From positions 496,001 to 560,000 of the forward strand of contig NZ_VFOX01000002.1 in NCBI RefSeq assembly GCF_006716345.1: a stretch of 64,000 nucleotides of DNA, in the 5' to 3' direction. The translations under genes and the position numbers were made by a program. Position 1 is the first letter of the stretch. Each line of letters begins with the position of its first letter. This stretch comes from Microbacterium saperdae (lineage in GTDB: Bacteria; Actinomycetota; Actinomycetes; Actinomycetales; Microbacteriaceae). Positions 1 to 64,000 of this stretch are shown piece after piece. Below the pieces are notes generated by a model that made no database searches, was not told the DNA's origin, and saw only the letters and a program-made list of their open reading frames with translations.

Positions 1-938
1 CCTACGGCCTGTGGACCGCGACCTTCGGTGCGGGCAGTGCCCTGGGTCCCGTGCTCGGCGGGGTCGTCACGGAAGGCCCCGGATGGCGGTGGCTGCTCCT
101 CGGGAGCGTGCCGCTCGCGGTGCTCGCCGGTGTGCTCGCGATCTGGCTCGTGCCCGACTCCCGCAGCTCTCGTCCGCCGTCGTGGGACGCACTGAGCATC
201 GGGTCGTCGATTGTGGCTCTCGGTGCCCTGGCCTTCGCGCTGCACGAGGTGCTCGCCGCTCCCATCCCTGCCGCCGTCGCCGGAGCCGTCGCGGTCGCGA
301 CCCTCGTCTCCTTCATCCGACGCCAGCGCATCCTGCAGGAGCCGCTCATCGACATGCGGCTGTTCCAGGTACCCGGTTTCAGTCCTGCCATCGTGCGCAT
401 CGTGGCGAGCGGCGGCGTCTCGTCGGCGACCGTGCTCCTGGTGAGTCTGCACCTGCAGGACGCCAGGGGGCACAGCGCGGCAGAGGCGGGGCTGGCGATT
501 CTTCCGCAGGCGGTCGCGATCGCGCTGGGCGGCGTGCTCGCTCCGCTGTTCCTGCGATGGCTGAGCTCGCCCACGCTGACGGTGCTCGCTCTCGTGGTGC
601 AGGGCGCGGGACTGGTCTGGCTGTCGACCGGGGTCGCACTCGTCGTGATGCCGCTGGTGCTCGTCGGCCTCGGATTCGGTATCACGGCGACGCTCGCAGC
701 GACGACGCTCTTCGACGTCACGACCGAGGATGATGCCGGTCAGGTCGGGGCGATCCAGGAGGTCGGATTCGCGCTCGGCGGCGGCCTCGGCATCGCTGTG
801 CTCGGAACGATCGCCTCGATCGTCGGGCCGGGGGGCTTCACGGTCGCTCTCCTCGTCGCGGCGGTGGCGGTCGTGGCCGCGGCCCTCCTGCCGCTGTGGA
901 GACGCACATCGACGGATGTCGTCCCCGCGCCTCGCTGA
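1..938 (+). CDS. MFS drug-exporter-like transporter (DHA2 type), 5' truncated
   Basis: This is the C-terminal part of a major facilitator. The reading frame is open from base 3 and its start lies before the window. The visible 311 residues begin inside a GxxxGPxLGG-like helix followed by the WRW motif (GPGWRW) that marks helix 5-6 of EmrB/QacA-type 14-TM proton antiporters. About eight further hydrophobic helices follow, and the protein ends in a short basic tail. Export of drugs or other small hydrophobic compounds is the family role; the substrate cannot be read from the sequence. The next gene, a quinone-reductase-like oxidoreductase, starts 44 bases downstream on the same strand, so the two may be co-transcribed. 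Confidence 0.85.
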   Translation, partial: YGLWTATFGAGSALGPVLGGVVTEGPGWRWLLLGSVPLAVLAGVLAIWLVPDSRSSRPPSWDALSIGSSIVALGALAFALHEVLAAPIPAAVAGAVAVATLVSFIRRQRILQEPLIDMRLFQVPGFSPAIVRIVASGGVSSATVLLVSLHLQDARGHSAAEAGLAILPQAVAIALGGVLAPLFLRWLSSPTLTVLALVVQGAGLVWLSTGVALVVMPLVLVGLGFGITATLAATTLFDVTTEDDAGQVGAIQEVGFALGGGLGIAVLGTIASIVGPGGFTVALLVAAVAVVAAALLPLWRRTSTDVVPAPR

Positions 939-982
939 CGCGGCCCCTCGCCGATGCCGCCCCACTGAAGAAAGGTTCACCC

Positions 983-1774
983 TTGTCGCACCCACGTGCC
1001 ACCGTCCACTGGATCTACGCCCACCCTCAGGAGAGCTCCTTCAACGCGCGGCTGTTCCGCGACGGTGTCGAGGCGCTCTCGCGCGACTACGACGTCGAGA
1101 CCACCGATCTCTACCGACAGCGGTTCGACCCCGTCCTCGCCGGTCCTGACCTGGGCGACCCGCAGGGGAGGGACGGGAATGTGGTCGAGCTGATGGGGGA
1201 GGTCTACGCGGGCGGGCAGGTGCCGCCCGACGTGGTCGAGGAGCAGCGCAAGCTCCACGCAGCCGACCTCGTCGTGATCCAGTTCCCGCTGTGGTGGTAC
1301 GGACCCCCGGCGATCCTCAAAGGGTGGTTCGATCGTGTGCTCACGAACGGGTTCGCATACGGCCCGGTCGACCCGGACACAGGTCTCCCTCTCCGCTACG
1401 GCGATGGTCCTCTGGCCGGACGCCGTGCCCTCGTGATCGTGACGGCCGGTGAGGACGAGCGCTCCATCGGCAGACGGGGTGTCAGCGGGGACCTCGACTC
1501 GCTGCTGTTCCCCCTCACTCACGGAACCCTCTGGTACACGGGGATCGAACCACTCGATCTGCACGTCGTCCACGACGCGGACAGCCTCGGGCGCACCGAG
1601 ATCGACCACGAGAGCGCCCGCCTGCGCGAACGGCTCTCGGGGATCGCCGACGAATCGCCGAGCAGCCCCTATCGCCGACTTCGCGACGGCGACTACCACG
1701 GCATCCGGGCGCTCCGAACGGATCTGCTCCCCGGTCGCACCGACCTCGGCATCCATCGAGTGCGGAGCGACTGA
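983..1774 (+). CDS. NAD(P)H dehydrogenase (quinone)-like, flavodoxin fold
   Basis: Encodes 263 residues of the NQO1/MdaB/KefF family, FAD- or FMN-dependent cytosolic enzymes that pass two electrons from NAD(P)H to quinones or related electrophiles. The N-terminal YAHPQESSFN segment is the flavin phosphate-binding loop. The centre carries the family hallmark ADLVVIQFPLWWYGPPAILK followed by GWFDRVL and a GFAY segment. A TTG start at 983 is chosen because a GAAAGG ribosome site lies just upstream and the conserved N-terminus begins four residues later; an earlier in-frame ATG at 896 would overlap the MFS gene. Position behind a drug-exporter-like gene suggests a joint detoxification role, which is inference. 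Confidence 0.85.
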   Translation: MSHPRATVHWIYAHPQESSFNARLFRDGVEALSRDYDVETTDLYRQRFDPVLAGPDLGDPQGRDGNVVELMGEVYAGGQVPPDVVEEQRKLHAADLVVIQFPLWWYGPPAILKGWFDRVLTNGFAYGPVDPDTGLPLRYGDGPLAGRRALVIVTAGEDERSIGRRGVSGDLDSLLFPLTHGTLWYTGIEPLDLHVVHDADSLGRTEIDHESARLRERLSGIADESPSSPYRRLRDGDYHGIRALRTDLLPGRTDLGIHRVRSD

Positions 1775-1864
1775 GCGGAGCGGAGCCGGGCAGCGGGCGA
1801 CGCGCAGGAGGCATCTGCCGTTTCCGCCAGAGCGGTGGCAGAGTGGCCGTGAAGGAGGCGGCAC

Positions 1865-2572
1865 ATGGGTGGAGCGATTCTCTGGGGCGTGGTCGCCGCG
1901 GCGCCGCTGTTCATCGGCGCCGTGCTCGCACTGCTCCGGAAATGGCCGCCCCGCTGGCTCGGGATCGTGCTCGGCTTCGGCGCCGGCGCACTCATGGCCT
2001 CCATCGCGTTCGAGCTGTGGGAGGAGGGGCTCGACCTCGCAGGTCCCATCCCCCTCGTGGCCGGCGTCGCGGCCGGAGCGATCAGCTACTACATCGCCGA
2101 CCGCATCCTCGACGCCAGAGCCGCGAAGACCAAGGCGAAGGCGGGCGGTGGCCAGCTCGCGGTCGGCGCCCTGCTCGACGGCATCCCCGAGCAGCTCGTG
2201 CTGGGCATCGGTCTCGCCTCCGGGGAACCGGTCAGCATCGCGCTCGTGGTGGCCATCCTGGTCTCCAACCTGCCCGAGTCGATCGGCTCCGCGGCGGACC
2301 TCCTCGAGGACGGGATGGCGAAGTCGCGAGTGCTGCTGCTGTGGGCAGGGGTCGCCGTGATCTGTGCCCTCGCGACCGTCGCCGGCTTCGGATTGGCCAG
2401 TATCACCGGCGACGACTTCCGCTCGGCCGCGAGCGGTTTCGCGGCCGGCGCGCTGCTCGTGATGCTGGTCGATTCCATGGTCCCCGAGGCGCAGTCCAAG
2501 GCGAAGGAGTCGACGGGACTCGCGACCGTGCTGGGCTTCGCGCTCGCCGCCGGGCTCGCTCTCGCCCCCTGA
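1865..2572 (+). CDS. ZIP-family-like metal transporter
   Basis: A 235-residue membrane protein with about seven or eight hydrophobic segments. The segment DGIPEQLVLGIGL (around residue 105) and SNLPESIGSAADL (around residue 140) match the paired helix 4/5 metal-binding motifs of ZIP transporters, with Asp/Pro-Glu replacing the usual His-Asn-Pro-Glu form. This resembles bacterial ZIP-like proteins that move divalent cations such as zinc. A strong AAGGAGG site lies 4-10 bases before the ATG. No signal peptide beyond the first helix. The gene stands alone on the plus strand, with a convergent PNPOx-fold gene 60 bases downstream. Confidence 0.75.
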   Translation: MGGAILWGVVAAAPLFIGAVLALLRKWPPRWLGIVLGFGAGALMASIAFELWEEGLDLAGPIPLVAGVAAGAISYYIADRILDARAAKTKAKAGGGQLAVGALLDGIPEQLVLGIGLASGEPVSIALVVAILVSNLPESIGSAADLLEDGMAKSRVLLLWAGVAVICALATVAGFGLASITGDDFRSAASGFAAGALLVMLVDSMVPEAQSKAKESTGLATVLGFALAAGLALAP

Positions 2573-2632
2573 CGACCGCAGTGACCACCCCCACGCGGTG
2601 GCGGTCAGCGAGGAGGATCGCTCAGGCGACGA

Positions 2633-3046
2633 TCAGGTCTTTCCGTGCGTCTGGTCGCGTCGCACGCTGCGGCCCGTGATCTTCTCGACGCGGAACGTCA
2701 GGGGCAGGTCGCGCTCGCTGTCGGCCCACGGGTTCACGCGAGCCCTGGCGCCGGGGACCTTCTCCTCGGGGACCCGCGAGAGGGAGCCGTGCATCAGAAC
2801 GCTCCAGGCGGTGCTGCCGAGGGGGTCGTGGTAGTCCACCTCGAACGACACATCCGCCGGCTCCCGCGTCAGCTCACCCAGCAGACCGTCGGGAGCGGTG
2901 CGGAGCAGCAGGTCGTGACCGGACACGACGAAGTTCACGGGAAGGATCTGCACCCGCCCCTCGTGGACGAAACCGACCCGGCCGATCGTGGTCGTGGTCA
3001 GCAACTCGTAGGACTGCTGTTCGTCGAGTACTCGGATCATCGGCAT
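2633..3046 (-). CDS. Pyridoxamine 5'-phosphate oxidase (PNPOx)-fold protein
   Basis: About 137 residues of the split-barrel flavin-binding superfamily. The opening segment (LDEQQSYELLTTTTIGRVGF) and the following VQILPVNFVVSGHDLLLRT are the first strands of the barrel in the actinobacterial 'PNPOx family' proteins that bind FMN, F420 or heme. VSFEVDYHD and WSVLMHGSL form the later strands. Two ATGs, at 3046 and 3040, share the upstream AGGGAAGG site; either could be used. The cofactor and substrate are unknown. It is divergent from the esterase gene that begins at 3245, so the 198-base gap should hold both promoters. Confidence 0.8.
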   Translation of the reverse strand: MPMIRVLDEQQSYELLTTTTIGRVGFVHEGRVQILPVNFVVSGHDLLLRTAPDGLLGELTREPADVSFEVDYHDPLGSTAWSVLMHGSLSRVPEEKVPGARARVNPWADSERDLPLTFRVEKITGRSVRRDQTHGKT

Positions 3047-3244
3047 GCGCCTTCCCTCTGGCGCCAGTGTATCCAGCGGGGAGCGGCACTTCGAGGGGTT
3101 CCCACGCGATCGGAGCGGGGCACCCCGCCACCCGGCGGACTCTGCCGCACGGAACGGCCCCGCCTGGCGGGTTACGCTCGGGGGCGACGTCGGGGAGTCT
3201 GGCGGGACGCCGCCGCAGTGGCGACCGAGAACAAAGGAGTTCTG

Positions 3245-4195
3245 ATGACCGAAACGACCCTCCGCCCTCCGTTCGACCCGGAACTGGAGGCCGCCCTGGC
3301 TCTGGTCGGCGACCAAATGCCCGCGACGCTGACGGCCGAGATGATCCCGCTGATGCGGCAGAACCCGGTGGCCGGTGAGGACGAGATCTTCCGGGCGCTC
3401 GACGAGCGCGGCTTCACCCGTCGCGACGTCACCATCGCGGGCCATGAGGGCGAGGAGATCGTCGTCTCGGTGATCGCGAAGCAGGGACGCACCGGCACCG
3501 GGCCCGGCTTCTTCCACACGCACGGCGGCGGCATGATCATCGGCAACCGCTGGCTCGGGGTCACCGGGTTCCTGGACTGGGCCGAGCGGTTCAACGGTGT
3601 GATCGTCACGGTGGAGTACCGCTTGGCGCCGGAGTTCCCCGACCCGTATCCGGTCGAGGACTGCTACGCCGGTCTGGTGTGGACCGCCGACAACGCCGCC
3701 GAACTCGGCATCGACCCGAACCGCATCCTGATCGGGGGCGGCAGCGCCGGGGGAGGTCTCGCCGCCGGCACCACCCTGCTCGCCCGCGACCGCCGCGGGC
3801 CCGCACTCATCGGGCAGCTGCTGATCTACCCCATGCTGGACGACCGCGACGAGAGCGTCTCGACGCAGCAGATCGACGGTATCGGCGTGTGGGACCGCGG
3901 CTCCAACATCACCGGATGGACCGCACTTCTGGGCGACCGCAAGGGGACGGACGACGTGTCGATCTACGCCGCTCCGGCGCGCGCGACCGACCTCACCGGA
4001 CTGCCTCCGGCCTTCATCGACTGCGGCAGCGCCGAGGTGTTCCGCGATGAGGACGTCGCCTACGCCACCAAGCTCTGGGAGGCCGGCGTCCAGGCCGAGC
4101 TGCATGTGTGGGCCGGAGGCTTCCACGGCTTCGACATCTTCGCCCGCATGCCGCGGTCGCCCAGGCGATGCTCGCCGCGCGCGACGACTGGGTGA
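3245..4195 (+). CDS. HSL-family alpha/beta hydrolase (esterase), 3' end apparently frameshifted
   Basis: A carboxylesterase of the hormone-sensitive-lipase class (316 residues as read). The oxyanion motif HTHGGGM is near residue 95. The nucleophile elbow is GGGSAGG with Ser167, the acid Asp lies in the VFRDED segment, and the catalytic His in GGFHGFD. The ATG follows an AAAGGAG site. The last residues (from RMPRSPRR on) do not look like the family. Restoring one C in the CCC run at 4143-4145 gives FAPHAAVAQAML and then a normal helix ending LLG before TGA at 4210-4212. All catalytic residues precede the shift, so the enzyme may still work. Either a real mutation or an assembly error is possible. 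A PucR-type regulator follows on the same strand. Confidence 0.85.
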   Translation: MTETTLRPPFDPELEAALALVGDQMPATLTAEMIPLMRQNPVAGEDEIFRALDERGFTRRDVTIAGHEGEEIVVSVIAKQGRTGTGPGFFHTHGGGMIIGNRWLGVTGFLDWAERFNGVIVTVEYRLAPEFPDPYPVEDCYAGLVWTADNAAELGIDPNRILIGGGSAGGGLAAGTTLLARDRRGPALIGQLLIYPMLDDRDESVSTQQIDGIGVWDRGSNITGWTALLGDRKGTDDVSIYAAPARATDLTGLPPAFIDCGSAEVFRDEDVAYATKLWEAGVQAELHVWAGGFHGFDIFARMPRSPRRCSPRATTG

Positions 4196-4218
4196 ACCGC
4201 CTGCTCGGCTGACTCCCG

Positions 4219-4253
4219 CACCCTACGGGGTCGCCCGTCGACCCCGTAGGGTG
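4219..4253 (+). terminator. Perfect 14-bp inverted repeat (terminator or operator)
   Basis: Two perfect 14-base arms (CACCCTACGGGGTC and its complement) flank a 7-base loop, directly after the esterase reading frame and 14 bases before the next start codon. The stem is very stable and could end the esterase transcript, although no T tract follows. Its perfect symmetry and position also fit an operator for the regulator encoded at 4268. Confidence 0.5.
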
Positions 4254-4267
4254 GAATCCCCCGCGCG

Positions 4268-5275
4268 ATGGAGCCCGACATGCAAGATCTGCTGGGGCGG
4301 CTCACCGCCCTCGACCCGGATGCGAGCGAGACCCTCAAGGTCGTCTCCTACTTCGACACCCTCGTCGCGCGTGCGGTCGGCACCGAGAGCATGCTGCGGG
4401 GTGCGGCCGTGCTGAGCGGTGCGACCGTGGGACAGCGCGACGCGCGTCAGATCATCCGGGTGCGAGCCGACGGGGTCCGCATCGATCCGGTCGACCCCGG
4501 CGACAGGTGGATGCTGCGCGACAGCGGCCCGGATGCCGTCGCCTGGATCGAGCGCGAGGGCGAGCCCCACACCAACGACGCCATGATCCTGGAGCGGCTC
4601 ACGCTCGCGCTCGGCATTCTCCGCGCCCGCCGCGCCGGAGATGCGGAGAGCGCGGTCGAGCTGGTGATCAGCTCCTTCGCGGGCGAGGGTGAGCGGGCAT
4701 CCGCTCTGTCGCGACTGCGCCTGGTCGCCGCGCCGATGCGGGTGATCGCCTCTCCGCCGGATCCCGCGCCGCTGCCCCGGCATCCCTCCGCGGTCGTGGC
4801 CACGCGTCACGGACTGACCAGGGCCACGATCGTCCCCGCCGGCACCGCGACGGATGACGTGTGGGCCGCGTCGAGCGACCTGCGCGTCGGCATCGGCACC
4901 GCGGGCCCCGGAGAGCACCTGCCGGGTTCCTGGGCAGAGGCCCTGATCGCCGTGCGCCTCACGACCGTGTCAGAGCCGGTGGTCGCCGCCGACGACCTCG
5001 GTGCCTTCCTGTTGATCGCCGGTTCCGCGGACTCCGGTGCGCTGCATCCGGACGCCGCGTCGCTCGCCCGGCTGGATGCCCGCAGCCGCGAACTGCTCGA
5101 CGCGGTGGTCGACGAGCAGAGCGTGCGCGCCGCCGCCGTGCGCCTGGGACGCCACCACTCCAGCGTGCAGGACCGTCTGACCGCGTTGATCGAGCAGCTC
5201 GGCTACGACCCGCGCACCCCGCGGGGGCAGATGCGCTTCGTCACCGCCCGCATGCTGCTGCAGCTCGCCGGCTGA
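4268..5275 (+). CDS. PucR/CdaR-type helix-turn-helix regulator
   Basis: A 335-residue protein with an acidic, mixed N-terminal sensor region and a C-terminal helix-turn-helix (about residues 275-330). In the HTH, SRELLDAVVDEQSVRAAAVR is followed by LGRHHSSVQDRLTALIEQLG, the layout of PucR-type HTH_30 domains. No transmembrane segment. The sensor part is not recognised in detail. The start at 4268 is used; an in-frame ATG at 4280 is an alternative. Placement right behind an esterase gene and an inverted repeat suggests local regulation, which is inference. Confidence 0.65.
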   Translation: MEPDMQDLLGRLTALDPDASETLKVVSYFDTLVARAVGTESMLRGAAVLSGATVGQRDARQIIRVRADGVRIDPVDPGDRWMLRDSGPDAVAWIEREGEPHTNDAMILERLTLALGILRARRAGDAESAVELVISSFAGEGERASALSRLRLVAAPMRVIASPPDPAPLPRHPSAVVATRHGLTRATIVPAGTATDDVWAASSDLRVGIGTAGPGEHLPGSWAEALIAVRLTTVSEPVVAADDLGAFLLIAGSADSGALHPDAASLARLDARSRELLDAVVDEQSVRAAAVRLGRHHSSVQDRLTALIEQLGYDPRTPRGQMRFVTARMLLQLAG

Positions 5276-5295
5276 GACGCCGCGGCGGCCGGTCG

Positions 5296-6405
5296 TCACT
5301 CGAACCCGGGGTACTCCTGCAGCTTCTGCTCGAACTCGGCGCGGTCGGCCTCGCTGAGCACAGCGCTCGCGATCACCATGAGCTGCAGCCCCTCGAGCGG
5401 CTCGCCGGTCCGGGCGTTCTGCGCCTCCCTGGCGATGCGGAAGTCCCCGGTGGGATCGTTCGACAGGTCGTAGATGTTGGCGTAGAACCGCATCGGGTCC
5501 GGGTAGTTCTCGGTGTAGTACTCCCAGGTGTGCTGCGTGCGGGGGTCATCGCTGCCGTAGAGCTTCGCGATCATCGTCGGATCGATGCCGGAGTTGGTCG
5601 GATCGTTGAAGCTGTAGAGGTTCCACAGACCGTGCTCGATCACGACCTGGTCGATGATCCGCATGACCTCGACCTTGCGCTCCGGGTCTTGGATCGGCTC
5701 GTTCGTCGACCATCCGACCGAGGTGTACTCGATGAGCATCGATTCGCCGCCGTAGCCGTTGCGCTCCGGGCGCAGATCCTCGTCTCCCACCTCCGTCCAG
5801 GTGTAGCCGAAGCGGTCGCTGAGGCGGGTGCGGATGTCGGCGAACAGGCTGTCCGCGTCGGCGCGCACCTCCTCGAGGGACTGCTGGGCGAGCACGTTCT
5901 GCGAGTCGGTGCCCTTGATCCCCGGGTACGCCTCCGCGTGCTTCTGCTCCTCGGACTTCACGCCTTCGTAGTTGCCCGATGCGGAGGTCTGCAGGGCGCT
6001 CATGCCGCCGACGGTCGCGACGTTGAAGATGATCGTGACGACCAGGGCGATGGCGCCCAGCATCCTGCCTCTGCGGGAGACCAGCGCCGCCACGATCACC
6101 GCGACGACGATGAGCTGCAGAGTGAGCATCGTCACGCCGTACAGGATGTCGGTGCCACCGGCGAACAGGGTTCCGAACAGGATCAGCACGAACAGGATGG
6201 CGGACAGCAGGGCGATCCAGCCGATCGCATTCGCGGGCTGCTTCGCCTCGGGAGCGCCCGGGTCGACGGCGGGGAGGGGGGGAACCCACGATGCCGGCGC
6301 CTGCTGGCGGCGGGCGTTCTTGTACCCGCCGGGCGGCGGGACGGGAGGGGCGCCCTCGGTGCCGGCGACGTAGCGCGCCCGCTGCTTCTCGTGATCCATC
6401 ACCAT
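5296..6405 (-). CDS. Unknown membrane protein at the end of the MoxR/VWA operon
   Basis: 369 residues. The N-terminus is cytoplasmic, rich in Pro and Ala (about residues 15-60). Three hydrophobic segments follow between about residues 60 and 135 (AIGWIALLSAILFVLILFG; YGVTMLTLQLIVVAVIVAAL; MLGAIALVVTIIFNVATVGG). The remaining ~230 residues are polar, probably outside the membrane, and contain many aromatic residues. No domain is recognised. The start overlaps the stop of the TPR gene: ATG at 6405 has the better spaced GGA site, and ATG at 6399 forms a TGATG overlap. Tight coupling to the VWA/TPR genes suggests a shared envelope-related complex. Confidence 0.7.
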   Translation of the reverse strand: MVMDHEKQRARYVAGTEGAPPVPPPGGYKNARRQQAPASWVPPLPAVDPGAPEAKQPANAIGWIALLSAILFVLILFGTLFAGGTDILYGVTMLTLQLIVVAVIVAALVSRRGRMLGAIALVVTIIFNVATVGGMSALQTSASGNYEGVKSEEQKHAEAYPGIKGTDSQNVLAQQSLEEVRADADSLFADIRTRLSDRFGYTWTEVGDEDLRPERNGYGGESMLIEYTSVGWSTNEPIQDPERKVEVMRIIDQVVIEHGLWNLYSFNDPTNSGIDPTMIAKLYGSDDPRTQHTWEYYTENYPDPMRFYANIYDLSNDPTGDFRIAREAQNARTGEPLEGLQLMVIASAVLSEADRAEFEQKLQEYPGFE

Positions 6406-7154
6406 GGCTTGTCCGTTCCCGAGCCGCCGGGGTCGTCGCCGTTCTGCTGCTGGTCGCGTTCCTGCGTGCCCTGCTCCAGCTTGTCCTGCAGTTCCTGCAG
6501 CTTGTCCTCCGACGGCTGCGGTTCCTGCTCCTGCGGCTCCTCCTCCTGCGGAGGCGGGGGCTGCTGCTCTTCCTGCTGCTTCTGCTTCAGGCGGTCCTTC
6601 GTGTCTTCCAGCGACTTCTCCATGTCGCGCTGCGGGTCGGAGGACTGCTGCTGCGCGTCGTCGCTGTTGCATTCCTCCGGCGTCTCCAGCGTGACGGTCA
6701 GGGCCTCGCCGTAGAACTCCGCGGCGCTCGCACCGTCCCCATCCGCGCGGGCGGCATCGCCCTGTCGCTCGATCACGAGCGCGAGGTTGATGCGCACGCC
6801 GCAGACCTCCAGGCCGTGTGCGAGTTCGAGTGCTTCTTCGAGCTTCGCGCGCGCCGCGGGCAGGTGCTCGGCCGCGCCCAGGGCGGTGCCGACGTTGAAC
6901 GGCGCCTTGTACGGCTCGAACCAGTTGAGGAACTCCTGGCCGCGCGCTGACGCCTCCGACCCGGAGAAGTCGTCGACCACGTACGCCGTGATCGCCTGAT
7001 GCGCGAAGGCGTACATGCTCAGCAGCTTGCCCACGAAGAGCAGCGCGGCGAGGGTGAGGGGGAGCGTGCCGATCGCGATCCACCGACGGATGCGGCGGCG
7101 CCGGCGATTCGCCGCCAGCAGTGCGGCCGCGGGGTTCGGGGCATCGACGGTCAT
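6399..7154 (-). CDS. TPR-region membrane protein with Gln/Glu/Pro-rich tail (BatC-like)
   Basis: 251 residues: a short basic N-terminus, one transmembrane helix (about residues 26-48), then a helical region (about 60-160) with AHGLEVCGVRINLALVIERQ, the type of TPR-like repeat found beside VWA proteins. It ends in a ~90-residue low-complexity tail rich in Gln, Glu and Pro. The arrangement VWA-VWA-TPR matches Bat/MoxR operons, where the TPR protein is thought to scaffold the VWA proteins at the membrane. Its ATG overlaps the stop of the preceding VWA gene by four bases (ATGA), indicating translational coupling. Confidence 0.7.
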   Translation of the reverse strand: MTVDAPNPAAALLAANRRRRRIRRWIAIGTLPLTLAALLFVGKLLSMYAFAHQAITAYVVDDFSGSEASARGQEFLNWFEPYKAPFNVGTALGAAEHLPAARAKLEEALELAHGLEVCGVRINLALVIERQGDAARADGDGASAAEFYGEALTVTLETPEECNSDDAQQQSSDPQRDMEKSLEDTKDRLKQKQQEEQQPPPPQEEEPQEQEPQPSEDKLQELQDKLEQGTQERDQQQNGDDPGGSGTDKPW

Positions 7155-8218
7155 CGGGCACCTCCCTCGGGGCGAGACGGAGCGCGGTCACGCGGAGCGC
7201 GCAGCTGACGCAGCCGTGCGATCAGCATCGTGGCCCTGGTCAGCTCGAAGCCGAGGAGTGCCAGGATCACGAGCGCCGCGATCCAGTAGAGCTCGGTGAC
7301 GTTCCCGGTCGAGCCGGACTCCGCGTAGCTGGTCGTCGTGGAGGGAGGGGCGGGCAGCGTCGGCGCGGCATCCGCCGTCCGGTGCTCGTAGTCGACGCCG
7401 AGCTGACCCGCGACGGCCTTCAGGTTCGCCTCGTCGATCGTCGACAGCGCGTCGGCGCCCTCGTACTCGATGTAGCCCGGGTTGTCGCCGGAGAGTCCAC
7501 CGCTGGTGATGCGCATGGGTCCGCCCTCGGCGGTGCCGTAGCCGAGCACGGCGCCGGCATCGGTGTACTTCGCGCTCGCGCTGAACGACTCCGGTGGCGT
7601 GTCCACCGTCTGCTCGCCGTCGCCGAAGTAGAACACCATGCGCGAGCGGTCGGGCGACGACTCGGCCGCTCCCTTCAGGGTCTCGGCGAGCAGCGGAGCG
7701 GCGATCCCGATCGAGCTGCCCCGGGACTGGCTCGTCACCTCGGGGCGCAACACATCGAGCGAGCCGACCAGGGCGGTGGTGTCGGTGGTCAGCGGCATCC
7801 GCAGCTCGGCCGCGGCGTCGAAGGTGAGCAGCGCGAAGCGCGCACCGGGGTACTCCTGGATGATCGCCCTGACGTCATCCCGCACCCCGTCGAGACGTGG
7901 CTGGTCGCCGTCCCAGTCCTCCGCGACGATGCTGGCGGTGGTGTCGACGACCAGCACGATGTCGGTGTCGGTCGCGAGCGTCTGCGTCGCGCCGCCGGGG
8001 ATGCCGGGACGCAGCACCAGGAAGAAGCAGGCCAGCACCAGCACGAGCCGCAGCGTCCACAGGAGGCGGTGCGAGGCGACGGCACCGGCGCCCGCCGCCT
8101 TCGCAGCGGTCCCTGTCGCAGGGCGAGGAGCGCGGATCAGCACCCAGACGACGAGGGCCGTGAGCGGGAGGAAGAGCAGCACCAGCAGGAGCGGGTGCAG
8201 GACGGGCTGGAAGATCAC
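7151..8218 (-). CDS. VWA-domain membrane protein (second of pair)
   Basis: 355 residues. Two N-terminal hydrophobic helices, a von Willebrand factor A domain (about residues 75-260), and a C-terminal transmembrane helix (YWIAALVILALLGFEL) with a basic tail. The MIDAS metal site reads DTTAS rather than the classical DxSxS, but Thr can replace Ser as ligand in related actinobacterial proteins. A GTG start at 8218 is chosen because it overlaps the previous stop as GTGA and has GGAGG eight bases upstream. The domain should face outside and bind a partner through Mg2+. Part of the MoxR operon. Confidence 0.85.
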   Translation of the reverse strand: MIFQPVLHPLLLVLLFLPLTALVVWVLIRAPRPATGTAAKAAGAGAVASHRLLWTLRLVLVLACFFLVLRPGIPGGATQTLATDTDIVLVVDTTASIVAEDWDGDQPRLDGVRDDVRAIIQEYPGARFALLTFDAAAELRMPLTTDTTALVGSLDVLRPEVTSQSRGSSIGIAAPLLAETLKGAAESSPDRSRMVFYFGDGEQTVDTPPESFSASAKYTDAGAVLGYGTAEGGPMRITSGGLSGDNPGYIEYEGADALSTIDEANLKAVAGQLGVDYEHRTADAAPTLPAPPSTTTSYAESGSTGNVTELYWIAALVILALLGFELTRATMLIARLRQLRAPRDRAPSRPEGGAR

Positions 8219-9201
8219 AGTCGCACCCTCCACACCACGATGATGAACGACAGCACTGCGACCATCAGCACGGCGATCCAGAGGTTCGGGGTGTCGGTCC
8301 ACACGATCTGGGCCTCACCGCGCAGCGCCGTCGCCTCCTGCTCCTGCACCTGCGTGACGATGTCGGAGACCGTGGTCGTGTCCCGCAGGCCGAACGCGGC
8401 GCCGCCGGTCGCCTCGGCGGCGGCGGACAGCTCGGCGCTCACGTCGGCATCCTTGCCCTGCACCGGGTTGAGCGCGAAAACCCGCACATCCTTCGACGCG
8501 GCGTAGGCCGCGGCCTCTTCCAACGTGACGATCGAGGCGCCGTTGACCTCGTTGTCCGTGGCGAAGATGACGGAACGGGAGCGCTCGTCGTCCGGCCGGT
8601 CGAAGCCCATCGTGCAGGCGGCGAGCCCGTCGCCGATGAGCGAGGCGCCGTTGCCGTTGAGGGTCCCGACCCAGTGCTCCGGAATCTCGTCGACGTAGTC
8701 GAAGCTGCTCTTGATGCTCTCCAGATGAGTACGGATGAACGCGTAGTCGTCGGTCAGCGGGAAGATCTGCACCGGCGAGCTGTTGAAGATCGTCAGCCCG
8801 ATGCGCTCGCCTTCGAAGCCGTCGAGCAGCTCCTCGAACACGCTGAGCACCTCGACATCGACCTCGGTCATCGACCCGGAGACGTCGAGGCACAGCATGA
8901 TGTCGCGGCTGGTGTTGACCGGCTGGATGGTCTGCGACGACATCGGACGCGCGGCCACGACGCCCGCGGTGATCACCGCGACCGCTCCGAGCGCGAGGAT
9001 GCCGGTGAGCGCGAGCACCCGGCGCAGCAGCGCCTCGCGGAAGCTCGGCAGCCGGCGCAGGCGTTCGGCGCGTGCGATGCGTGCGGTCTCGGCGGCGTGG
9101 GAGCGGCCGGGACGCCGCAGGCCCAGGAAGAGGCCGATGCCGACGGCGATGATCACCACCGCGATCGCGACGATGATCATCCAGAAGTTCGCTAGTGCCA
9201 T
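8215..9201 (-). CDS. VWA-domain membrane protein (first of pair)
   Basis: 328 residues. An N-terminal transmembrane helix (MIIVAIAVVIIAVGIGLFLG), a second near residue 65-85, a VWA domain with an intact MIDAS motif (DVSGS, around residue 105), and a C-terminal helix. The ATG at 9201 lies ten bases inside the preceding small gene. In MoxR/Bat operons such proteins are membrane-anchored metal-dependent adhesion domains acted on by the MoxR ATPase. Differs from its neighbour by having the canonical MIDAS, so the two are probably not redundant. Confidence 0.85.
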   Translation of the reverse strand: MALANFWMIIVAIAVVIIAVGIGLFLGLRRPGRSHAAETARIARAERLRRLPSFREALLRRVLALTGILALGAVAVITAGVVAARPMSSQTIQPVNTSRDIMLCLDVSGSMTEVDVEVLSVFEELLDGFEGERIGLTIFNSSPVQIFPLTDDYAFIRTHLESIKSSFDYVDEIPEHWVGTLNGNGASLIGDGLAACTMGFDRPDDERSRSVIFATDNEVNGASIVTLEEAAAYAASKDVRVFALNPVQGKDADVSAELSAAAEATGGAAFGLRDTTTVSDIVTQVQEQEATALRGEAQIVWTDTPNLWIAVLMVAVLSFIIVVWRVRL

Positions 9202-9680
9202 GTGCGCACCACCGTCCGCGCTGCCTCGGCGCCGGCGACCGGATCGATCGACGGACCCTGGCGGAAGATGCTCGGGTAGTAGTGCCGACCCATCGCGTCG
9301 ATCAGCGCGGGGTGCACGCCGCGGGCCTTCAGGTCGTCGAGGGCGAGCACCGGGGCCTCCAGCCCGCTGTACTCGTTGACGAACGTGCGCACGACACGGC
9401 TGAGCTCGAGATTCGCGTTGCGCGGGGTCAGCCGGCGCTCGCGGTAGTCCGTCTCGATCTGCTGGATACGGTCGAGGTACTCCGTGCGCAGCTGCGAGAG
9501 CACGTCCGCGGTCGCCGGCAGCGGGGTCTGCGGCTCGGCGACGGCGACCGCCCGACGGGGACGGGTCAGGAGGATCACGAGCCAGGCCGCGGCGACCAGC
9601 AGCAGCAGGATGCCGATCGCGAGCAGCATCCATCCCCAGCCGTACTGGGCCGGAGGGTAGAGCTCATCAGAACCGGGCAT
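9192..9680 (-). CDS. Small single-pass membrane protein of the MoxR operon (DUF4381-like)
   Basis: 162 residues: one N-terminal transmembrane helix (about 18-40), then a soluble, helical domain. Its place between a DUF58 gene and the VWA genes is the usual site of DUF4381-type proteins in MoxR operons; sequence similarity to that family is plausible but not certain by eye. Its start overlaps the DUF58 gene by 14 bases and its stop overlaps the VWA gene, so translation is coupled on both sides. The role is probably assembly of the VWA complex. Confidence 0.65.
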   Translation of the reverse strand: MPGSDELYPPAQYGWGWMLLAIGILLLLVAAAWLVILLTRPRRAVAVAEPQTPLPATADVLSQLRTEYLDRIQQIETDYRERRLTPRNANLELSRVVRTFVNEYSGLEAPVLALDDLKARGVHPALIDAMGRHYYPSIFRQGPSIDPVAGAEAARTVVRTWH

Positions 9681-10554
9681 TCGACCTCCGGTTCAGCAGG
9701 TGCAGCAGCTGGGAGACGGCATCGTCCTGTCCGTCGAGCACGGCGTGACTGATCTCCATGCGGGTGAGCGTCTCGGCGAGGCGGGCGGCGTCGGCCTGCG
9801 TCTGCGCCGCCAGCTCCTGCACGATGCCGAGGTCGCCCTGCACGAAGTCCGGCACCTCCCAGAGGCTGTCGACGTCGCTGCGGACGCGGCCGGTCGCGTG
9901 ATCGAGCACAGGTTCCGCGTCGCGGACCGTGAGCCAGAGCACGTCGTGCTGCACGCGGAGTCGGCGCAGCATCCGTTCGGTCTCGTCGGTGATGGGAGCC
10001 TCGTCCGTGACGATCGCGACGATCATGCGGCGGGAGATCGTGCGGGTGACGAACGACAGCAGGGCATCGCGATCGCTGGGCGCCGTGCTGGCGGTGATCG
10101 CGCGGTCGATCGTGCGCAGCGTGTGCTCGAGCGCCCCCTCACTGCGGCCGGGAGCGACGCGGCGCACCTTCGCGGCGTCGCCGTAGACGGCCGTGAAGTC
10201 GTCGCCGTGGCGGAGGGTGAGCACCCCGAGTGCTCCGGTCGCCAGGATCGCGAGGTCGCGCTTGGGCTGCTCATCGGCCGCGAGGGCCGCCATCGAGCGG
10301 CCGGTGTCGACCACGAACAGCACGGTGTGCATGCGGGTCGCCCGCGAGCGCTTGACCAGCGGCGTCCCCAGACGCGCGGTCGCCCGCCAGTCGATGTCGC
10401 GCACCTGATCGCCGTACTCGTACTTGCGCAGGTCCTCGAAGTCGAGGCTGCGCCCGTGCAGCAGCGACGCGTAGGCGCCGTCGAGGGCGTGCATCGACTT
10501 GCGCGACGAGTGGATGAAGAGCTTGCTCTTCACCTGAGCGATCAGGCTGGCCAT
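9667..10554 (-). CDS. DUF58 family protein
   Basis: 295 residues, soluble. The family signature (DFEDLRKYEYGDQVRDIDWR followed by ATARLGTPLVK) is at about residues 38-70. A VWA-like fold follows, with VVDTGRSM in the MIDAS position. DUF58 proteins always travel with MoxR ATPases and are thought to connect the ATPase to the VWA partners. Starts seven bases after the moxR-like stop. Single uninterrupted operon with the genes downstream. Confidence 0.9.
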   Translation of the reverse strand: MASLIAQVKSKLFIHSSRKSMHALDGAYASLLHGRSLDFEDLRKYEYGDQVRDIDWRATARLGTPLVKRSRATRMHTVLFVVDTGRSMAALAADEQPKRDLAILATGALGVLTLRHGDDFTAVYGDAAKVRRVAPGRSEGALEHTLRTIDRAITASTAPSDRDALLSFVTRTISRRMIVAIVTDEAPITDETERMLRRLRVQHDVLWLTVRDAEPVLDHATGRVRSDVDSLWEVPDFVQGDLGIVQELAAQTQADAARLAETLTRMEISHAVLDGQDDAVSQLLHLLNRRSNARF

Positions 10555-10561
10555 GGAACGG

Positions 10562-11665
10562 TCAGGGGGTGGGCACGGAGGCGAAGATCTGGTCGATGAT
10601 CTCCTCGCTGCGGATACCCTCGGCGTCGGCCTCGAACGTCAGCAGCACGCGGTGGCGCAGCACGAGGTGGCGCAGGGCGCGGATGTCCTCGGGGAGCACG
10701 TGCGAGCGGCCGCTGAGCAGCGCGAGCGCCCGCGAGGCCTGCAGGAACGCGATGCTCGCACGGGGGCTGGCACCGTACTTGATGAAGCGCGCGCGGTCCT
10801 CACCGATGTAGGGCGCGGGGTTCCGGGTGACATAGGCGATCGAGACGATGTAGTTGCGGATCGCGGGGTCGACGTAGATGCGGCTCGCCACGTCCTGCAG
10901 CAGGCGCACGTCGTCGAGGGAGACGGCACTGGTCACGTGCCGGTCGGGGTCGAGCACGCCGGAGTCGATGCGGCTGAGGATCTCGAACTCCTCGGCGGGG
11001 CTCGGGTACTCGACGATCTCCTTGAGCAGGAAACGGTCCATCTGGGCCTCGGGCAGTTCGTACGTGCCCTCCTGCTCGATCGGGTTCTGCGTCGCGATCA
11101 CCAGGAACGGCTTGGGCAGGTGATGCACCTCGCCGCCGATCGTGGTCTGGTGCTCCTGCATCGCCTCGAGCATCGCGCTCTGCGTCTTGGCGCTCGACCG
11201 GTTGATCTCGTCGAGCAGCACGAAGTTCGCATGGACAGGGCCGAGCACGGTGCGGAAGGAACCGGTGGCGGCGTCGTAGATCTGGTTGCCCGTGATGTCG
11301 CTGGGCAGCAGGTCGGGCGTGCACTGGATGCGCTTGAACTGCGCCTTCACGGTGTCGGCGAGAGTGCTCGCGGCCGTGGTCTTCGCCAGACCGGGAACGC
11401 TCTCGAGCAGGATGTGGCCGCCGGCGATCAGGGAGACGAGGAGGCTCGTGCGCAGCCGCTCCTGTCCGACCATCTTCGCCGAGTACGACGCGGACACGAT
11501 CGACAGCACCTCGGCTGCACGGGCCATCTCGGCCTCGGTCGGTGCACCGTTCGATGGAGCCGCCGGGACCGGGGCGCCGGCGATCGGGCGCGGGGCTGCC
11601 GCAGGGGCGGGCGGAGGCGGCGGGGCCTGCGAGGACTGCGGGTCCGACGCGTAGGGCTCGGTCAT
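10562..11665 (-). CDS. MoxR family AAA+ ATPase
   Basis: 367 residues. A Pro/Ala-rich N-terminal 45 residues precede the AAA+ core: Walker A in [12 protein letters not shown], Walker B in [14 protein letters not shown], sensor 1 in [14 protein letters not shown], then the MoxR-specific [10 protein letters not shown]. The ATG at 11665 follows GGGAG; the frame is open further upstream but without conserved sequence. MoxR ATPases act as chaperones for metal insertion or maturation of VWA-containing complexes. First gene of a seven-gene minus-strand operon; the 215 bases upstream, shared with the divergent tmm gene, must contain the promoter. Confidence 0.92.
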
Positions 11666-11880
11666 CTGATGGCTCCCTCGATCTTCCGGGGTGCACGTCA
11701 CGTCCGACCCCCGGAAACAGCGTAACCGCATCAGCCTGGGGCCCCGCCCGGCGACCCTGCTAACGTCGAAGAGCAGCCGCGTTCCGGGCAGGTCGAGCAT
11801 TCCGCTCCCGCCGGGACAGAACTGTTCCTCGCTCGGATGCGGCCGTGCCGATACATGACTGAAGAGTATGAGGACAATAC

Positions 11881-13305
11881 GTGACGAGTAGAGAACGAGT
11901 AGCGATCATCGGCGCCGGCCCCTCGGGGATGGCGCAGCTGCGGGCCTTCGAATCCGCGGCCCGCGCGGGGGCGGAGATCCCCGATCTGGTCTGCTTCGAG
12001 AAGCAGGCCGACTGGGGCGGACAGTGGAACTTCACCTGGCGCACCGGACTGGACGAGTTCGGAGAGCCGGTGCATTCCAGCATGTACCGCAACCTGTGGT
12101 CGAACGGCCCGAAGGAGGCGCTCGAGTTCGCCGACTACAGCTTCGACGAGCACTTCGGCCGCCCCATCTCCTCCTACCCGCCGCGACCCGTGCTGTGGGA
12201 CTACATCGCCGGGCGCCTGGAGAAGAGCGACGTGCGCCAACTGATCCGCTTCCAGACGGTGGTGCGGTGGATCGAGTTCGACGATGAGCGTCAGGTCTTC
12301 ACCCTCACCAGCGAGGACCTCCCCACCGGTCAGTCGAAGGTGGAGGAGTTCGACCGGGTGATCATCTCCAGCGGGCACTTCTCGTTCCCGAACGTGCCGG
12401 ACTTCCCCGGCATCGAGACCTTCCCGGGCTACATCAGCCACGCCCACGACTTCCGCGGCGCCGAGGCGTTCGAAGACAAGGACGTGCTGGTGATCGGCGC
12501 GAGCTACTCGGCGGAGGACATCGGCAGCCAGGCGTTCAAGATGGGTGCACGCTCGGTGACGGCGAGCTTCCGCTCGGCGCCGATGGGCTACGCCTGGCCC
12601 GAGGGGATCGAGGAGCGTCCGGTCGTCGAGCGCTTCGACGGGAGCACCGCGTATTTCGCGGATGGCACCTCGAAGCATGTCGACGCGGTCATCCTCTGCA
12701 CCGGATACCTGCACAAGTACCCGTTCCTGCCGGACGATCTCGCCCTCTCTTCTCCGAACAACGTCTACCCCGACGGTCTGTACCGCGGCGTCGTCTGGCA
12801 GGGGAACCCGCGCCTGACGTACCTCGGGGCGCAGGACCAGTGGTTCACCTTCAACATGTTCGATGCGCAGGCCTGGTACGTGCGCGACCTCATCCTGGGG
12901 CGCCTCGCGCTGCCCGATGAGCAGGAGCGCGCGGCATCCATCACCGAATGGCGCACCCGCTTCGGGCAGATCGACTCGGCCGCTGCGGAGATCCGCTTCC
13001 AGGCCGACTACATCCGCGACCTGCTCGACCTCACCGACTATCCGGAGTTCGACATCGACCGGGTCGTCGAGATCTTCCTGGCGTGGAAGCGCGACAAGAA
13101 GGACGACATCATGGGCTACCGCGACCGCATCTACGAGTCGGTCATGACCGGGACGATCGCCATCGTGCACCACACGCCGTGGCTCGAGGAGCTCGACGAC
13201 TCGCTCGAACGCTACCTGGATGTGGATCCGGATGCCGTCGAGCCGGCCCGGAGCATCGGCGACGTGCCGCGCGACGACGACCGTGAGGTTCTCGCCACCG
13301 CCTGA
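11881..13305 (+). CDS. tmm: Trimethylamine monooxygenase (flavin-containing)
   Basis: 474 residues. FAD-binding Rossmann motif IIGAGPSG at the N-terminus, the FMO signature [11 protein letters not shown] near residue 180, and an NADPH motif [12 protein letters not shown] near residue 205. Along its whole length the segments [49 protein letters not shown] and [14 protein letters not shown] correspond to bacterial trimethylamine monooxygenase rather than to Baeyer-Villiger or lysine N-hydroxylases. The enzyme oxidises trimethylamine to the N-oxide with NADPH and O2. GTG start with a GAGGA site about nine bases upstream. No TMAO demethylase is adjacent, so TMAO may serve as an osmolyte or be handled elsewhere. 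Confidence 0.85.
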
Positions 13306-13318
13306 TCATCGACGCGAT

Positions 13319-13358
13319 GACTCCGCCTCTCCACCCGGCCGGTGTGAGGGGCGGAGTC
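13319..13358. terminator. Hairpin between convergent tmm and Pr6Pr genes
   Basis: GACTCCGCC and GGCGGAGTC form the base of an imperfect 18-bp stem with a GGCC tip. It lies between two convergent genes, 13 bases from the stop of each, and probably works in both directions. Confidence 0.6.
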
Positions 13359-13370
13359 GTCCGGACGGTG

Positions 13371-14066
13371 TCAGGGCGTGCGGGCTCCGCGGCGCCGGCC
13401 GACCCAGACCACGCCGGCCGCCACCCCGATCACCGCCACCGCGATGCCGAGTATGTAGCCCGAGACGCCGAGGTAACCCCCGGGAACGAGGCGCGGGTCG
13501 AGGAACGGATACGGGTACCACCACGGCTTGCCGGTCGCCGGCGCGATGATGAGATTCGCGCGCACCATCGTGTAGACCGCCCACACCAGCGGGAAGATGG
13601 CCGTGATGAAGATCGTGCTCCATCCGAGCGCCCGGCGACGCGGCGCGAAGAGCACGTCGGCCAGCAGGAACAGCGGGATGACGACGTGGAGCACCTCGTT
13701 CGACCACGGGACCGTGGCTCCCTGTGGCAGCTCGACGCCGCGCAGGAGGGTGTTGTAGACGATGCCGGTGACGATCATGTAGGTGCTGACGCAGACCAGC
13801 AGCACCGCGAGCCAGCGCGGCTCGGCATCCGTCGTGGCACGATGACGCAGCGCCCAGATCGCACCGATCGCGAGCACGATGGCGGAGAGGAGGTTCGCCT
13901 CGATCGTGAAGAAGCTCAGGAAGTTCGCGGTGACGGTGGGCAGGTGTCCGCCCCATTCGGTCGTCGCCTCGAGCGCGTTCTGTACCGAGCGCGTCAGCTG
14001 CGCGACGATCGCCGCCAGCGTGAGCAGGGACGCCGCGATGCGGGCGTAGGGCCACCAGGTTGTCAT
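13371..14066 (-). CDS. Pr6Pr family integral membrane protein
   Basis: 231 residues with six hydrophobic segments. The pattern matches the Pr6Pr (FAR-17a/AIG1-like) family common in Microbacteriaceae: RSVQNALEATTEWGGHLPTV in the first loop, FFTIEANLL in helix 2, STYMIVTGIVYNTLLRG in helix 3, a His in NEVLHVVIPLFLLADVL, and GKPWWYPYPFLDPR in the last loop. Conserved polar residues within the helices suggest an enzyme or binding protein, but the substrate is unknown. The start at 14066 has GGAGG with five-base spacing. Confidence 0.8.
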   Translation of the reverse strand: MTTWWPYARIAASLLTLAAIVAQLTRSVQNALEATTEWGGHLPTVTANFLSFFTIEANLLSAIVLAIGAIWALRHRATTDAEPRWLAVLLVCVSTYMIVTGIVYNTLLRGVELPQGATVPWSNEVLHVVIPLFLLADVLFAPRRRALGWSTIFITAIFPLVWAVYTMVRANLIIAPATGKPWWYPYPFLDPRLVPGGYLGVSGYILGIAVAVIGVAAGVVWVGRRRGARTP

Positions 14067-14220
14067 TTCGCCTCCGAGCGCCACTGTAGTGGTCGGGGTG
14101 TACGAGTGATCGAGCGCACGGGCACTCGCAGCTGCAGGAGAGCGCATCCAGCCGATCGAAGGCTTCGGCCGCTAACATCGGAGGCCGCACGCTCTGGGGG
14201 CGTCGGGGAAGGCGGGGGTC

Positions 14221-14889
14221 ATGGTCGATTCGCAGCTGCAGGAGAGCCTCGGTCCGTTGGCCGCGGGCACGGTGCTCAGTGATCGGGTGTTCGAGACCGT
14301 CAGCGACGCCATCGTCTCCGGCAGGATTCCCGGCGGTCAGCAGGTCAGCGACAAGAGCATCGCAGAGGCGTTGGGAATCTCGCGCACGCCTGTCAGGGAG
14401 GCATTGCAGCGGCTCGCCTGGCTCGGGTTGGTCGAGGTCTCGCCGAATCGGTACACGCGCGTCACCGAGGTCACCGACGAGATGGTCTCCAGCACCCTGG
14501 AGTACACCGGAATGCAGGCGGGCATGGCGCTGCAGCTGGCGATGCGACGCATGGACGATGCGGCGCTGCAGGAGGCCGTCGCGATGTTGGATCGCATGAT
14601 CGCCGCATCCGATGCCGACGATGCCGACGACCTCATGCTCGCCGCACGGATGTTCGTCGGCTTCCTCACTCGCGAGTCAGGAAACCGCCTCTTCGCCACG
14701 GTCATGCACGAGTCCAGCCTGTTGGTGGCGCGCAACCTGCGGCAGTCGAGCACGTTGATCGGCACGGCGACGTTCCGCGGTGAGTGCTACCGGCAGATGC
14801 GCGCGGCGATGCTGATCAGGGATGCGGATGCCGCAGAACTCTGGTTCCGCCGTCAACACGGGGTCGGGGCGGGCGCACTCTCCGTCTGA
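14221..14889 (+). CDS. GntR family transcriptional regulator (FadR/FCD-like)
   Basis: 222 residues. N-terminal winged helix (about residues 20-80) with the classical SDKSIAEALGISRTPVREAL recognition helix of GntR proteins. The C-terminal helical ligand domain is of the FCD type but short. ATG is preceded by GGCGGGGGTC. It is divergent from the Pr6Pr gene and co-directional with the cyclase-like gene that starts 108 bases downstream; no clear operator was identified. Confidence 0.85.
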   Translation: MVDSQLQESLGPLAAGTVLSDRVFETVSDAIVSGRIPGGQQVSDKSIAEALGISRTPVREALQRLAWLGLVEVSPNRYTRVTEVTDEMVSSTLEYTGMQAGMALQLAMRRMDDAALQEAVAMLDRMIAASDADDADDLMLAARMFVGFLTRESGNRLFATVMHESSLLVARNLRQSSTLIGTATFRGECYRQMRAAMLIRDADAAELWFRRQHGVGAGALSV

Positions 14890-14997
14890 CGTCGCCGGAT
14901 GACGGATCCGGGAAAAGGTCTGGATCGTCATCCTGGTATATCGGTAGTCTCCTCCACGAGGGGCGTCGGGCTGCGGCGCAGTGATGGAGGGGCGCGA

Positions 14998-17151
14998 ATG
15001 ACGGACACCGCCGCGAACTCGAGTTCCGATACAGGCCGGAGCAGGCGCGTGCGCCCCGGACTCAGCATCCAATCGAAGCTCCTGATCATGCTGCTGGCGG
15101 TGAGCCTGGTGTCGTCGGTGATCGTCGGTGCCATCGGCTTCATGAACGGCCGCCAGTCGCTGCATGACGCGGCGGTGGACCAGCTGATCACGATCCGCTC
15201 GATGCGTGCGGCCGAGATCACCGACGCGATCGACGCCGTCAAGCGCGACGCCTCGCTGCACTCCCGCAACCTCAGCGCGCAGAACCTCTCGACCTCGGTG
15301 AACGCCGGGTTCGACGAGCTCCAGCAGCGCGAGGTCAGTTCCGAGGAGCGGGCGCAGCTCGAGGACTACTACACCGGGACGTTCATCCCCGAGCTGGAGG
15401 CGCGGTCGGGCGACCAGTACGGGGACAGCGCCTTCATCCCCGAGTCCGCGGCGGGGCAGTACCTGCAGACGCAGTTCACGACCGGTAACCAGGACTTCGA
15501 CGCGGATTACGACGAGCTGCTCAACAACAACGACGCCGGCGACGGCAGCGCGTACTCGGCGGCGACCGAGCGCTACGGCGACTACTTCACGCGTCTCATC
15601 AACGAGGCCGGATACGAGGACGCCCTGCTGTTGAACCTCGACGGCGACATCGTCTTCTCCGCCTACAAGGGCATCGAGCTCGGCAGCAACCTCAACACCG
15701 GCCCCTACCGGGACACCGCGCTCGCGAAGGCCTACACCGAGGCGATCGCCACGAACTCCGTCAGCACAGTCGTGCTCACCGACTTCGAGCGCTGGATCCC
15801 CTCGCTCAACGTGCCGACGATGTGGGTCGTCTCGCCGGTCGGAAACGACAGCCGCATCACGGGCGCCATGGCGTTCCAGGTCTCGATCGACACCATCAAC
15901 GACGTGATGACGGGCAGCGAGCAGTGGAAGCAGGAGGGGCTCGGCGACACCGGTGAGGTCTACCTCGTCGGACGAGACGACCTGATGCGCTCCACCTCCC
16001 GCGTGCTCGTCGAGCACCCCGATGACTACGAGCAGTCGGTCATCGACGACGGCACGCCTCCCAGCATCGCCGCGCGCATCGCCGAAGTCGGCGGAACGGT
16101 GCTGCTCCAGCCCGTGAACACGGATGCCGTGAACGCGGCGCAGGCCGGACGCAGCGGCACGTACGTCGGCACCGACTATGTCGGCGGCGAGAGCGTGGTG
16201 GCCTACGCGCCGCTCGAGATCGAGGGACTCGACTGGGTCGTGGTGGCTCGCATCGAGTCGGCTGAGGCGTTCGCCCCGGTCACCGACTTCACACGCACGG
16301 TGCTGCTGTCGCTGCTCGGCATTCTGCTGGGCGTCTCGCTGTTGTCGCTGCTGCTCGCCCAGGTGTTCACCCGACCGATCCACCGCCTCGTGGGAGCCGT
16401 GCACCGGGTGGCGGAGGGCGATCTCGACGTGCAGGTGCCGCAGAGCTCGCGCGACGAATTCGGCGACCTCGGCAGCGCCTTCAACGACATGGCCTCCAGT
16501 CTGCGGATCAAGCAGGAGCTCATCGAGGAGCAGCAGGCAGAGAACGAGAAGCTGCTGCACACCCTCATGCCCGAGAGCGTCGCCACCAAGTACAAGCAGG
16601 GCGACGAGACGATCAGCGAGGCGCATGAGAACGTATCCGTCGTCTTCGCCGAGCTCACCGGCTTCGACGACTACGCGCGCGGGCTCACGGGCGAGCAGGA
16701 GATCGGGCATCTCAACACCCTGATGCGCGGCTTCGACGAAGCGGCCGAGAAGGCCGGGGTCGAGAAGGTGCGCACCCTGCGCGGCGGCTACCTCGCCTCG
16801 TCGGGACTCGTCGTTCCGCGGGTCGACAACGTGCGCCGCAGCGTCGAGTTCGCCCGCAACCTGCTGGGAGTGATCGACCGCTTCAACGCGCAGAACGGCT
16901 CTTCGATCGGACTGCGGGCGGGCGTCGACACCGGCACCGTTACGAGCGGTCTGATCGGACGCACCAGCCTCGCCTACGACCTGTGGGGCGACGCCGTGAA
17001 CCTCGCCTACCGGGTGCGCTCGGTCACCGGCGAGCCGGGCATCTACGTGAGCCAGACCGTCTACGACCGGGCGCGGGAGATCTTCACCTTCGTGGAGGCG
17101 GGGACCATCGAGGCGCACGGTGCGGCCGAGACCGTCTGGAAGGTGGCCTGA
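14998..17151 (+). CDS. Membrane receptor with HAMP and degenerate class III nucleotide cyclase domain
   Basis: 717 residues: a transmembrane helix (about 28-49), a ~380-residue extracytoplasmic Cache-like sensor, a second helix (about 434-460), a HAMP domain (FTRPIHRLVGAVHRVAEGDL and following), a coiled linker, and a C-terminal cyclase homology domain (about 545-717). In the cyclase domain, the first metal-binding Asp is Glu552 (FAEL instead of FxDI) and the second is Gly596 (LRGGY instead of IGDxY). Transition-state Asn668 and Arg672 (VNLAYR) remain. Catalysis is therefore doubtful, and the domain may act as a signal relay. ATG follows GGAGGGG. The MscS-CNB gene starts one base after the stop, so the two proteins very likely work together. 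Confidence 0.88.
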   Translation: MTDTAANSSSDTGRSRRVRPGLSIQSKLLIMLLAVSLVSSVIVGAIGFMNGRQSLHDAAVDQLITIRSMRAAEITDAIDAVKRDASLHSRNLSAQNLSTSVNAGFDELQQREVSSEERAQLEDYYTGTFIPELEARSGDQYGDSAFIPESAAGQYLQTQFTTGNQDFDADYDELLNNNDAGDGSAYSAATERYGDYFTRLINEAGYEDALLLNLDGDIVFSAYKGIELGSNLNTGPYRDTALAKAYTEAIATNSVSTVVLTDFERWIPSLNVPTMWVVSPVGNDSRITGAMAFQVSIDTINDVMTGSEQWKQEGLGDTGEVYLVGRDDLMRSTSRVLVEHPDDYEQSVIDDGTPPSIAARIAEVGGTVLLQPVNTDAVNAAQAGRSGTYVGTDYVGGESVVAYAPLEIEGLDWVVVARIESAEAFAPVTDFTRTVLLSLLGILLGVSLLSLLLAQVFTRPIHRLVGAVHRVAEGDLDVQVPQSSRDEFGDLGSAFNDMASSLRIKQELIEEQQAENEKLLHTLMPESVATKYKQGDETISEAHENVSVVFAELTGFDDYARGLTGEQEIGHLNTLMRGFDEAAEKAGVEKVRTLRGGYLASSGLVVPRVDNVRRSVEFARNLLGVIDRFNAQNGSSIGLRAGVDTGTVTSGLIGRTSLAYDLWGDAVNLAYRVRSVTGEPGIYVSQTVYDRAREIFTFVEAGTIEAHGAAETVWKVA

Positions 17152-17152
17152 C

Positions 17153-18613
17153 ATGATCGACGCGGCGTTCCGGGACGGCTGGGCGTGGTGGGTCATCGCA
17201 CTCGCCGTCGGCGTTCCGGTACTGCTCGTCGTGCTCACGGAGCTCATCAACGGGCTGCGTCGTCGTAACAACCCGATGGCCGGACCGCTGCGGCTCCTGC
17301 GCAACGGCGTGATCCCGGTGGGTGCCCTGTTCGCGCTGCTGTTCTTCGCGATCCAGTCCCCGGCGGAGCAGGTGTGGACCCGTGTGGTCGCCACCGTCTT
17401 CGGGTTCCTCCTCATCCTGCTGGTGCTGTCGGCGTTCAACGTGGCGCTCTTCGCGAATGCGGCGCCGGACTCGTGGCGCAAGCGCATCCCGTCGATCTTC
17501 GTCGAGATCGCCCGCCTCGTGCTCGTGGCGCTCGGCCTCGCGTTGCTCTTCTCCTGGGTCTGGGGTGCCGACGTCGGAGGGCTCTTCGCCGCTCTCGGTG
17601 TCGGATCGATCGTGATCGGTCTCGCGCTGCAGAACGCGGTCGGCGGCGTCATCTCGGGGCTGCTGCTGCTGTTCGAGCAGCCGTTCAAGATCGGCGACTG
17701 GCTCGACACCGGTGGGGTGAAGGGGCGCGTCGTCGAGGTCAACTGGCGTGCCGTGCACATCCAGACCGGCAACAGCATCCAGATCGTGCCGAACTCCACC
17801 CTCTCGGGCGCCTCCTTCACCAACATGAGCGCGCCGACCGGCACGTACTCGGCCACGACCACCGTGACGTTCACGACGGATGACCCCCCGCACGAGGTCA
17901 TGGCGCTGCTGGCCGAGATCGCCGATGCGCTGCCGATGCGGCTGCAGGACGAACGCGCCGAGGTCGACTACATCGGCAAGGGCGCCTACGAGGTGACGAT
18001 CCCCGTGAATGCTCCCGCCGAGGCGCAGCGCGCTCTCTCGCTGTACCTCTCCTGGCTCTGGTACGCGTCGCGTCGCCGCGGCTTCGCGCTCGACGGCGAC
18101 TCCACCGATCCGGTCGCGGAGCCCGCACGCCTGGTCGAGGCGATCGAGCGCGTCGGGCCGACCCTGCACCTGCGCGAGGAGGACCGCGAGGAGGTGCTCG
18201 CCACTTCGCGCCTCGAGCGCTACGGCATCGGAGAGACCGTGCTGCGGTCGGGCATCGTGCCGGATCGGGTGATGATCATCGTCTCCGGACGTGCCACGCT
18301 CGCCCTCGAGGCGGACGGCGGACGGATCGACTTCGGTTCCGCGGAGCCCGGTGACCTGATCGGGCACACGGCGTTGACGCGTGAGCGCACGCAGGCGCTC
18401 ACGGTGGCGTCCGACATCCTCACCGTGCTCTCGGTTCCGCTCGCCACGGTCGACGTGCTGATCCGCACGCGACCGCGCCTGGCGGCTGAGATCGGCGAAG
18501 CGCTGGAACTCAAGCGCAAGCTCGCCGACGACGCGCTCTCAGCGCTCGGCCTCTCGCGTGCCTCGGTCTCCGAGCGCCGGGCGACGGCCCGAAACCCGAG
18601 GAGTCTGCGGTAG
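17153..18613 (+). CDS. MscS-type mechanosensitive channel with C-terminal cyclic-nucleotide-binding-like domain
   Basis: 486 residues. Four N-terminal hydrophobic segments end in the MscS pore helix and beta domain: GLFAALGVGSIVIGLALQNA, then FEQPFKIGDWLDTGGVKGRV and VPNSTLSGASFTN. A linker leads to a CNB fold (about residues 340-455; PDRVMIIVSGRATLALEADG is the first beta pair). The phosphate-binding cassette is unusual: His405 replaces the ribose-binding Glu and Gln414 the phosphate-binding Arg, although Arg412 is close. The layout is that of bacterial CNB-gated MscS relatives, but binding of cAMP or cGMP is uncertain. Coupled to the upstream cyclase-like receptor (one-base spacing); convergent with the DMT gene 19 bases away. 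Confidence 0.88.
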   Translation: MIDAAFRDGWAWWVIALAVGVPVLLVVLTELINGLRRRNNPMAGPLRLLRNGVIPVGALFALLFFAIQSPAEQVWTRVVATVFGFLLILLVLSAFNVALFANAAPDSWRKRIPSIFVEIARLVLVALGLALLFSWVWGADVGGLFAALGVGSIVIGLALQNAVGGVISGLLLLFEQPFKIGDWLDTGGVKGRVVEVNWRAVHIQTGNSIQIVPNSTLSGASFTNMSAPTGTYSATTTVTFTTDDPPHEVMALLAEIADALPMRLQDERAEVDYIGKGAYEVTIPVNAPAEAQRALSLYLSWLWYASRRRGFALDGDSTDPVAEPARLVEAIERVGPTLHLREEDREEVLATSRLERYGIGETVLRSGIVPDRVMIIVSGRATLALEADGGRIDFGSAEPGDLIGHTALTRERTQALTVASDILTVLSVPLATVDVLIRTRPRLAAEIGEALELKRKLADDALSALGLSRASVSERRATARNPRSLR

Positions 18614-18632
18614 GGCCGGTTCGTGTCGCAGG

Positions 18633-19556
18633 TCAGGTGCGGCGGCCCCAGCGCAGTCGCGTGACGAGCACCCCGAGCAGGCACAGCGCGCCACCGAGGA
18701 ACATCAGCGGCGTCGGCACCTCGCCGAGGATCGCCCACGACATCAAGATGGCGACGGCCGGGACCACATAGGTCGTGGCGGAGGTCTGCCCCGCGGTGCT
18801 GCGCTGCAGCACGTAGGCCCAGGTCGTGAAGGCGATCGCCGTCGGGAAGATCCCGAGGTAGACGACCCAGAGCGTCGCATCCAGCGGCGCGGTCTGCAGG
18901 GCGCCGATGAGGCTCCCCGCCCACGGCAGCAGGGCCACGGTTCCGGCCAGTGCGCCGAACCACGTGAGGGTCGTGGCGTCGGTTCCGGCGCTCAGCAGAT
19001 GCTTCTGCACGAGCGTGCATCCCGCGTACATCACCGCGGCGAGCAGAGCGAGCAGCAGGCCCGTGATGTCGGGGCCCGCGCTGGTGGACGAGTTCATGCC
19101 GATGAGCACCACGCCGAGGAAGGCGATCGGCGCCCCGATCACCAGGGGCTTCGGGAAGCCCTCCCGCAGGAACAGCCCGCTGAAGATCACGACCATGAGA
19201 GGCGCGAGGTTCACGACCATCGCAGCCGTGCCGGCATCGAGCGTGCGCTCCGCGGCGTTGAGCGCCAGGTTGTAGACGCAGAACCAGCCGACGCCCCAGA
19301 CGACGATGAGCCACCAGTGCCTCTTCGCGGGAAGACGGATGCCGTGGCGCAGCGCGATGACCCCGAGGGCCACGCTGCCGACCGCCATGCGCAGCAGTGC
19401 CAGAGCACCGGGGTCGTAATGCGGGCCCGCCCCGCGGATGCCGATGAACGCCGAGGCCCACAGCACGACGGTCACCAGAGCCGCGATCAGGACGAGCGGG
19501 CCCTGGGAGCGCGCGGGGGCGCTGCCGAGGTCGTCGGCGCGGCGGGTTTCTGGCAT
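18633..19556 (-). CDS. DMT superfamily transporter (EamA)
   Basis: 307 residues with ten transmembrane helices in two EamA repeats. Typical features are VVLWASAFIGIRGAGPHYDP in helix 1, a GALALLRMAVGS segment, and in the second half FPTAIAFTTWAYVLQRSTAGQ followed by a PVVAxLxxWxxLGE-type end (VVPAVAILMSWAILGEVP). These carry metabolites or amino acids out of or into the cell; the substrate is not predictable. Convergent with the MscS gene and divergent from purA, with a 67-bp palindrome in between. Confidence 0.88.
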   Translation of the reverse strand: MPETRRADDLGSAPARSQGPLVLIAALVTVVLWASAFIGIRGAGPHYDPGALALLRMAVGSVALGVIALRHGIRLPAKRHWWLIVVWGVGWFCVYNLALNAAERTLDAGTAAMVVNLAPLMVVIFSGLFLREGFPKPLVIGAPIAFLGVVLIGMNSSTSAGPDITGLLLALLAAVMYAGCTLVQKHLLSAGTDATTLTWFGALAGTVALLPWAGSLIGALQTAPLDATLWVVYLGIFPTAIAFTTWAYVLQRSTAGQTSATTYVVPAVAILMSWAILGEVPTPLMFLGGALCLLGVLVTRLRWGRRT

Positions 19557-19687
19557 CCATCGATGATGGCAGTGGCCTCCGACATCCGCGATACGCGGGA
19601 CGGACAGCCGTCAGCGGATTTCCGCCCCTCCTGCGACGATGCCTCGCGCGCGCCACCTCCCCTCCGACGACTCATCGAGCACGGAAC

Positions 19688-19754
19688 GAAGGAGATCTCG
19701 CGATATGAAGGAGCGGATGCGGCATCCGCTCCTTCATACCGTGAGAATTCCTTC
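19688..19754. repeat. 67-bp dispersed palindrome, copy 1
   Basis: The inner arms TATGAAGGAGCGGATGC and their perfect complement are separated by one G. The outer arms GAAGGAGATCTCGCG and a diverged complement lie outside. The copy is between divergent genes (DMT and purA). The same 67-bp layout occurs at 34295, 36388 and 45518, always with a central G on the plus strand. Confidence 0.85.
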
Positions 19755-19903
19755 GAGCCGCGCGGCATTGCCTCCGGGGCCACCACCGAACCCGCAGAAG
19801 TCGCCGCCGAAAGGCTCCCGAGCCCCCTTCGCTAGGATGGAGTCGCCCGAAGAGGGCCAGCTCATCGGCCGGTGCAAACCCGGCGAAAGCAGGGGGGACA
19901 CCC

Positions 19904-21190
19904 ATGCCAGGAATCGTAATCGTCGGCGTGCAATGGGGCGACGAAGGAAAAGGCAAGGCCACCGATCTGCTCGGTGAGCGCACCGACTGGGTGGTGAAGT
20001 TCAACGGCGGGAACAACGCCGGGCACACCGTGGTCGTCGGCGACGAGAAGTACGCGCTGCACCTGCTGCCCTCCGGCATCCTCTCTCCCGGTGTGACTCC
20101 GGTCATCGGCAACGGCGTGGTCGTCGACCTTGAGGTGCTGTTCTTCGAGCTCGAAGCGCTCGCCGCCCGTGGCATCGATGTCTCGCGTCTGAAGGTCAGC
20201 GCCAACGCGCACATCATCACGCAGTACCACCGCACGCTCGACAAGGTCACCGAGCGCTTCCTCGGCAAGCGCATGATCGGCACCACCGGCCGCGGCATCG
20301 GCCCCGCCTACGCCGACAAGATCAACCGCGTCGGCATCCGCGTGCAGGACATCTTCGACGAGAACATCCTGCGTCAGAAGGTCGAGGGCGCACTCGACCA
20401 GAAGAACCACCTGCTGGTGAAGATCTTCAACCGTCGCGCCATCACCGCCGACGAGATCGTGGAAGACCTGCTGTCGTACGCCGACCGGCTGCGGCCGATG
20501 GTCGCCGACACCGGCTACCTGATCGCGCAGGCGCTGGAGCGCGGCGAGGTCGTCGTGTTCGAGGGTGGCCAGGCGACGATGCTCGACATCGACCACGGCA
20601 CCTACCCGTTCGTGACCTCGTCGTCGGCGACCGCCGGCGGCGCAGCGACCGGAGCCGGCGTCGGCCCCGGAGCGCTCGACCGCATCGTGGGCATCGTCAA
20701 GGCGTACACGACCCGCGTCGGCTCCGGCCCGTTCCCGACCGAGCTCTTCGACGAGCAGGGCGAGTGGCTGCGCAAGCAGGGCTTCGAGTTCGGCACCACG
20801 ACCGGCCGTCCGCGCCGCGTCGGCTGGTACGACGCACCCATCACGCGCTACGCGACGCGCATCAACGGCATCACCGACCTCGTGCTCACCAAGCTCGACA
20901 TCCTCACCGGTCTCGAGCAGATCCCGGTGTGCGTGGCCTACGACGTCGACGGCGAACGCTTCGACGAGGTGCCGGTGAACCAGACCGACTTCCACCACGC
21001 GAAGCCCATCCTGGAGTACTTCCCGGGCTGGAACGAGGACATCTCGGTCGCACGCACCTTCGACGACCTGCCGAAGAACGCGCAGGACTACGTGCTGGCG
21101 CTCGAGAAGATGAGCAACACGCGCATCTCGGTGATCGGCGTCGGCCCCGAGCGCGACCAGGTCATCGTGCGGCACGACCTGCTCGACTGA
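19904..21190 (+). CDS. purA: Adenylosuccinate synthetase
   Basis: 428 residues, the normal length. Catalyses GTP-dependent joining of IMP and aspartate to adenylosuccinate, the first committed step to AMP. The N-terminal [19 protein letters not shown]-loop with catalytic Asp and Lys, the [12 protein letters not shown] segment, and [14 protein letters not shown] are all intact. The C-terminal part holds GPFPTEL and [14 protein letters not shown], which contact GTP and aspartate. ATG follows AGCAGGGGGGAC. A TAGGAT -10-like box at about 19835 suggests a leader of some 60 bases. Single housekeeping gene, followed 87 bases later by a lactonase-like gene. Confidence 0.97.
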
Positions 21191-21277
21191 CCCGCGGATC
21201 GGCGGGATCACTGACCGTACGGCGCTGCTGCCGACGGCGACGGAGGGGCCGGCGCTGCTGCCGGTGAGAGGGAGAGC

Positions 21278-22378
21278 ATGACGCGGTTCTGGCTCGGCGG
21301 CTACGGCGCCGGTATGGAAGGTTCGGCAGACGGCATCGGACTGCTCGCCGGCGACTCCGGGCGAGAGGCCACCACTCTCGCCTACCGAGGCGCGGTGACG
21401 GACACGCCGTCGTCGCCCACGTGGCTCGCCCGGCATCCCTCGCTCGACGTCGTGTACGCCGCATTGGAAGACGCCGCCGTCGTGCAGGCGTTCGTCCGCA
21501 CGGGGGAGTCGACGCTCGCGCCGCTCGGCGAGCCGGTCGAGGCCGGGGCCACGGTGTGCCACGTCGCAGTCGCGCCGAACGGCTCCGCACTGATCGCCAG
21601 CTGCTACGGCGACGGCCGGATCGTGCGCATCGGCCTCGACGCCGCTGGTCGCCCTGTGGCCGATCGCGACAACGACGCCGCCGCACTCCGGGCCGCGCTG
21701 CTCGGGGAGGAGCAGCCCGAGACGGTGCCGGCGGGTGTGGGTGCCGCGGCATCCGACCCGCACGCGGCCGGTGGGGACCGCGTCTCGCGGGCTCACGCTG
21801 CCGTCTTCCTGCCGGACGGCCGCATCGCCACCACCGACCTCGGCTTCGACATGGTGCGCTTCTGGCGTCTGACCGGCACCGGGCTCGCGCTCGATCACGA
21901 GGTCACGCTGCCTCTGGGCACGGGTCCGCGCCACATGGTCCTGCACCCGAGTGGACACCTGCACGTCGTGACCGAGTACTCGTGCGAGGTCTTCACGCTC
22001 GCCGCCGACCCCGACGGCACCTGGAGCGTCGTCTCGTCCGTGTTGTCGAGCCCGATCGCCCAGATCGGCACCGACTTCCCCGCCGAGCTCGCCCGCACGC
22101 GCGACGGGGCGTTCCTGTACACCGCACTGCGCGGCAGCAACACGATCGCGGCGCTGCGGGTGCGCGGCGGCGGAGAGTCGCTCGAGTCGATCGCGGTCGC
22201 CGACTCCGGGGTGAACTGGCCACGCCATCACCTCGTGTACGAGGGCAAGCTCCTCGTCGCCGGGCAGCTGTCCGACACGATCACGCTGCTCGACCTCGAT
22301 GAGCGCACGGGCGCGCCGCTCGGCATCCGGCACGAGGCCGCCGCCCCGTCGCCGACCTGCTTCCTTCCGGTCGGCTGA
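21278..22378 (+). CDS. Lactonase family beta-propeller protein (6-phosphogluconolactonase-like)
   Basis: 366 residues without a signal peptide. Repeated blade motifs such as WLARHPSLDVVYAALED, CHVAVAPNGSALIASCYGDG, GTGPRHMVLHPSGHLHVVTEY and GVNWPRHHLVYEGKLLVAGQ are typical of the YbhE/lactonase seven-bladed propeller. Family members hydrolyse 6-phosphogluconolactone or other lactones, but many are uncharacterised, so the enzyme activity is an inference. ATG with GAGAGGGAGAG upstream. Co-directional with purA. Confidence 0.8.
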   Translation: MTRFWLGGYGAGMEGSADGIGLLAGDSGREATTLAYRGAVTDTPSSPTWLARHPSLDVVYAALEDAAVVQAFVRTGESTLAPLGEPVEAGATVCHVAVAPNGSALIASCYGDGRIVRIGLDAAGRPVADRDNDAAALRAALLGEEQPETVPAGVGAAASDPHAAGGDRVSRAHAAVFLPDGRIATTDLGFDMVRFWRLTGTGLALDHEVTLPLGTGPRHMVLHPSGHLHVVTEYSCEVFTLAADPDGTWSVVSSVLSSPIAQIGTDFPAELARTRDGAFLYTALRGSNTIAALRVRGGGESLESIAVADSGVNWPRHHLVYEGKLLVAGQLSDTITLLDLDERTGAPLGIRHEAAAPSPTCFLPVG

Positions 22379-22406
22379 GGCGTTCCGGGGGTCGGGTCCC
22401 CGCCGC

Positions 22407-22437
22407 TTGACCTCAACCTTTGTTGAGGTTCTACGGT
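22407..22437 (+). promoter_or_regulatory. MerR/SoxR-type promoter with 19-bp spacer and palindromic operator
   Basis: A -35 TTGACC (22407-22412) and a -10 TACGGT (22432-22437) are separated by 19 bp, the long spacer typical of MerR-family promoters. The spacer holds a perfect palindrome, ACCTCAAC-CTTT-GTTGAGGT (22410-22429). Its CCTCAA-N6-TTGAGG core matches the SoxR box. The ATG of the MFS gene begins 7 bases after the -10, so the transcript is probably leaderless. No SoxR gene is in the window. Confidence 0.75.
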
Positions 22438-22444
22438 CGAACCT

Positions 22445-23836
22445 ATGACGACAGAAACGGGCGAGATGCGCGCCACGACGGTGAAAGAGCCGGGCATCCT
22501 GAGCGGCGCGTACCTCTGGATCACGATCGGTGCCTGCGCGCTCGTGTTCCTCGGAGCGTTCGAGTCGCTGGCGGTGACCACGGTGATGCCCGCCGTGAGC
22601 GCCGACCTCGACGGGGAGCGGTTGTACGCCCTCGCCTTCGCGGGTCCGCTGGCCACCGGAGTGATCGGCATGGTGGCGGCGGGGAACTGGGCCGACCGCC
22701 GCGGTCCGGTGGAGCCGCTGTACACCTCGGTCGGCATCTTCGTCATCGGCCTCCTCGTCGCGGGCTTCGCTCCCACCATGGAGGTGCTGGTCGCGGGCCG
22801 GTTCGCACAGGGCCTCGGCAGCGGCGCACTCACCGTCGCCCTCTATGTCGTGGTCGCCCGGGTGTATCCGCGCGAACTGCACCCTGCGATCTTCGCCGGG
22901 TTCGCAGCCGCGTGGGTGGTTCCCTCGCTGATCGGGCCCACGGTCGCCGGCGCCGTGACCGAGCTCTGGAGCTGGCACTGGGTCTTCCTCGGTGTCGTCG
23001 TGCTCGTGCTGGTGGCCCTGCTCATGGTCGTGCCCGCCCTGCGCGGACTGGCGCACGACGACGGGGACGCCTCCACGCCGTGGGCTTTCGGACGTCTCGG
23101 CTGGTCGGTGCTGGCAGCGCTCGCGGTGCTGGGCCTCAACCTGTTCGGCGATGTGCCGGGTGTCGGCCCGGTGCTGGCGGCCGTCGCGGTGATCGTGGCT
23201 CTGGTCGCGGTGCGTCCGCTGCTGCCGCGCGGGACCCTGCGGGCGCGTCGGGGTCTGCCGTCCGTGATCCTCGTGCGCGGTCTGGCGGCGGCGGCGTTCT
23301 TCGGGGCGCAGGTGTACATCCCGTATCTGCTGACCGAGCGCTACGAGGTCTCGCCGACCCTCGCCGGACTCTCGCTCACCGGTGGCGCACTGGCATGGTC
23401 GGTCGCCGCGACGGTGCAGGGACGCATGGGCGCGCGGCTGTCGAGCGTCATCGCGGTGCGGATCGGCACGGTCCTCGTGCTCATCGGCATCGCTCTGGCC
23501 CTCGCGACCGCGACCCTCCGCGCGGACGCCGCACTGATCATCGCCGCCTGGATCGTCGCAGGAACCGGCATGGGGTTGATGAGCCCGCGGACCAGCGCGC
23601 TCACCCTCGCCCTGTCGACGCCAGAGACGCAGGGCTTCAACAGCTCGGCCATGACGGTCGCGGACTCCTTCGGCAGCGCACTGGCCCTCGCCATCACGGG
23701 GGTGCTGTTCGCGAGCCTGGTGTCGGTCGCCGATCCGTTCACCGCCGTGTTCACCCTCGCCGCGGTCATCGGCATCGTCGCGGTGGTGCTGGCGCCCCGG
23801 CTCGCGACGCGCGAGCCTCAGCCCGTCGAGGTCTGA
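22445..23836 (+). CDS. MFS transporter, probable SoxR/MerR-regulated efflux pump
   Basis: 463 residues with about 14 hydrophobic segments. Motif A is in GNWADRRGPVEPL (between helices 2 and 3), and motif C-like Gly/Pro residues occur in VVPSLIGPTVAGAV, followed by WSWHWVF. This is an antiporter layout, so export of drugs or redox-active compounds is likely. The promoter with a 19-bp spacer and SoxR-like box upstream suggests induction by such compounds. The disulfide oxidoreductase gene 94 bases downstream may belong to the same response. Start ATG, probably at or one base after the transcription start. Confidence 0.85.
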   Translation: MTTETGEMRATTVKEPGILSGAYLWITIGACALVFLGAFESLAVTTVMPAVSADLDGERLYALAFAGPLATGVIGMVAAGNWADRRGPVEPLYTSVGIFVIGLLVAGFAPTMEVLVAGRFAQGLGSGALTVALYVVVARVYPRELHPAIFAGFAAAWVVPSLIGPTVAGAVTELWSWHWVFLGVVVLVLVALLMVVPALRGLAHDDGDASTPWAFGRLGWSVLAALAVLGLNLFGDVPGVGPVLAAVAVIVALVAVRPLLPRGTLRARRGLPSVILVRGLAAAAFFGAQVYIPYLLTERYEVSPTLAGLSLTGGALAWSVAATVQGRMGARLSSVIAVRIGTVLVLIGIALALATATLRADAALIIAAWIVAGTGMGLMSPRTSALTLALSTPETQGFNSSAMTVADSFGSALALAITGVLFASLVSVADPFTAVFTLAAVIGIVAVVLAPRLATREPQPVEV

Positions 23837-23929
23837 CCCGGGAACCCTGAAACGGCGCGCCGGGGAACATCCGCCCCCTGATCCGACGTTGGTCTTGAAC
23901 ATGGCGACCGGCGACGAGAGGCTTGGGTC

Positions 23930-25369
23930 ATGAGCGCTGACAACACACGGACCGACGAATACGACCTGATCGTGCTGGGCGGGGGACCCGTCGGCGAGAA
24001 CGTCGCGGACCGCGCCGTGCAGGGCGGACTCACGGCGATCATCGTCGAGAGCGAGCTCGTCGGAGGGGAGTGCTCGTACTGGGCGTGCATGCCGTCGAAG
24101 GCTCTGCTGCGCTCCGCACAGGCGCTCAGGGCCGCGCAGCATGTGGCCGGTGCCGCCGAGGCGGTGACCGGAAAGCTCGACGTGCGTGCCGTGTTCGACC
24201 GCCGTGACTCGTTCACCAGCAACTGGTCGGACGACGGTCAGGTGAAGTGGCTCGACTCGGCCGGCATCGACCTGGCCCGCGGGCACGGACGCCTCACGGG
24301 CGAGCGCGAGGTGACCGTGACGGATGCCGATGGCGGCACACGCGTGCTGCACGCCCGTCACGCGGTCGCGATCAGCACGGGATCGGATGCCGTCATCCCG
24401 CCCATCGACGGACTGCGTGAGGCGTCGCCGTGGACCAGCCGCGAAGCGACCAGTGCCGAGGAGCTCCCGGAATCGCTCGCCGTGATCGGCGGCGGTGTGG
24501 TCGCCGTGGAGATGGCGACCGCGTACGCGGCGCTCGGGTCGTCCGTGACGCTGATCGCCCGCGGTGACCTGCTGGCGTCGATGGAGCCGTTCGCGGGCGA
24601 GCGGGTGGCCGCGGGACTCCGCGAGCTCGGCGTCGATGTGCGCACCGGCACGGGCACCGCCTCGGTGCACCGCGGGGACGACGGCGTGACCGTGACCCTC
24701 GACGACGGTTCCACGGTGGTGGCGTCCGAGGTGCTGGCCGCGACAGGGCGCTCGCCGCGCAGCGGCGACATCGGTCTCGAGGTCGCCGGGCTCGCGCCTG
24801 GTCGTTGGATCGAGACGGATGACACGCTGCGCGTCCCGGGATCCGACTGGCTGTACGCGGTCGGGGACGTCAACGGGCGCGTGCTGCTGACGCACCAGGG
24901 CAAGTACCAGGCGCGCGCGGCGGGCGATGTGATCGTCGCCAGGGCGAAGGACGAGACCGTGGATGACGGGCCCTGGGGGCGTCACGTCGCGACGGCCGAC
25001 CACGGTGCGGTGCCGCAGGTCACCTTCTCCTTCCCCGAGGTGGCATCGGTCGGGCTCACCGAGAAGGCGGCCCGCGACGACGGACGCGCGGTGCAGGTCG
25101 TCGACTACGACCTGGGCTGGGTCGCGGGAGCGAGCCTTTACGAAGACGGTTTCGAAGGCCAGGCGCGCCTCGTGATCGACACGGATCGCGACGTCGTGAT
25201 CGGTGCGACGTTCGTCGGACCCGAGGTGGCCGAGCTCGTGCAGACCGCGACGGTCGCGATCGTGGGCGAGGTGCCGATCGCCCGGCTCTGGCACGCGGTG
25301 CCTTCGTACCCCACTGTCAGCGAGGTCTGGTTGCGGCTGCTCGAGGGCTACGGGCGGCAGTCGGCGTGA
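23930..25369 (+). CDS. FAD-dependent pyridine nucleotide-disulfide oxidoreductase
   Basis: 479 residues of the class I (lipoamide dehydrogenase / mercuric reductase) family. FAD motif VLGGGPVGENVADRA at the N-terminus, redox-active pair in GGECSYWACMPSK (Cys-x4-Cys), NAD(P) motif VIGGGVVAVEMATAYAALG, and a C-terminal dimer domain with HAVPSYPTVSEVW, in which the catalytic His is kept. It is not obviously part of a 2-oxoacid dehydrogenase locus and has no mercury-binding domain. It most likely reduces a small disulfide, quinone or metal ion. Start ATG at 23930; no close match to glutathione or mycothiol reductase could be confirmed. Confidence 0.85.
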   Translation: MSADNTRTDEYDLIVLGGGPVGENVADRAVQGGLTAIIVESELVGGECSYWACMPSKALLRSAQALRAAQHVAGAAEAVTGKLDVRAVFDRRDSFTSNWSDDGQVKWLDSAGIDLARGHGRLTGEREVTVTDADGGTRVLHARHAVAISTGSDAVIPPIDGLREASPWTSREATSAEELPESLAVIGGGVVAVEMATAYAALGSSVTLIARGDLLASMEPFAGERVAAGLRELGVDVRTGTGTASVHRGDDGVTVTLDDGSTVVASEVLAATGRSPRSGDIGLEVAGLAPGRWIETDDTLRVPGSDWLYAVGDVNGRVLLTHQGKYQARAAGDVIVARAKDETVDDGPWGRHVATADHGAVPQVTFSFPEVASVGLTEKAARDDGRAVQVVDYDLGWVAGASLYEDGFEGQARLVIDTDRDVVIGATFVGPEVAELVQTATVAIVGEVPIARLWHAVPSYPTVSEVWLRLLEGYGRQSA

Positions 25370-25582
25370 TCCTCGCGGACGCCGTGGGAACTCGGATGAC
25401 GCGCTGCGCCATCCGTTCCGGCGCGCGCTCCGAACAGTCGGTGAGTCATCTCGACGCTCTTCCGCGCCCGCGCCCGCGCGCCGGCGTGGATTGTGTCTCA
25501 TATTGACGGCTTCGCGCGCAACCCTGGCGCGGATGTCGCAGACCTCTTATACGCTCGAACCCGAATCCGAGGAGGCAGGACC

Positions 25583-25885
25583 ATGAAGGCTGTACTCGCA
25601 GGAACCGTCATCGCCGAAGCAGACGAGGGAGACCTCGTCCGCATCGAAGGAAACTGGTACTTCCCACCGGCTTCTGTCACGCCCGGAGTGCTCGTCGAGA
25701 GCCCCACCCCGTACACCTGTCCGTGGAAGGGCGTGTGCCAGTACTACTCGGTGCAGGCGGGCGGCAGCCTGCACACCGATCTCGCGTGGTCGTACCCCGA
25801 CCCCTACCCCTCGGCCTTCGAGCGCGTCGGCACGGACTTCTCCGGCTACGTCGCGTTCGCCCCGGGCGTCGAGGTCGGACCGTAG
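25583..25885 (+). CDS. DUF427 domain protein
   Basis: 100 residues, soluble. The order VLAGTVIAEADEGDLVRIEG, NWYFPPASV, then TPYTCPWKGVCQYYSV and DLAWSYPDPYPSAF is the DUF427 signature, whose conserved Cys, Trp and Tyr line a small beta-barrel pocket. Function unknown. A GAGGAGG site precedes the ATG by seven bases. It lies 67 bases before the OpuC operon and might be co-transcribed with it. Confidence 0.85.
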   Translation: MKAVLAGTVIAEADEGDLVRIEGNWYFPPASVTPGVLVESPTPYTCPWKGVCQYYSVQAGGSLHTDLAWSYPDPYPSAFERVGTDFSGYVAFAPGVEVGP

Positions 25886-25952
25886 TGACCTCCGTCTGCC
25901 GGCGCCGCGGCGCCGATGCACGCCTCGTCGATCGACCGACTGGAGACCAGCC

Positions 25953-26836
<884 letters not shown>

Positions 26837-26840
<4 letters not shown>

Positions 26841-27517
26841 ACTGGGTCACCGACAATCTCGGGCTGATCTTCGAGCTGACTCTGGTGCATCTGCGTCAGA
26901 GCATCATCCCGATCGTGCTCGGATTCGTGCTGTCGCTGCCCCTCGGCTGGGTCGCGTGGCGCTTCCGACTCGTACGTGGACCGATCATCGTGCTCACCGG
27001 GCTGCTGTACACGATCCCCTCGCTCGCGCTGCTGATCCTGCTGCCCTCCGTCGCCGGTTACTCGGCGCGCAGCGAGGCGAACCTGATGGTCGCGCTGACC
27101 ATCTACGCGATCGCGATCCTCGTGCGAGCCGTGTCCGACGGCCTCGACTCGGTCGACGACGACGTGCGCCAGGCCGCCACCGCCACGGGCTTCGCGTCCT
27201 TCCGCCGCTTCTGGGCCGTGGAGTTCCCGCTCGCCGGACCGGTGATCCTCGCGGGTCTCCGGGTCACCGCCGTGAGCACGATCTCCCTCGCGACCGTCGG
27301 AATCCTGATCGGTGTCTCGAACCTGGGCTACCTCTTCACGAACGGACTCGACCGCCGCATCATCGCCGAAGTGTTCGCCGGCGTCATCGCGGTCGTCGTG
27401 ATCGCCCTGATCCTCGATCTGATCCTGCTGCTCATCGGACGCGCGCTGATGCCCTGGACCACCGCTGCCAGCCGGGTCACCGCGAGCCGCGCCGTTCCTG
27501 TGAGGGCCGCCGCATGA
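26837..27517 (+). CDS. opuCB: Osmoprotectant ABC importer, permease subunit 1
   Basis: 226 residues with five or six transmembrane helices. The cytoplasmic EAA-type loop DDDVRQAATATGFASFRRFW contacts the ATPase. The segment LTGLLYTIPSLALLILLPSV is typical of OpuCB/OpuBB/YehY permeases. GTG start overlaps the ATPase stop (GTGA). Partner of the second permease; the two differ in sequence and probably form a heterodimer. Confidence 0.88.
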
Positions 27518-28242
27518 ACCTCTTCGCCCAGGCATTCGCCTGGATGCTCGCTCCCGCGCAGTGGACCGGGAACTACGCACTGCCCAAGCTCCTCGCCGAG
27601 CACCTCACGTTGACCGCGGTCTCCGTGCTGATCGCCATCGTGATCGCGGTGCCGATCGGGTGGCTCATCGGCCACACCGGCAAGGGCCGCGAGATCGCCG
27701 TCGCCGTCTCCGGCGCGGCGCGCGCGATCCCCGCCTTCGGGCTCATGATCCTTCTCGTGCTGCTGCTCGGAGTGCTCCGGGTTCCCCAGGCCGCCATCAT
27801 CACGTTCGTGCTCCTCGCGATTCCCTCGCTCCTCGCCGGTGCCTACACCGGCCTCGAAGCCATCGACCGCCGGGTGATCGACGCGGCGAAGGCGATGGGC
27901 ATGACCGGATGGCAGGTCTTCTGGAAGGTCGAGGTGCGCCTCGGTCTGCCTCTCCTCGTCGGCGGCATCCGCTCGGCGCTGTTGCAGGTCATCGCGACCG
28001 TGACCATCGCGGCCTACATCGGCCTCGGCGGTCTCGGCTATCCGATCATCCAGGGGATCCCGCTGCAGAAGTTCGACCAGGTGCTCGCCGGAGCGCTCCT
28101 GGTCGCGGCCCTCGCACTGATCGTCGATCTCCTGCTCGCGGCAGCGCAGCACGCCGCCGTCCCTGCCGGTCTGCGCACCAGCCGCCCGCCCCGACGTCGC
28201 GCGGCCACGCCGGCGCCGGCCGCCGCTCCCGCCACCGCCTGA
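27514..28242 (+). CDS. opuCD: Osmoprotectant ABC importer, permease subunit 2
   Basis: 242 residues. Helices include LTAVSVLIAIVIAVPIGWLI and ARAIPAFGLMILLVLLLGVL; the ATPase-contact loop is DRRVIDAAKAMGMTGWQVFW, followed by ATVTIAAYIGLGGLGYPIIQ, a signature of glycine betaine-type permeases. The final ~25 residues are Pro/Ala/Arg-rich. ATG overlaps the stop of the first permease (ATGA). Confidence 0.88.
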   Translation: MNLFAQAFAWMLAPAQWTGNYALPKLLAEHLTLTAVSVLIAIVIAVPIGWLIGHTGKGREIAVAVSGAARAIPAFGLMILLVLLLGVLRVPQAAIITFVLLAIPSLLAGAYTGLEAIDRRVIDAAKAMGMTGWQVFWKVEVRLGLPLLVGGIRSALLQVIATVTIAAYIGLGGLGYPIIQGIPLQKFDQVLAGALLVAALALIVDLLLAAAQHAAVPAGLRTSRPPRRRAATPAPAAAPATA

Positions 28243-28305
28243 TCTTCCGCACCGGAACCGTCCCACACCGTCGTCCCCACAGCAGTCCCAGAAAAGAGGA
28301 AGTCC

Positions 28306-29229
28306 ATGTTCACAGCACGAGGCAAGCGTTCCGCGGCCGTCGTCGGCCTGATCGCCGCCGCGACCATCGCCCTGTCCGCCTGCGGTTCGAGCAACCCGCT
28401 CTCCGAGCCGTCCGACGCCGGGGAGAGCGCCGGCAGCGGCGACACCATCGTCATCGGCTCGCAGGCCTACTACTCCAACGAGATCATCGCGGAGATCTAC
28501 GCACAGGCTCTCGAGGCCGACGGCCACGAGGTCGACCGTCAGTTCAGCATCGGCCAGCGCGACGCGTACATGCCCGATGTCGAGTCCGGCGCGATCAACG
28601 TGTTCCCGGAGTACACGGGCAGCCTGCTCGAGTACATCTCGAAGGACGGTGTCACCGTCACCAGCCCCGACGACGTCTACAAGGCTCTGCAGGAGGCTCT
28701 GCCCGACGGCCTCACCGCCCTCGACTTCGCCGAGGCATCCGACCAGGACTCCTACACGGTGCTCAAGAGCTTCGCCGAGGAGAACGACCTGAAGACGATC
28801 GGCGACCTCAAGAACGTGACCACGCCGCTCACGATCGGCGCGGCACCCGAGTTCGAGCAGCGTCCGTACAGCCCGGCCAAGGCCAAGGAGGTCTACGGCG
28901 TCGACCTGGCGTTCTCGGCCACCGGCCCGACCACGCTCGAGTCGCTGCTCGCCGGCCAGATCCAGGTGGCAGACATCTACACGGCCGACCCGGCGTTCAA
29001 GACGGAAGACATCGTCGCTCTGGAAGACCCCGAGAACCTGATCATCTCGTCGAACGTCGTGCCGATCGTCTCGAGCGACATCGCCGACGAGGTCTCCGGT
29101 GTGCTCAACGCCATCAGCGCCAAGCTGACGGCCGACGAGCTCGTCTCCCTCAACGTCCTGAGCACGGTCGACCAGAAGTCGCCGAAGGACATCGCGAAGC
29201 AGTGGCTGACCGATAACGACCTGCTCTGA
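28306..29229 (+). CDS. opuCC: Osmoprotectant ABC importer, substrate-binding lipoprotein
   Basis: 307 residues. Lipoprotein signal peptide with lipobox LSAC (Cys26), then a periplasmic-binding-protein fold of the OpuAC/ProX-OsmX type: DTIVIGSQAYYSNEIIAEIY, INVFPEYTGSLLEYI, and PTTLESLLAGQIQVADIYT. The aromatic Tyr pairs in these segments are where quaternary amines are held by cation-pi contacts in the family. ATG preceded by AAAAGAGGAAG. Followed by a strong terminator hairpin. Confidence 0.9.
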   Translation: MFTARGKRSAAVVGLIAAATIALSACGSSNPLSEPSDAGESAGSGDTIVIGSQAYYSNEIIAEIYAQALEADGHEVDRQFSIGQRDAYMPDVESGAINVFPEYTGSLLEYISKDGVTVTSPDDVYKALQEALPDGLTALDFAEASDQDSYTVLKSFAEENDLKTIGDLKNVTTPLTIGAAPEFEQRPYSPAKAKEVYGVDLAFSATGPTTLESLLAGQIQVADIYTADPAFKTEDIVALEDPENLIISSNVVPIVSSDIADEVSGVLNAISAKLTADELVSLNVLSTVDQKSPKDIAKQWLTDNDLL

Positions 29230-29243
29230 GTCGTCGTCACACG

Positions 29244-29274
29244 AAGTGCCCGGGCCCGGTGGGTCCGGGCACTT
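29244..29274 (+). terminator. Terminator hairpin after opuCC
   Basis: 14-base arms AAGTGCCCGGGCCC and GGGTCCGGGCACTT with one mismatch and a three-base loop, 14 bases after the opuCC stop. Strong GC stem, no long T tract. Confidence 0.75.
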
Positions 29275-29333
29275 CTGCGTGTGGGCGGTTCTGCGTGTGG
29301 AGCCCTGCGCGCGCCCCTTCGCGCCTCCCTGCA

Positions 29334-29413
29334 CCGAGACCCACCGGGGGTGCCGAGACCCACCGGTGGATCTGTTGCGCGGGGTGGGTCTCGGCGCGCG
29401 CGATGGGTCTCGA
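29334..29413. repeat. Cluster of CCGAGACCCACCGG direct and inverted repeats
   Basis: The 14-mer CCGAGACCCACCGG occurs at 29334-29347 and 29353-29366 in direct orientation. It occurs inverted as GGTGGGTCTCGG at 29383-29394 and partly as ATGGGTCTCG at 29403-29412. The block lies between the opuCC terminator and the AI-2E gene end and can form alternative stems. No gene is supported here. Confidence 0.7.
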
Positions 29414-29414
29414 C

Positions 29415-29456
29415 GGAAGGGGAAGGGGAAGGGGAAGGGGAAGGGAAAGGGGAAGG
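29415..29456 (+). repeat. GGAAGG hexamer tandem repeat (seven units)
   Basis: Seven head-to-tail hexamers, six exact and one with G-to-A. The plus strand offers five or more runs of four Gs separated by AA, a G-quadruplex pattern. It sits 12 bases beyond the stop of the minus-strand AI-2E gene. Confidence 0.9.
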
Positions 29457-29468
29457 GGCGTCGCCGGG

Positions 29469-30686
29469 TCAGATCCGGGCGTCCTGCCGAGGGATCCAGA
29501 CCTGCTTGATGATGATGAGGATGGATGCCGCCACCGGCACCGCCACGAGAGCGCCGAGCAGGCCGAGCAGCGTGCCGCCGGCGAGGGCACCGATCACGAC
29601 CAGGGAACCGGGGATCGAGATCGCCTTGTTCATGACGCGCGGCGTGATGACGTACGCCTCGATCTGCATGTAGACGAGGTACACGATCGCGAAGATCAGC
29701 GCCCCGACCGGGTTCGTGAACAGGGCGAGCGTGGTGCCGATGATCCAGAACATCACCGAACCGACGAGCGGGATCAGCGTGATGCAGAACGCGACGGTCG
29801 CCATCAGCGGGGGGAAGGGCAGACCCAGGAAGAAGTAGAGCAGGAACGCGAGGACCGCGTTGAAGAAGGCCAGCACCACCATGCCCATCACGTAGCCGCC
29901 CACCGAGTCGGTGATCTGGTCGGTGATCTCGCTGGTGCGGGCACGGTCGCGGGCGGGGACCAGGCGCAGCAGGCTCTGCTTCATGCCGGGCAGCGATGCG
30001 ACGAAGTAGAGCGTGAGCACCAGCACGACGATTACGCCGGAGATCCCCGTCGCGATGGAGGCGCCGACCTTCAGCGCCCCTCCGCCGATGGTCGCGATGT
30101 TGCCCGGATCCGTGAGGAACTTCTGCACGTCGGCGACGAGGTCTTCGAACTGATCGCCGAACTGCTTCTCCAGGGTCGCGTAGACGTCGCTGCGCTGGAA
30201 GTCCGCGATCATGCCGGGGACCGACCGCACGAAGCTGGCGATCTGCTCGATGACGACCGGCAGCACCATCCACAGGATCAGTGCGACGACCACGATCAGG
30301 CTCAGGATGACGATGAGCACCGAGACCGCGCGCCGGAGGCCGCGGCGTTCGAGGAAGCGCACGGAGGGGTCGAGCCCGAGCGCGGCGAACAGCGCGAGGG
30401 CGATGTAGATGAGGACGGTCGCGAGGTTGCTGAGGGCGAGGCCGAGCAGGATCGCCCCGAGTGCGCCGAGCGTCACCAGGAAGCCGAAGACGAAGGGGCG
30501 GTCGATCCGCGTCCAGAAGGAGCGGCTCGGCGTCATGGGCTCGACCGCGATCCGACGTGCCGGCTGCTGCTCGGAGGGCGCTGCCTCGACGGGGACGGAC
30601 GCCATCGCCGGCTGCGCGATCTTCTCGGAGGCGCCGTCCGCGGCCTTCTCAGCGGGGGCGGATGCGGGCGACTCGTCGTTGCTCAT
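29469..30686 (-). CDS. AI-2E family transporter
   Basis: 405 residues. Polar N- and C-terminal parts surround eight predicted helices, with a large loop in the middle (about residues 150-215). The pattern RRGLRRAVSVLIVILSLIVV in helix 3, the LYFVASLPGMKQ segment, GYVMGMVVLAFFNAVLAFLL, and the final ISIPGSLVVIGALAGGTLLG is typical of the PerM/TqsA/YtvI family. Some members export autoinducer-2 or act as ion exchangers; specificity is not predictable. The N-terminal ~45 residues are low complexity. Divergent from chorismate mutase. Confidence 0.85.
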   Translation of the reverse strand: MSNDESPASAPAEKAADGASEKIAQPAMASVPVEAAPSEQQPARRIAVEPMTPSRSFWTRIDRPFVFGFLVTLGALGAILLGLALSNLATVLIYIALALFAALGLDPSVRFLERRGLRRAVSVLIVILSLIVVVALILWMVLPVVIEQIASFVRSVPGMIADFQRSDVYATLEKQFGDQFEDLVADVQKFLTDPGNIATIGGGALKVGASIATGISGVIVVLVLTLYFVASLPGMKQSLLRLVPARDRARTSEITDQITDSVGGYVMGMVVLAFFNAVLAFLLYFFLGLPFPPLMATVAFCITLIPLVGSVMFWIIGTTLALFTNPVGALIFAIVYLVYMQIEAYVITPRVMNKAISIPGSLVVIGALAGGTLLGLLGALVAVPVAASILIIIKQVWIPRQDARI

Positions 30687-30748
30687 GTGCTCACGATAGC
30701 GGTGCCCACGAACGGATCCCGGCTGCGCGCGGCCCTAGAGTAGGGGGC

Positions 30749-31048
30749 ATGACCGCTGCCCCGGACCCGAAGGCCGAACTGCTCCGACTTCGCGCCAGCA
30801 TCGACAACATCGACGCCGCGCTCATCTTCATGCTCGCCGAGCGTTTCCGCGCCACGCAGCAGGTGGGGCACCTGAAGGCCGAGTATGAGATGCCCGCATC
30901 CGATCCTGGTCGTGAGGAGCAGCAGGTCGCACGTCTGCGCGCGCTCGCCGAGGAGGCGCACCTCGACCCCGAGTTCGCCGAGAAGTGGTTCAACTTCGTG
31001 GTGGCCGAGGTCATCCGTCACCACACCGAGGCAGCGGAAGGGCGCTGA
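30749..31048 (+). CDS. Chorismate mutase (AroQ type)
   Basis: 99 residues, all helical. The run ELLRLRASIDNIDAALIFML followed by AERFRATQQVGHLKAEYEMP contains the catalytic Arg and Lys of AroQ-type chorismate mutases, and PGREEQQVARL the third helix. It converts chorismate to prephenate in phenylalanine/tyrosine synthesis; short stand-alone actinobacterial forms often need DAHP synthase as partner. A TAGAGT -10 box (30736-30741) ends seven bases before the ATG, so translation is probably leaderless. Not in an aromatic amino acid operon here. Confidence 0.88.
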   Translation: MTAAPDPKAELLRLRASIDNIDAALIFMLAERFRATQQVGHLKAEYEMPASDPGREEQQVARLRALAEEAHLDPEFAEKWFNFVVAEVIRHHTEAAEGR

Positions 31049-31102
31049 GCCCCCGGCGCTGCATCGTCGGTCAGCCCGACGGGTGCTGTCGCCGGATAGC
31101 CG

Positions 31103-31696
31103 TCAGACCGGCAGGATGCGTCCCGTGATGACTCCTTCGACGGCGCGCACGTAGGCCGTGCCGACCTCGTCGTCGGTGACCGGGCGGTGTCCCGGGAAGG
31201 ACGCGTGATACCCGGGAGAGTTCTCGAGCACGTCGGGCGAGACCGCGTTGATGCGGATGCCGCGCGGCGCCTCGGCGGCGGCCGTGATCACGAAGGACTC
31301 CAGCGCGCCGTTCGCCATCGCGGCGGCGGCACCGGTGGCGATGGGCTCGCGGGCCAGCACGCCGCTGGTCACCGTGATCGATCCGCCGTCGTTGAGGTGC
31401 GCGAGGGCCTGGCGCACGACGTCGATCTGCGCGAGCGTCTTGCCGGTGAACCCTGCGAGGTAGTCATCGCGGGTGAGTTCGGCGAGAGGCTTGAAGGGCA
31501 CGGAGCCCACGGCCACCACGACGGCATCCACATCCGTCACCTGTGCGAACAGTGCGGCGATCGATGCCGGATCGGTGACGTCGACGGAGGTCTCGCCGCG
31601 GCGTGACGCGCGCACGACGTCATGGCCGCGGGATTCGAGGGTCGTCGCCACGACGTTGCCGATGCTGCCGGTCGCTCCGATGACGAGTGCCTTCAT
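31103..31696 (-). CDS. Short-chain dehydrogenase/reductase
   Basis: 197 residues, short for the family. The N-terminal nucleotide motif is VIGATGSIGNVVA, followed by RASRRGETSVDVTD. The active-site region is changed: Ser of SITVTSGVL is present, but the usual YxxxK reads AAAMANGALESF, so Tyr and Lys are not in the standard position. This fits the small 'SDR family' proteins with altered catalysis. ATG at 31696 with AGAGGA upstream. It lies downstream of a ROK regulator gene on the same strand (92-base gap). Confidence 0.8.
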   Translation of the reverse strand: MKALVIGATGSIGNVVATTLESRGHDVVRASRRGETSVDVTDPASIAALFAQVTDVDAVVVAVGSVPFKPLAELTRDDYLAGFTGKTLAQIDVVRQALAHLNDGGSITVTSGVLAREPIATGAAAAMANGALESFVITAAAEAPRGIRINAVSPDVLENSPGYHASFPGHRPVTDDEVGTAYVRAVEGVITGRILPV

Positions 31697-31788
31697 GGGG
31701 TGTCCTCTCCGTCTGCCGATGCATCCGTCCCGGACGCCTCTTCGAGTCTTCCACCCCTGGCGGCGGCGAGGGCCGGAGCCCGCCGGTC

Positions 31789-32883
31789 TCAGCGCGCGCT
31801 GAACGCGAGCGCCACCACGCGGGCGGCAGCGCCCTGCAGCACGGCGTCGTCGAGTGTGCTCCGTCGCACCACGGGGCCGAGGGAAGGGTGCGAGGCCGCC
31901 TGCACGGCAGCAGCGGTCGCTGCGATGAGCTCGTCTCCCACGATCGGCAGGGGGCCGCTCAGGACGATGGTCGGCAGGTCTACGGCTGCGGCGATGACCG
32001 ACAGCGAGGTTCCGAGGCGCGACCCCGCGGCGGCGAGCACAGCCGCCCGATCGGCGTTCGCGGTTGCGTCGAGTCTGCGCGACAGCGCGGGCACGGATGC
32101 CCAGGCGTGCACGCAGCCGATGCGGCCGCACGGGCAGGTGTCTCCGGGGTCGCCGCCGGCGACGACGTGCGCGAGCTCGCGGGCCACGGTCGATCGTTCG
32201 ACGGGGGCGCCGTCGTCGTCGAAGGCGCGGATGGCTGTTCCGATGCGCGCGCCCAGGCGTACGAGGAGGAAGTCGGAGTCGATGTCGCCGAAGCGCAGCT
32301 CGGCATCCGCCACGAGGTCGGCGTCGTCGAACAGGTGCACGGGGGCGTCGATCGTCTGGGCGAGGAGCGGGCCCAGGCCGAGGAGCGCGGATGAGCCGCT
32401 CGGCACGCCGATCCCGACTCCGAGCGGGGGGTGGGAGGCGAGCAGGAAGAGTTCTCCGACGAGTGCTGCGGCCGCCGTCACCGGATCGCCGGCGGTCGGG
32501 CGTTCGAGTCGGTGCGCGAGGCGCCCGTCCGGGGTGGCGAGGGCACCGGCGACATGGTCGGGCGCGCTCAGATCGAGAGCGATCACCTGGACCGCGCGCT
32601 GGTCGAACTCGAGCATCACCGCAGGCTTCCCCGGCCGCGCATCCTGGCTCTGTCCGCTCTCGCGCAGCACGCCGTCGTCGAGCAGATCCTTGACGAGATC
32701 GGAGATCGTGGGCCGCGCGAGCCCCGTCAGCCGGGCGAGATCGGCGCGGCTGACGACGGAGTGCTGCATGAGGGTGCGCAGCACGAGACCGCGATTGCGG
32801 TGACGGATGCCCTGGGCATGCGTGTTCCCCAGCGAGGCGCGAGTCGTCGAGTTCGCCGCTGCCGGAGGGAGGAGGGCGCTCAT
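31789..32883 (-). CDS. ROK family transcriptional regulator (left of divergent pair)
   Basis: 364 residues. An N-terminal winged helix (VVSRADLARLTGLARPTISD) precedes a ROK/ASKHA sugar-kinase-like domain. The zinc-binding cysteine cluster reads CPCGRIGCVHAWAS, as in NagC/Mlc-type repressors. The ATP-binding GxGxG loop is degenerate, as expected for a regulator. Divergent from a second ROK gene; an AT-rich inverted repeat lies between them. Confidence 0.85.
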   Translation of the reverse strand: MSALLPPAAANSTTRASLGNTHAQGIRHRNRGLVLRTLMQHSVVSRADLARLTGLARPTISDLVKDLLDDGVLRESGQSQDARPGKPAVMLEFDQRAVQVIALDLSAPDHVAGALATPDGRLAHRLERPTAGDPVTAAAALVGELFLLASHPPLGVGIGVPSGSSALLGLGPLLAQTIDAPVHLFDDADLVADAELRFGDIDSDFLLVRLGARIGTAIRAFDDDGAPVERSTVARELAHVVAGGDPGDTCPCGRIGCVHAWASVPALSRRLDATANADRAAVLAAAGSRLGTSLSVIAAAVDLPTIVLSGPLPIVGDELIAATAAAVQAASHPSLGPVVRRSTLDDAVLQGAAARVVALAFSAR

Positions 32884-33021
32884 GCGAGCGCGTCCGTTCG
32901 TGCCCCGCGAGGGGGTGACGCGACCAGGACCGTGACGGCCGGGCGTCCTAAGATCTGGGAGTAGTGCACGATGCTCCTTCGCAGGCGGCGGACACTGTGG
33001 CTGAGGTGGACTCTGCCACTA

Positions 33022-33038
33022 AGTTTAGTAAATAAACT
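33022..33038. promoter_or_regulatory. AT-rich inverted repeat between two ROK genes
   Basis: AGTTTA-N5-TAAACT, within an AT-rich stretch from 33018 to 33043 in otherwise GC-rich DNA. ROK repressors such as XylR/NagC bind AT-rich sites of this type. It may control both divergent genes. Confidence 0.6.
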
Positions 33039-33111
33039 AACTGTGCCGAGCGTACGGAGCGGCGCCTGATCTGTCAATCGTGCTCCCCGGCGCGCAGACG
33101 AACGGAAACCC

Positions 33112-34278
33112 ATGCTGAACAGCGACGATGCCCTCGACACGCAGGCATCCGTCCGGCGTGCGAACCTGCGCCGCGCGCTGCAGCTGGTGTTCCGCAGCTC
33201 GGGCACGCAGACCCGCGCCGGCATCGCACGCGCGACGGGGCTGACCGCGGCCACCGCATCCTCCCTGGTCGCCGAGCTCATCGAGAGCCGGCTCATCGTC
33301 GACGGGGAGCAGGCGGCGAGCACCGGCGGCAAGCGGGCGACCACACTCAGCGTCGATGCCCGTCACCACCTGATCCTCGTTCTCGTCGTCCAGCCCACCA
33401 GTGCCCGCGTCGCCCTCGTCGCGCTCGACGGCGCCGAGATCGACACGCGACGCCTCGCCTACACCGCCGAATCGCGCGACGAGGCCTTGGATGCGGCGAT
33501 CATCGCGATCGCCGCCGAGTACGGCACCCGCGTGATCGCCGCCGGCGTGCAGCTGCCGGGGACGACCGATGGCCGTTCGGTGTTCGAGAGCGTGCAGCTG
33601 GGCTGGCAGGACGTGCCCCTGGCCGCACGCTTCGAAGCGCTGCTCGGAGCTCCCGTGCTCCTGGTGAACGACGTCGATGCCGAAGCGATCGCAGAGGCCG
33701 GAATGGAAGAATCCCCTTCCGGCTACCGGCTCTTCATCCACCTCGGTGGCGGAGTCGGTGCGGCGATCACCCTCGACGGAGACCTCGCCCCCGGACCGCG
33801 TGATCGTGCGGGTGAGATCGGTCATGTGCAGGTGGAGTTCGGTGATGCGGCGCGCGAGTGCCGGTGCGGTCGATACGGCTGCCTCGAGTCGGCGGCATCC
33901 CTGTCGGCCCTGCTCGGCGCGGAGTTCACCGACGCGATGGAGGCGGACGCGGTCGCCGCGCTCGCCGTCACCGCGGACGAGGCCGACCTCGGGGCCGGTG
34001 CGCGAGCCCTCGCCAGGGCGATCAAGCTCATCAGCGCGCTGCTCGACCCGACCGAGGTCGTGATCGGCGGACCGGCCACCCTGCTCGGAGACCGGTTCCT
34101 CACGCTGCTGCAGCAGGAGACCGACTATCACGCGCGCGGCACGGCGACGGTGCCGGTGCGCTACGCCGACACACGCGCGACGGAATCGGCGGGGGCGGCC
34201 CAGGCTGCGCTCACCGCGGTGCTCGGCGTGCGCTGGAGTCCGGCTCAGCTGATCGCCGCGTCGCGCGCTTCGCACTGA
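33112..34278 (+). CDS. ROK family transcriptional regulator (right of divergent pair)
   Basis: 388 residues. Winged helix (TRAGIARATGLTAATASSLV) at about residues 42-62 and a ROK domain with FIHLGGGVGAAITLDGDLAP, the GEIGHVQVEF motif and a cysteine cluster CRCGRYGCLESAAS that holds zinc. The paired arrangement with the ROK gene at 31789 suggests duplication and a shared control region. Target genes are unknown; the nearest candidates are the SDR gene and the nitrilase gene. Ends in front of a 67-bp palindrome. Confidence 0.85.
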   Translation: MLNSDDALDTQASVRRANLRRALQLVFRSSGTQTRAGIARATGLTAATASSLVAELIESRLIVDGEQAASTGGKRATTLSVDARHHLILVLVVQPTSARVALVALDGAEIDTRRLAYTAESRDEALDAAIIAIAAEYGTRVIAAGVQLPGTTDGRSVFESVQLGWQDVPLAARFEALLGAPVLLVNDVDAEAIAEAGMEESPSGYRLFIHLGGGVGAAITLDGDLAPGPRDRAGEIGHVQVEFGDAARECRCGRYGCLESAASLSALLGAEFTDAMEADAVAALAVTADEADLGAGARALARAIKLISALLDPTEVVIGGPATLLGDRFLTLLQQETDYHARGTATVPVRYADTRATESAGAAQAALTAVLGVRWSPAQLIAASRASH

Positions 34279-34294
34279 CGTCCGCCCCGCGCGG

Positions 34295-34361
34295 GGAGGA
34301 GAACTCCCGTTCGGGAGGAGCCGCCGCGGCATCCGCTCCTCCCGAAGCCGAGATCTCCTCC
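34295..34361. repeat. 67-bp dispersed palindrome, diverged copy with co-varying arms
   Basis: Aligns base-for-base in length with the copies at 19688, 36388 and 45518. The inner stem GGGAGGAGC pairs with GCTCCTCCC instead of TGAAGGAGC with GCTCCTTCA, and the outer GGAGGAG pairs with CTCCTCC. Both arms changed together, so the stem is kept. Lies between convergent genes. Confidence 0.75.
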
Positions 34362-34382
34362 CGAACCCGCAGCGGAGCCGGG

Positions 34383-35378
34383 TCAGTTCTCGATCTGGAA
34401 GTCGTCGGGGACCGGGACGTCGGAGTGGCGCGCGGTGCGTGCGTCGCGTTCCAGGCCGGAGCGCTGTGTCAGCGCGCCGTAGAGCTCGGGGCGTCGGCCG
34501 AGCAGCCAGCGGCGTCCGGTCGACAGGGGCAGGAGTTCCCAGTCCAGGTCGGCGGTCACCACGGCCTCGTCGGCGACGGGAGTCTCGGCGATGATCCGTC
34601 CGTATGGGTCGAGGATCATCGCGTTGCCGGTGCGGATCTCGTCGGCATCCGGGCCGATGCCGTTGCTGAAGAGGAGGAAGATCCCGTTGTCGTGTGCACG
34701 TGCCGGGAGCCAGCGCATGAGCCACTCGCGACCGGAGGGACCGTTGACGGCAGCGAGCAGGGCTTCAGGATTCTCGAATCTGTCGTGCCAGAGCTCCGCC
34801 GGAATGACCTTCATGCCGTGCGGGCTGCGGGAGTTCGTTCCACCGGTCTGGTGGGGCGCGATGAGGACCTTCGCTCCGAGCAGCGCGACAGCCCTCACGT
34901 TCTCGACGAGGTTGTTGTCCCAGCAGATCAGGATGGCCATCCGCACTCCCCAGGGCGAGTCGAACACCGTGTACCCGGCGCCGCTCGAGATCGCCTCGTG
35001 CTCGAAGGCGTGCAGCTTGCGGTGGATGTGCGTCGATCCGTCGGGGAAGCACACCGCGTACGAGTTGAAGAGCTCGTCTCCGTCGGCTTCGAGGAAGCCT
35101 GCCCCGATGCCCGAGCCGAGGTCGGCCGCGATCTTCCTGAGGGAGTGCACCAGAGGGCCTTCGGCGGGCTCCGCCAGTTCGCGAAGGCGCTCCGTGCTCG
35201 ACGTGGTGAGGTGCCAATAGCCGGCCAGGCACATCTCGGGGAAGACGACCAGCTGCGAGCCGTCGGCGACGGCCTGTTCGGCGAGACGCCGCACGGTGGC
35301 GAGGTTGGCGGTCTTGTCAGACGGCACCGCTTCGAACTGGACCACGGAAACCCGAAGGTCGGTGGCTGATCCGGTCAT
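34383..35378 (-). CDS. Carbon-nitrogen hydrolase (nitrilase superfamily amidase)
   Basis: 331 residues. The catalytic triad is visible: Glu in VVFPEMCLAGY, Lys in HIHRKLHAFEHE and Cys in MAILICWDNN. Family members cleave amides, carbamoyl groups or nitriles through a thioester on the Cys. An aliphatic amidase or N-carbamoyl hydrolase is possible; the substrate is unknown. ATG at 35378 is chosen because the GAGAGGA site is eight bases upstream; an ATG eight bases earlier is out of frame and stops after three codons. Divergent from a LysR gene, its probable regulator. Confidence 0.88.
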   Translation of the reverse strand: MTGSATDLRVSVVQFEAVPSDKTANLATVRRLAEQAVADGSQLVVFPEMCLAGYWHLTTSSTERLRELAEPAEGPLVHSLRKIAADLGSGIGAGFLEADGDELFNSYAVCFPDGSTHIHRKLHAFEHEAISSGAGYTVFDSPWGVRMAILICWDNNLVENVRAVALLGAKVLIAPHQTGGTNSRSPHGMKVIPAELWHDRFENPEALLAAVNGPSGREWLMRWLPARAHDNGIFLLFSNGIGPDADEIRTGNAMILDPYGRIIAETPVADEAVVTADLDWELLPLSTGRRWLLGRRPELYGALTQRSGLERDARTARHSDVPVPDDFQIEN

Positions 35379-35471
35379 CCGGTCATTCCTCTCGTCGTCG
35401 ATGACCTCAGTCAAGAGCATCCCCGGAATAAGTTCCAATGAGTTCTGATCGATTTCACATAACCTTCAGGA

Positions 35472-36350
35472 ATGGATATCCGTTTGATGCGTGCTCTGGT
35501 CCTCGCGGCGGATCGATCGACATTCAGTGAAGCTGCCGCCGCGTCGTCGATCACGCAGCCGGCGTTCACGAAGCAGATCCAGCAGTTGGAGGCCCTGGTC
35601 GGGACGCCCTTGTTCCGTCGCGGCCGTCAGGGAGCCGCTCTGACGACCGCCGGTGCGGCGCTTCTGGAAGACGCGCGAGCGGTGGTCGCACTCGCCGATC
35701 GGTTCGAGGCGCGGGTGAAGCGGATGGCGGCGGGAGACGAGGGGCACCTGGCGGTCGGGTTCGGCCTGTCGAGCATCGCGGTCGCTCCTCGCGTGGTCGC
35801 GGCCTTCCGCTCCGCCTTTCCGGGAGTGACGGTCCGGTTGGAGGACATGTCGTCGTCGGCGCAGATCCAGGCGGTCAGAGACGGAGAGTTGGACGTCGCG
35901 TTCGGACGGATGCCGTCACCCCGAGACCTGCGCTCCGTCGCCGTTCTCTCCGACAGGCTGATCATCGCGCATCCGGAAGCATGGGAGGCGCCACCCGCGG
36001 GGTCGTCGCTCGGGGAGTGGTTGCGCGATCATCCGCTCGTTCGGTTGTCGTCCCGGCGCGGCCCCGGCCTGGCCGCCCAGACGGGCATGTACCTGGCTGA
36101 GATCGGCGTGCCGTCGGTCGCGATCCAAGAGGCCGACGATCTCCAGACGGTCCTCGCCCTCGTCGCCGCCGGCATCGGCGCCGCCATCGTCCCCGAGAGC
36201 GTGCGCAACATCGCCCCGGCCCGAGTGTCGATGCACCGACTCGACGGTGCGAGCGCGCGCTGGGAGGTCGGCGTCATCTGGCGTGCGGACAACGAGACAC
36301 CCGTCGTCCGGGCATTCCTCGACGAGCTCGCGCGGATCTCCGCCGACTGA
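35472..36350 (+). CDS. LysR family transcriptional regulator
   Basis: 292 residues. The N-terminal HTH reads MRALVLAADRSTFSEAAAAS followed by SITQPAFTKQIQQLEALVG, the classical LysR pattern. The effector domain starts at about residue 90 (GHLAVGFGLSSIAVAPRVVA). Divergent from the nitrilase gene with 93 bases between starts. That gap contains GGAA-TAAG-TTCC (35425-35436), a possible binding site. Typical layout for activation of the divergent gene by its substrate. Confidence 0.88.
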   Translation: MDIRLMRALVLAADRSTFSEAAAASSITQPAFTKQIQQLEALVGTPLFRRGRQGAALTTAGAALLEDARAVVALADRFEARVKRMAAGDEGHLAVGFGLSSIAVAPRVVAAFRSAFPGVTVRLEDMSSSAQIQAVRDGELDVAFGRMPSPRDLRSVAVLSDRLIIAHPEAWEAPPAGSSLGEWLRDHPLVRLSSRRGPGLAAQTGMYLAEIGVPSVAIQEADDLQTVLALVAAGIGAAIVPESVRNIAPARVSMHRLDGASARWEVGVIWRADNETPVVRAFLDELARISAD

Positions 36351-36387
36351 GTCCCACCGGTCCCGTGCGGCACCCGGCACCACGTAT

Positions 36388-36454
36388 GAAGGAGATCGCA
36401 CGAGATGACGGAGCCGATACGGCATCCGCTCCTTCATCCCGTGCGATCTCCTTC
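36388..36454. repeat. 67-bp dispersed palindrome, copy 2
   Basis: Perfect outer arms GAAGGAGATCGCACG and complement; the inner arms are partly mismatched (GATGACGGAGCCGATAC against GGCATCCGCTCCTTCATC). Lies between the convergent LysR and sugar permease genes, so it may also end transcription. Same orientation as the copies at 19688 and 45518. Confidence 0.85.
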
Positions 36455-36480
36455 GAATCGGGAGTCCGACACGAACCGAA

Positions 36481-37407
36481 CTACTTGACGCTGCCCGCCG
36501 TCAGACCGCCGACCAGGCGCTTCTCGATGAGCATGAACAGGATGACGACAGGCAGGATCGCGACGATCGAGACACCGAACACGTACTGCCAGCTGGTCTC
36601 GTACTGGCCGACGAACTTGGTCAGCGCGACCGAGAGCGGCTGGTTCTTGTCGGTCGACAGAATCACCAGAGAAGCCGCGAACTCGTTCCAGCACGCCACG
36701 AAGGTGAACACGATCGCGGTGACGATGCCGGGCCACACGAGCGGCAGGTTGATCTTGAACAGCACCGTGAAGCGACCGGCGCCGTCGATCTGCGCCGCCT
36801 CGTCGACCTCCTTGGGGATGCCGGCGAAGAAGGAGTGCATGATCCACACCGCGAAAGACAGGTTGAACGCCGCGTTGATGAAGATCATCGCCGCCCAGGT
36901 GTCGCCCAGGCCGAGCGTCGTGAACTGGCGGAACAGGCCGGAGGTGAGCACGGCCGGCTGCAGCATCTGCGTCACGATCACCAGGAACAGGAAGACCATG
37001 CGTCCGGGGAACTTGAAGCGGGCCGTGTAGTACGCCGCCGGCAGGGAGACCGCGAGCACGAGCAGCGTCGCGAACACCGCGATGATGATCGTCGAGATCA
37101 GGTTGTACGGCAACGGCGTCTCGGGGGTCGACCACATCGTGATGTAGTTCTCCCAGTGCCACTCGGTCGGGAGGTAGGTCGGGTCGACCGAGCGGATCTG
37201 CGGCTTCGTCTTCACGGAGCCGAAGAACATGATCAGGTACGGCAGCACGAAGATCGCGAGCACGAGGAATCCGGCGGCGGTGCGCAGGATGACCCGCGGC
37301 AGGCTGACCTGATCGGCGGTGTACCGGCGCTTGCGTCCGGGGACGGGCGGGAGGCTGCGTCCGCCTCGGCCTGCGGTGGTGACGAGCTCTGTCTCGGTGA
37401 CGGTCAC
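36481..37407 (-). CDS. Carbohydrate ABC importer permease (MalG-like)
   Basis: 308 residues with six helices. The EAA loop SFFAGIPKEVDEAAQIDGAG is the ATPase contact of CUT1-family permeases. A GTG start at 37407 lies two bases after the stop of the partner permease with AAGGAGG inside that gene's end. The low-complexity N-terminus (about 30 residues) is cytoplasmic. Partner of the MalF-like permease and lipoprotein upstream; no ATPase gene is in the locus. Confidence 0.88.
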   Translation of the reverse strand: MTVTETELVTTAGRGGRSLPPVPGRKRRYTADQVSLPRVILRTAAGFLVLAIFVLPYLIMFFGSVKTKPQIRSVDPTYLPTEWHWENYITMWSTPETPLPYNLISTIIIAVFATLLVLAVSLPAAYYTARFKFPGRMVFLFLVIVTQMLQPAVLTSGLFRQFTTLGLGDTWAAMIFINAAFNLSFAVWIMHSFFAGIPKEVDEAAQIDGAGRFTVLFKINLPLVWPGIVTAIVFTFVACWNEFAASLVILSTDKNQPLSVALTKFVGQYETSWQYVFGVSIVAILPVVILFMLIEKRLVGGLTAGSVK

Positions 37408-37409
37408 GA

Positions 37410-38372
37410 TCAGACCTCCTTCATGGGCTTGACGATCTTCACGTAGGCCGCGACGATCAGGATCACGATCAGGAAGGCGACCACCGACAGGGCGCTCGCG
37501 ACATCGACCTTCTTCTGCAGCTCGATGTACTTGAAGATCATCGTCATGATCGTGTCGGCGCCGTATCCGGGGATCGACCCCGTCATGACCTTGAGGATCG
37601 GCAGCGAGTTGAAGACGTTGATGATGTTGATGAGGATCGCGACGGCCAGCGCACTGCGCAGCTGGGGCAGCACGATCGACCAGTAGGTGCGGGTGGCTCC
37701 GGCGCCGTCCATCTTCGCGGCCTCGAGTGCGTCGGCGGGCACCGCCTGGAGGCCGGCCAGGATCGTGTAGGTCGTGAAGGGCAGCGAGACGAAGATCGCG
37801 ATCACGATGGACCAGATGAAGGCGGTCGTCGGGTTCTTGGTCCACCCGTAGCCGACCGAGTCGGAGGAGAGTCCGATGTCATACAGGAACTTGTTGAAGA
37901 CCCCGAAGTACGGTTCGAGGCTGTAGTAGAAGACCATGGTCGTCATCACGACGGATGCCGCCCACGGCACGATCACGGCCATGCGCACGATCTGTCGGCC
38001 GGGGAAGGCCTTGTTCAGGATCTGCGCGAGTCCGAGCGAGATCACCACCGTGAACAGCACGACCGAGACGACCCACACGATGGTGCGGAAGAAGATCGGC
38101 CAGAACTCGGTGAACGTGAAGACCGTGATGAAGTTGTCGAAGCCCACCGAGCCCTTGTCGAGGCCGGAGAGGGAGATGTCCCGCGTGGAGTTGTAGAACA
38201 TGACGCCCGCGGGGAACAGCACGACGCCGATGATGAGCACCAGCGCCGGTGCGATCCAGGGCAGGGCCTGGAGGAGATCCTTCCCCCGCGACCTTCCCCG
38301 CGGGGTGTCGGGGGTGCGGGGGCGACCGGAGGCCGCCCCCGCCAGGTTCGAGGACTGTGTCGTCTGGCTCAT
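37410..38372 (-). CDS. Carbohydrate ABC importer permease (MalF-like)
   Basis: 320 residues. A Pro/Arg-rich start of about 30 residues is followed by six helices; the EAA loop reads GLQAVPADALEAAKMDGAGA. Helix 1 (LPWIAPALVLIIGVVLFPAG) is typical of CUT1 permeases. Forms a heterodimer with the MalG-like subunit. Starts 32 bases after the binding-protein stop. Confidence 0.88.
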   Translation of the reverse strand: MSQTTQSSNLAGAASGRPRTPDTPRGRSRGKDLLQALPWIAPALVLIIGVVLFPAGVMFYNSTRDISLSGLDKGSVGFDNFITVFTFTEFWPIFFRTIVWVVSVVLFTVVISLGLAQILNKAFPGRQIVRMAVIVPWAASVVMTTMVFYYSLEPYFGVFNKFLYDIGLSSDSVGYGWTKNPTTAFIWSIVIAIFVSLPFTTYTILAGLQAVPADALEAAKMDGAGATRTYWSIVLPQLRSALAVAILINIINVFNSLPILKVMTGSIPGYGADTIMTMIFKYIELQKKVDVASALSVVAFLIVILIVAAYVKIVKPMKEV

Positions 38373-38404
38373 TCGTGTACCCGAACCTTCCCGATCGGCA
38401 GGCG

Positions 38405-39649
38405 TCAGCCTGCGTCGACCTGTGCCTGGATCTGCTTCAGCACGTCAGCGGCAGGCTGGTCCTGCAGCTGGCCGAACAGGGACTTGAACGCACCGTCTGC
38501 GGCGGACCACTTGGCGTTCGTCGACGGGTAGAACTGCGCGTCGGGCAGCACGTCGAGGAAGGGCTTGAGCGCCTCCTCGCCGGAGAGCTGCTCGGCACCG
38601 GACTTGGTGACCGGGAGGAAGCCTTCGGCCTGCACCCACGGCACGTACACGTCGGCCGAGTAGTAGTAGTCGAAGAACTTGGTGATCGCTTCCTTCTTGT
38701 CATCGTCGTTCTGGAACGCCATCAGCTGGTCCATGACGCCGAGCGTGAACGCCGAGCCGTCCTTGGTGGGGATCGGGACGATGGAGTAGTCCAGGTCGGG
38801 GTTGCCTTCGGCGATCTGTCCGACCGTCGGCGGCAGACCCACCTGCATGCCGATCTTGCCCTGGATGAAGATGTCCATCAGCGGCGACCGCTGCGTCGAG
38901 CCGGGGTCGGCCTGGGTCGCGCCGGCGTCGATCATCTTCTTGATCTGCTCGGCACCCACGAGGTTCTCGGGGGTGTCGATCGTGATCTCGGATGCGTCGC
39001 CGAACGATCCGCCTCCGCCCCACAGCCACACGGCCGCTTCGGCCTGCGCCTCTTCGGATCCGAGGGGCATGCCGTAGCCCGCCACTCCGCCGCCGAGCGC
39101 GGACACCTTGGTGGCGGCATCCAGCAGCTCATCCCAGTTGGTCGGAGCCTCCACGCCGGCCTGGTCGAGCAGAGCGTTGTTGACGAACAGGGCACGAGCC
39201 GACGCGATCAGCGGCAGCGCGTATGCCGTGCCGTCGACCTCGGCGTTCGCGAGGAACGACTCCTGGAAGTCGGAGTAGACGTCATCCGAGACGACGTCCT
39301 TCACCGGGTACAGGAGCTCGTCGCCGACGAATCCGGCGAACGGTCCGCCGTTGTAGATGTCGGGTGCCTCGCCGGCCTGGATCTTGGTGGAGACGACCTT
39401 CTCGAGGTTGTCCCAGGACTGCACCTCGAGCTTGACCTTGATGTCGGGGTTGGCCTTCTCGAACCCCTTGATGACGGTCTCCCAGTTCGCCTTGGTGCCG
39501 TCGGAGTAGCTGGGGACCAGCAGGTCGAGCGTGGTCGACCCTCCGGCGTCGCCGCTGTCGCCGGTCGAACCGCCGAAGCCGCACGAAGCGAGCGTGAGTG
39601 TGGCGGCTGCCGCAAGAGCGACAGCGCCGAATCGCAGTGACTTCTTCAT
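38405..39649 (-). CDS. Carbohydrate ABC importer substrate-binding lipoprotein
   Basis: 414 residues. Lipoprotein signal peptide with lipobox LASC (Cys23) and a family 1 solute-binding fold: TLDLLVPSYSDGTKANWETV, IKVKLEVQSWDNLEKVVSTK, and a C-terminal FFDYYYSADVYVPWVQAEGF segment. Binds a sugar outside the membrane for the two permeases. An in-frame GTG at 39667 lies within the SD sequence and is less likely than ATG at 39649. First gene of the importer operon, divergent from the catabolic genes, so substrate and pathway should match. Confidence 0.9.
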   Translation of the reverse strand: MKKSLRFGAVALAAAATLTLASCGFGGSTGDSGDAGGSTTLDLLVPSYSDGTKANWETVIKGFEKANPDIKVKLEVQSWDNLEKVVSTKIQAGEAPDIYNGGPFAGFVGDELLYPVKDVVSDDVYSDFQESFLANAEVDGTAYALPLIASARALFVNNALLDQAGVEAPTNWDELLDAATKVSALGGGVAGYGMPLGSEEAQAEAAVWLWGGGGSFGDASEITIDTPENLVGAEQIKKMIDAGATQADPGSTQRSPLMDIFIQGKIGMQVGLPPTVGQIAEGNPDLDYSIVPIPTKDGSAFTLGVMDQLMAFQNDDDKKEAITKFFDYYYSADVYVPWVQAEGFLPVTKSGAEQLSGEEALKPFLDVLPDAQFYPSTNAKWSAADGAFKSLFGQLQDQPAADVLKQIQAQVDAG

Positions 39650-40010
39650 GTGTGTTGCATTCCTCACTGTGTGTGTGGGTTGCCGCTCCGTCGGACGGGT
39701 GCCACTCGGGTGAGGAGTGACTCCGCCGTTCGGTGGAGGGGGCGCGATGCACAGTCGCAGAGCACTTCACGCGACGGTGCGTGGTGATCGGTCCCGCCGG
39801 GTGGCGGTCGTGATCGTTCAAGTCGGTTCGACTCGAGTCCTCGATGACGATGGGGCGTGACGTCGAGGCGGTGGAACTTGTTCGATTATTTGTCAGGCGA
39901 ATAAACAAATCAAGAAAATCCTCTAGCGAATCTCCATGAGCGCCATACTATGATCGACTGAACGCTTAAACAATCACAATCACGCAAAGATTCTTGAGAA
40001 AGGCACTCCG
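39650..40010. promoter_or_regulatory. Divergent control region of sugar importer and catabolic operon
   Basis: A 361-base gap between divergent operons with no supported gene. Bases about 39878-39990 are strikingly AT-rich. They hold nested inverted repeats: TTATT-N9-AATAA and TTTGT-N10-ACAAA around 39884-39910. There are also AAACAAATC and AAACAATC repeats and a TATGAT box (39949-39954) that could be the -10 for the SIS gene. AT-rich sites of this kind fit the DeoR-type repressor encoded at 43758. Confidence 0.6.
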
Positions 40011-40907
40011 ATGACTGGATCGTCACCCGGCGCACACATGCACGAAGAGCTCACCTCGCAGCCCGAGACCTGGGCGGCAGCGGCTAATCTGCGCGACGCG
40101 CAGGCGCTCCTCCCGGCTGCCGGAGCCCGCATCGCGGTCGTCGGATGCGGAACGTCCTGGTTCATGGCGCAGTCCTACGCGGCGCTGCGTGAGACCGCCG
40201 GCCTCGGTGAGACCGATGCGTTCACGGCATCCGAAGCGTTCGTCGACCGGGGATACGACGCCGTCGTCGCGCTCACACGCTCGGGCACGACGACCGAGGT
40301 GCTCGAACTCGTCGAGCGCGTCAAGGGCCGCATCCCCACCATCGGCGTGATCGGCGACCCGGAGTCGCCCCTCGTCTCTCTCGTGGACGAGGCGGTGCTG
40401 CTGCCGTTCGCCGACGAGAAGTCGGTCGTGCAGACGCGCTTCGCCACCACCGCGCTCGCGCTGTTCCGCGCCTCGCTCGGGGAGGACCTCACTGCGGCGA
40501 TCGCCGATGCCTCCGCCGTGCTCGCCGCTCCGGCTGACGAGGAGCTCCGCGACGCGGAGCAGTACACGTTCCTCGGCCGCGGCTGGACGACCGGTCTCGC
40601 CCATGAGGCGGCGCTGAAGATGCGCGAGTCCTCGCAGTCGTGGACCGAGTCCTACTCGTCGATGGAGTACCGCCACGGGCCGATCGCGATCGCGGCCCCC
40701 GGACGGGTGACCTGGCAGTTCGGCGCGGCTCCCGAGGGGCTCCAGGCGCAGGTGGAGGCGACGGGTGCCCGCTTCGTGCAGCACCCGATCGATCCTCTCG
40801 CCGAGCTCGTCCGCGTGCACCGGGTTGCGCTCGAACGCTCGCTCGCGCGGGGACTGGACCCGGATCAGCCCCGCAACCTCACGCGATCCGTCATCCTGGA
40901 CGCATGA
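40011..40907 (+). CDS. SIS-domain sugar isomerase/deaminase (AgaS/NagB-II-like)
   Basis: 298 residues with two SIS domains. The first (about 40-160) contains VVGCGTSWFMAQSYA and ALTRSGTTTEVLEL, which bind the sugar phosphate. The second has GRGWTTGLAHEAALKMRESS and the SSMEYRHGPIAI segment typical of amino-sugar-phosphate deaminases and the GlmS isomerase domain. No glutaminase domain. Likely step: conversion of an amino-sugar-6-phosphate to a ketose-6-phosphate with release of ammonia; the exact sugar is unknown. ATG with GAGAAAGG upstream. First gene of a five-gene catabolic operon. Confidence 0.82.
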   Translation: MTGSSPGAHMHEELTSQPETWAAAANLRDAQALLPAAGARIAVVGCGTSWFMAQSYAALRETAGLGETDAFTASEAFVDRGYDAVVALTRSGTTTEVLELVERVKGRIPTIGVIGDPESPLVSLVDEAVLLPFADEKSVVQTRFATTALALFRASLGEDLTAAIADASAVLAAPADEELRDAEQYTFLGRGWTTGLAHEAALKMRESSQSWTESYSSMEYRHGPIAIAAPGRVTWQFGAAPEGLQAQVEATGARFVQHPIDPLAELVRVHRVALERSLARGLDPDQPRNLTRSVILDA

Positions 40908-40932
40908 CGCCGACGCCCGACCGGAGCCGATG

Positions 40933-41925
40933 ATGACCAGGTCCGACCCCGCCGCCTCCGTCCCCGACGTCGTGCGCGACGCCTCGGGTGAGGCGCTCGC
41001 CGCGGTTCGCGGGTTGGGCGCCGGTGTGCCGGTGCTGGCCTTCGATGTGGGGGGCACCGACATCAAGTCAGCGCTGTTCGACGCGGACGGGACCGCGCAC
41101 GGCCTCCGCCGCACCCCGACGCCGATCGTCGACGGGGATCGCACCGAAGTGCTCATCGAACGTCTCGGCGTGCTCGCCGCGGAGCTGCGTGCGGCGCATC
41201 CCGACGTCGAACCGCAGGCCGTCGGCCTCGTGGTGCCGGGGATCGTGGATGCGGATGCCGGACTCGGAGTGTTCGCCAGCAACCTCGGCTGGCACGACTC
41301 CCCGCTGCGCGATCTCGCCAGCGTGCGACTGGGGCTGCCGGTCGCGTTCGATCACGATGTGCGCGCCGCGAGCTGGGCCGAGCGCCTCCTCGGAGGAGCG
41401 CGCGACTATGAGAACGCGGTGGTCCTGGTGATCGGCACCGGAATCGCCGGCGCCCTGCTGGTGGGCGGCGTGCCGTACACCGCGGGCGGGTATGCGGGTG
41501 AGATCGGACACTCGCCCGTCGCGGAAGGGCCGATCTGCCCCTGCGGCGCGCGGGGCTGTCTGGAGGCGGTCGCCTCGGCCGGCGCGATCGCTCGCCGCTA
41601 TCACGCGGCCACGGGGATCGTCCCGAACGGCGCGAAGGATGTGATCGCCCGTGCCGCTGCCGGTGATCAGGCCGCTGCGGACATCTGGAACTCCGCGCTC
41701 GACGCGCTGACCCTCTCGCTCGCGCAGCTGACGGCCGTGATCGCGCCGGAGGCGGTGGTGATCGGCGGAGGCCTGTCGCGCGCCGGTGGGGCGTTGTTCG
41801 ACGAACTCCGCGAACGGCTGGCGGCCCGACTGAGCTTCCACCGCCTGCCTGTGCTCGTCCCTGCGGAGCTCTCCGGCAACGCCGGACTGCTCGGGGCGGC
41901 GCTGCGGGCGCGGGAGGTCGCATGA
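40933..41925 (+). CDS. ROK family sugar kinase
   Basis: 330 residues. Unlike the ROK regulators at 31789 and 33112 it has no HTH; it begins directly with the phosphate loop VLAFDVGGTDIKSALFD. The ATP/sugar loop VVLVIGTGIAGALLVGG, the GEIGHSPV motif and a zinc cluster CPCGARGCLEAVAS are present, with catalytic Asp in FDHDVRAA. Probably phosphorylates the imported sugar. Two adjacent ATGs (40930, 40933) exist; the second has better spacing from CGGAG. Confidence 0.88.
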   Translation: MTRSDPAASVPDVVRDASGEALAAVRGLGAGVPVLAFDVGGTDIKSALFDADGTAHGLRRTPTPIVDGDRTEVLIERLGVLAAELRAAHPDVEPQAVGLVVPGIVDADAGLGVFASNLGWHDSPLRDLASVRLGLPVAFDHDVRAASWAERLLGGARDYENAVVLVIGTGIAGALLVGGVPYTAGGYAGEIGHSPVAEGPICPCGARGCLEAVASAGAIARRYHAATGIVPNGAKDVIARAAAGDQAAADIWNSALDALTLSLAQLTAVIAPEAVVIGGGLSRAGGALFDELRERLAARLSFHRLPVLVPAELSGNAGLLGAALRAREVA

Positions 41926-42866
41926 TCCTCACCGTCACCCCCAACCCCGCCCTCGATCTCACCTGGCACGTCGACCAGCTCCGCATCGGCGACACGCATC
42001 GCGCCGACGCCGGTGCCGTGCGGGCCGGGGGCAAGGGGCTCAATGTGGCCAGGGTCGCGCATGCCGAAGGTGCCGTGGTGCGGGCGATCACGACGGCGGG
42101 TGGGCGCAGCGGCGAGGAGTTCGCGGAGGAACTCGGGCGCAGCGGTGTGCCGCACTCGCTGGTGCGGGTCGCCCAGGACACGCGCCGCAGCATCGCGATC
42201 GTCGATGAAGCCCTCGGCGACACCACGATCGTCAACGAGCGCGGCCTCAACCCGAGCGACCAGGAGTGGGCGGATCTGCTCGCGGCCGTGGTCGACGCCC
42301 TGCCGAGCGCGCGTGTGCTCGTGATCTCGGGCAGTCTCCCGCCCGGCGCCCCTGACGGGTTCCTCCCGCTGTTGATCGCCGTCGCGAAGGATGCCGGAGT
42401 GCCGGTGATCGTCGACACCTCGGGGCCCGCCCTGTTGCGCGCGGCAGCGGCCGGCGCATCGGTGCTGAAGCCGAATCGGGCCGAACTCGCCGAGGCGACG
42501 GGGATCACCGACCCCGTCGATGGTGCACGTGCGCTACTCGCCCGAGGCGCCGAGCTCGTGCTCCTCTCGCTGGGCGCCGCCGGGATGCTGGCGGTCACAG
42601 CATCCGAACTCGTGCACGCCCGCCTGGATGAACCTCTCGCCGGAAACCCGACGGGTGCCGGTGACGCGGCGGTGGCCGCCTGCGCCGTGCTCTACGCCGA
42701 AGGTGAGCGCGACCCCGAACTGATCTTGCGCCGCGCGGCCGCGTGGTCGGCGGCCGCCGTGCTGATGCCGCTCGCCGGCGACATCTCCCCGCAGTGGCCG
42801 ACGCTCGCCGCGCAGCTGCGGGTCTCACGCCCCGACCCCGACTCCGTCCGGAAGGACCTCTCGTGA
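41922..42866 (+). CDS. PfkB-type 1-phosphofructokinase / tagatose-6-phosphate kinase-like
   Basis: 314 residues. Begins with MILTVTPNPALDLTWHV and RAGGKGLNVARVA, the substrate-binding signature of the FruK/LacC branch, and ends with NPTGAGDAAVAACA, in which the Asp is the catalytic base. LacC-type enzymes make tagatose-1,6-bisphosphate, and FruK makes fructose-1,6-bisphosphate. The neighbouring class II aldolase supports either. ATG overlaps the ROK kinase stop (ATGA). Confidence 0.88.
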   Translation: MILTVTPNPALDLTWHVDQLRIGDTHRADAGAVRAGGKGLNVARVAHAEGAVVRAITTAGGRSGEEFAEELGRSGVPHSLVRVAQDTRRSIAIVDEALGDTTIVNERGLNPSDQEWADLLAAVVDALPSARVLVISGSLPPGAPDGFLPLLIAVAKDAGVPVIVDTSGPALLRAAAAGASVLKPNRAELAEATGITDPVDGARALLARGAELVLLSLGAAGMLAVTASELVHARLDEPLAGNPTGAGDAAVAACAVLYAEGERDPELILRRAAAWSAAAVLMPLAGDISPQWPTLAAQLRVSRPDPDSVRKDLS

Positions 42867-43720
42867 CCCTCGTCTCCGCCCGTGAACTCGTCGCTGCGGC
42901 ATCCGCTGCCGGCCGGGGGATCGGGGCCTTCAACGTGATCCACCTCGAGACCGCCGAGGGGCTGGTGCGTGCGGCCGAGCTCGCGCAGCTGCCGGTGATC
43001 CTGCAGATCTCGCAGAACTGCGCCGACTATCACGGGGGGCTGGAGCCGATCGCGCTCGCGACGCTCGCCGTGGCCCGCCGTGCGGCGATGCCGGTCGCGG
43101 TGCACCTCGATCACGCCGAGCGTCCCGAGCTGGTCGACGAGGCGATCGCCCTCGGATTCGGATCGGTCATGTTCGACGGCGGCGTCCTGCCCTACGACGA
43201 CAACGTCGCGCTCACCTCCGCAGTGGCTGCCCGCGCCCACGCGGCCGGCGTCTACATCGAGGGCGAGCTCGGCGAGGTCGGTGGCAAGGACGGTGCGCAC
43301 GCGCCGGGGGTACGCACGGATCCGGACGAGGCGCGGGCGTTCGTCGCCGCGACCGGTGTCGACGCGCTCGCCGTGGCCGTCGGATCGTCGCACGCCATGA
43401 TCGACCGCACCGCCTCCCTCGATCTCGACCTGATCGCACGCCTGCATGCGGCGCTGCCGGTTCCCCTGGTGCTGCACGGCTCATCCGGCGTGGCCGACGA
43501 CGTGATCGCTCAGGCCGTCCGCGCGGGCATGGCGAAGATCAACGTGTCGACGCATCTGAACGGCCACTTCACGCGCGCCGTCCGCGGGGTGCTCGATGAC
43601 GATGAGCGTCTCGTCGACTCGCGCAAGTACCTCGCGCCGGCGCGCGAGGCGCTGGCGGTGGAGGCTGCGCGCCTGCTGCGGCTGTTCGCGCTCGCCGAGG
43701 ACGATACGGTGGCGGGATGA
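42863..43720 (+). CDS. Class II ketose-bisphosphate aldolase (KbaY/GatY-like)
   Basis: 285 residues. The Zn-site pieces are present: VAVHLDHAERPELVDEAIAL (His-Asp-His), EGELGEVGGKDG, VGSSHAM and VLHGSSGVADD. It cleaves fructose- or tagatose-1,6-bisphosphate to dihydroxyacetone phosphate and glyceraldehyde-3-phosphate. Length and the short N-terminus are closer to KbaY/GatY than to the housekeeping Fba. GTG start overlaps the kinase stop (GTGA). Confidence 0.88.
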   Translation: MTLVSARELVAAASAAGRGIGAFNVIHLETAEGLVRAAELAQLPVILQISQNCADYHGGLEPIALATLAVARRAAMPVAVHLDHAERPELVDEAIALGFGSVMFDGGVLPYDDNVALTSAVAARAHAAGVYIEGELGEVGGKDGAHAPGVRTDPDEARAFVAATGVDALAVAVGSSHAMIDRTASLDLDLIARLHAALPVPLVLHGSSGVADDVIAQAVRAGMAKINVSTHLNGHFTRAVRGVLDDDERLVDSRKYLAPAREALAVEAARLLRLFALAEDDTVAG

Positions 43721-43757
43721 CACCCCTCGCGCACACGGCATCCGCCCGGGGGCGGCG

Positions 43758-44537
43758 ATGAAGCGCGCCGCGCGGCTGAACGCGATCCTCGACCTGCTGG
43801 CCGACGCCGGCGAGGTGACGGTCGAGGATCTGGTCGAGCAGTTCGGCGCCTCGGCCGCGACCACCCGACGTGACCTCGACTCGCTCGCGGAGCAGCGACT
43901 GCTCACCCGCACGCACGGCGGAGCGGTCGCGCAGGCTGTCGCCTATGAGCTGCCCATCCGCTACAAGAGCCACCTCCGCACGCACGAGAAGGCGGGTATC
44001 GCCCAGGCCGCAGCCGACCTCGTCGCCCCCGGCATGGTCGTCGGACTCTCCGGCGGCACGACGACGACCGCGATCGCTGCGGCCCTTGCCGCGCGCGACG
44101 ACCTCGCGGCCGGCGCCGGCATCACGGTGGTCACGAACGCCGTGAACATCGCCGCCCAGTTGGCGACCCGCCCCGACATCAAGGTCGTCGTCACCGGCGG
44201 CGTCATCCACTCCCGCAGCTACGAGCTGGTCGGCCCCTTCGTGGAGCAGCTGCTGCGCGGCGTGCGTCTCGACATCGCCTTCATCGGCGTGAACGGCATG
44301 GATGCCGAATCCGGCGCGACCACGCACGACGAACGCGAGGCCGCCGTGAACCGCATGATGGCCGAACGCGCCCGCCGCGCGGTGGTGGTCACCGACAGCA
44401 GCAAGCTCGGTGTCGTGGCCTTCGCCGCCGTGGGTGGCGTCGATCTGTTCCCGACCGTGCTGACGGATGCCGGAGCGGATGCGGCCGCGGTCACCGCGCT
44501 CCGTGACGCCGGGCATGAGGTGCTGCTCGCGGGGTGA
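43758..44537 (+). CDS. DeoR family transcriptional regulator
   Basis: 259 residues. N-terminal DeoR HTH (VTVEDLVEQFGASAATTRRD, then RTHGGAV) and a C-terminal sugar-phosphate sensor (GLSGGTTTTAIAAALA and VVVTGGVIHSRSYELVG, then AFIGVNGMDAESGATTHDER). A repressor released by a phosphorylated sugar intermediate of the operon is expected. It is the last gene of the catabolic operon, 37 bases after the aldolase, and probably acts on the AT-rich divergent region at 39650-40010. Confidence 0.9.
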   Translation: MKRAARLNAILDLLADAGEVTVEDLVEQFGASAATTRRDLDSLAEQRLLTRTHGGAVAQAVAYELPIRYKSHLRTHEKAGIAQAAADLVAPGMVVGLSGGTTTTAIAAALAARDDLAAGAGITVVTNAVNIAAQLATRPDIKVVVTGGVIHSRSYELVGPFVEQLLRGVRLDIAFIGVNGMDAESGATTHDEREAAVNRMMAERARRAVVVTDSSKLGVVAFAAVGGVDLFPTVLTDAGADAAAVTALRDAGHEVLLAG

Positions 44538-44558
44538 CGGGGGTCTCGCGGGTCGGAG

Positions 44559-45479
44559 TCAGTCGGCTGCGGCGGAGAGCTCCGCGATCCACTCGACGGC
44601 GGCGATCGCCTCTCGGCGCTGGAAGTCGCGCAGCGTCGTCATCCCCGGCGGGGCAGGAAGGCGGCATTTCTCGAACCAGCTCCCGGCCACCGCGGCCAAG
44701 AGCGCCACATGGTCATCCGTGCGGGATCTCCCGAATGCCGGGTGGTCGAGCAGCGGTGCCACGTTGGCGGTGGAGTCTTCGACGCGCAGGTCCAGTAGGT
44801 AGAGGAGTGCGTCTTCCCAGCCCGCTCCTCTCGCTGCCCACGGCCAGTCGAGCAGGCGCGCGCGTCCCGACGAGTCGATGAGGATGTTGTCCGCTCTGAG
44901 GTCAGCATGGAGGAGCCGATCGCCCGCGACGGCAGAGGGTGCGCGTTCTGCGGCTGCACGCAGCAGGTCGACGTTCGCCACGCACCAGGGGGTCGTCGTC
45001 TCCAGGAGTCCTTCGGCGACAAGCCTGCTCCAGGAGTGCGCATCGTCGGCCAGCTCGTCGGAGAGGCGGGGGAGCGTCCGGTCTGCGGGGACGGCCGCCA
45101 GCGCGGCGATCGCATCGAGGACGTGCGCGGTGTCGGCCGAGGAGACGGAGCGTTCCGGGTGCAGCCCCTCGACATCCTCGATCACGAGCACGGTCCAGTC
45201 GTCCTGTGTGAACGCACCGACGAGGTGCGCGGCGGGAAGCTCGCGGGGGATCGCCCGCAGCACTTCGGCCTCGCGGGCATAGAGCTCGAACGTCCCCTGC
45301 GTCGTCGTCGGCACCGCCTTGACGAAGAACCGCTGCCCATCGGCGAAGGTGACGCGGGAGGCGATACCCGCGGAGAATCCTCCGGTCTGGGTGTGCGCCT
45401 CGCGGACCTCGGCGCCCGCCACGCGCTCGACGCGGCGCTGGATGTCAGGAGGAAGCTGTGCCCAGTCGATTCGTGCCAT
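44559..45479 (-). CDS. Aminoglycoside phosphotransferase-family kinase
   Basis: 306 residues. Kinase-like fold: RVTFADGQRFFVKAVPTTTQ gives the ATP-binding Lys, LLHADLRADNILID is the catalytic loop with Asp and Asn, and ARLLDWPWAARG the metal-binding Asp. Members phosphorylate small molecules such as choline, homoserine or antibiotics, and many are unassigned. Convergent with DeoR. No resistance gene claim is made. Confidence 0.85.
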   Translation of the reverse strand: MARIDWAQLPPDIQRRVERVAGAEVREAHTQTGGFSAGIASRVTFADGQRFFVKAVPTTTQGTFELYAREAEVLRAIPRELPAAHLVGAFTQDDWTVLVIEDVEGLHPERSVSSADTAHVLDAIAALAAVPADRTLPRLSDELADDAHSWSRLVAEGLLETTTPWCVANVDLLRAAAERAPSAVAGDRLLHADLRADNILIDSSGRARLLDWPWAARGAGWEDALLYLLDLRVEDSTANVAPLLDHPAFGRSRTDDHVALLAAVAGSWFEKCRLPAPPGMTTLRDFQRREAIAAVEWIAELSAAAD

Positions 45480-45517
45480 CGGACGATCCTACGGGGGCCT
45501 TCGTGCTCGCCCGGTAC

Positions 45518-45584
45518 GAAGGAGATCTCGCGTTATGAAGGAGCGGATGCGGCGTCTGGGCCTTCAGGACGCGAGATCTCCTTC
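45518..45584. repeat. 67-bp dispersed palindrome, copy 3
   Basis: Perfect outer arms GAAGGAGATCTCGCG and complement; the right inner arm is diverged (GGCGTCTGGGCCTTCAGGA). Found between the APH-like and TetR genes, both minus strand, thus downstream of tetR. Confidence 0.85.
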
Positions 45585-45646
45585 ATGTGATGCGAGGGGC
45601 TTCCGGACGGGCTCGAAGGATCAAGAGGCAGCAGCCGGCGCGAATC

Positions 45647-46204
45647 TCAGCTCGCCGCGGCGACGACTCCGATCAGTTCCTCGCTGGTCGCGTCGAACCG
45701 GTCGAGTGACCCCTGCGCGCGCGCGACGATGACCGCTCCTTCGCAGGCCGCGATGAGCAGGGCGGCGAGAGACGGAGCGCGGTCTGCGGACACTCCGCCG
45801 GACGTGAGCAGGGCAGTCAGGGTCTCCTGCCATTCCCGGAAGACTCCCGCGGCGGTATCGACGAGGGCATCCTCCTCCGCGGCGACTGTGACGGCGACGA
45901 CGGCGCATCCTGCCTGGAAATCGGAGGCGACGAGCACGTCGCGCCAGAGCTGGACGAACGCCCGCGCGACCTCGGTGGCCGGTTGATCTCGATGCTTCTC
46001 CAGCTCGGCAAGGGCGCGGCCCTGCGCGAGGGCGAGCGCCTCGGTCACGAGCTGATCCTTCCCCTCGGGGAAGTGGTGATAGATGGATCCTCGTGGGGCC
46101 CCCGACGCGGCGAGCACCTCGGAGAAAGAGGCGCCCTGCAATCCTCGTTTCGCCAGAAGGATCGCGGCTGTGCGTACCATCCGCTCCCGTGCCTCAGAGA
46201 CCAT
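45647..46204 (-). CDS. TetR family transcriptional regulator
   Basis: 185 residues. HTH at about residues 9-55 with GLQGASFSEVLAASGAPRGS followed by IYHHFPEGKDQL. The C-terminal domain (FQAGCAVVAVTVAAE, then LIAACEGAVIVARAQ) is of the LmrA/YxaF type. Divergent from the tautomerase-like gene, with two copies of a TATGACG-N2-CGTCATA site between them; it is expected to repress both genes until a ligand binds. ATG with GGGAG upstream. Confidence 0.88.
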   Translation of the reverse strand: MVSEARERMVRTAAILLAKRGLQGASFSEVLAASGAPRGSIYHHFPEGKDQLVTEALALAQGRALAELEKHRDQPATEVARAFVQLWRDVLVASDFQAGCAVVAVTVAAEEDALVDTAAGVFREWQETLTALLTSGGVSADRAPSLAALLIAACEGAVIVARAQGSLDRFDATSEELIGVVAAAS

Positions 46205-46223
46205 TTCTCCCTCTCGTATTGAC

Positions 46224-46266
46224 TATGACGCCAATCATATTCTATCGTTCTATGACGCTCGTCATA
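46224..46266. promoter_or_regulatory. Two 16-bp operators between tetR and the tautomerase-like gene
   Basis: TATGACG-CT-CGTCATA is perfect at 46251-46266. A second, imperfect copy (TATGACG-CC-AATCATA) is at 46224-46239, 27 bp away. They overlap a plausible plus-strand promoter: TTGACT at 46219-46224 and TATCGT at 46243-46248 with an 18-bp spacer. Repression by the adjacent TetR protein is the simplest reading. Confidence 0.75.
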
Positions 46267-46300
46267 ATTCTGACGACACCTGACCCGCGAGGAGATCGCC

Positions 46301-46744
46301 ATGCCCATGATCGACATCTACGCCACCGCCGGAACCTTCCCCGATGTTCACGCGCTCGCTGCCGAGGCCGCCGCTACGGTGAAGGACGTCGAGCAGGTTC
46401 CCGACATCCCGATGTTCCGCACTAACACCGCCGCGTTCGTGCACGAGCTGCCCGCGGGCAGCATCTCGAACGTCGACGGAGCTTCGAACCACGTGCGGGT
46501 GCAGGTACTCACGAACGCCGGCGCACTCGACCGGGACAAGCAGATCGCCGTTGTGCGGCGATTGACGGATCTGGTCGCCCGGGCCGCCGGCGATGACACG
46601 CTCACTCAGCGCACCTGGGTCACCCTCGGTGAGGCAGCGCCCGGCGGATGGGGACTCTGGGGCCACGCGCACACCAACGACGAGATCGTCGCCGCCGCCC
46701 GTGCCGAGATCGCATCGCTGCAGGGTGGAGGCGCGGCCTCCTGA
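46301..46744 (+). CDS. Tautomerase superfamily-like protein
   Basis: 147 residues. After Met removal the N-terminus is Pro (PMIDIYATAGTF), the catalytic base of the 4-oxalocrotonate tautomerase/MIF superfamily. The length suggests two fused beta-alpha-beta units (second unit NHVRVQVLTNAGALDRDKQI). The C-terminal GWGLWGHAHTNDEI segment resembles other tautomerase-fold proteins under TetR control. Substrate unknown. Divergent from tetR; a terminator hairpin follows 25 bases after its stop. Confidence 0.78.
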   Translation: MPMIDIYATAGTFPDVHALAAEAAATVKDVEQVPDIPMFRTNTAAFVHELPAGSISNVDGASNHVRVQVLTNAGALDRDKQIAVVRRLTDLVARAAGDDTLTQRTWVTLGEAAPGGWGLWGHAHTNDEIVAAARAEIASLQGGGAAS

Positions 46745-46769
46745 TCAGCGGCCGCCCACCCACAACGAA

Positions 46770-46798
46770 GGCCCCGGCGTCCCCACGACGCCGAGGCC
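46770..46798 (+). terminator. Terminator hairpin after the tautomerase-like gene
   Basis: GGCCCCGGCGTC and GACGCCGAGGCC form a 12-bp stem with one mismatch and a five-base loop, preceded by an A-rich segment (CACAACGAA) that would give a T-rich tail on the minus strand. May act for both strands. Confidence 0.7.
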
Positions 46799-46856
46799 TC
46801 GCGAGCGCGTCACGGCTGCATACCGCTGCACACTCTGAGTAGTTGGTGTCCGTGTC

Positions 46857-46882
46857 GTCTCGCACTCCCCAGTGCGCGAGAC
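46857..46882 (-). terminator. Hairpin downstream of the CHAT gene
   Basis: GTCTCGC-ACT pairs with AGT-GC-GCGAGAC (two-base bulge, CCCC loop), about 115 bases beyond the CHAT stop. A possible terminator of the sigma-S8-CHAT operon. Confidence 0.4.
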
Positions 46883-46996
46883 TCCGCGTTGACTGCGCCT
46901 CCCTTGCGCCTCGACCTTCCGAGGCCCTCCGCATGACACCTTCCGAAGAACAGGAGCGCTTCCCCTCCCCGGTGATACACCGAATGGAGAAAAAGT

Positions 46997-49420
46997 TCAG
47001 AATCCGCTTCCGTGGCACTGGAACGGCGCGCGATGGCCGGTCGAGACGGATGCCGCGGCCAGCGCTGCGGCAGGGGTCGCCCCGGCCGCGAGCTCCCCGT
47101 GCACGGCACCCAGCAGCTCGCACGCCACGTCATCCGGCACGACGACCGGAGCCGCGATCACGCACCGCGTCCCCGCGTGCAGCCATACCCGCGTCATGCC
47201 GAGCGCCTCCTCGCCCCAGCGCACCGAGGAGCGGCCGAGTTCGCACGCGGAGAGGATCACGGTGTCGGGCACGGTCGGGATCAGATCGACGTCGTAGCCG
47301 AACAGGGTGCCGTCGGCGAGCTCGAAGCCCGAGAACAGCGGGTTGTCGACGGCATGGCGACCGTGGGCGGCGATGTGCAGCAGATCGGTCGAGCCGGCGA
47401 GTGTCGTGACGGCCGAGACGGTCGCCTCCGCGCCGTGCAACTGCACGGGAGATGCGCCCCACGCCGCGGCGGCCTGCTGGATCTCCTCACCGGCGCGCGG
47501 CACGCGAGGACCCGCGGCGAACCCGATACGGTCCCCCGTCTCGTGCGGGCCCCGACGATCGCCGCTCCACCGCGAGACCGAGGTCGCGAGGGTGAACGGG
47601 GTGCCGTGCATGCCGGGCAGCATCGCCCAGGGCACCCCGGCGAGGATGCCGGGCGATGTCACCACCAGTTGCCGCGCCGATCCGCGCACGGGCGCCAGGA
47701 GCTCGGCGTCGAGCAGGGCCAGGCGCGCGTCGAGCGACCGGGCGATCACCTCCGCCATCGGCCCACCACGTGTGAGGGCGGCCACGTCGAGATCGGCGCG
47801 GAGCCCGTCGAGCGCGGACTGCACGAGTGACAGGGACAGGTCGACGATGCGCGCCGTGGATGCCGTCACCACGACGCAGTGCAGCGCCGTCCCGGTGAAG
47901 ACGTACGCGAGCACCGCGGTGTCGGCATCGAGCAGGGCTGTGGTCGCCGCGAGGTTGATGCGTTCACGCGTGCCCCCGGAGCGGGTCGAGGACCATTGCC
48001 GCTCCCGCACCCGATCGCGCAGCACGCGCACGCGGGCATCGGTGGTCCAGTCCTGACCGGCGAGGTCGGCGCGCAGCATCCGCAGTTCTGCGAGATCCGT
48101 GGCGAGGGCGTCATCGTGCGGAGGGCGCAACGGCGCGACCTGCTGGCTGAGGTGCCGTGCCCGCTCGGACCAGGCGAACAGCGTCTCCGGATCACGGGTG
48201 CGCGCGGCGGCGGTCAGCCCGGCGAAGACGAGCTCGCTCCCCTGCATCGCGACCGATGCCTGCAGGTCGAGCGCGCCGAACGACTGCTGCCATCCCGCGA
48301 GCAGGTCGAGGCCCTCGGCCGCCGCGCGCAGGGCGTCACGGGGGCGTCCGGCCGAGGCGGCCCTCGCCGCCCGCACCTCGTGCACACGCAGCCGTAGCGG
48401 CGCGGGAGCATCGTCCGCCACAGTCGGCAGCCGTCCCCCGCCCTCGCGCCGCGCGCTGAGGCGCAGTGCGGTCGCCTCGGTGCGCAGACCGCTGCGGTCG
48501 AGGGCGGATGCCGTGCGTCGCACTTCATCGTCGTCGGGGCGGGTACGCGTACCGGCGCTCAGCCCGGCTTCCAGTCGCACGGCGTCGGCGCGCGCCTCCC
48601 ACCCGGCACTGCCGAGTGCGGCGAACCGGCGGGCCGCAGTACGTGCCGTGCGTTCGGCGGCCGTCGCATCGTGGCGCAGCAGGGAACGGGCGAGATGGAG
48701 CTCGGCCTCGCCCCGCGCCTGCCGCATCCGCTGCGCCCCGAACTGCACAGCCACGCGGCCGAGCAGCGCTTCGGCCTCCGTCGTGAGGCCGGCGTCGCGC
48801 AGCACCTCGGCGCGATCCAGGTCGCTGATCGCGGCGGCCAGGTCGCTGGTCGCCGCGAGAGTCGGCCGCGAACGGGTCATCAGTGCGAGAGCCGTGACCA
48901 GGTCGCCCCCGAGCAGCGCCGCGTAGCCGAGGTTGTGTCGCGCTTCGGCGAGAGGCTCCTCGTCGCCGTTGGCCTCGTACACGGCGACCGCACGCTGCAG
49001 GTCGGAGATGCAGGCTTCGAGCTGATGCTGCTGCATCCGCAGCATCGACCTGTTCATGAGGCAGTTCGCGAGTTCGGTGGTCTCCGTGCGCATCGCGTCG
49101 ATGGAACGCGTGAGCATCGTCTCGGCCTCGTCGAGCCGTCCGGAGTGCATCAGCAGCGTGCCGAGCTGTCCGCTCAGCACCGCGACCGTCTCGTCGCGCA
49201 GTCCTTCGCGGTCGAGGGCGTCGCGGCACAGGCGTTCCGCCTCCGCCGGCTCCCCGGTCTGGGCGAGCACATAGGCCCGGGTGCCGTCGATGCGGGCGCG
49301 CAGGTCGGGATCGTCCGTGCGGGCGGATGCCGTCGTCAGCGCACGCCGGGCCGCCGCGAACCGTCGGGAGTTGGCCGCTTCGACCCCGCGCCGGTGCAGC
49401 TCTTGTGCGGACAGGGGCAT
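46997..49420 (-). CDS. TPR-CHAT (caspase-like) protease
   Basis: 807 residues. The N-terminal ~400 residues are helical TPR-type repeats (e.g. LSGQLGTLLMHSGRLDEAET; EARHNLGYAALLGGDLVTAL). The C-terminal ~300 residues are a CHAT domain: the catalytic dyad is His686 in LLHIAAHGRH and Cys726 in VILSACELG, both intact. CHAT proteins are caspase-related cysteine proteases; several are effectors in bacterial immune or stress responses. No signal peptide or membrane helix, so cytoplasmic. ATG at 49420 has only a weak site; the frame is open further upstream. It follows an S8 protease gene by 86 bases in one apparent operon with a sigma factor. Target unknown. Confidence 0.85.
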   Translation of the reverse strand: MPLSAQELHRRGVEAANSRRFAAARRALTTASARTDDPDLRARIDGTRAYVLAQTGEPAEAERLCRDALDREGLRDETVAVLSGQLGTLLMHSGRLDEAETMLTRSIDAMRTETTELANCLMNRSMLRMQQHQLEACISDLQRAVAVYEANGDEEPLAEARHNLGYAALLGGDLVTALALMTRSRPTLAATSDLAAAISDLDRAEVLRDAGLTTEAEALLGRVAVQFGAQRMRQARGEAELHLARSLLRHDATAAERTARTAARRFAALGSAGWEARADAVRLEAGLSAGTRTRPDDDEVRRTASALDRSGLRTEATALRLSARREGGGRLPTVADDAPAPLRLRVHEVRAARAASAGRPRDALRAAAEGLDLLAGWQQSFGALDLQASVAMQGSELVFAGLTAAARTRDPETLFAWSERARHLSQQVAPLRPPHDDALATDLAELRMLRADLAGQDWTTDARVRVLRDRVRERQWSSTRSGGTRERINLAATTALLDADTAVLAYVFTGTALHCVVVTASTARIVDLSLSLVQSALDGLRADLDVAALTRGGPMAEVIARSLDARLALLDAELLAPVRGSARQLVVTSPGILAGVPWAMLPGMHGTPFTLATSVSRWSGDRRGPHETGDRIGFAAGPRVPRAGEEIQQAAAAWGASPVQLHGAEATVSAVTTLAGSTDLLHIAAHGRHAVDNPLFSGFELADGTLFGYDVDLIPTVPDTVILSACELGRSSVRWGEEALGMTRVWLHAGTRCVIAAPVVVPDDVACELLGAVHGELAAGATPAAALAAASVSTGHRAPFQCHGSGF

Positions 49421-49506
49421 CCACTCAGAATGCCGTGCCCCGGCCCCGGGCGGAAGAGCCGGAGGCCTTGTCCAGGGGCAGCGTCCTGGTTTGTTCGCCC
49501 GGCGGC

Positions 49507-51054
49507 TCAGTCCACGGACGGCGAAGGCAGCGTCGCCAGGGCGGCCTTGACGGCGGATGCCGCGTCCACCCGCCCGACGCCGATGACGCCGAGGTGCCCG
49601 GCGATGAGGCCGGCGACGTAGGGGGCGGCGAACGAGGTGCCGCTCCACACGGCGAAGCCGCCGCGGTAGTCGTCCGGGTCGATCGTCTCACGGTGCAGCC
49701 CGTCGACATCGGCCCTGGTCGTCGCCTGGGCACCGCCGACGAAGGCCGGTGAGGTGCTCACGACGGCCGCACCCGGCGCGTACACCCGCACCCAGGGGCC
49801 GACGTTCGAGAACAGGGCGACCGATCGCGCCGACGGATTCAGCGCGCCCACCGACACGTGCGGGGCGCCGTGATCCGGCCCGATGCCGTTGTCGGCGCCG
49901 GGCCAGGGCCAGAGCGATGCCGGGAACGAGGGACGGTCGATCGCGTCGTTGCCCGCCGAGCACACGACCACGCATCCGAGCTCGCGCGCCTTCGCGAGCA
50001 GGGCGTACAGGGTGCGGCTGAACTGACCGTCGACCGGGGTCTCGTGGTAATACCCGAGCGACAGGTTGAGCACGTCGATCGGATGGCCGGTCTTCGGGTC
50101 CTCCCGGTAGCGCCGCAACAGCTCGATGACCTGCGCCAGGCTCTCGAGCAGGGCGCTCTCGTCCACGACGCCGAGCGCCCCCGCCACCCGCACCGACACG
50201 ATGTCGGCATCCGGTGCGGCCTGTCGGATGATGCCGGCGATGAAGGTGCCGTGTCCGGCGACCGCATCGATCTCTCCGTCCAGCTGCCCGTAGAGGTCGG
50301 GGTAGCGCTCGGGGTCGGCGTCATCCGTGAGTCCGATCGGGACGCCGTCGAGTTCCAGGTGCCGGGTCACGATGTCATCCGGCAGCCAGTCATGCACCCC
50401 GCAGCCCGTGTCGAGCACCGCGACCACGGGCCGACGGCCGCGCTTCGGCGCAGGTCCGCGGCGTGGTGCGGGTCCGAGCCAGGTCACCGGCTGTCGCGCC
50501 CCTCTGCCCGGTTCGAGGTAGTCGTCGCTGCCGCCCGCGCCTCGTCCTTCCACGGGGTTGGTGCGGCTGAACGGGTTCGTCCGACTGAACGGGTTGGTGC
50601 GGCTGAACGGATTGAGCCCGACGGGGTCGATCGACAGCACGTGCTCCAGGCCGGTGCGCGGCATCACCGAGCGCGACATGCGGCGTGCCCGCTGCAGCAC
50701 CCGCCACGCGTCCGGCGCGACGGGGGACTCCCCGCGCCCCGGCTCATCCGGCGTGGTCAGGTGCGCGCGCAGGAATCCGGGCACACCGGGAACGAGCTCC
50801 CGGGAGACGCCGTCGCCCTGTTCGATCTCGAGCAGCCATCCGAAGCTGTCCGCAGCGTCGCGCAGCGTGCGGATCTCGCGGTCATACGCCTCGTTGTCCT
50901 CCACATCCTGGGTGATGAGCAGCCGTTCGGGGAGATACGCGGTGGGGAAGGCGCGGATGCCGTCCACGGGTTCCAGGCTCGGATCGAGCGCGGTGCCCCG
51001 CCGGATCGATCCTTCCGCGCGGTCCTGCCAGGTCCACCCTCGGGGCTGCTCCAT
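49507..51054 (-). CDS. S8 (subtilisin-like) serine protease, predicted cytoplasmic
   Basis: 515 residues. N-terminal domain of ~145 residues (no signal peptide), then a linker with three exact NPFSRT repeats (residues 148-165), then the peptidase: Asp215 in VAVLDTGCG, His268 in AGHGTFIAG, oxyanion Asn369 in SAGND and Ser474 in SGTSFAAPYVAG. All catalytic residues are kept. Secreted subtilisins have a signal and propeptide, so this one should act inside the cell. FSRT recurs at 345-348. It lies between a small unknown gene (51-base gap) and the CHAT protease, suggesting a two-protease pathway. ATG with GGAGAGGA. Confidence 0.88.
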   Translation of the reverse strand: MEQPRGWTWQDRAEGSIRRGTALDPSLEPVDGIRAFPTAYLPERLLITQDVEDNEAYDREIRTLRDAADSFGWLLEIEQGDGVSRELVPGVPGFLRAHLTTPDEPGRGESPVAPDAWRVLQRARRMSRSVMPRTGLEHVLSIDPVGLNPFSRTNPFSRTNPFSRTNPVEGRGAGGSDDYLEPGRGARQPVTWLGPAPRRGPAPKRGRRPVVAVLDTGCGVHDWLPDDIVTRHLELDGVPIGLTDDADPERYPDLYGQLDGEIDAVAGHGTFIAGIIRQAAPDADIVSVRVAGALGVVDESALLESLAQVIELLRRYREDPKTGHPIDVLNLSLGYYHETPVDGQFSRTLYALLAKARELGCVVVCSAGNDAIDRPSFPASLWPWPGADNGIGPDHGAPHVSVGALNPSARSVALFSNVGPWVRVYAPGAAVVSTSPAFVGGAQATTRADVDGLHRETIDPDDYRGGFAVWSGTSFAAPYVAGLIAGHLGVIGVGRVDAASAVKAALATLPSPSVD

Positions 51055-51105
51055 CGGTCATCCTCTCCGTGCGGGTGGTCCCGCGCCCGTGCGCCCGAAG
51101 GCGGT

Positions 51106-51564
51106 CTACAACTCGAACTGCGGCGTCGACAGCGTGCGGGGCTCCCCGTCCACGCCGGTCGTCGTCAGATGCACCCGCGTGAGTCCGGGTGGTACTTCGT
51201 CGAACGAGAATCGTCCGGTCTCGGCCGGCTCCGTCGCACGCGACTTCTCACCCTGCACGAGCGTGATCTCGGCAGTGGCGGTGTCGACCCATCCGTCGAC
51301 ACGTCGGCGTCGGGATGCCGTCGTCGTCACGTGCAGCAGGATGCTGGTGACCCCGTCGCTGAACTGCAGGGTCAGCGCATCGGCATCTCCCCGCACCGAT
51401 CCCAGCTCGCTCTCCACCAGCGTCAGCAGGGCGTATTCATGGCTCAGCCCGTCGGAGGCGACCGCGGCGATCATGCGGTCGATCAACGTCGCCGGAACCG
51501 GGTCGACCTCCCGCCACAGAGCGCGCAGCTGCGCGAACACCTCGGCATCTTCCTGATCGCTCAT
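51106..51564 (-). CDS. Unknown small protein between sigma factor and S8 protease
   Basis: 152 residues, soluble. The first half has a helical LWREVDPVPATLIDRMIAAV segment; the second half (about 90-152) looks like a beta sandwich (AEITLVQG, GRFSFDEVPPGLTRVHLTTT) of the carboxypeptidase-regulatory type. No catalytic motif. The ATG overlaps the sigma stop by four bases (ATGA). Position right after an ECF sigma gene is where anti-sigma factors are found, but it has no transmembrane helix or zinc motif, so this role is only a guess. It may instead be a substrate or adaptor of the proteases. Confidence 0.65.
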   Translation of the reverse strand: MSDQEDAEVFAQLRALWREVDPVPATLIDRMIAAVASDGLSHEYALLTLVESELGSVRGDADALTLQFSDGVTSILLHVTTTASRRRRVDGWVDTATAEITLVQGEKSRATEPAETGRFSFDEVPPGLTRVHLTTTGVDGEPRTLSTPQFEL

Positions 51565-52196
51565 GCGAACCCTCCTGCGCTCGGTGCGGTCGGCGCGTCC
51601 AGCACGGCGCGGAGCTTGGCGAGGCAGCGCTGGCGGGTCGGACCGATGCTCCCGATCGGCATGGCCAGATCAGCCGCGAGGCGGGTGTAGTCGGGGCGGT
51701 CCTCGAACGCGATCACGCGCAGCAGTCGCTGGCAGCGTTCGGCCAGGCGCTTCACGGCCGCCCAGAGTCGCCGCTTCTCGTCGCTGAGCGTCGCGTGCTC
51801 CTCCGCCGACTGCTGCTCGGGGAGGAGGATGTCGAGGTCATCGGCATCGGTGGTGTCCACGCGACCCTGCGCCTTGCCCACACGCCAGGCTTCGCGGCGG
51901 GCTGTCGTGGTCAGCCAGGCGGAGACCGCCCGAGCATCGGCGATCGAATCCTGGCCGCGGACCAGCTGCAACCAGGTGGTCTGCACGACGTCTTCCGCGA
52001 GCGTCCGCTCGAGCCCGTAGGCGCGCACGACGTGCCAGAGCACGGGCGTCATCAGACGCACCAGCTCGTCCATCGCGCGACCGTCGCCCTCGCGCCATGC
52101 GTCGAAGAGATCCGCCGCCCGCTGCCACCGCGAAGGCCCGTTTTCCGATGCAGGATCGAGAGCGGCGCCGGGTGCACCGTCGATCATGAAGCCCAT
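51561..52196 (-). CDS. ECF-type RNA polymerase sigma factor
   Basis: 211 residues. Region 2 (DLFDAWREGDGRAMDELVRL, then GLERTLAEDVVQTTWLQLVR) binds core polymerase and the -10. Region 4 (RLLRVIAFEDRPDYTRLAAD, then AMPIGSIGPTRQRCLAKLR) is the HTH for the -35. There is no region 3. The chosen ATG (52196) has AGGTG upstream; 52187 is an alternative ATG, and a much longer open frame has no conserved sequence. First gene of the sigma-unknown-S8-CHAT operon and probably its activator. Confidence 0.85.
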   Translation of the reverse strand: MGFMIDGAPGAALDPASENGPSRWQRAADLFDAWREGDGRAMDELVRLMTPVLWHVVRAYGLERTLAEDVVQTTWLQLVRGQDSIADARAVSAWLTTTARREAWRVGKAQGRVDTTDADDLDILLPEQQSAEEHATLSDEKRRLWAAVKRLAERCQRLLRVIAFEDRPDYTRLAADLAMPIGSIGPTRQRCLAKLRAVLDAPTAPSAGGFA

Positions 52197-52399
52197 TGTG
52201 ATCACACCTACCAGGAGCACGGCAAGGGTTTCCTGATACATCGGGCGTCGCAGCATCCGTTTCGGCATCGTTCCGCAGGGACTGCCACGCGGTGTGCAGG
52301 AGAACCTGCCGAACGCAGGACCTCTTCGCGGTGATTCCTCCGGAAAGGGGAGCATCCTCCTGCAGAACGTGAGGATGACCGAGCCGATAGCGTGGAGAG

Positions 52400-52618
52400 G
52401 TGATCCCCCTCGCCATCGTGCTCTTCCTCAATGCCGCCTTCAACGCCGTCGTCTGGCCGCAGTTCTACAAGCGGGTCGCGAAGGATCCGCGGGCCCGCGA
52501 CGAGAACGGCAAGGCGACGCCGTTCCTCACCGTGCACGTGGTGCTGATCTCGATCGCCCTCGTGCTCGCGCTCGTCTCGGCGCTCCTCGGCATCGCCGCT
52601 CTCACCGGCGCGCTGTAG
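52400..52618 (+). CDS. Small two-helix membrane protein (SCO4848-like)
   Basis: 72 residues: a first helix (PLAIVLFLNAAFNAVVWPQF), a charged loop with KDPRARDENGKATPF, and a second helix of about 25 residues. The size and the loop Tyr-Lys-Arg/Asp pattern resemble the actinobacterial SCO4848 family of unknown function. GTG start; a TAGCGT -10 box (52388-52393) ends six bases before it, indicating a leaderless transcript. Divergent from the sigma factor gene. Confidence 0.75.
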   Translation: MIPLAIVLFLNAAFNAVVWPQFYKRVAKDPRARDENGKATPFLTVHVVLISIALVLALVSALLGIAALTGAL

Positions 52619-52635
52619 TCGGCGGGGGCCGGCCC

Positions 52636-53094
52636 TCAGCCCTGAGCGACCGGCTGCTGCAGCTCGGTGATCCAGTCCAGCTGGTCCTCGGACTCCGCCC
52701 GCACGTACACCTCGCGGCACGGCCCCTGCGCCTGGAGTCCGCGGGCGTTGATCGCGTCGTACAGCGCCTTCCAACTCTGATCGATCTTCGCCATCTCGCC
52801 CCGGTGCACGCCCGAGACCGCGCTCGCCGCGGCCGGCAGCTCCACGATGTCGACCCCGTCGAGCGTTGGACCGTCGTAGACGAAGCCGGCCGTGATGCGC
52901 ACGCCGTTCTCGTCCATGTCGTACTCGGCGATCGGTGTGGCCAGCGAGGCGTCGACCGCGGCCAGCGCATCCGCGACACGGTCGAACAGCGGGCCGACGA
53001 CGGCCGCCACCTCGGGCTGTGTCGCCACCGTCTCGGTCAGTGCGGCCAGCCGTACGGCGGGGAGGGTCTTCTCGGTGATCTCGATCTCGGACAT
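52636..53094 (-). CDS. GyrI-like effector-binding domain protein
   Basis: 152 residues forming the two SHS2 repeats of the GyrI/Rob-C fold: TLPAVRLAALTETVATQPEV, TAGFVYDGPTLDGVDIVELP and SAVSGVHRGEMAKIDQSWKA. The conserved Glu in HRGEMAKI is typical. These domains bind hydrophobic small molecules or inhibit gyrase; here no DNA-binding domain is attached. Function unknown. It overlaps no neighbour; a small membrane gene lies just upstream on the same strand. Confidence 0.82.
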   Translation of the reverse strand: MSEIEITEKTLPAVRLAALTETVATQPEVAAVVGPLFDRVADALAAVDASLATPIAEYDMDENGVRITAGFVYDGPTLDGVDIVELPAAASAVSGVHRGEMAKIDQSWKALYDAINARGLQAQGPCREVYVRAESEDQLDWITELQQPVAQG

Positions 53095-53131
53095 CGGTGT
53101 CTCGCTCTCTCCCGCGCCGTGGCGGGTCCGG

Positions 53132-53512
53132 TCAGTGCTTCTGCGCCTCGCGCCCTGCGAGCCTGCGGCGCAGCGCGGGTCCGAGCAGATGCAGGAGTGC
53201 AGCCACGATAGCCCAGAGCGCGAGCGCCGTCAGCGCGACATCGCCGGCCAGGGCGAGCCAGTCCACGGTGGTCGGAACGGGATCGACCCGATCGCCCACG
53301 ATCTCGACCGTGGTCGGGTAGTCGGCGGGCTGGTAGCGGCTGAGGTCCTGGTGATACCAGGGGATCGGCCATCCGAAGGCCACGTCACGCAGTTGCGAGG
53401 GCGCGTGCACCGTCACGGAGATCAGGTGCGCGATCGTCCAGGTGGCGGCGAGGGCGGCGGCGAGCAGTCCGGCCGCCTGCACGGCGATCGCCGGCCATCG
53501 TCGTGACTGCAT
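53132..53512 (-). CDS. Unknown two-helix membrane protein
   Basis: 126 residues. Two hydrophobic segments (AIAVQAAGLLAAALAATWTI near the N-terminus and DWLALAGDVALTALALWAIV near the C-terminus) flank an ~50-residue extracytoplasmic loop with aromatic residues (FGWPIPWYHQDLSRYQPADY). The basic tail is inside. No family recognised. ATG at 53512 with GAGGAG. Co-directional with the MFS gene upstream and the GyrI-like gene downstream (37-base gap). Confidence 0.7.
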   Translation of the reverse strand: MQSRRWPAIAVQAAGLLAAALAATWTIAHLISVTVHAPSQLRDVAFGWPIPWYHQDLSRYQPADYPTTVEIVGDRVDPVPTTVDWLALAGDVALTALALWAIVAALLHLLGPALRRRLAGREAQKH

Positions 53513-53583
53513 CGCTCCTCCTCGGGGCCCTGCCGCCCACACGCCACCCTAGAGGAGTGCGATGCGATGCCTGCTTCGACGCC

Positions 53584-54921
53584 TCACCGCACCTCGAACT
53601 GCTTCGCGTGCGCGGCCCACTTCGACTCGACCGGGAGCGCGCGCAGGGCCCGGTTGCCGATGGCCAGCACGACGGCGATCAGGCACAGACCCGCGCAGAC
53701 GAGGATCGTCCCCTGTCGCCCGAACACCGTCAGACCGAAGCCGGCGATCAGCGGCGCGATGGGCATCGCTCCCATACCCAGCACGCCTGCCGCACTGTTG
53801 GCGCGGCCGAGCAGATGCGACGGGGTCGCGACCATGAAGTAGCCCATCATGCCGGCGTTGAGCGAGGGCAGCAGCAGCACCGCGGCGCCCAGCACCGCGA
53901 CGATCGCCCACGGTACGGTCACCATCGAGAGTCCGATCACGGCGACGGCGGCGACCGCGAGCCCGGCGATCGTCAGGACGCCGGCACCGATGCGCGGCAC
54001 GAGCAGTGGGGCGACGATCGCGCCGGCGAGCATCGCGATCCCGATCCCCGCCGAGATCGTGCCGATCAGGAGCTCCGGATAGCCGTCCTGCTGCAGCGCG
54101 TAGATCGCGGTCGTGATCGCGGCGTTGAAGCCCAGGTTGATGATCGTGATGATCAGGAGCACGCCGCCCAGGTCGGGCCGGGAGAACAGCCAGGCGAAGC
54201 CTTCGCGCATCTCCCGCCAGGCGTTCGGTTTCGCGGTGGGGGCGGCGTCGAAACCGGGATCATCCGTCGCGGCGCCGGCGGGGCGCGGCCCGGCGCGCCG
54301 GGGCTCGTCGGCATCGTCTCCGTTTTCGCTCGAGCGGCCCCGACCGAGCATCCATGCGGTCAGCGCGGCGATCAGATGGCAGACGGTCATCACGACGCCG
54401 ACGAGCCAACCGCCCACACCGAGCAGCAGGCCGCCGAGCGGTCCGCCGGCGAGCTGGAGTGCGGCATCGCGCCCCTGGTTGGCGGCCTGCGCGCGCCCCA
54501 TGCCGTCGTCGGGGACGATCTCCTTGATCGCGCTCTCGCCCGCGACGTCGAACAGTCCGCTCCGGGCCGCGAGCAGCACATCGATCACCAGCAGCGTGGT
54601 GAAGGTAAGCGAGCCGGAGAGCGCGAGGGCCGTGAACGCCCCCGCGAGCAGGATGCCGAGCAGCGATCCCCACAGCATCAGGCCGATGCGCGGATGCCGA
54701 TCGGCGAGGATGCCGCCGGCCAGTGTCGTGAGCAGGCGGGCGACCATCGCGGCGGCGCCGATGATGCCGGCCTGAGCGGGGTCGTTCGTGATGATCAGGG
54801 CGAGCAGGGGGATCGCGAAGCCGAACAGTGCGCCGGCGAGTCCTTTGCTCGTATCGCTCACGAGCCAGGTCAGGTAGCGGGTGTTGCGCCACAGGCGGTG
54901 CGGGGCGGTCACGGTGGTCAT
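53584..54921 (-). CDS. MFS transporter under adjacent ArsR-type control
   Basis: 445 residues with about 12 helices. Motif A-like GGILADRHPRIGLMLWG is present. NTRYLTWLVSDTSKGLAGAL at the start and the AANQGRDAALQLAGGPLGGL segment are typical of the macrolide-efflux (MefA/TetV-like) branch. Substrate not predictable. Divergent from the ArsR gene (54996) with a 74-base gap carrying three TGCGCAA sites; repression by that regulator is likely. Confidence 0.85.
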   Translation of the reverse strand: MTTVTAPHRLWRNTRYLTWLVSDTSKGLAGALFGFAIPLLALIITNDPAQAGIIGAAAMVARLLTTLAGGILADRHPRIGLMLWGSLLGILLAGAFTALALSGSLTFTTLLVIDVLLAARSGLFDVAGESAIKEIVPDDGMGRAQAANQGRDAALQLAGGPLGGLLLGVGGWLVGVVMTVCHLIAALTAWMLGRGRSSENGDDADEPRRAGPRPAGAATDDPGFDAAPTAKPNAWREMREGFAWLFSRPDLGGVLLIITIINLGFNAAITTAIYALQQDGYPELLIGTISAGIGIAMLAGAIVAPLLVPRIGAGVLTIAGLAVAAVAVIGLSMVTVPWAIVAVLGAAVLLLPSLNAGMMGYFMVATPSHLLGRANSAAGVLGMGAMPIAPLIAGFGLTVFGRQGTILVCAGLCLIAVVLAIGNRALRALPVESKWAAHAKQFEVR

Positions 54922-54934
54922 GGGTCGAGAGTAG

Positions 54935-54970
54935 ATGCGCAAGAACAATTGCGCAAGTCTTATTGCGCAA
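54935..54970. promoter_or_regulatory. Three phased TTGCGCAA operator units between MFS and ArsR genes
   Basis: ATGCGCAA (54935-54942), TTGCGCAA (54949-54956) and TTGCGCAA (54963-54970), spaced exactly 14 bp. They cover the divergent promoters; the ArsR -10 TAGACT is at 54984-54989. TTATTG (54960-54965) is a possible -35 with an 18-bp spacer. Confidence 0.75.
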
Positions 54971-54995
54971 TTTCCTGTGCGGATAGACTCGCGCT

Positions 54996-55577
54996 ATGAG
55001 CGAGGAGCAGAAGCGACCCGATCCGGTATGGATGACGTCGGCCATGCTCAAGGCGTACACGCATCCGCTCCGGCGACAGATGCTGCACCTGTTCCGACAG
55101 CGCGAGTACCTGCGGGCCGCCGACATCGCCGAGGCGCTGGATGTCGCGGCCAACAGTGCGAGCTTCCACCTGCGCGTGCTCGCCGACGCAGGGCTGATCG
55201 AGGAGGCTCCCGAGCGTGCTCGCGACCGCCGTGACCGCGTATGGGTCGCGCGCAGACAGTCGCTGAGCGTCGGAGGACCCGAGAACCCGGTCGCCGACGA
55301 GGTGCTCGGAGGGGTCATGATCAACGCGGTCGCCGAGGAGCACAGCGAGATGCTGCGCCGCGTGCTCGCCTGGACGCCTGAGTACATCAGCGGACGCACG
55401 ACCGAGACGCACGCGGCGCTCTCGCAGCGCTCCGTGCGGTTGACCGGTGCCGAGTTCGATGCGCTGATGGAGCGCATCGAGGATGTGATGTCCGAAGCCG
55501 TCGAGGCGCACGACCGCGATGATCCGGACAGCCGTGCGTGGCAGATCGACCTGCTGGCCGCCGACGACCGGATCTGA
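54996..55577 (+). CDS. ArsR-type winged-helix regulator
   Basis: 193 residues. Winged helix at about residues 18-85: KAYTHPLRRQMLHLF, EYLRAADIAEALDVAANSAS, FHLRVLADAGLIEE. The C-terminal half is helical, of the type in 'ArsR family' regulators next to MFS pumps. No metal-binding Cys pair, so metal sensing is unlikely. The TAGACT -10 box ends six bases before the ATG: probably leaderless. Operators upstream would also control this gene itself. Confidence 0.85.
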   Translation: MSEEQKRPDPVWMTSAMLKAYTHPLRRQMLHLFRQREYLRAADIAEALDVAANSASFHLRVLADAGLIEEAPERARDRRDRVWVARRQSLSVGGPENPVADEVLGGVMINAVAEEHSEMLRRVLAWTPEYISGRTTETHAALSQRSVRLTGAEFDALMERIEDVMSEAVEAHDRDDPDSRAWQIDLLAADDRI

Positions 55578-55621
55578 CCCGTCCGCTCCCGGAGCGGGAG
55601 ATGCCGTGCCGGGAACGACGA

Positions 55622-55655
55622 ATGCCGCGCCGCACGGTGAGTGTGGGCGCGGCAT
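55622..55655. terminator. Hairpin between convergent ArsR and ABC permease genes
   Basis: Perfect 10-bp arms ATGCCGCGCC and GGCGCGGCAT with a 14-base loop, between two convergent genes. Likely works in both directions. Confidence 0.6.
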
Positions 55656-55682
55656 CCGATGTCCGGTGCGGGTGAGCAGTGC

Positions 55683-56369
55683 TCAGGGGATCGCCCTCCG
55701 GAAGGCCAGGAACGAGACCCCGGAGAGCACGGCGACCGCGAGCAGTCCCCACAGGGCGAGGCCGAAGGCGCCGAGGGTGCCGATCGTCTGCCAGACATCG
55801 AGCCACAGCTCGAGCCGCGTCGCGAGGAACACGAGTCCGACCAGCACCAGCGCGAGTCCGATGCCCACGATCGTGAGGACCAGCGGGCCCCAGCTCTTGT
55901 AGATCGTGGCGCCCGTGAAGCCGAGCACGAACAGCAGCAGCGCGAGGGTGAAGTAGACCACGAAGGCCCCGATCGGCCCGGCCTCCCACAGCCACGGCAG
56001 GTAGAACATGTACCCGTTCAGACCGTAGCCGTTCGTGGCCATCTCGATGCCGGCGCCGATCAGGAAGATCGCGCCGAGGAACGCGCTGCCCAGGATCGCG
56101 GTGAGCAGGGTGCCGGTGAAGAACTCCCGTCGGGTGATGCTCATGGCCTGCGAGAACGGGAACGTGAGGGTCATCGCCGAGATGCCGATCGCGAAGAAGT
56201 ACCAGAGCGGTGCCTGGCCCGCCCCGATGTACTTCGGCCCGTCGCCCGGGATCATCGCGTAGATCAGCACCCCGAGGACGGTGACGCTGCCGAGGATGAG
56301 CAGCGGCACCCAGATGAAGGTCTGGCGGTTGATCAACTGCAGGCGGATGACGTTGAGTGTGCGTCGCAT
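55683..56369 (-). CDS. ABC transporter permease (YtrA-regulated locus)
   Basis: 228 residues with six helices. The N-terminal RRTLNVIRLQLINRQTFIWV and the LTFPFSQAMSITRREFFTGT loop are typical of ABC-2-type permeases. It pairs with the ATPase encoded immediately upstream (start overlaps the ATPase stop by one base, TGATG). The locus GntR-ATPase-permease resembles YtrA-type exporters that answer to cell-wall antibiotics; the substrate is unknown. Confidence 0.8.
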   Translation of the reverse strand: MRRTLNVIRLQLINRQTFIWVPLLILGSVTVLGVLIYAMIPGDGPKYIGAGQAPLWYFFAIGISAMTLTFPFSQAMSITRREFFTGTLLTAILGSAFLGAIFLIGAGIEMATNGYGLNGYMFYLPWLWEAGPIGAFVVYFTLALLLFVLGFTGATIYKSWGPLVLTIVGIGLALVLVGLVFLATRLELWLDVWQTIGTLGAFGLALWGLLAVAVLSGVSFLAFRRAIP

Positions 56370-57271
56370 CAGCGGACCTCCTCTTTCACGGCGGACTGCG
56401 CTTCGGCCTTCTGGGTGAGCCGGACGATGAGCTGCTGCAGCGAGACCGGAGCCAGGTCGAGCCCGAGGGCGGTGACCTCTGCGCGATCGGCGGCGGACAG
56501 CGCGCCCAGCACGGTGACCGAGGCGACGCGTCCGAGCGACTCCCGGTGGAGCACCTCGCGGGTGCCGACCCATGCGTCGACCGTCGTGGCGTCGCCGACG
56601 AGGGTGACCGCGCGGTCACGCACGGCATCCGTGTCCTCGTTCAGGAGGATGGTGCCGTTGTCGATCACGATGACCTTCTCGATGAGGTTCGAGACCTCGT
56701 CGATCAGGTGCGACGAGAGGATGACGGTGCGCGGGTGCTCCGCGTAGTCCTCGAGCAGCCGGTCGTAGAAGATCTGCCGTGCGACGGCGTCGAGTCCGAG
56801 GTAGGGCTCGTCGAAGAACGTGAGGTCGGCGCGGGAGGCGAGTCCGATGATCACGCCGACCGCCGAGAGCTGACCGCGGGAGAGCTTCTTGATCGTCTGC
56901 TTCATCGGCAGCTGGAACTGCGCGATGAGCTCATCGGCGAAAGCCTGGTCCCAGTTCGGGAAGAACAGGCTCGCGGCCTTGAACGCGTGCTTCGGATAGG
57001 CGTCGTCCGGGTACTTCTGGCTCTCGCGGACGAAGCAGATGCGGCCGAGGACCCGCGTGTTCTCGTAGGGGTGCTCTCCGAAGACCCGGACCGTGCCGGA
57101 GGTCTCGAAGTTCTGGGCCGTGAGGATCGACATCAGCGTCGTCTTGCCGGCGCCGTTGCGACCGAGCAGGCCGTAGATCGCGCCCCCTTCGAGGGTGAGC
57201 GAGACATTGTCGAGCGCACGCGTGTCCTTGTAGCGCTTGGTGAGGTTCTGCACCTCGATGACGGCGGTCAT
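56369..57271 (-). CDS. ABC transporter ATP-binding protein (YtrA-regulated locus)
   Basis: 300 residues. Walker A LLGRNGAGKTT, signature region KKLSRGQLSAVGVIIGL (a departure from LSGGQ: LSRGQ), Walker B ADLTFFDEPYLGLD and switch His in ILSSHLIDEV. The C-terminal ~80 residues are a family-typical extension. ATG overlaps the GntR stop (ATGA). Forms an exporter with the permease downstream. Confidence 0.88.
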   Translation of the reverse strand: MTAVIEVQNLTKRYKDTRALDNVSLTLEGGAIYGLLGRNGAGKTTLMSILTAQNFETSGTVRVFGEHPYENTRVLGRICFVRESQKYPDDAYPKHAFKAASLFFPNWDQAFADELIAQFQLPMKQTIKKLSRGQLSAVGVIIGLASRADLTFFDEPYLGLDAVARQIFYDRLLEDYAEHPRTVILSSHLIDEVSNLIEKVIVIDNGTILLNEDTDAVRDRAVTLVGDATTVDAWVGTREVLHRESLGRVASVTVLGALSAADRAEVTALGLDLAPVSLQQLIVRLTQKAEAQSAVKEEVR

Positions 57272-57657
57272 GCGGGGGTCTTCCCTTCTGCGATGGTGGT
57301 GTGCGCGGCGCGCTGCCGGAGCAGATCCGCGAGGTCTTCGGCGCCGAGTCCGAGCGTGCGGGCCTCGGCGAGGAGCGGGTCGATGTAGCGGTCGGCGAAG
57401 GCTGCGCGCCGTTCGCCCAGAAGCAGTTCCTTGGCGCCGTCTGCGACGAACATGCCGATGCCGCGGCGCTTGTACAGCACTCCTTTGTCGGTGAGCATGG
57501 CGACTCCCTTCGCTGCGGTGGCCGGGTTGATGCGGTAGAACGCCGCGAGCTCGTTCGTGGAAGGAGCCTGTGACTCTTCGGCGAGAGAGCCGTCGATGAT
57601 CGAGTCCTCGATCTGCTCGGCGATCTGGAGGAAGAGCGGCTTGCCTTCTTCGATCAC
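57268..57657 (-). CDS. GntR family regulator, YtrA type
   Basis: 129 residues: a winged helix (PLFLQIAEQIEDSIIDGSL, then APSTNELAAFYRINPATAAK, and KRRGIGMFVADGAKELL), followed by a short ~40-residue dimerisation helix instead of a large effector domain, as in YtrA. GTG start with GGAGG upstream. A perfect GTTACT-N6-AGTAAC site lies 27 bases before the start, suggesting autoregulation of the whole operon. Confidence 0.88.
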   Translation of the reverse strand: MIEEGKPLFLQIAEQIEDSIIDGSLAEESQAPSTNELAAFYRINPATAAKGVAMLTDKGVLYKRRGIGMFVADGAKELLLGERRAAFADRYIDPLLAEARTLGLGAEDLADLLRQRAAHTTIAEGKTPA

Positions 57658-57683
57658 GAGTCCTCCGGTCGGTTAGTGAGTTA

Positions 57684-57701
57684 GTTACTCGACTAAGTAA
57701 C
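57684..57701. promoter_or_regulatory. Probable operator of the YtrA-type regulator
   Basis: GTTACT-CGACTA-AGTAAC, perfect 6-bp arms in an AT-rich stretch (57672-57710), directly upstream of the GntR gene and its SD. Related GTTA half sites are repeated nearby (GGTTAG, GAGTTAG). Confidence 0.6.
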
Positions 57702-57736
57702 CATGTAACCGGAGTCGTGTCAAGGGGTCGTCGGAA

Positions 57737-58231
57737 CTAGGGCTCCCGGCGCTGCTCTCGCCAGTCCTCGACGATCTGCAGCATCCGTGTCGAGAGGAAG
57801 CGGAAGAACTCGGCGAGTTCCAGAGCGCGATCGTGCGCGCCCTGGTCGTCGGAGTGCTCGGCGGCGATGTCGTCGATGTACGCCGAGAGGCGGGAGTAGA
57901 CCGGCATGTTCCCGACGATCGAGCTGACGAACGGGTCGTGCACGAACTCGTAGCGGTCGCGCCGGTCACCCGGCCGCGAGCGCCGCTGGATAAAATGCAG
58001 CTGCTGCAGGTAGCGCACGGCGCCGGAGACCGCGGCCGCCGAGACGCCGAGACGCTCGCAGAGCTCCGCCGCCGTGTACCCGCCCTCGGGGGCCGCGACC
58101 AGCGCCATCATCACCCGCGCCGGCATGCGGGCCATCCCGGCGGCGGTCATCATCGCCGCTGCCTGCTCCGCCGGCTCGATCCCGCGGTGCGCCGACACGG
58201 AGTCGACGTCGTCGGTGCTGTCGTCGGGCAT
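57737..58231 (-). CDS. MarR/GbsR-type winged-helix regulator
   Basis: 164 residues. Winged helix with MPARVMMALVAAPEGGYTAA, ELCERLGVSAAAVSGAVRYL and FIQRRSRPGDRRDRYEFVHD, typical of GbsR-like MarR regulators, with helical dimer ends. It is the third gene after an ABC exporter ATPase and permease (eight-base gap from the permease), so it probably regulates that exporter through the palindrome at 60874. ATG with GGAGG and five-base spacing. Confidence 0.85.
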   Translation of the reverse strand: MPDDSTDDVDSVSAHRGIEPAEQAAAMMTAAGMARMPARVMMALVAAPEGGYTAAELCERLGVSAAAVSGAVRYLQQLHFIQRRSRPGDRRDRYEFVHDPFVSSIVGNMPVYSRLSAYIDDIAAEHSDDQGAHDRALELAEFFRFLSTRMLQIVEDWREQRREP

Positions 58232-58239
58232 CGGTCCTC

Positions 58240-59865
58240 CTAGGCGCCGGGTGCCAGCTCGCGGCACCGCATCAGAGTCAGGGCGGCCGTGCCGCCGGCG
58301 GCCAGCGTGAGCACCAGCCACCACAGGCCGCGTGCATCCACCCCGCTCCCGTCCACCATGGGGGTCACGGCGAACGGCGAGAGGTTCGCTGTCCACTCGG
58401 GCAGACCGAACAGCGGCCCGAACATCCCGAGCAGGGCGGCGAGCAGGACGAGACTCCAAGCCACTGCCGCCGTCGCCCGGGGCAGCAGCACGAACACCAG
58501 CGCGGTGAGCACCGCGAAGATCGCGGCGGCGACCGCCTGTCCGAGGCCCGCCACCGCGACGATGCGGTAGAGCGCCTGATCGCCGCCGTTCGACCAGACG
58601 CCGACCCACGCGGCGGCCACAGCGGCCGCGATCACGATCAGCACCGCGGCGACGCCCACGATCACGAAGTCCGAGAGCCAGCGCACGCGGCCGACCGGGG
58701 TGGCCAGCACCGCCTCCGCGGTGCCTCTGGCCTCCTCCTGCCGGGCGCGCACCACGGTCTGCACCGCGCAGCACGCCGCGAGGATGCCGAGCAGCGTGAA
58801 GAACACCGTCACCACGACCTCGTCGAGACCGCCGGTGGTGCCGCCGATCTTCTTCAGGATGTCGGCGACCGCGGGGTTCTCGCCGGAGATCTGGTCGACC
58901 AGGCCGCTCAGCGTCGTCGCGAGGATGCCGGTGATGGCGCCGCCGACCGCCCATCCGACGATCGAGCCCGACGTCAGCCGCCACACCAGTGCAGGAGACG
59001 ACGTGAGAGCGGCGGGTGCCGAGACGCGTCCTCTCCGCTCCGCCACGAAGCTGGCATCGATGTCGCGCAACGACTGCAGGCCCACGGCCGCCGCGGCGAG
59101 GACGAGCCCGAAGGCCAGCGCGAGGAGCGCGGGTCCGACCAGGTCCGCGTCGTACGGGCGCGTCTGCTCCGCCCATCCGAACGGCGACAGCCAGGCGGGC
59201 CAGGCGCTCGTCATGCGGGACAGGTCGTCGCTCGGCGTGCCGGCCGCATTGCCGATGCCGCGGATCAGGAAGGTCGCCACGAGCACCCAGATGGTGAGGG
59301 AGTTCGCTCCGCGCGACGTGCGCATGAGCTGCGCGGCCAGCAGCGCGATGCCGAGGAACGCGATGCCGCATGCGCCGGCGGCTGCGCCCGCGAGCAGCGA
59401 TCCGGCTGTCGGCAACCCCGTGGCGATCAGTGCCACCGCGGTCAGGGCGGCGAGGACGAGGTTCGCGAGGATGCCGTGCACGGCGGTCGCGACCGTCGGC
59501 AGTCGGCGTCCGGCCGGTGTCGCCCATACGAGCTCGGATCGTCCGGCCTCCTCATCGCCCCGTGTGTGCCGCACCGCCAGCAAGGTGCTCATCAGAGCCG
59601 CGAGCAGCGCCAGCCACGGCAGCACCTCGAAGGCGAGGAACGCCCCCTCGGACGTGCCGGACGGCAAGCCGCGGAACATCAGGATCACGGGGTTGGCGAG
59701 GGCCGCGGCGAGGATGTTCTGCCGGTCGGCGAGGGTCGCGTACGACTGCGTGACACCCGCGTAGCCGGCGAACGCCATCAGCGCGGTGCCGAGGATCCAC
59801 AGGGTCAGCTGCAACCAGTCCCTGCGCAGCCGTTGTTGCAGCAGCACGCCGAAGCGGGACATCAC
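58240..59865 (-). CDS. ABC exporter permease (large, two-domain)
   Basis: 541 residues with about 12 helices in two halves, unlike simple ABC-2 permeases of ~250. The pattern LRRDWLQLTLWILGTALMAF at the start, RHTRGDEEAGRSELVWATPA in the first loop, and QEEARGTAEAVLATPVGRVR in the second is typical of fused TetB/tetronasin-type exporter permeases. Export of antibiotics or lipids is possible. GTG at 59865 gives a GTGA overlap with the ATPase stop; ATG at 59862 is equally plausible. Confidence 0.83.
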   Translation of the reverse strand: MMSRFGVLLQQRLRRDWLQLTLWILGTALMAFAGYAGVTQSYATLADRQNILAAALANPVILMFRGLPSGTSEGAFLAFEVLPWLALLAALMSTLLAVRHTRGDEEAGRSELVWATPAGRRLPTVATAVHGILANLVLAALTAVALIATGLPTAGSLLAGAAAGACGIAFLGIALLAAQLMRTSRGANSLTIWVLVATFLIRGIGNAAGTPSDDLSRMTSAWPAWLSPFGWAEQTRPYDADLVGPALLALAFGLVLAAAAVGLQSLRDIDASFVAERRGRVSAPAALTSSPALVWRLTSGSIVGWAVGGAITGILATTLSGLVDQISGENPAVADILKKIGGTTGGLDEVVVTVFFTLLGILAACCAVQTVVRARQEEARGTAEAVLATPVGRVRWLSDFVIVGVAAVLIVIAAAVAAAWVGVWSNGGDQALYRIVAVAGLGQAVAAAIFAVLTALVFVLLPRATAAVAWSLVLLAALLGMFGPLFGLPEWTANLSPFAVTPMVDGSGVDARGLWWLVLTLAAGGTAALTLMRCRELAPGA

Positions 59866-60854
59866 GCACGACCGCTCTGCGCGCGCCGCGCACGACGGGT
59901 GCGGGGTGCGGCGTCATCCGTTCCGCCGTCTTCCGCGGCCTCGAGGGTCGCGAGGTCGTCGCCGTAGTGGCGTAGGAACAGCTCCTCGAGAGAAGGAGGC
60001 GCGACGCGCAGGTCGCTGATGCCGAGCGCGGCGAGGGCGGGCAGCACGGCCGCGGTGCGGTCGCTGTCGACGGCGAGACGGATGCGGTCGCCCTGCGCCA
60101 CCGGGTCGTGCACGTCGGGGATGCGCGCGACCTGCTCGAGCGTCGCTCCGGACGGGGTGAACGACACGTCGCTGCGGGTGAGGTGCCGCAGTTCGCCGAG
60201 CGTGCCGGTCTCGACGATCCGACCGGCGCGGATGATCGATACGCGATCGCACAGCTGCTCGACCTCGCTCATGATGTGGCTCGACAGCAGCACGGTCGCG
60301 CCGTTCGCCTGGGCGCGCGCGACCTCGCGCTGGAAGATCACCGCCATGAGAGGGTCCAGGCCGCTCGTGGGCTCGTCGAGGATGTACAGGTCGGCGGGTA
60401 CCGCGAGCGCCGCGATCAGTGCGACCTTCTGCCGGTTGCCCTTCGAGTACGCGCGCCCCTTCTTGCGGGGGTCGAACTGGAAGGCGTCCGTGAGGCGCTT
60501 CTTCTCGTGCTGATACGCGTCGTCCTTCGTGCGGGCGCCGCGGAGCCGGGCGAGCAGATCGACGGCTTCGCCTCCCGACAGGTTCGGCCACACGCTGACG
60601 TCGCCGGGGACGTAGGCGATGCGCCGGTGCAGGTCGACGGCGTGCTGCCAGGGATCTTCGTCGAACACGGTCGCGGCGCCGCCGGTGCGGCGGGCGAGGC
60701 CGAGGAGGATGCGGATCGTGGTGGACTTGCCCGCGCCGTTCGGGCCGAGGAAGCCGTGCACCTGCCCCTGCTCGACGGTCAGATCGAGGCCGTCGAGAGC
60801 ATGCACGTGACCGTAGTGCTTGGTGAGATTCTGAGTCGCGATGACGGTGGTCAT
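59862..60854 (-). CDS. ABC exporter ATP-binding protein
   Basis: 330 residues. Walker A FLGPNGAGKST, Q-loop region IAYVPGDVSVWPNLSGGEAV, a degenerate signature region (YSKGNRQKVALIAAL), Walker B LYILDEPTSGLDPL and switch His in LLSSHIMSEV. The C-terminal ~100 residues are characteristic of DrrA/tetronasin-type exporters. Its promoter (TTCACA, 17 bp, TACGCT) ends seven bases before the ATG, so the mRNA is probably leaderless. An 18-bp palindrome overlaps the -35. Confidence 0.9.
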   Translation of the reverse strand: MTTVIATQNLTKHYGHVHALDGLDLTVEQGQVHGFLGPNGAGKSTTIRILLGLARRTGGAATVFDEDPWQHAVDLHRRIAYVPGDVSVWPNLSGGEAVDLLARLRGARTKDDAYQHEKKRLTDAFQFDPRKKGRAYSKGNRQKVALIAALAVPADLYILDEPTSGLDPLMAVIFQREVARAQANGATVLLSSHIMSEVEQLCDRVSIIRAGRIVETGTLGELRHLTRSDVSFTPSGATLEQVARIPDVHDPVAQGDRIRLAVDSDRTAAVLPALAALGISDLRVAPPSLEELFLRHYGDDLATLEAAEDGGTDDAAPRTRRARRAQSGRA

Positions 60855-60873
60855 GCGCGGGAGCGTACGCCTG

Positions 60874-60891
60874 ATTCACAATGTTGTGAAT
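60874..60891. promoter_or_regulatory. Palindromic operator over the promoter of the ABC exporter operon
   Basis: ATTCACAA-TG-TTGTGAAT, perfect 8-bp arms. On the minus strand it covers the -35 TTCACA; the -10 TACGCT lies at 60862-60867. Likely site for the MarR/GbsR-type regulator encoded as third gene. Confidence 0.72.
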
Positions 60892-60943
60892 ACTGCGAAA
60901 CAACCCATGCGAAATCCTTACGGGCGCCGCGTACAGTGGGCAG

Positions 60944-62080
60944 GTGCCGGAGTTCCCCTACAGTCGCCTGCGCCGGTGGCCCGACGTCGAAGCGGACAAC
61001 CTCCAGGCCCATGACGCGACGGATCTGCTGCTCGTCGAGAGGGCGCTCGAGACCATCGATGCCCGTGGCCTCGACGGCTCAGAGGTCGTCGTGATCGGTG
61101 ACGAGTACGGCGCGATCACGCTCGCCCTGACGGATGCCGGGGTGCGCGGAATCCGGGTGCATCAGGACCTGGCGACCGGCCGCCGCGCGCTCGCCCGCAA
61201 CGCCCAGGAGCTCGGACTCGACGGTTTCGGTTCGCACGAACTCGACGCGGACCTGCTCGCCGGCGCACGGCTCGTGCTGCTCCAGCTGCCGAAGGCGCTG
61301 GCCGAGCTCGAGCAGATCGCGGATGCCGTCGCCCGCTGGGCTGCGCCCGACGTCGCGCTCATCGCCGGCGGCCGTGTGAAGCACATGACCCTCACGCAGA
61401 ACGAGGTGCTCGGGCGCAGCTTCTCCCGGGTGCAGGCCGAGCGCGCGGCGCGCAAGTCGCGACTGCTGGTCGCGGAGGGGCCGCGCGAGGTGCCGGAGAC
61501 CCCGCCGTTCCCTGTCGCCGCGGCGCATGACGGCTTCACGCTCGTGGCCTTCGGCGGGGCGTTCGCCGGCCCCCGGATCGACATCGGCACGCGGGTGCTG
61601 CTCGACGTGCTCGGTGCCGGGCGTTCACAACTCCTCCACGCCGCGCCCACCGTGATCGACCTCGGATGCGGCACCGGCGCCCTCGCGATCGCCTACGCCC
61701 GCGCGCATCCGGACGCGCGACTCATCGCCACCGATCGCTCGGCCGCAGCCGTCGCCTCGGCCCGTGCGAGTGTCGCGGCGAACGGCCTCGCCGACCGGAT
61801 CACCGTGACGCATGACGATGCCGCGTCCGACCTCCCCGACGCCGGCGCCGATGTCGTGCTGCTGAATCCGCCGTTCCACCTCGGCAACAGCGTGCACGTC
61901 GGTGCGGCGACCCGCCTGTTCGAGGCCGCAGCGCGGTTGCTGAAGCCGGGCGGAGAGCTGCTCACGGTCTACAACTCCTCGCTCTCGTATCGACCGGAAC
62001 TGACCCGTCTGATCGGTCCGACCGAGCAGCTGCAGCGCACTGCCAAGTTCACCGTCACGCGCAGCATCCGCCGCGGCTGA
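60944..62080 (+). CDS. RsmC/RlmG-like class I methyltransferase
   Basis: 378 residues with two related domains; the C-terminal one (about 200-378) is a SAM-dependent methyltransferase. Motif I is VIDLGCGTGALAIAYARAHP, motif II LIATDRSAAAVASARASV, and motif IV VVLLNPPFHLGNSVHVG. NPPFH is the hallmark of small-domain rRNA N2-guanine methyltransferases. The N-terminal degenerate domain is as in RsmC/RlmG, which supports 23S or 16S rRNA as substrate. GTG start; a TACAGT -10 box ends six bases before it (probably leaderless). Followed by a long palindrome. Confidence 0.85.
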   Translation: MPEFPYSRLRRWPDVEADNLQAHDATDLLLVERALETIDARGLDGSEVVVIGDEYGAITLALTDAGVRGIRVHQDLATGRRALARNAQELGLDGFGSHELDADLLAGARLVLLQLPKALAELEQIADAVARWAAPDVALIAGGRVKHMTLTQNEVLGRSFSRVQAERAARKSRLLVAEGPREVPETPPFPVAAAHDGFTLVAFGGAFAGPRIDIGTRVLLDVLGAGRSQLLHAAPTVIDLGCGTGALAIAYARAHPDARLIATDRSAAAVASARASVAANGLADRITVTHDDAASDLPDAGADVVLLNPPFHLGNSVHVGAATRLFEAAARLLKPGGELLTVYNSSLSYRPELTRLIGPTEQLQRTAKFTVTRSIRRG

Positions 62081-62467
62081 TCCTCTCCGCGAGGGGTCAC
62101 GAAACGCCCCCTCCGACCCCCGGGTCGCGGCGTGTCTCGACCCCTCACGGCACCCGGAACCAAATCCACGCAATCCCCGGTCAGACGACGAAACCCGAGC
62201 ATCCTGCGCGGGCGGGATTTGCCCCTGACCGGCCATTTCGTTACGTTGGAATGCGGGCCTGACGGTCCGAAGACCAGTCCGCGGTCACGTCCTTCTTTCG
62301 ATGAGCTGTGCTGCGAAGAGGCGTGGGCGTACGGTCGATGCTCTATCGCGGTGGATCCGAAATCCGCCGTCCGCGCCGCCACAGCACCTTTCTCGAAACG
62401 GCCGGGAGGATCACCCGGGCGTAACCGAAGCAGGCTCAGCCACCCGAAGGCGAGCCGCAGGGGAAAC
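62081..62467 (+). promoter_or_regulatory. proV upstream region with promoter and long structured leader
   Basis: 387 bases without a supported gene. It starts with a palindromic element (62091-62146). A promoter candidate, TTGCCC (62219-62224), 17 bp, TACGTT (62242-62247), would give a ~214-base leader. Close to the start is a hairpin (62433-62456; GGCTC-A-GCC and GGC-GAGCC) directly upstream of the AGGGGA ribosome site. The leader has no clear match to a known riboswitch by eye. Confidence 0.55.
62091..62146. terminator. Palindromic element after the methyltransferase gene
   Basis: Outer arms GAGGGGTC...CGCC and GGCG...GACCCCTC (15 of 18 positions pair) enclose a perfect inner CGACCC-CC-GGGTCG. 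It begins 10 bases after the stop and may serve as terminator or as an intergenic repeat element. Confidence 0.55.
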
Positions 62468-63811
62468 GTGTCCGAAATCGCTCTTGAAGCGCGCAATCTG
62501 TACAAGGTGTTCGGGAAGAATCCGAACGCCGCCGTCCGTCGACTGAAGGCCGGTGAGAGCAGAGCCGACGTCACCGATTCCGGAACCGCCGCCGTCATCG
62601 ACGCCAGCTTCACCGTGAACCGTGGAGAGATCTTCGTGATCATGGGGCTCTCCGGCTCCGGCAAGTCGACCATCATCCGCATGCTCAACGGCCTGCACGA
62701 GACCACCGACGGCTCCGTCATCGTGAACGGCGACGCCATCACCGGCATCCCGGCCTCACGACTGCGCGAGATCCGCCGCGATCGCATCTCGATGGTGTTC
62801 CAGCACTTCGCCCTGCTGCCGCACCGCACGGTGGCCGCGAACGTCGCCTACCCGCTCGAGCTCAAGGGTGTCGGCAAAGCCGAGCGCCTGGCGAAGGCCG
62901 AGGAGATCCTCGGACTCGTCGGCCTCGAAGGACAGGCCGAGAAGCTGCCGTCTGAACTCTCCGGAGGCATGCAGCAGCGCGTCGGCATCGCCCGCGCGCT
63001 CGCGGCAGACAGCGACATCCTGCTCATGGACGAGGCGTTCAGTGCGCTCGACCCGCTCATCCGTCGCGAGATGCAGGAGCAGCTGCTCGAACTGCAGGAG
63101 AAGCTGCAGAAGACCATCGTGTTCATCACGCACGACCTCAACGAGGCGATGTTCCTCGGTGACCGGATCGCGGTGATGCGCGACGGTCGCATCGTGCAGA
63201 TCGGCACGCCGGAGGACATCCTCACGGACCCCGCCAACGACTACGTCGAGCAGTTCGTGCAGGACGTCGACCGCGCCCGCGTGCTCACGGCGGCGAACGT
63301 CATGGAGCGCGCTCGCCCCGTCGTCCCCGACACCGCCGGACCGCGCACGGCACTGCGCCAGATGCGCGACGCCTACATGTCGGCCACCTACGTCACCGGC
63401 CGTGACCGCAAGCTGCTGGGCATCGTGACCGACCGCGACGCCGTGAAGCTCGTGCGCAACGGCACCTCGACGCTGCGTGACGTCATCAAGCCCGTGCCGC
63501 AGAGCGTGAGCGAGGACGAGGTGCTGATGAACCTGTTCGTGCCCTCGGTCGAGTCTCCGCTGCCCCTCGCGGTGACGGATGCCGAAGGCCGTCTGGTCGG
63601 CGTCATCCCTCGCGTCACGCTGCTCGCCGCCCTGGGCCCCGGCCCCGGTGCGACCGGTGAGTTGACGCTGCCCCTGCTGCCGATGCCCCAGGCCGAGATC
63701 GACGCCGTGCTGGATGACGGATGGACGGCGGATCCGCCCCCTTCGACGAGTTCAGGGACCCAGGCCGGTTTCGGTTCTGGCAGCGACAACATGATCGGGG
63801 AGGTGCGCTGA
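62468..63811 (+). CDS. proV: Glycine betaine/proline ABC importer ATP-binding protein
   Basis: 447 residues. NLYKVFGKNP near the start and Walker A MGLSGSGKST, VFQHFALLPHRTV, LSGGMQQRVGIARAL and Walker B ILLMDEAFSALDP are the ProV/OpuAA signature. A CBS-domain region follows (about 285-400; TALRQMRDAYMSATYVTGRD and VTDAEGRLVGVIPRVTLL), expected to sense ionic strength or c-di-AMP. The ending is low complexity. GTG start at 62468 with AGGGGA upstream; the frame is open to 62132 but without conserved sequence. Coupled to proW (TGATG). Confidence 0.9.
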   Translation: MSEIALEARNLYKVFGKNPNAAVRRLKAGESRADVTDSGTAAVIDASFTVNRGEIFVIMGLSGSGKSTIIRMLNGLHETTDGSVIVNGDAITGIPASRLREIRRDRISMVFQHFALLPHRTVAANVAYPLELKGVGKAERLAKAEEILGLVGLEGQAEKLPSELSGGMQQRVGIARALAADSDILLMDEAFSALDPLIRREMQEQLLELQEKLQKTIVFITHDLNEAMFLGDRIAVMRDGRIVQIGTPEDILTDPANDYVEQFVQDVDRARVLTAANVMERARPVVPDTAGPRTALRQMRDAYMSATYVTGRDRKLLGIVTDRDAVKLVRNGTSTLRDVIKPVPQSVSEDEVLMNLFVPSVESPLPLAVTDAEGRLVGVIPRVTLLAALGPGPGATGELTLPLLPMPQAEIDAVLDDGWTADPPPSTSSGTQAGFGSGSDNMIGEVR

Positions 63812-64000
63812 TGGATGGTTTCCGCATTCCCATCGGAACCTGGGTCGCGACCGGCGTCGACTGGATCAAGGCCAACCTCGACGGACTGCTCGACGTGGTC
63901 TCGTTCGTCGTCAACTTCCTCGTCGACTCGCTCACCCGCGCGCTGCTGAGCCCGCACTTCGCGGTCATCATCGTTCTCGCCGCCCTCATCGCCTGGGTCG
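63811..64000 (+). CDS. proW: Glycine betaine/proline ABC importer permease, 3' truncated by window
   Basis: First 63 residues only. FRIPIGTWVATGVDWIKANL and DGLLDVVSFVVNFLVDSL match the cytoplasmic and first-helix start of ProW/OpuAB. ATG overlaps the proV stop by one base. The remainder and any ProX binding protein lie beyond the window. Confidence 0.85.
   Translation, partial: MDGFRIPIGTWVATGVDWIKANLDGLLDVVSFVVNFLVDSLTRALLSPHFAVIIVLAALIAWV

Follow-up and report, generated by a model that had tools for sequence, protein, structure and literature searches.

A four-gene ECF sigma factor, subtilisin and TPR-CHAT protease module with a candidate docking array in the subtilisin zymogen

Operon Layout and Gene Families

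The window, i.e., the whole 64,000-nucleotide stretch of Microbacterium saperdae DNA that was analysed, contains four adjacent minus-strand genes encoding an ECF sigma factor, a small protein, an S8 protease and a TPR-CHAT protease. This run had been described in an original prediction made from the letters alone, and all four genes were found again, with family matches by Pfam and NCBIfam:

52188..52241, minus strand: conserved block (ATGTATCA...CTTGCC..GCTCCT...TGTGATCACAATG) directly upstream of sigma (upstream-DNA alignment, 25 loci)
51561..52187, minus strand: ECF sigma factor, 208 aa (sigma70-ECF 1.2e-15, NCBIfam; Sigma70_r2 2.9e-8, Pfam)
51106..51564, minus strand: small protein, 152 aa (two N-terminal helices and a C-terminal beta-sandwich)
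49507..51054, minus strand: S8 protease, predicted zymogen, 515 aa (Peptidase_S8 7.4e-25, Pfam; triad D215/H268/S474)
46997..49420, minus strand: TPR-CHAT protease, 807 aa (Pfam CHAT 1.7e-25, TPR_12 8.9e-9, TPR_2 2.3e-7)

Conservation of the upstream DNA in relatives places the sigma start probably at 52187, and a longer ORF reaching 52355 is also possible. The conserved block at 52188..52241 is likely the promoter/operator of the operon, whose transcript is possibly leaderless, and an ATGA overlap joins the sigma stop with the start of the small protein. The small protein, originally described as of unknown type, matched CarboxypepD_reg alone, below threshold (E 0.0079, 17 bits against a Pfam cut-off of 32.3). 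It comprises helices at residues 3-20 and 27-42 and a beta-sandwich at residues 63-146, and its conserved features are a DPVP-type motif and, in most relatives, the C-terminus TPxFE[LVI]. No anti-sigma match was obtained in Pfam or NCBIfam, and the fold comparison, which scarcely covers the N-terminal helices, returned a beta-sandwich common to many unrelated proteins. A sequence comparison with solved structures gave four matches (E 0.38-0.94) that we took as chance. We regard the small protein as a candidate sigma regulator.

The catalytic residues named for both proteases are retained. S8 Asp215/His268/Ser474 does not vary in alignments of 17 and of 39 proteins, and the triad is present in 171/171 loci of the sample described below. 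The numbering His686/Cys726 of CHAT is correct with a start at 49420 (807 aa), the His being kept in 165/171 loci (5 gaps, 1 Arg) and the Cys in 167/171 (4 gaps).

Conservation of the Four-Gene Module

A co-occurrence count gave all four families in 103 of the 113 loci reached via S8, the other three lying within 6 kb on the strand of S8 (script), and this co-occurrence exceeds chance. Among the ten exceptions, CHAT is on the opposite strand in four (L167-L170), the locus ends at a contig end in three (L057, L106, L109), and the remainder yielded no CHAT match (L034) or no sigma or small-protein match (L105, L161). The suggestion that similar loci may exist in other actinobacteria was borne out, as Actinomycetes and further classes of the phylum share the conserved module, gene order shifting between loci while the four-family set stays intact. 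Across 295 genomes of the genus, S8 occurs in 162, any CHAT in 171 and both in 160. The two are jointly present or jointly absent in 282/295 genomes.

A Repeat Array in the Linker of a Predicted Pro-Subtilisin

Structure prediction and repeat analysis of S8 added two features upstream of its catalytic domain:

50632..50949, minus strand: subtilisin-type (I9-like) propeptide, S8 residues about 36-141 (AlphaFold2 and structural alignment)
50560..50613, minus strand: candidate docking array NPFSRT x3, S8 residues 148-165, then NP (repeat units; low pLDDT)

In the AlphaFold2 model the propeptide elements follow the order strand-helix-strand-strand-helix-strand. Structural alignments that start at S8 residue 32-44 span 293-308 residues and are those with pro-PCSK9, CylA and unprocessed pro-subtilisin E, whereas catalytic-domain-only structures align over just 212-235 S8 residues; 7 among the 50 matches listed reach into the propeptide, as judged from the first and last aligned residues. 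The propeptide fold precedes the catalytic domain, which is the pro-subtilisin arrangement, residues 144-193 have a pLDDT below 50, and no export signal is visible by eye. We model S8 as a pro-subtilisin composed of a propeptide domain, a flexible linker and a catalytic domain.

The array occupies the disordered stretch between propeptide and catalytic domain, and an array is found at the same site in 93/105 parsable S8 proteins (script; 8 more unparsed). From 233 loci we retained 202 with a P-anchored unit, a CHAT protein above 500 aa and an S8 score above 480, and removal of 31 near-duplicates left 171. Outside the 171 are loci whose repeats are few and imperfect or absent (L148, L155, L156, L162-L172, L198, L199, L293), among them distant relatives with large genomes that keep the four genes and miss the array (L163-L172), loci without a CHAT match (L034, L109, L293), and loci with GYGDGV- or GYLQGV-type arrays (L150, L160, L299). 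Relatives have other units, in 2-9 copies, and the 171 deduplicated loci hold 83 units. Within arrays, protein mismatches amount to 162/8915 aa comparisons (1.8%, 171 arrays), in a sample where perfect arrays are favoured because detection demanded near-identical neighbouring units. Synonymous differences between copies reach 88% of saturation (3083, where the codon use of the gene itself predicts 3511), copies are identical in DNA in only 2/171 arrays, and both Ser codon families are used in 12/63 invariant Ser columns. As the copies are alike in protein and near-saturated silently, selection keeps them alike, and the codon data rule out slippage alone as the source of the repeats.

The units abut directly, without processing spacers. 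No unit was found in another ORF of at least 70 aa of the same locus (93 loci, script), and the array was rejected as a motif of other proteins, given that a degenerate NPF[S/T]RT-like DNA pattern has three genome-wide matches, all in the array. The original prediction was silent on repeats, and the array inside S8 appears to be new: we found no report of a subtilisin-CHAT docking array in the literature searched, which mostly leaves out subscription papers, and no such array in the accessible text of PMC8999054, PMC8195603, PMC8103513, PMC10028731 and PMC10907252.

Co-variation between the Array and the TPR Region of CHAT

Array positions are counted from the Pro of the unit, and the CHAT positions that co-vary with them are:

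48824..48826, minus strand: CHAT Ser199, TPR region; partner of P+1 (Phe in the window; z 9.2)
48836..48838, minus strand: CHAT Ala195; may be a further pocket residue for P+1 (volume r -0.43, rank 2 of 1133)
49043..49045, minus strand: CHAT Met126; co-changes with P+2 (z 5.9, best P+2 column)
49064..49066, minus strand: CHAT Asn119; putative charge partner of P+3 (Arg in the window; r -0.55, rank 1 of 831)
48944..48946, minus strand: CHAT Glu159; putative charge partner of P+3 (r -0.34, rank 3 of 831)
49169..49171, minus strand: CHAT Gly84; co-changes with the residue preceding Pro (z 6.0, best for that position)

At P+1, 27/35 changes coincide with a change at CHAT 199 where 7.1 are expected, which makes it the best of 1086 columns over the 171 loci, the next-best column reaching z 3.4 against 9.2. 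None of 20000 simulated columns reached 27 co-changes (maximum 15). Among 85 independent pairs, residue 199 differs in 20/22 with a different P+1 and in 8/63 with the same P+1; CHAT 186 scores as well in this pair test. The residues are size-complementary (Tyr-Gly, Phe-Ser/Cys, Leu-Val), the P+1-199 states over the 171 loci being Y-G in 32/33, L-V in 9/9 and F-C/S/A in 95/101, and the volume contrast is the most negative of its scan (r -0.52). The 48 Phe-Cys loci counted include one whose CHAT frame is doubtful (L046), and the low-scoring L161, outside the 171, breaks the rule by pairing Phe with Val. Within the 171, His at P+1 is accompanied by Asn (11), Cys (7) and Ser (1), and Val occurs with Ile in only 4/6. 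In the other classes, Ile and Leu at 199 accompany Gly and Ala at P+1.

The discovery set consisted of 87 loci (84 in the co-change test; 79 of the 87 remain among the 171), and CHAT 199 already gave z 6.6 in these first 84 loci. The earlier pairing rule fits 75 of the 92 other loci of the 171 that were held out, mostly from the same two genera. The volume correlation of CHAT 199 in the held-out loci is -0.42 (rank 2 of 1092), with CHAT 56 outranking it and CHAT 195 at rank 3 of 1092.

For P+3, the charge of the array unit is opposite to that at CHAT 119 and 159, with Asp-Lys in 9/9 and Glu-Lys/Arg in 6/6 at position 159. Only the held-out loci show this link strongly (r -0.68); in the discovery set it is weak (119: r -0.28, rank 15; 159: r -0.13, rank 79). 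Second rank in the charge scan falls to a column of the S8 linker. A size rule for P+2 and CHAT 126 was rejected, because there is no volume correlation and the most negative P+2 volume contrast belongs to an S8 column. The residue preceding Pro co-changes with CHAT 84 in pairs (7/13 against 2/72), and four S8 columns also reach z 4.6-4.9 for it. The last residue of the unit gives a hint of co-change with CHAT residues near the catalytic Cys (W735, z 4.8), with no clear state table. No S8 column exceeds z 3.4 for P+1 or 3.2 for P+2, and S8 therefore shows no sign of reading these two positions; reading of the array by the S8 active site was accordingly rejected, though some S8 columns are prominent for the residue preceding Pro. 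CHAT itself had no match among solved structures by sequence at E 0.01.

Proposed Mechanism

TPR-CHAT proteases are caspase relatives. The co-variation points to direct docking and mutual control of the two proteases, and we consider it probable, judging from sequence patterns, that the TPR domain of CHAT docks on the linker of the S8 zymogen, the two proteases forming a switch coupled to the sigma factor. The linker would present several identical short peptides for multivalent docking, and the TPR groove of CHAT would take one unit, with P+1 filling a pocket lined by CHAT 195/199, P+2 read by CHAT 126 and P+3 charge-paired with CHAT 119/159. Docking would place the caspase-like CHAT domain at the propeptide/catalytic junction of S8, where one of the two would most likely process the other; in the favoured direction, CHAT would cut the linker and release active S8. 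Proteolysis might then hit the sigma factor or its translationally coupled small partner and change transcription, gene order and analogy being the grounds for such control of sigma. The computation shows the array, where it lies, the selection that keeps its copies alike and the co-variation with the TPR region; from these we infer that CHAT binds S8 physically, that each TPR domain takes one unit, which protease cuts the other, what the small protein does and which signal enters the module. As regards the originally proposed proteolytic cascade, co-variation strongly supports a link between the two proteases, and the direction of any such cascade stays putative.

It is tempting to speculate, as a tentative generalization, that this is a peptide code: tandem, lineage-specific identical units in a partner zymogen may recruit and cluster a caspase-like protease in an apoptosome-like induced-proximity switch, and the fast-drifting size and charge code can bar cross-activation of neighbouring modules. 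One locus (L302) holds two adjacent systems with different unit codes.

Alternative Explanations

The same co-variation would fit two unlikely readings. S8 might process its own array, so that freed NPFSRT units bind the TPR domain and switch CHAT on, much as in Phr/PapR-type peptide-TPR signalling but inside the cell. Subtilisins self-process at the propeptide/catalytic junction, which is where structural alignment puts the array, and pheromone precursors likewise resemble identical tandem units with fast lineage change; however, the units abut without processing spacers, S8 columns reach no more than z 3.4 and 3.2 for P+1 and P+2, and S8 has no export signal visible by eye. With no better prospects, the array might instead hold CHAT (or S8) inactive until stress breaks the complex, multivalency setting the threshold and neither protease processing the other. 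A genome with two different S8 genes beside one CHAT (L077 = L203) speaks for such sequestration, the units of both having Phe at P+1 and, at P+3, a basic residue, but the position of the array at the propeptide-catalytic junction is then left unexplained. That the linker is neutral, with slippage repeats that have no partner and associate with CHAT through operon linkage alone, is extremely improbable: disorder and variable copy number agree with it, yet the copies match in protein while hardly ever matching in DNA, and the single-column co-variation lies far beyond its distribution.

An immune or cell-death module against phage, whose fast docking code evades phage inhibitors, is quite unlikely as well. 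CHAT proteases do act in immunity (Craspase), S8 weakly resembles IetS (E 5.7e-10), and distribution in the genus is patchy (162/295 genomes). Against this, no defence family occurs among ten flanking ORFs by Pfam, the four with a family being ordinary (DeoR, APH, TetR, GyrI-like), and viral contigs yield two relatives at 28% identity. The plasmid collection gave one 11.85 Mb record, probably a chromosome, and the phage collection a single 7.5 kb record without annotation, titled 'Bacteriophage sp.', that matches 60% of S8 at 42.7% identity. With relatives this few and weak, a mobile or phage origin was rejected. PADLOC returned no match except weak subtilase ones to S8 and one to sigma (E 0.008). 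The conflict system envisaged in the original prediction finds no direct support in the viral, phage and plasmid collections, PADLOC or the flanking ORFs, and we retain docking of CHAT on the S8 linker as the preferred reading.

Comparison with Known Systems

Several assignments were considered for S8 and rejected. It is not a mycosin of type VII secretion (T7SS_mycosin, 69.5 bits against a cut-off of 278.75, NCBIfam), nor part of IetAS, as the IetS model matches the S8 core only (28.1 bits against a cut-off of 900); no ATPase family of the IetA type or otherwise is found in the four genes or the ten flanking ORFs. RRNPP systems are defined by a separate exported pro-peptide gene and a TPR regulator with an HTH or phosphatase. 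The proposed reading of a short peptide by a TPR groove resembles them, but here the ligand would be an array embedded in a protease, the unit pattern has no match in the genome beyond the S8 gene, and the TPR protein has a CHAT domain, which argues against membership. Unlike pro-subtilisin E (3whi), PCSK9 and CylA (9ekq), the predicted pro-subtilisin described here has a disordered array of 2-9 copies at its maturation junction and no export signal visible by eye.

In the accessible text of the literature found, the trigger and substrate of a TPR-CHAT protease have been worked out only for RNA-guided Craspase, where the TPR-CHAT protein Csx29 cuts Csx30, the inhibitor of CASP-sigma (PMC10028731). 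Both systems have a TPR-CHAT gene close to genes for an ECF-like sigma factor and its protein inhibitor, the inhibitor being putative here and the likeness one of gene types only. The differences are the presence of a second protease, S8, with a candidate docking array and the absence of an RNA-guided arm, no Cas7-11 or any other Cas family being found by Pfam in the four genes or the ten ORFs within about 5 kb. If correct, the docking scheme would be a clear example from nature of repeated, identical docking motifs that co-evolve with a single pocket, and would be useful for the design of orthogonal protease switches.

The combination had been put forward as under-described, but the association is already in print as the ECF54 context: a 2022 review lists a carboxypeptidase, a subtilase and CHAT as ECF54 neighbours and proposes proteolytic control (PMC8999054). 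The accessible text of that account speaks of sigma degradation, without a docking array, a propeptide or a CHAT-subtilase link. In the window, the ECF sigma factor has CHAT, a subtilase and a carboxypeptidase-type neighbour, the last below the Pfam cut-off. Judged by these gene neighbours, an ECF54-type signalling module is the best explanation, and as evolution gives both a readable recognition code, with the residues that pair, and a partner protein, the function of the ECF54 group becomes testable with peptides and point mutants.

A Conserved Four-Gene Module

The original prediction described four minus-strand genes for a sigma factor, a small protein, an S8 protease and a TPR-CHAT protease. 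All four genes were found, and the catalytic residues named for both proteases are correctly positioned and conserved across relatives.

Features of the module and its repeat array
51561-52187, minus strand, ECF sigma factor (domain search)
51106-51564, minus strand, small protein of 152 aa, start codon overlapping the sigma stop
49507-51054, minus strand, S8 protease (domain search)
50560-50613, minus strand, NPFSRT, three copies in a row, in the S8 protein
46997-49420, minus strand, TPR-CHAT protease (domain search)

The genome holds one S8 copy of this family and two CHAT genes, the second of which (G000:C2:247650-248369) has no S8 of this family adjoining. The small protein comprises two helices and a beta-sandwich. 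Like most of its 109 relatives, it ends (51106-51126, minus strand) in TPxFE[LVI] or a comparable hydrophobic sequence, a conserved free C-terminus. The block just ahead of the sigma gene (52188-52241, minus strand) is strongly conserved and contains the TGTGATCACA palindrome and a promoter-like pair, TTGCC...CACAAT, with the CACAAT part seven bases 5' of the ATG; it is possibly a leaderless, operator-controlled promoter. TGTATCA occurs in this block (52234-52240, minus strand) and just past the CHAT stop (about 46965-46980, minus strand), a double occurrence that may be due to chance.

Co-occurrence of the four families, which the original prediction had singled out for checking, is borne out by 103 of the 113 loci reached via the S8 protein under a strict same-strand rule. 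By ORF midpoints, 86 of these 103 have the order sigma-small-S8-CHAT and 17 another, some of the latter being artefacts that arise when a long open frame shifts the midpoint. Among more distant actinobacteria, S8 does lead the set and CHAT is sometimes divergent; that the set is kept despite reordering is a stronger sign of a functional set than kept order alone. Among 295 genomes of the genus, S8 and CHAT occur together in 160, S8 alone in 2, CHAT alone in 11 (six resting on matches with E above 1e-14) and neither in 122. S8 matches at E 1e-30 were found in 44/394 genomes of a class sample, and a phylum sample gave matches in 10/296, six of these outside the class. Five of the six non-class loci fetched have all four families and repeat arrays; the other, L305, gave S8 and CHAT matches only, and no array was found there. 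CHAT is absent or in more than one piece, with the S8 array intact, at six loci (L034, L046, L058, L090, L246 and L271), which may reflect sequencing errors.

A Repeat Array at the Propeptide Junction

In the AlphaFold2 model of S8, a strand-helix-strand-strand-helix-strand domain (residues 39-141) is followed by a stretch with pLDDT under 50 (residues 144-193), which contains the array, and then by the catalytic domain. Structural alignments, reported by their two end residues alone, start at residue 32-44 and cover 293-308 residues with pro-PCSK9, unprocessed pro-subtilisin E and CylA, and cover 212-235 residues with catalytic domains alone; where mature subtilisins begin at residue 1, the matching model residue is 188-193. 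The array is thus inserted where the propeptide meets the mature protease.

Relatives carry arrays at the same place with other units, among them NPFTRT, NPYGST, NPFHDG, NPLHDS, HPFDVS, NPVENS, NPFTG and NPAYQG. The 171 deduplicated loci yield 83 distinct units in 2-9 copies, six residues long in 148/171 and perfect in 144/171; the array finder tolerated a single mismatch between neighbouring units, which leaves degenerate arrays under-represented in these counts. Copies mismatch at the amino-acid level in 162/8915 comparisons. Their synonymous codon differences number 3083, against 3511 predicted by the codon usage of the gene itself; DNA-identical copies occur in just two arrays, and AGY and TCN codons are mixed in 12/63 invariant serine columns. 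With silent differences near saturation and protein matching, the copies are ancient at the DNA level and kept identical at the protein level, although the unit changes in concert from lineage to lineage. Such identity would be expected if each copy has to fit one common partner.

The family branch L163-L172 keeps the four genes and lacks the array. In its large-genome members L163, L165, L172, L164 and L166, one motif, e.g. QPMWWSG or APFYGG, stands at the array's place, possibly an ancestral single-copy dock. At L077 and L203, in one genome, a single CHAT is adjoined by two S8 genes with NPFGKT-type and NPFTRT-type arrays. L302 has two adjacent S8-CHAT pairs with differing codes, GPFTSG x7 with Ala199 and HPMYDG x4 with Gly199.

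The Repeat Unit Co-varies with the TPR Domain of CHAT

We scanned all four proteins (84 loci, 1274 columns) for columns changing on the same tree branches as the unit. For P+1, the first residue after Pro, the best column is CHAT 199 (z 6.6; runner-up 4.1). In a larger scan restricted to CHAT and S8 (171 loci, including one doubtful CHAT frame, L046; 1086 columns), CHAT 199 shares 27/35 co-changes with P+1 against 7.1 expected (z 9.2; runner-up 3.4), and none of 20000 simulated columns exceeded 15. Among 85 independent pairs, CHAT 199 differs in 20/22 with different P+1 and 8/63 with the same P+1; the corresponding values for the runner-up, CHAT 186, are 20/22 and 15/63.

Residues at CHAT 199 for each P+1 residue (171 loci)
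Tyr: Gly 32, Ser 1
Phe: Cys 48, Ser 40, Ala 7, Asn 3, Gly 2, Val 1
Leu: Val 9/9
Val: Ile 4, Gly 1, Val 1
His: Asn 11, Cys 7, Ser 1
Ile: Met 1, Thr 1
Met: Ala 1

The pairings resemble a lock and key in which size is what has to match. Phylogenetic contrasts of volume between P+1 and CHAT 199 gave r -0.52, the most negative of 1133, with CHAT 195 second. Outside the class, on less certain alignments, P+1 Gly and Ala occur with Ile and Leu at 199, Phe with Pro, Ser and Ala, and Met with Gly.

For charge at P+3, CHAT 119 shows the strongest opposition among 831 columns (r -0.55), followed by an S8 linker column and CHAT 159. The linker column, just past the array (162 in the array-free alignment), opposes the unit charge with r -0.44 and is perhaps a member of the same contact. 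P+3 Asp occurs with Lys at CHAT 159 in 9/9, and P+3 Arg with Glu in 38 and Gln in 20 of 62. P+2 co-changes with CHAT 126 (z 5.9), for which volume contrasts revealed no size rule, and the residue before Pro with CHAT 84 (z 6.0), four S8 columns also reaching 4.6-4.9.

The P+1 pairing rule from the discovery set fits 75/92 held-out loci: Tyr-Gly 13/14, Phe-Cys/Ser/Ala 45/49 and Leu-Val 5/5, with weaker fits for Val-Ile (3/5), His-Asn (9/17) and Ile-Met (0/1); no rule covered Met. The held-out volume contrast for P+1/199 is r -0.42, rank 2 of 1092 behind CHAT 56, and the charge contrast for P+3/119 is r -0.68, rank 1 of 750. The latter ranks only 15 in the discovery set, so the P+3/119 rule leans on later loci. 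Loci come mostly from two genera, Microbacterium and that of genome G209, in which the sampled members that carry a name are Nocardioides.

Proposed Mechanism and Comparison with Known Systems

CHAT 84, 119/122/126, 159 and 195/199 fall in the first helices of four consecutive predicted TPRs, read by eye, and their neighbours are nearly invariant (Q85 170/171, N123 155/171, H162 168/171, N163 169/171, Y166 169/171, D202 170/171). Such a pattern would be in keeping with a groove in which some contacts are fixed and the side-chain pockets vary. Most likely the TPR domain of CHAT docks on the S8 linker. As the linker joins propeptide to protease, docking or cutting there would offer a straightforward means of activating S8. 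We infer the direction, output and signal of this proposed switch; its probable output is the sigma factor, via the translationally coupled small partner. Neighbouring units of six residues probably leave too little room for several large CHAT molecules side by side, so the copies may allow rebinding, provide a reserve once one has been cut, or promote clustering.

The original prediction put the gene combination forward as a candidate under-described system; novelty does not lie there, as the combination is already in print in a 2022 review (PMC8999054), as the gene context of sigma group ECF54. PMC8195603 describes further caspase-type systems that include ECF sigma factors. The nearest worked example is Craspase, in which a TPR-CHAT protease cuts an inhibitor of an ECF-like sigma factor (PMC10028731). 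By analogy with Csx30 of Craspase, the small protein is a candidate inhibitor.
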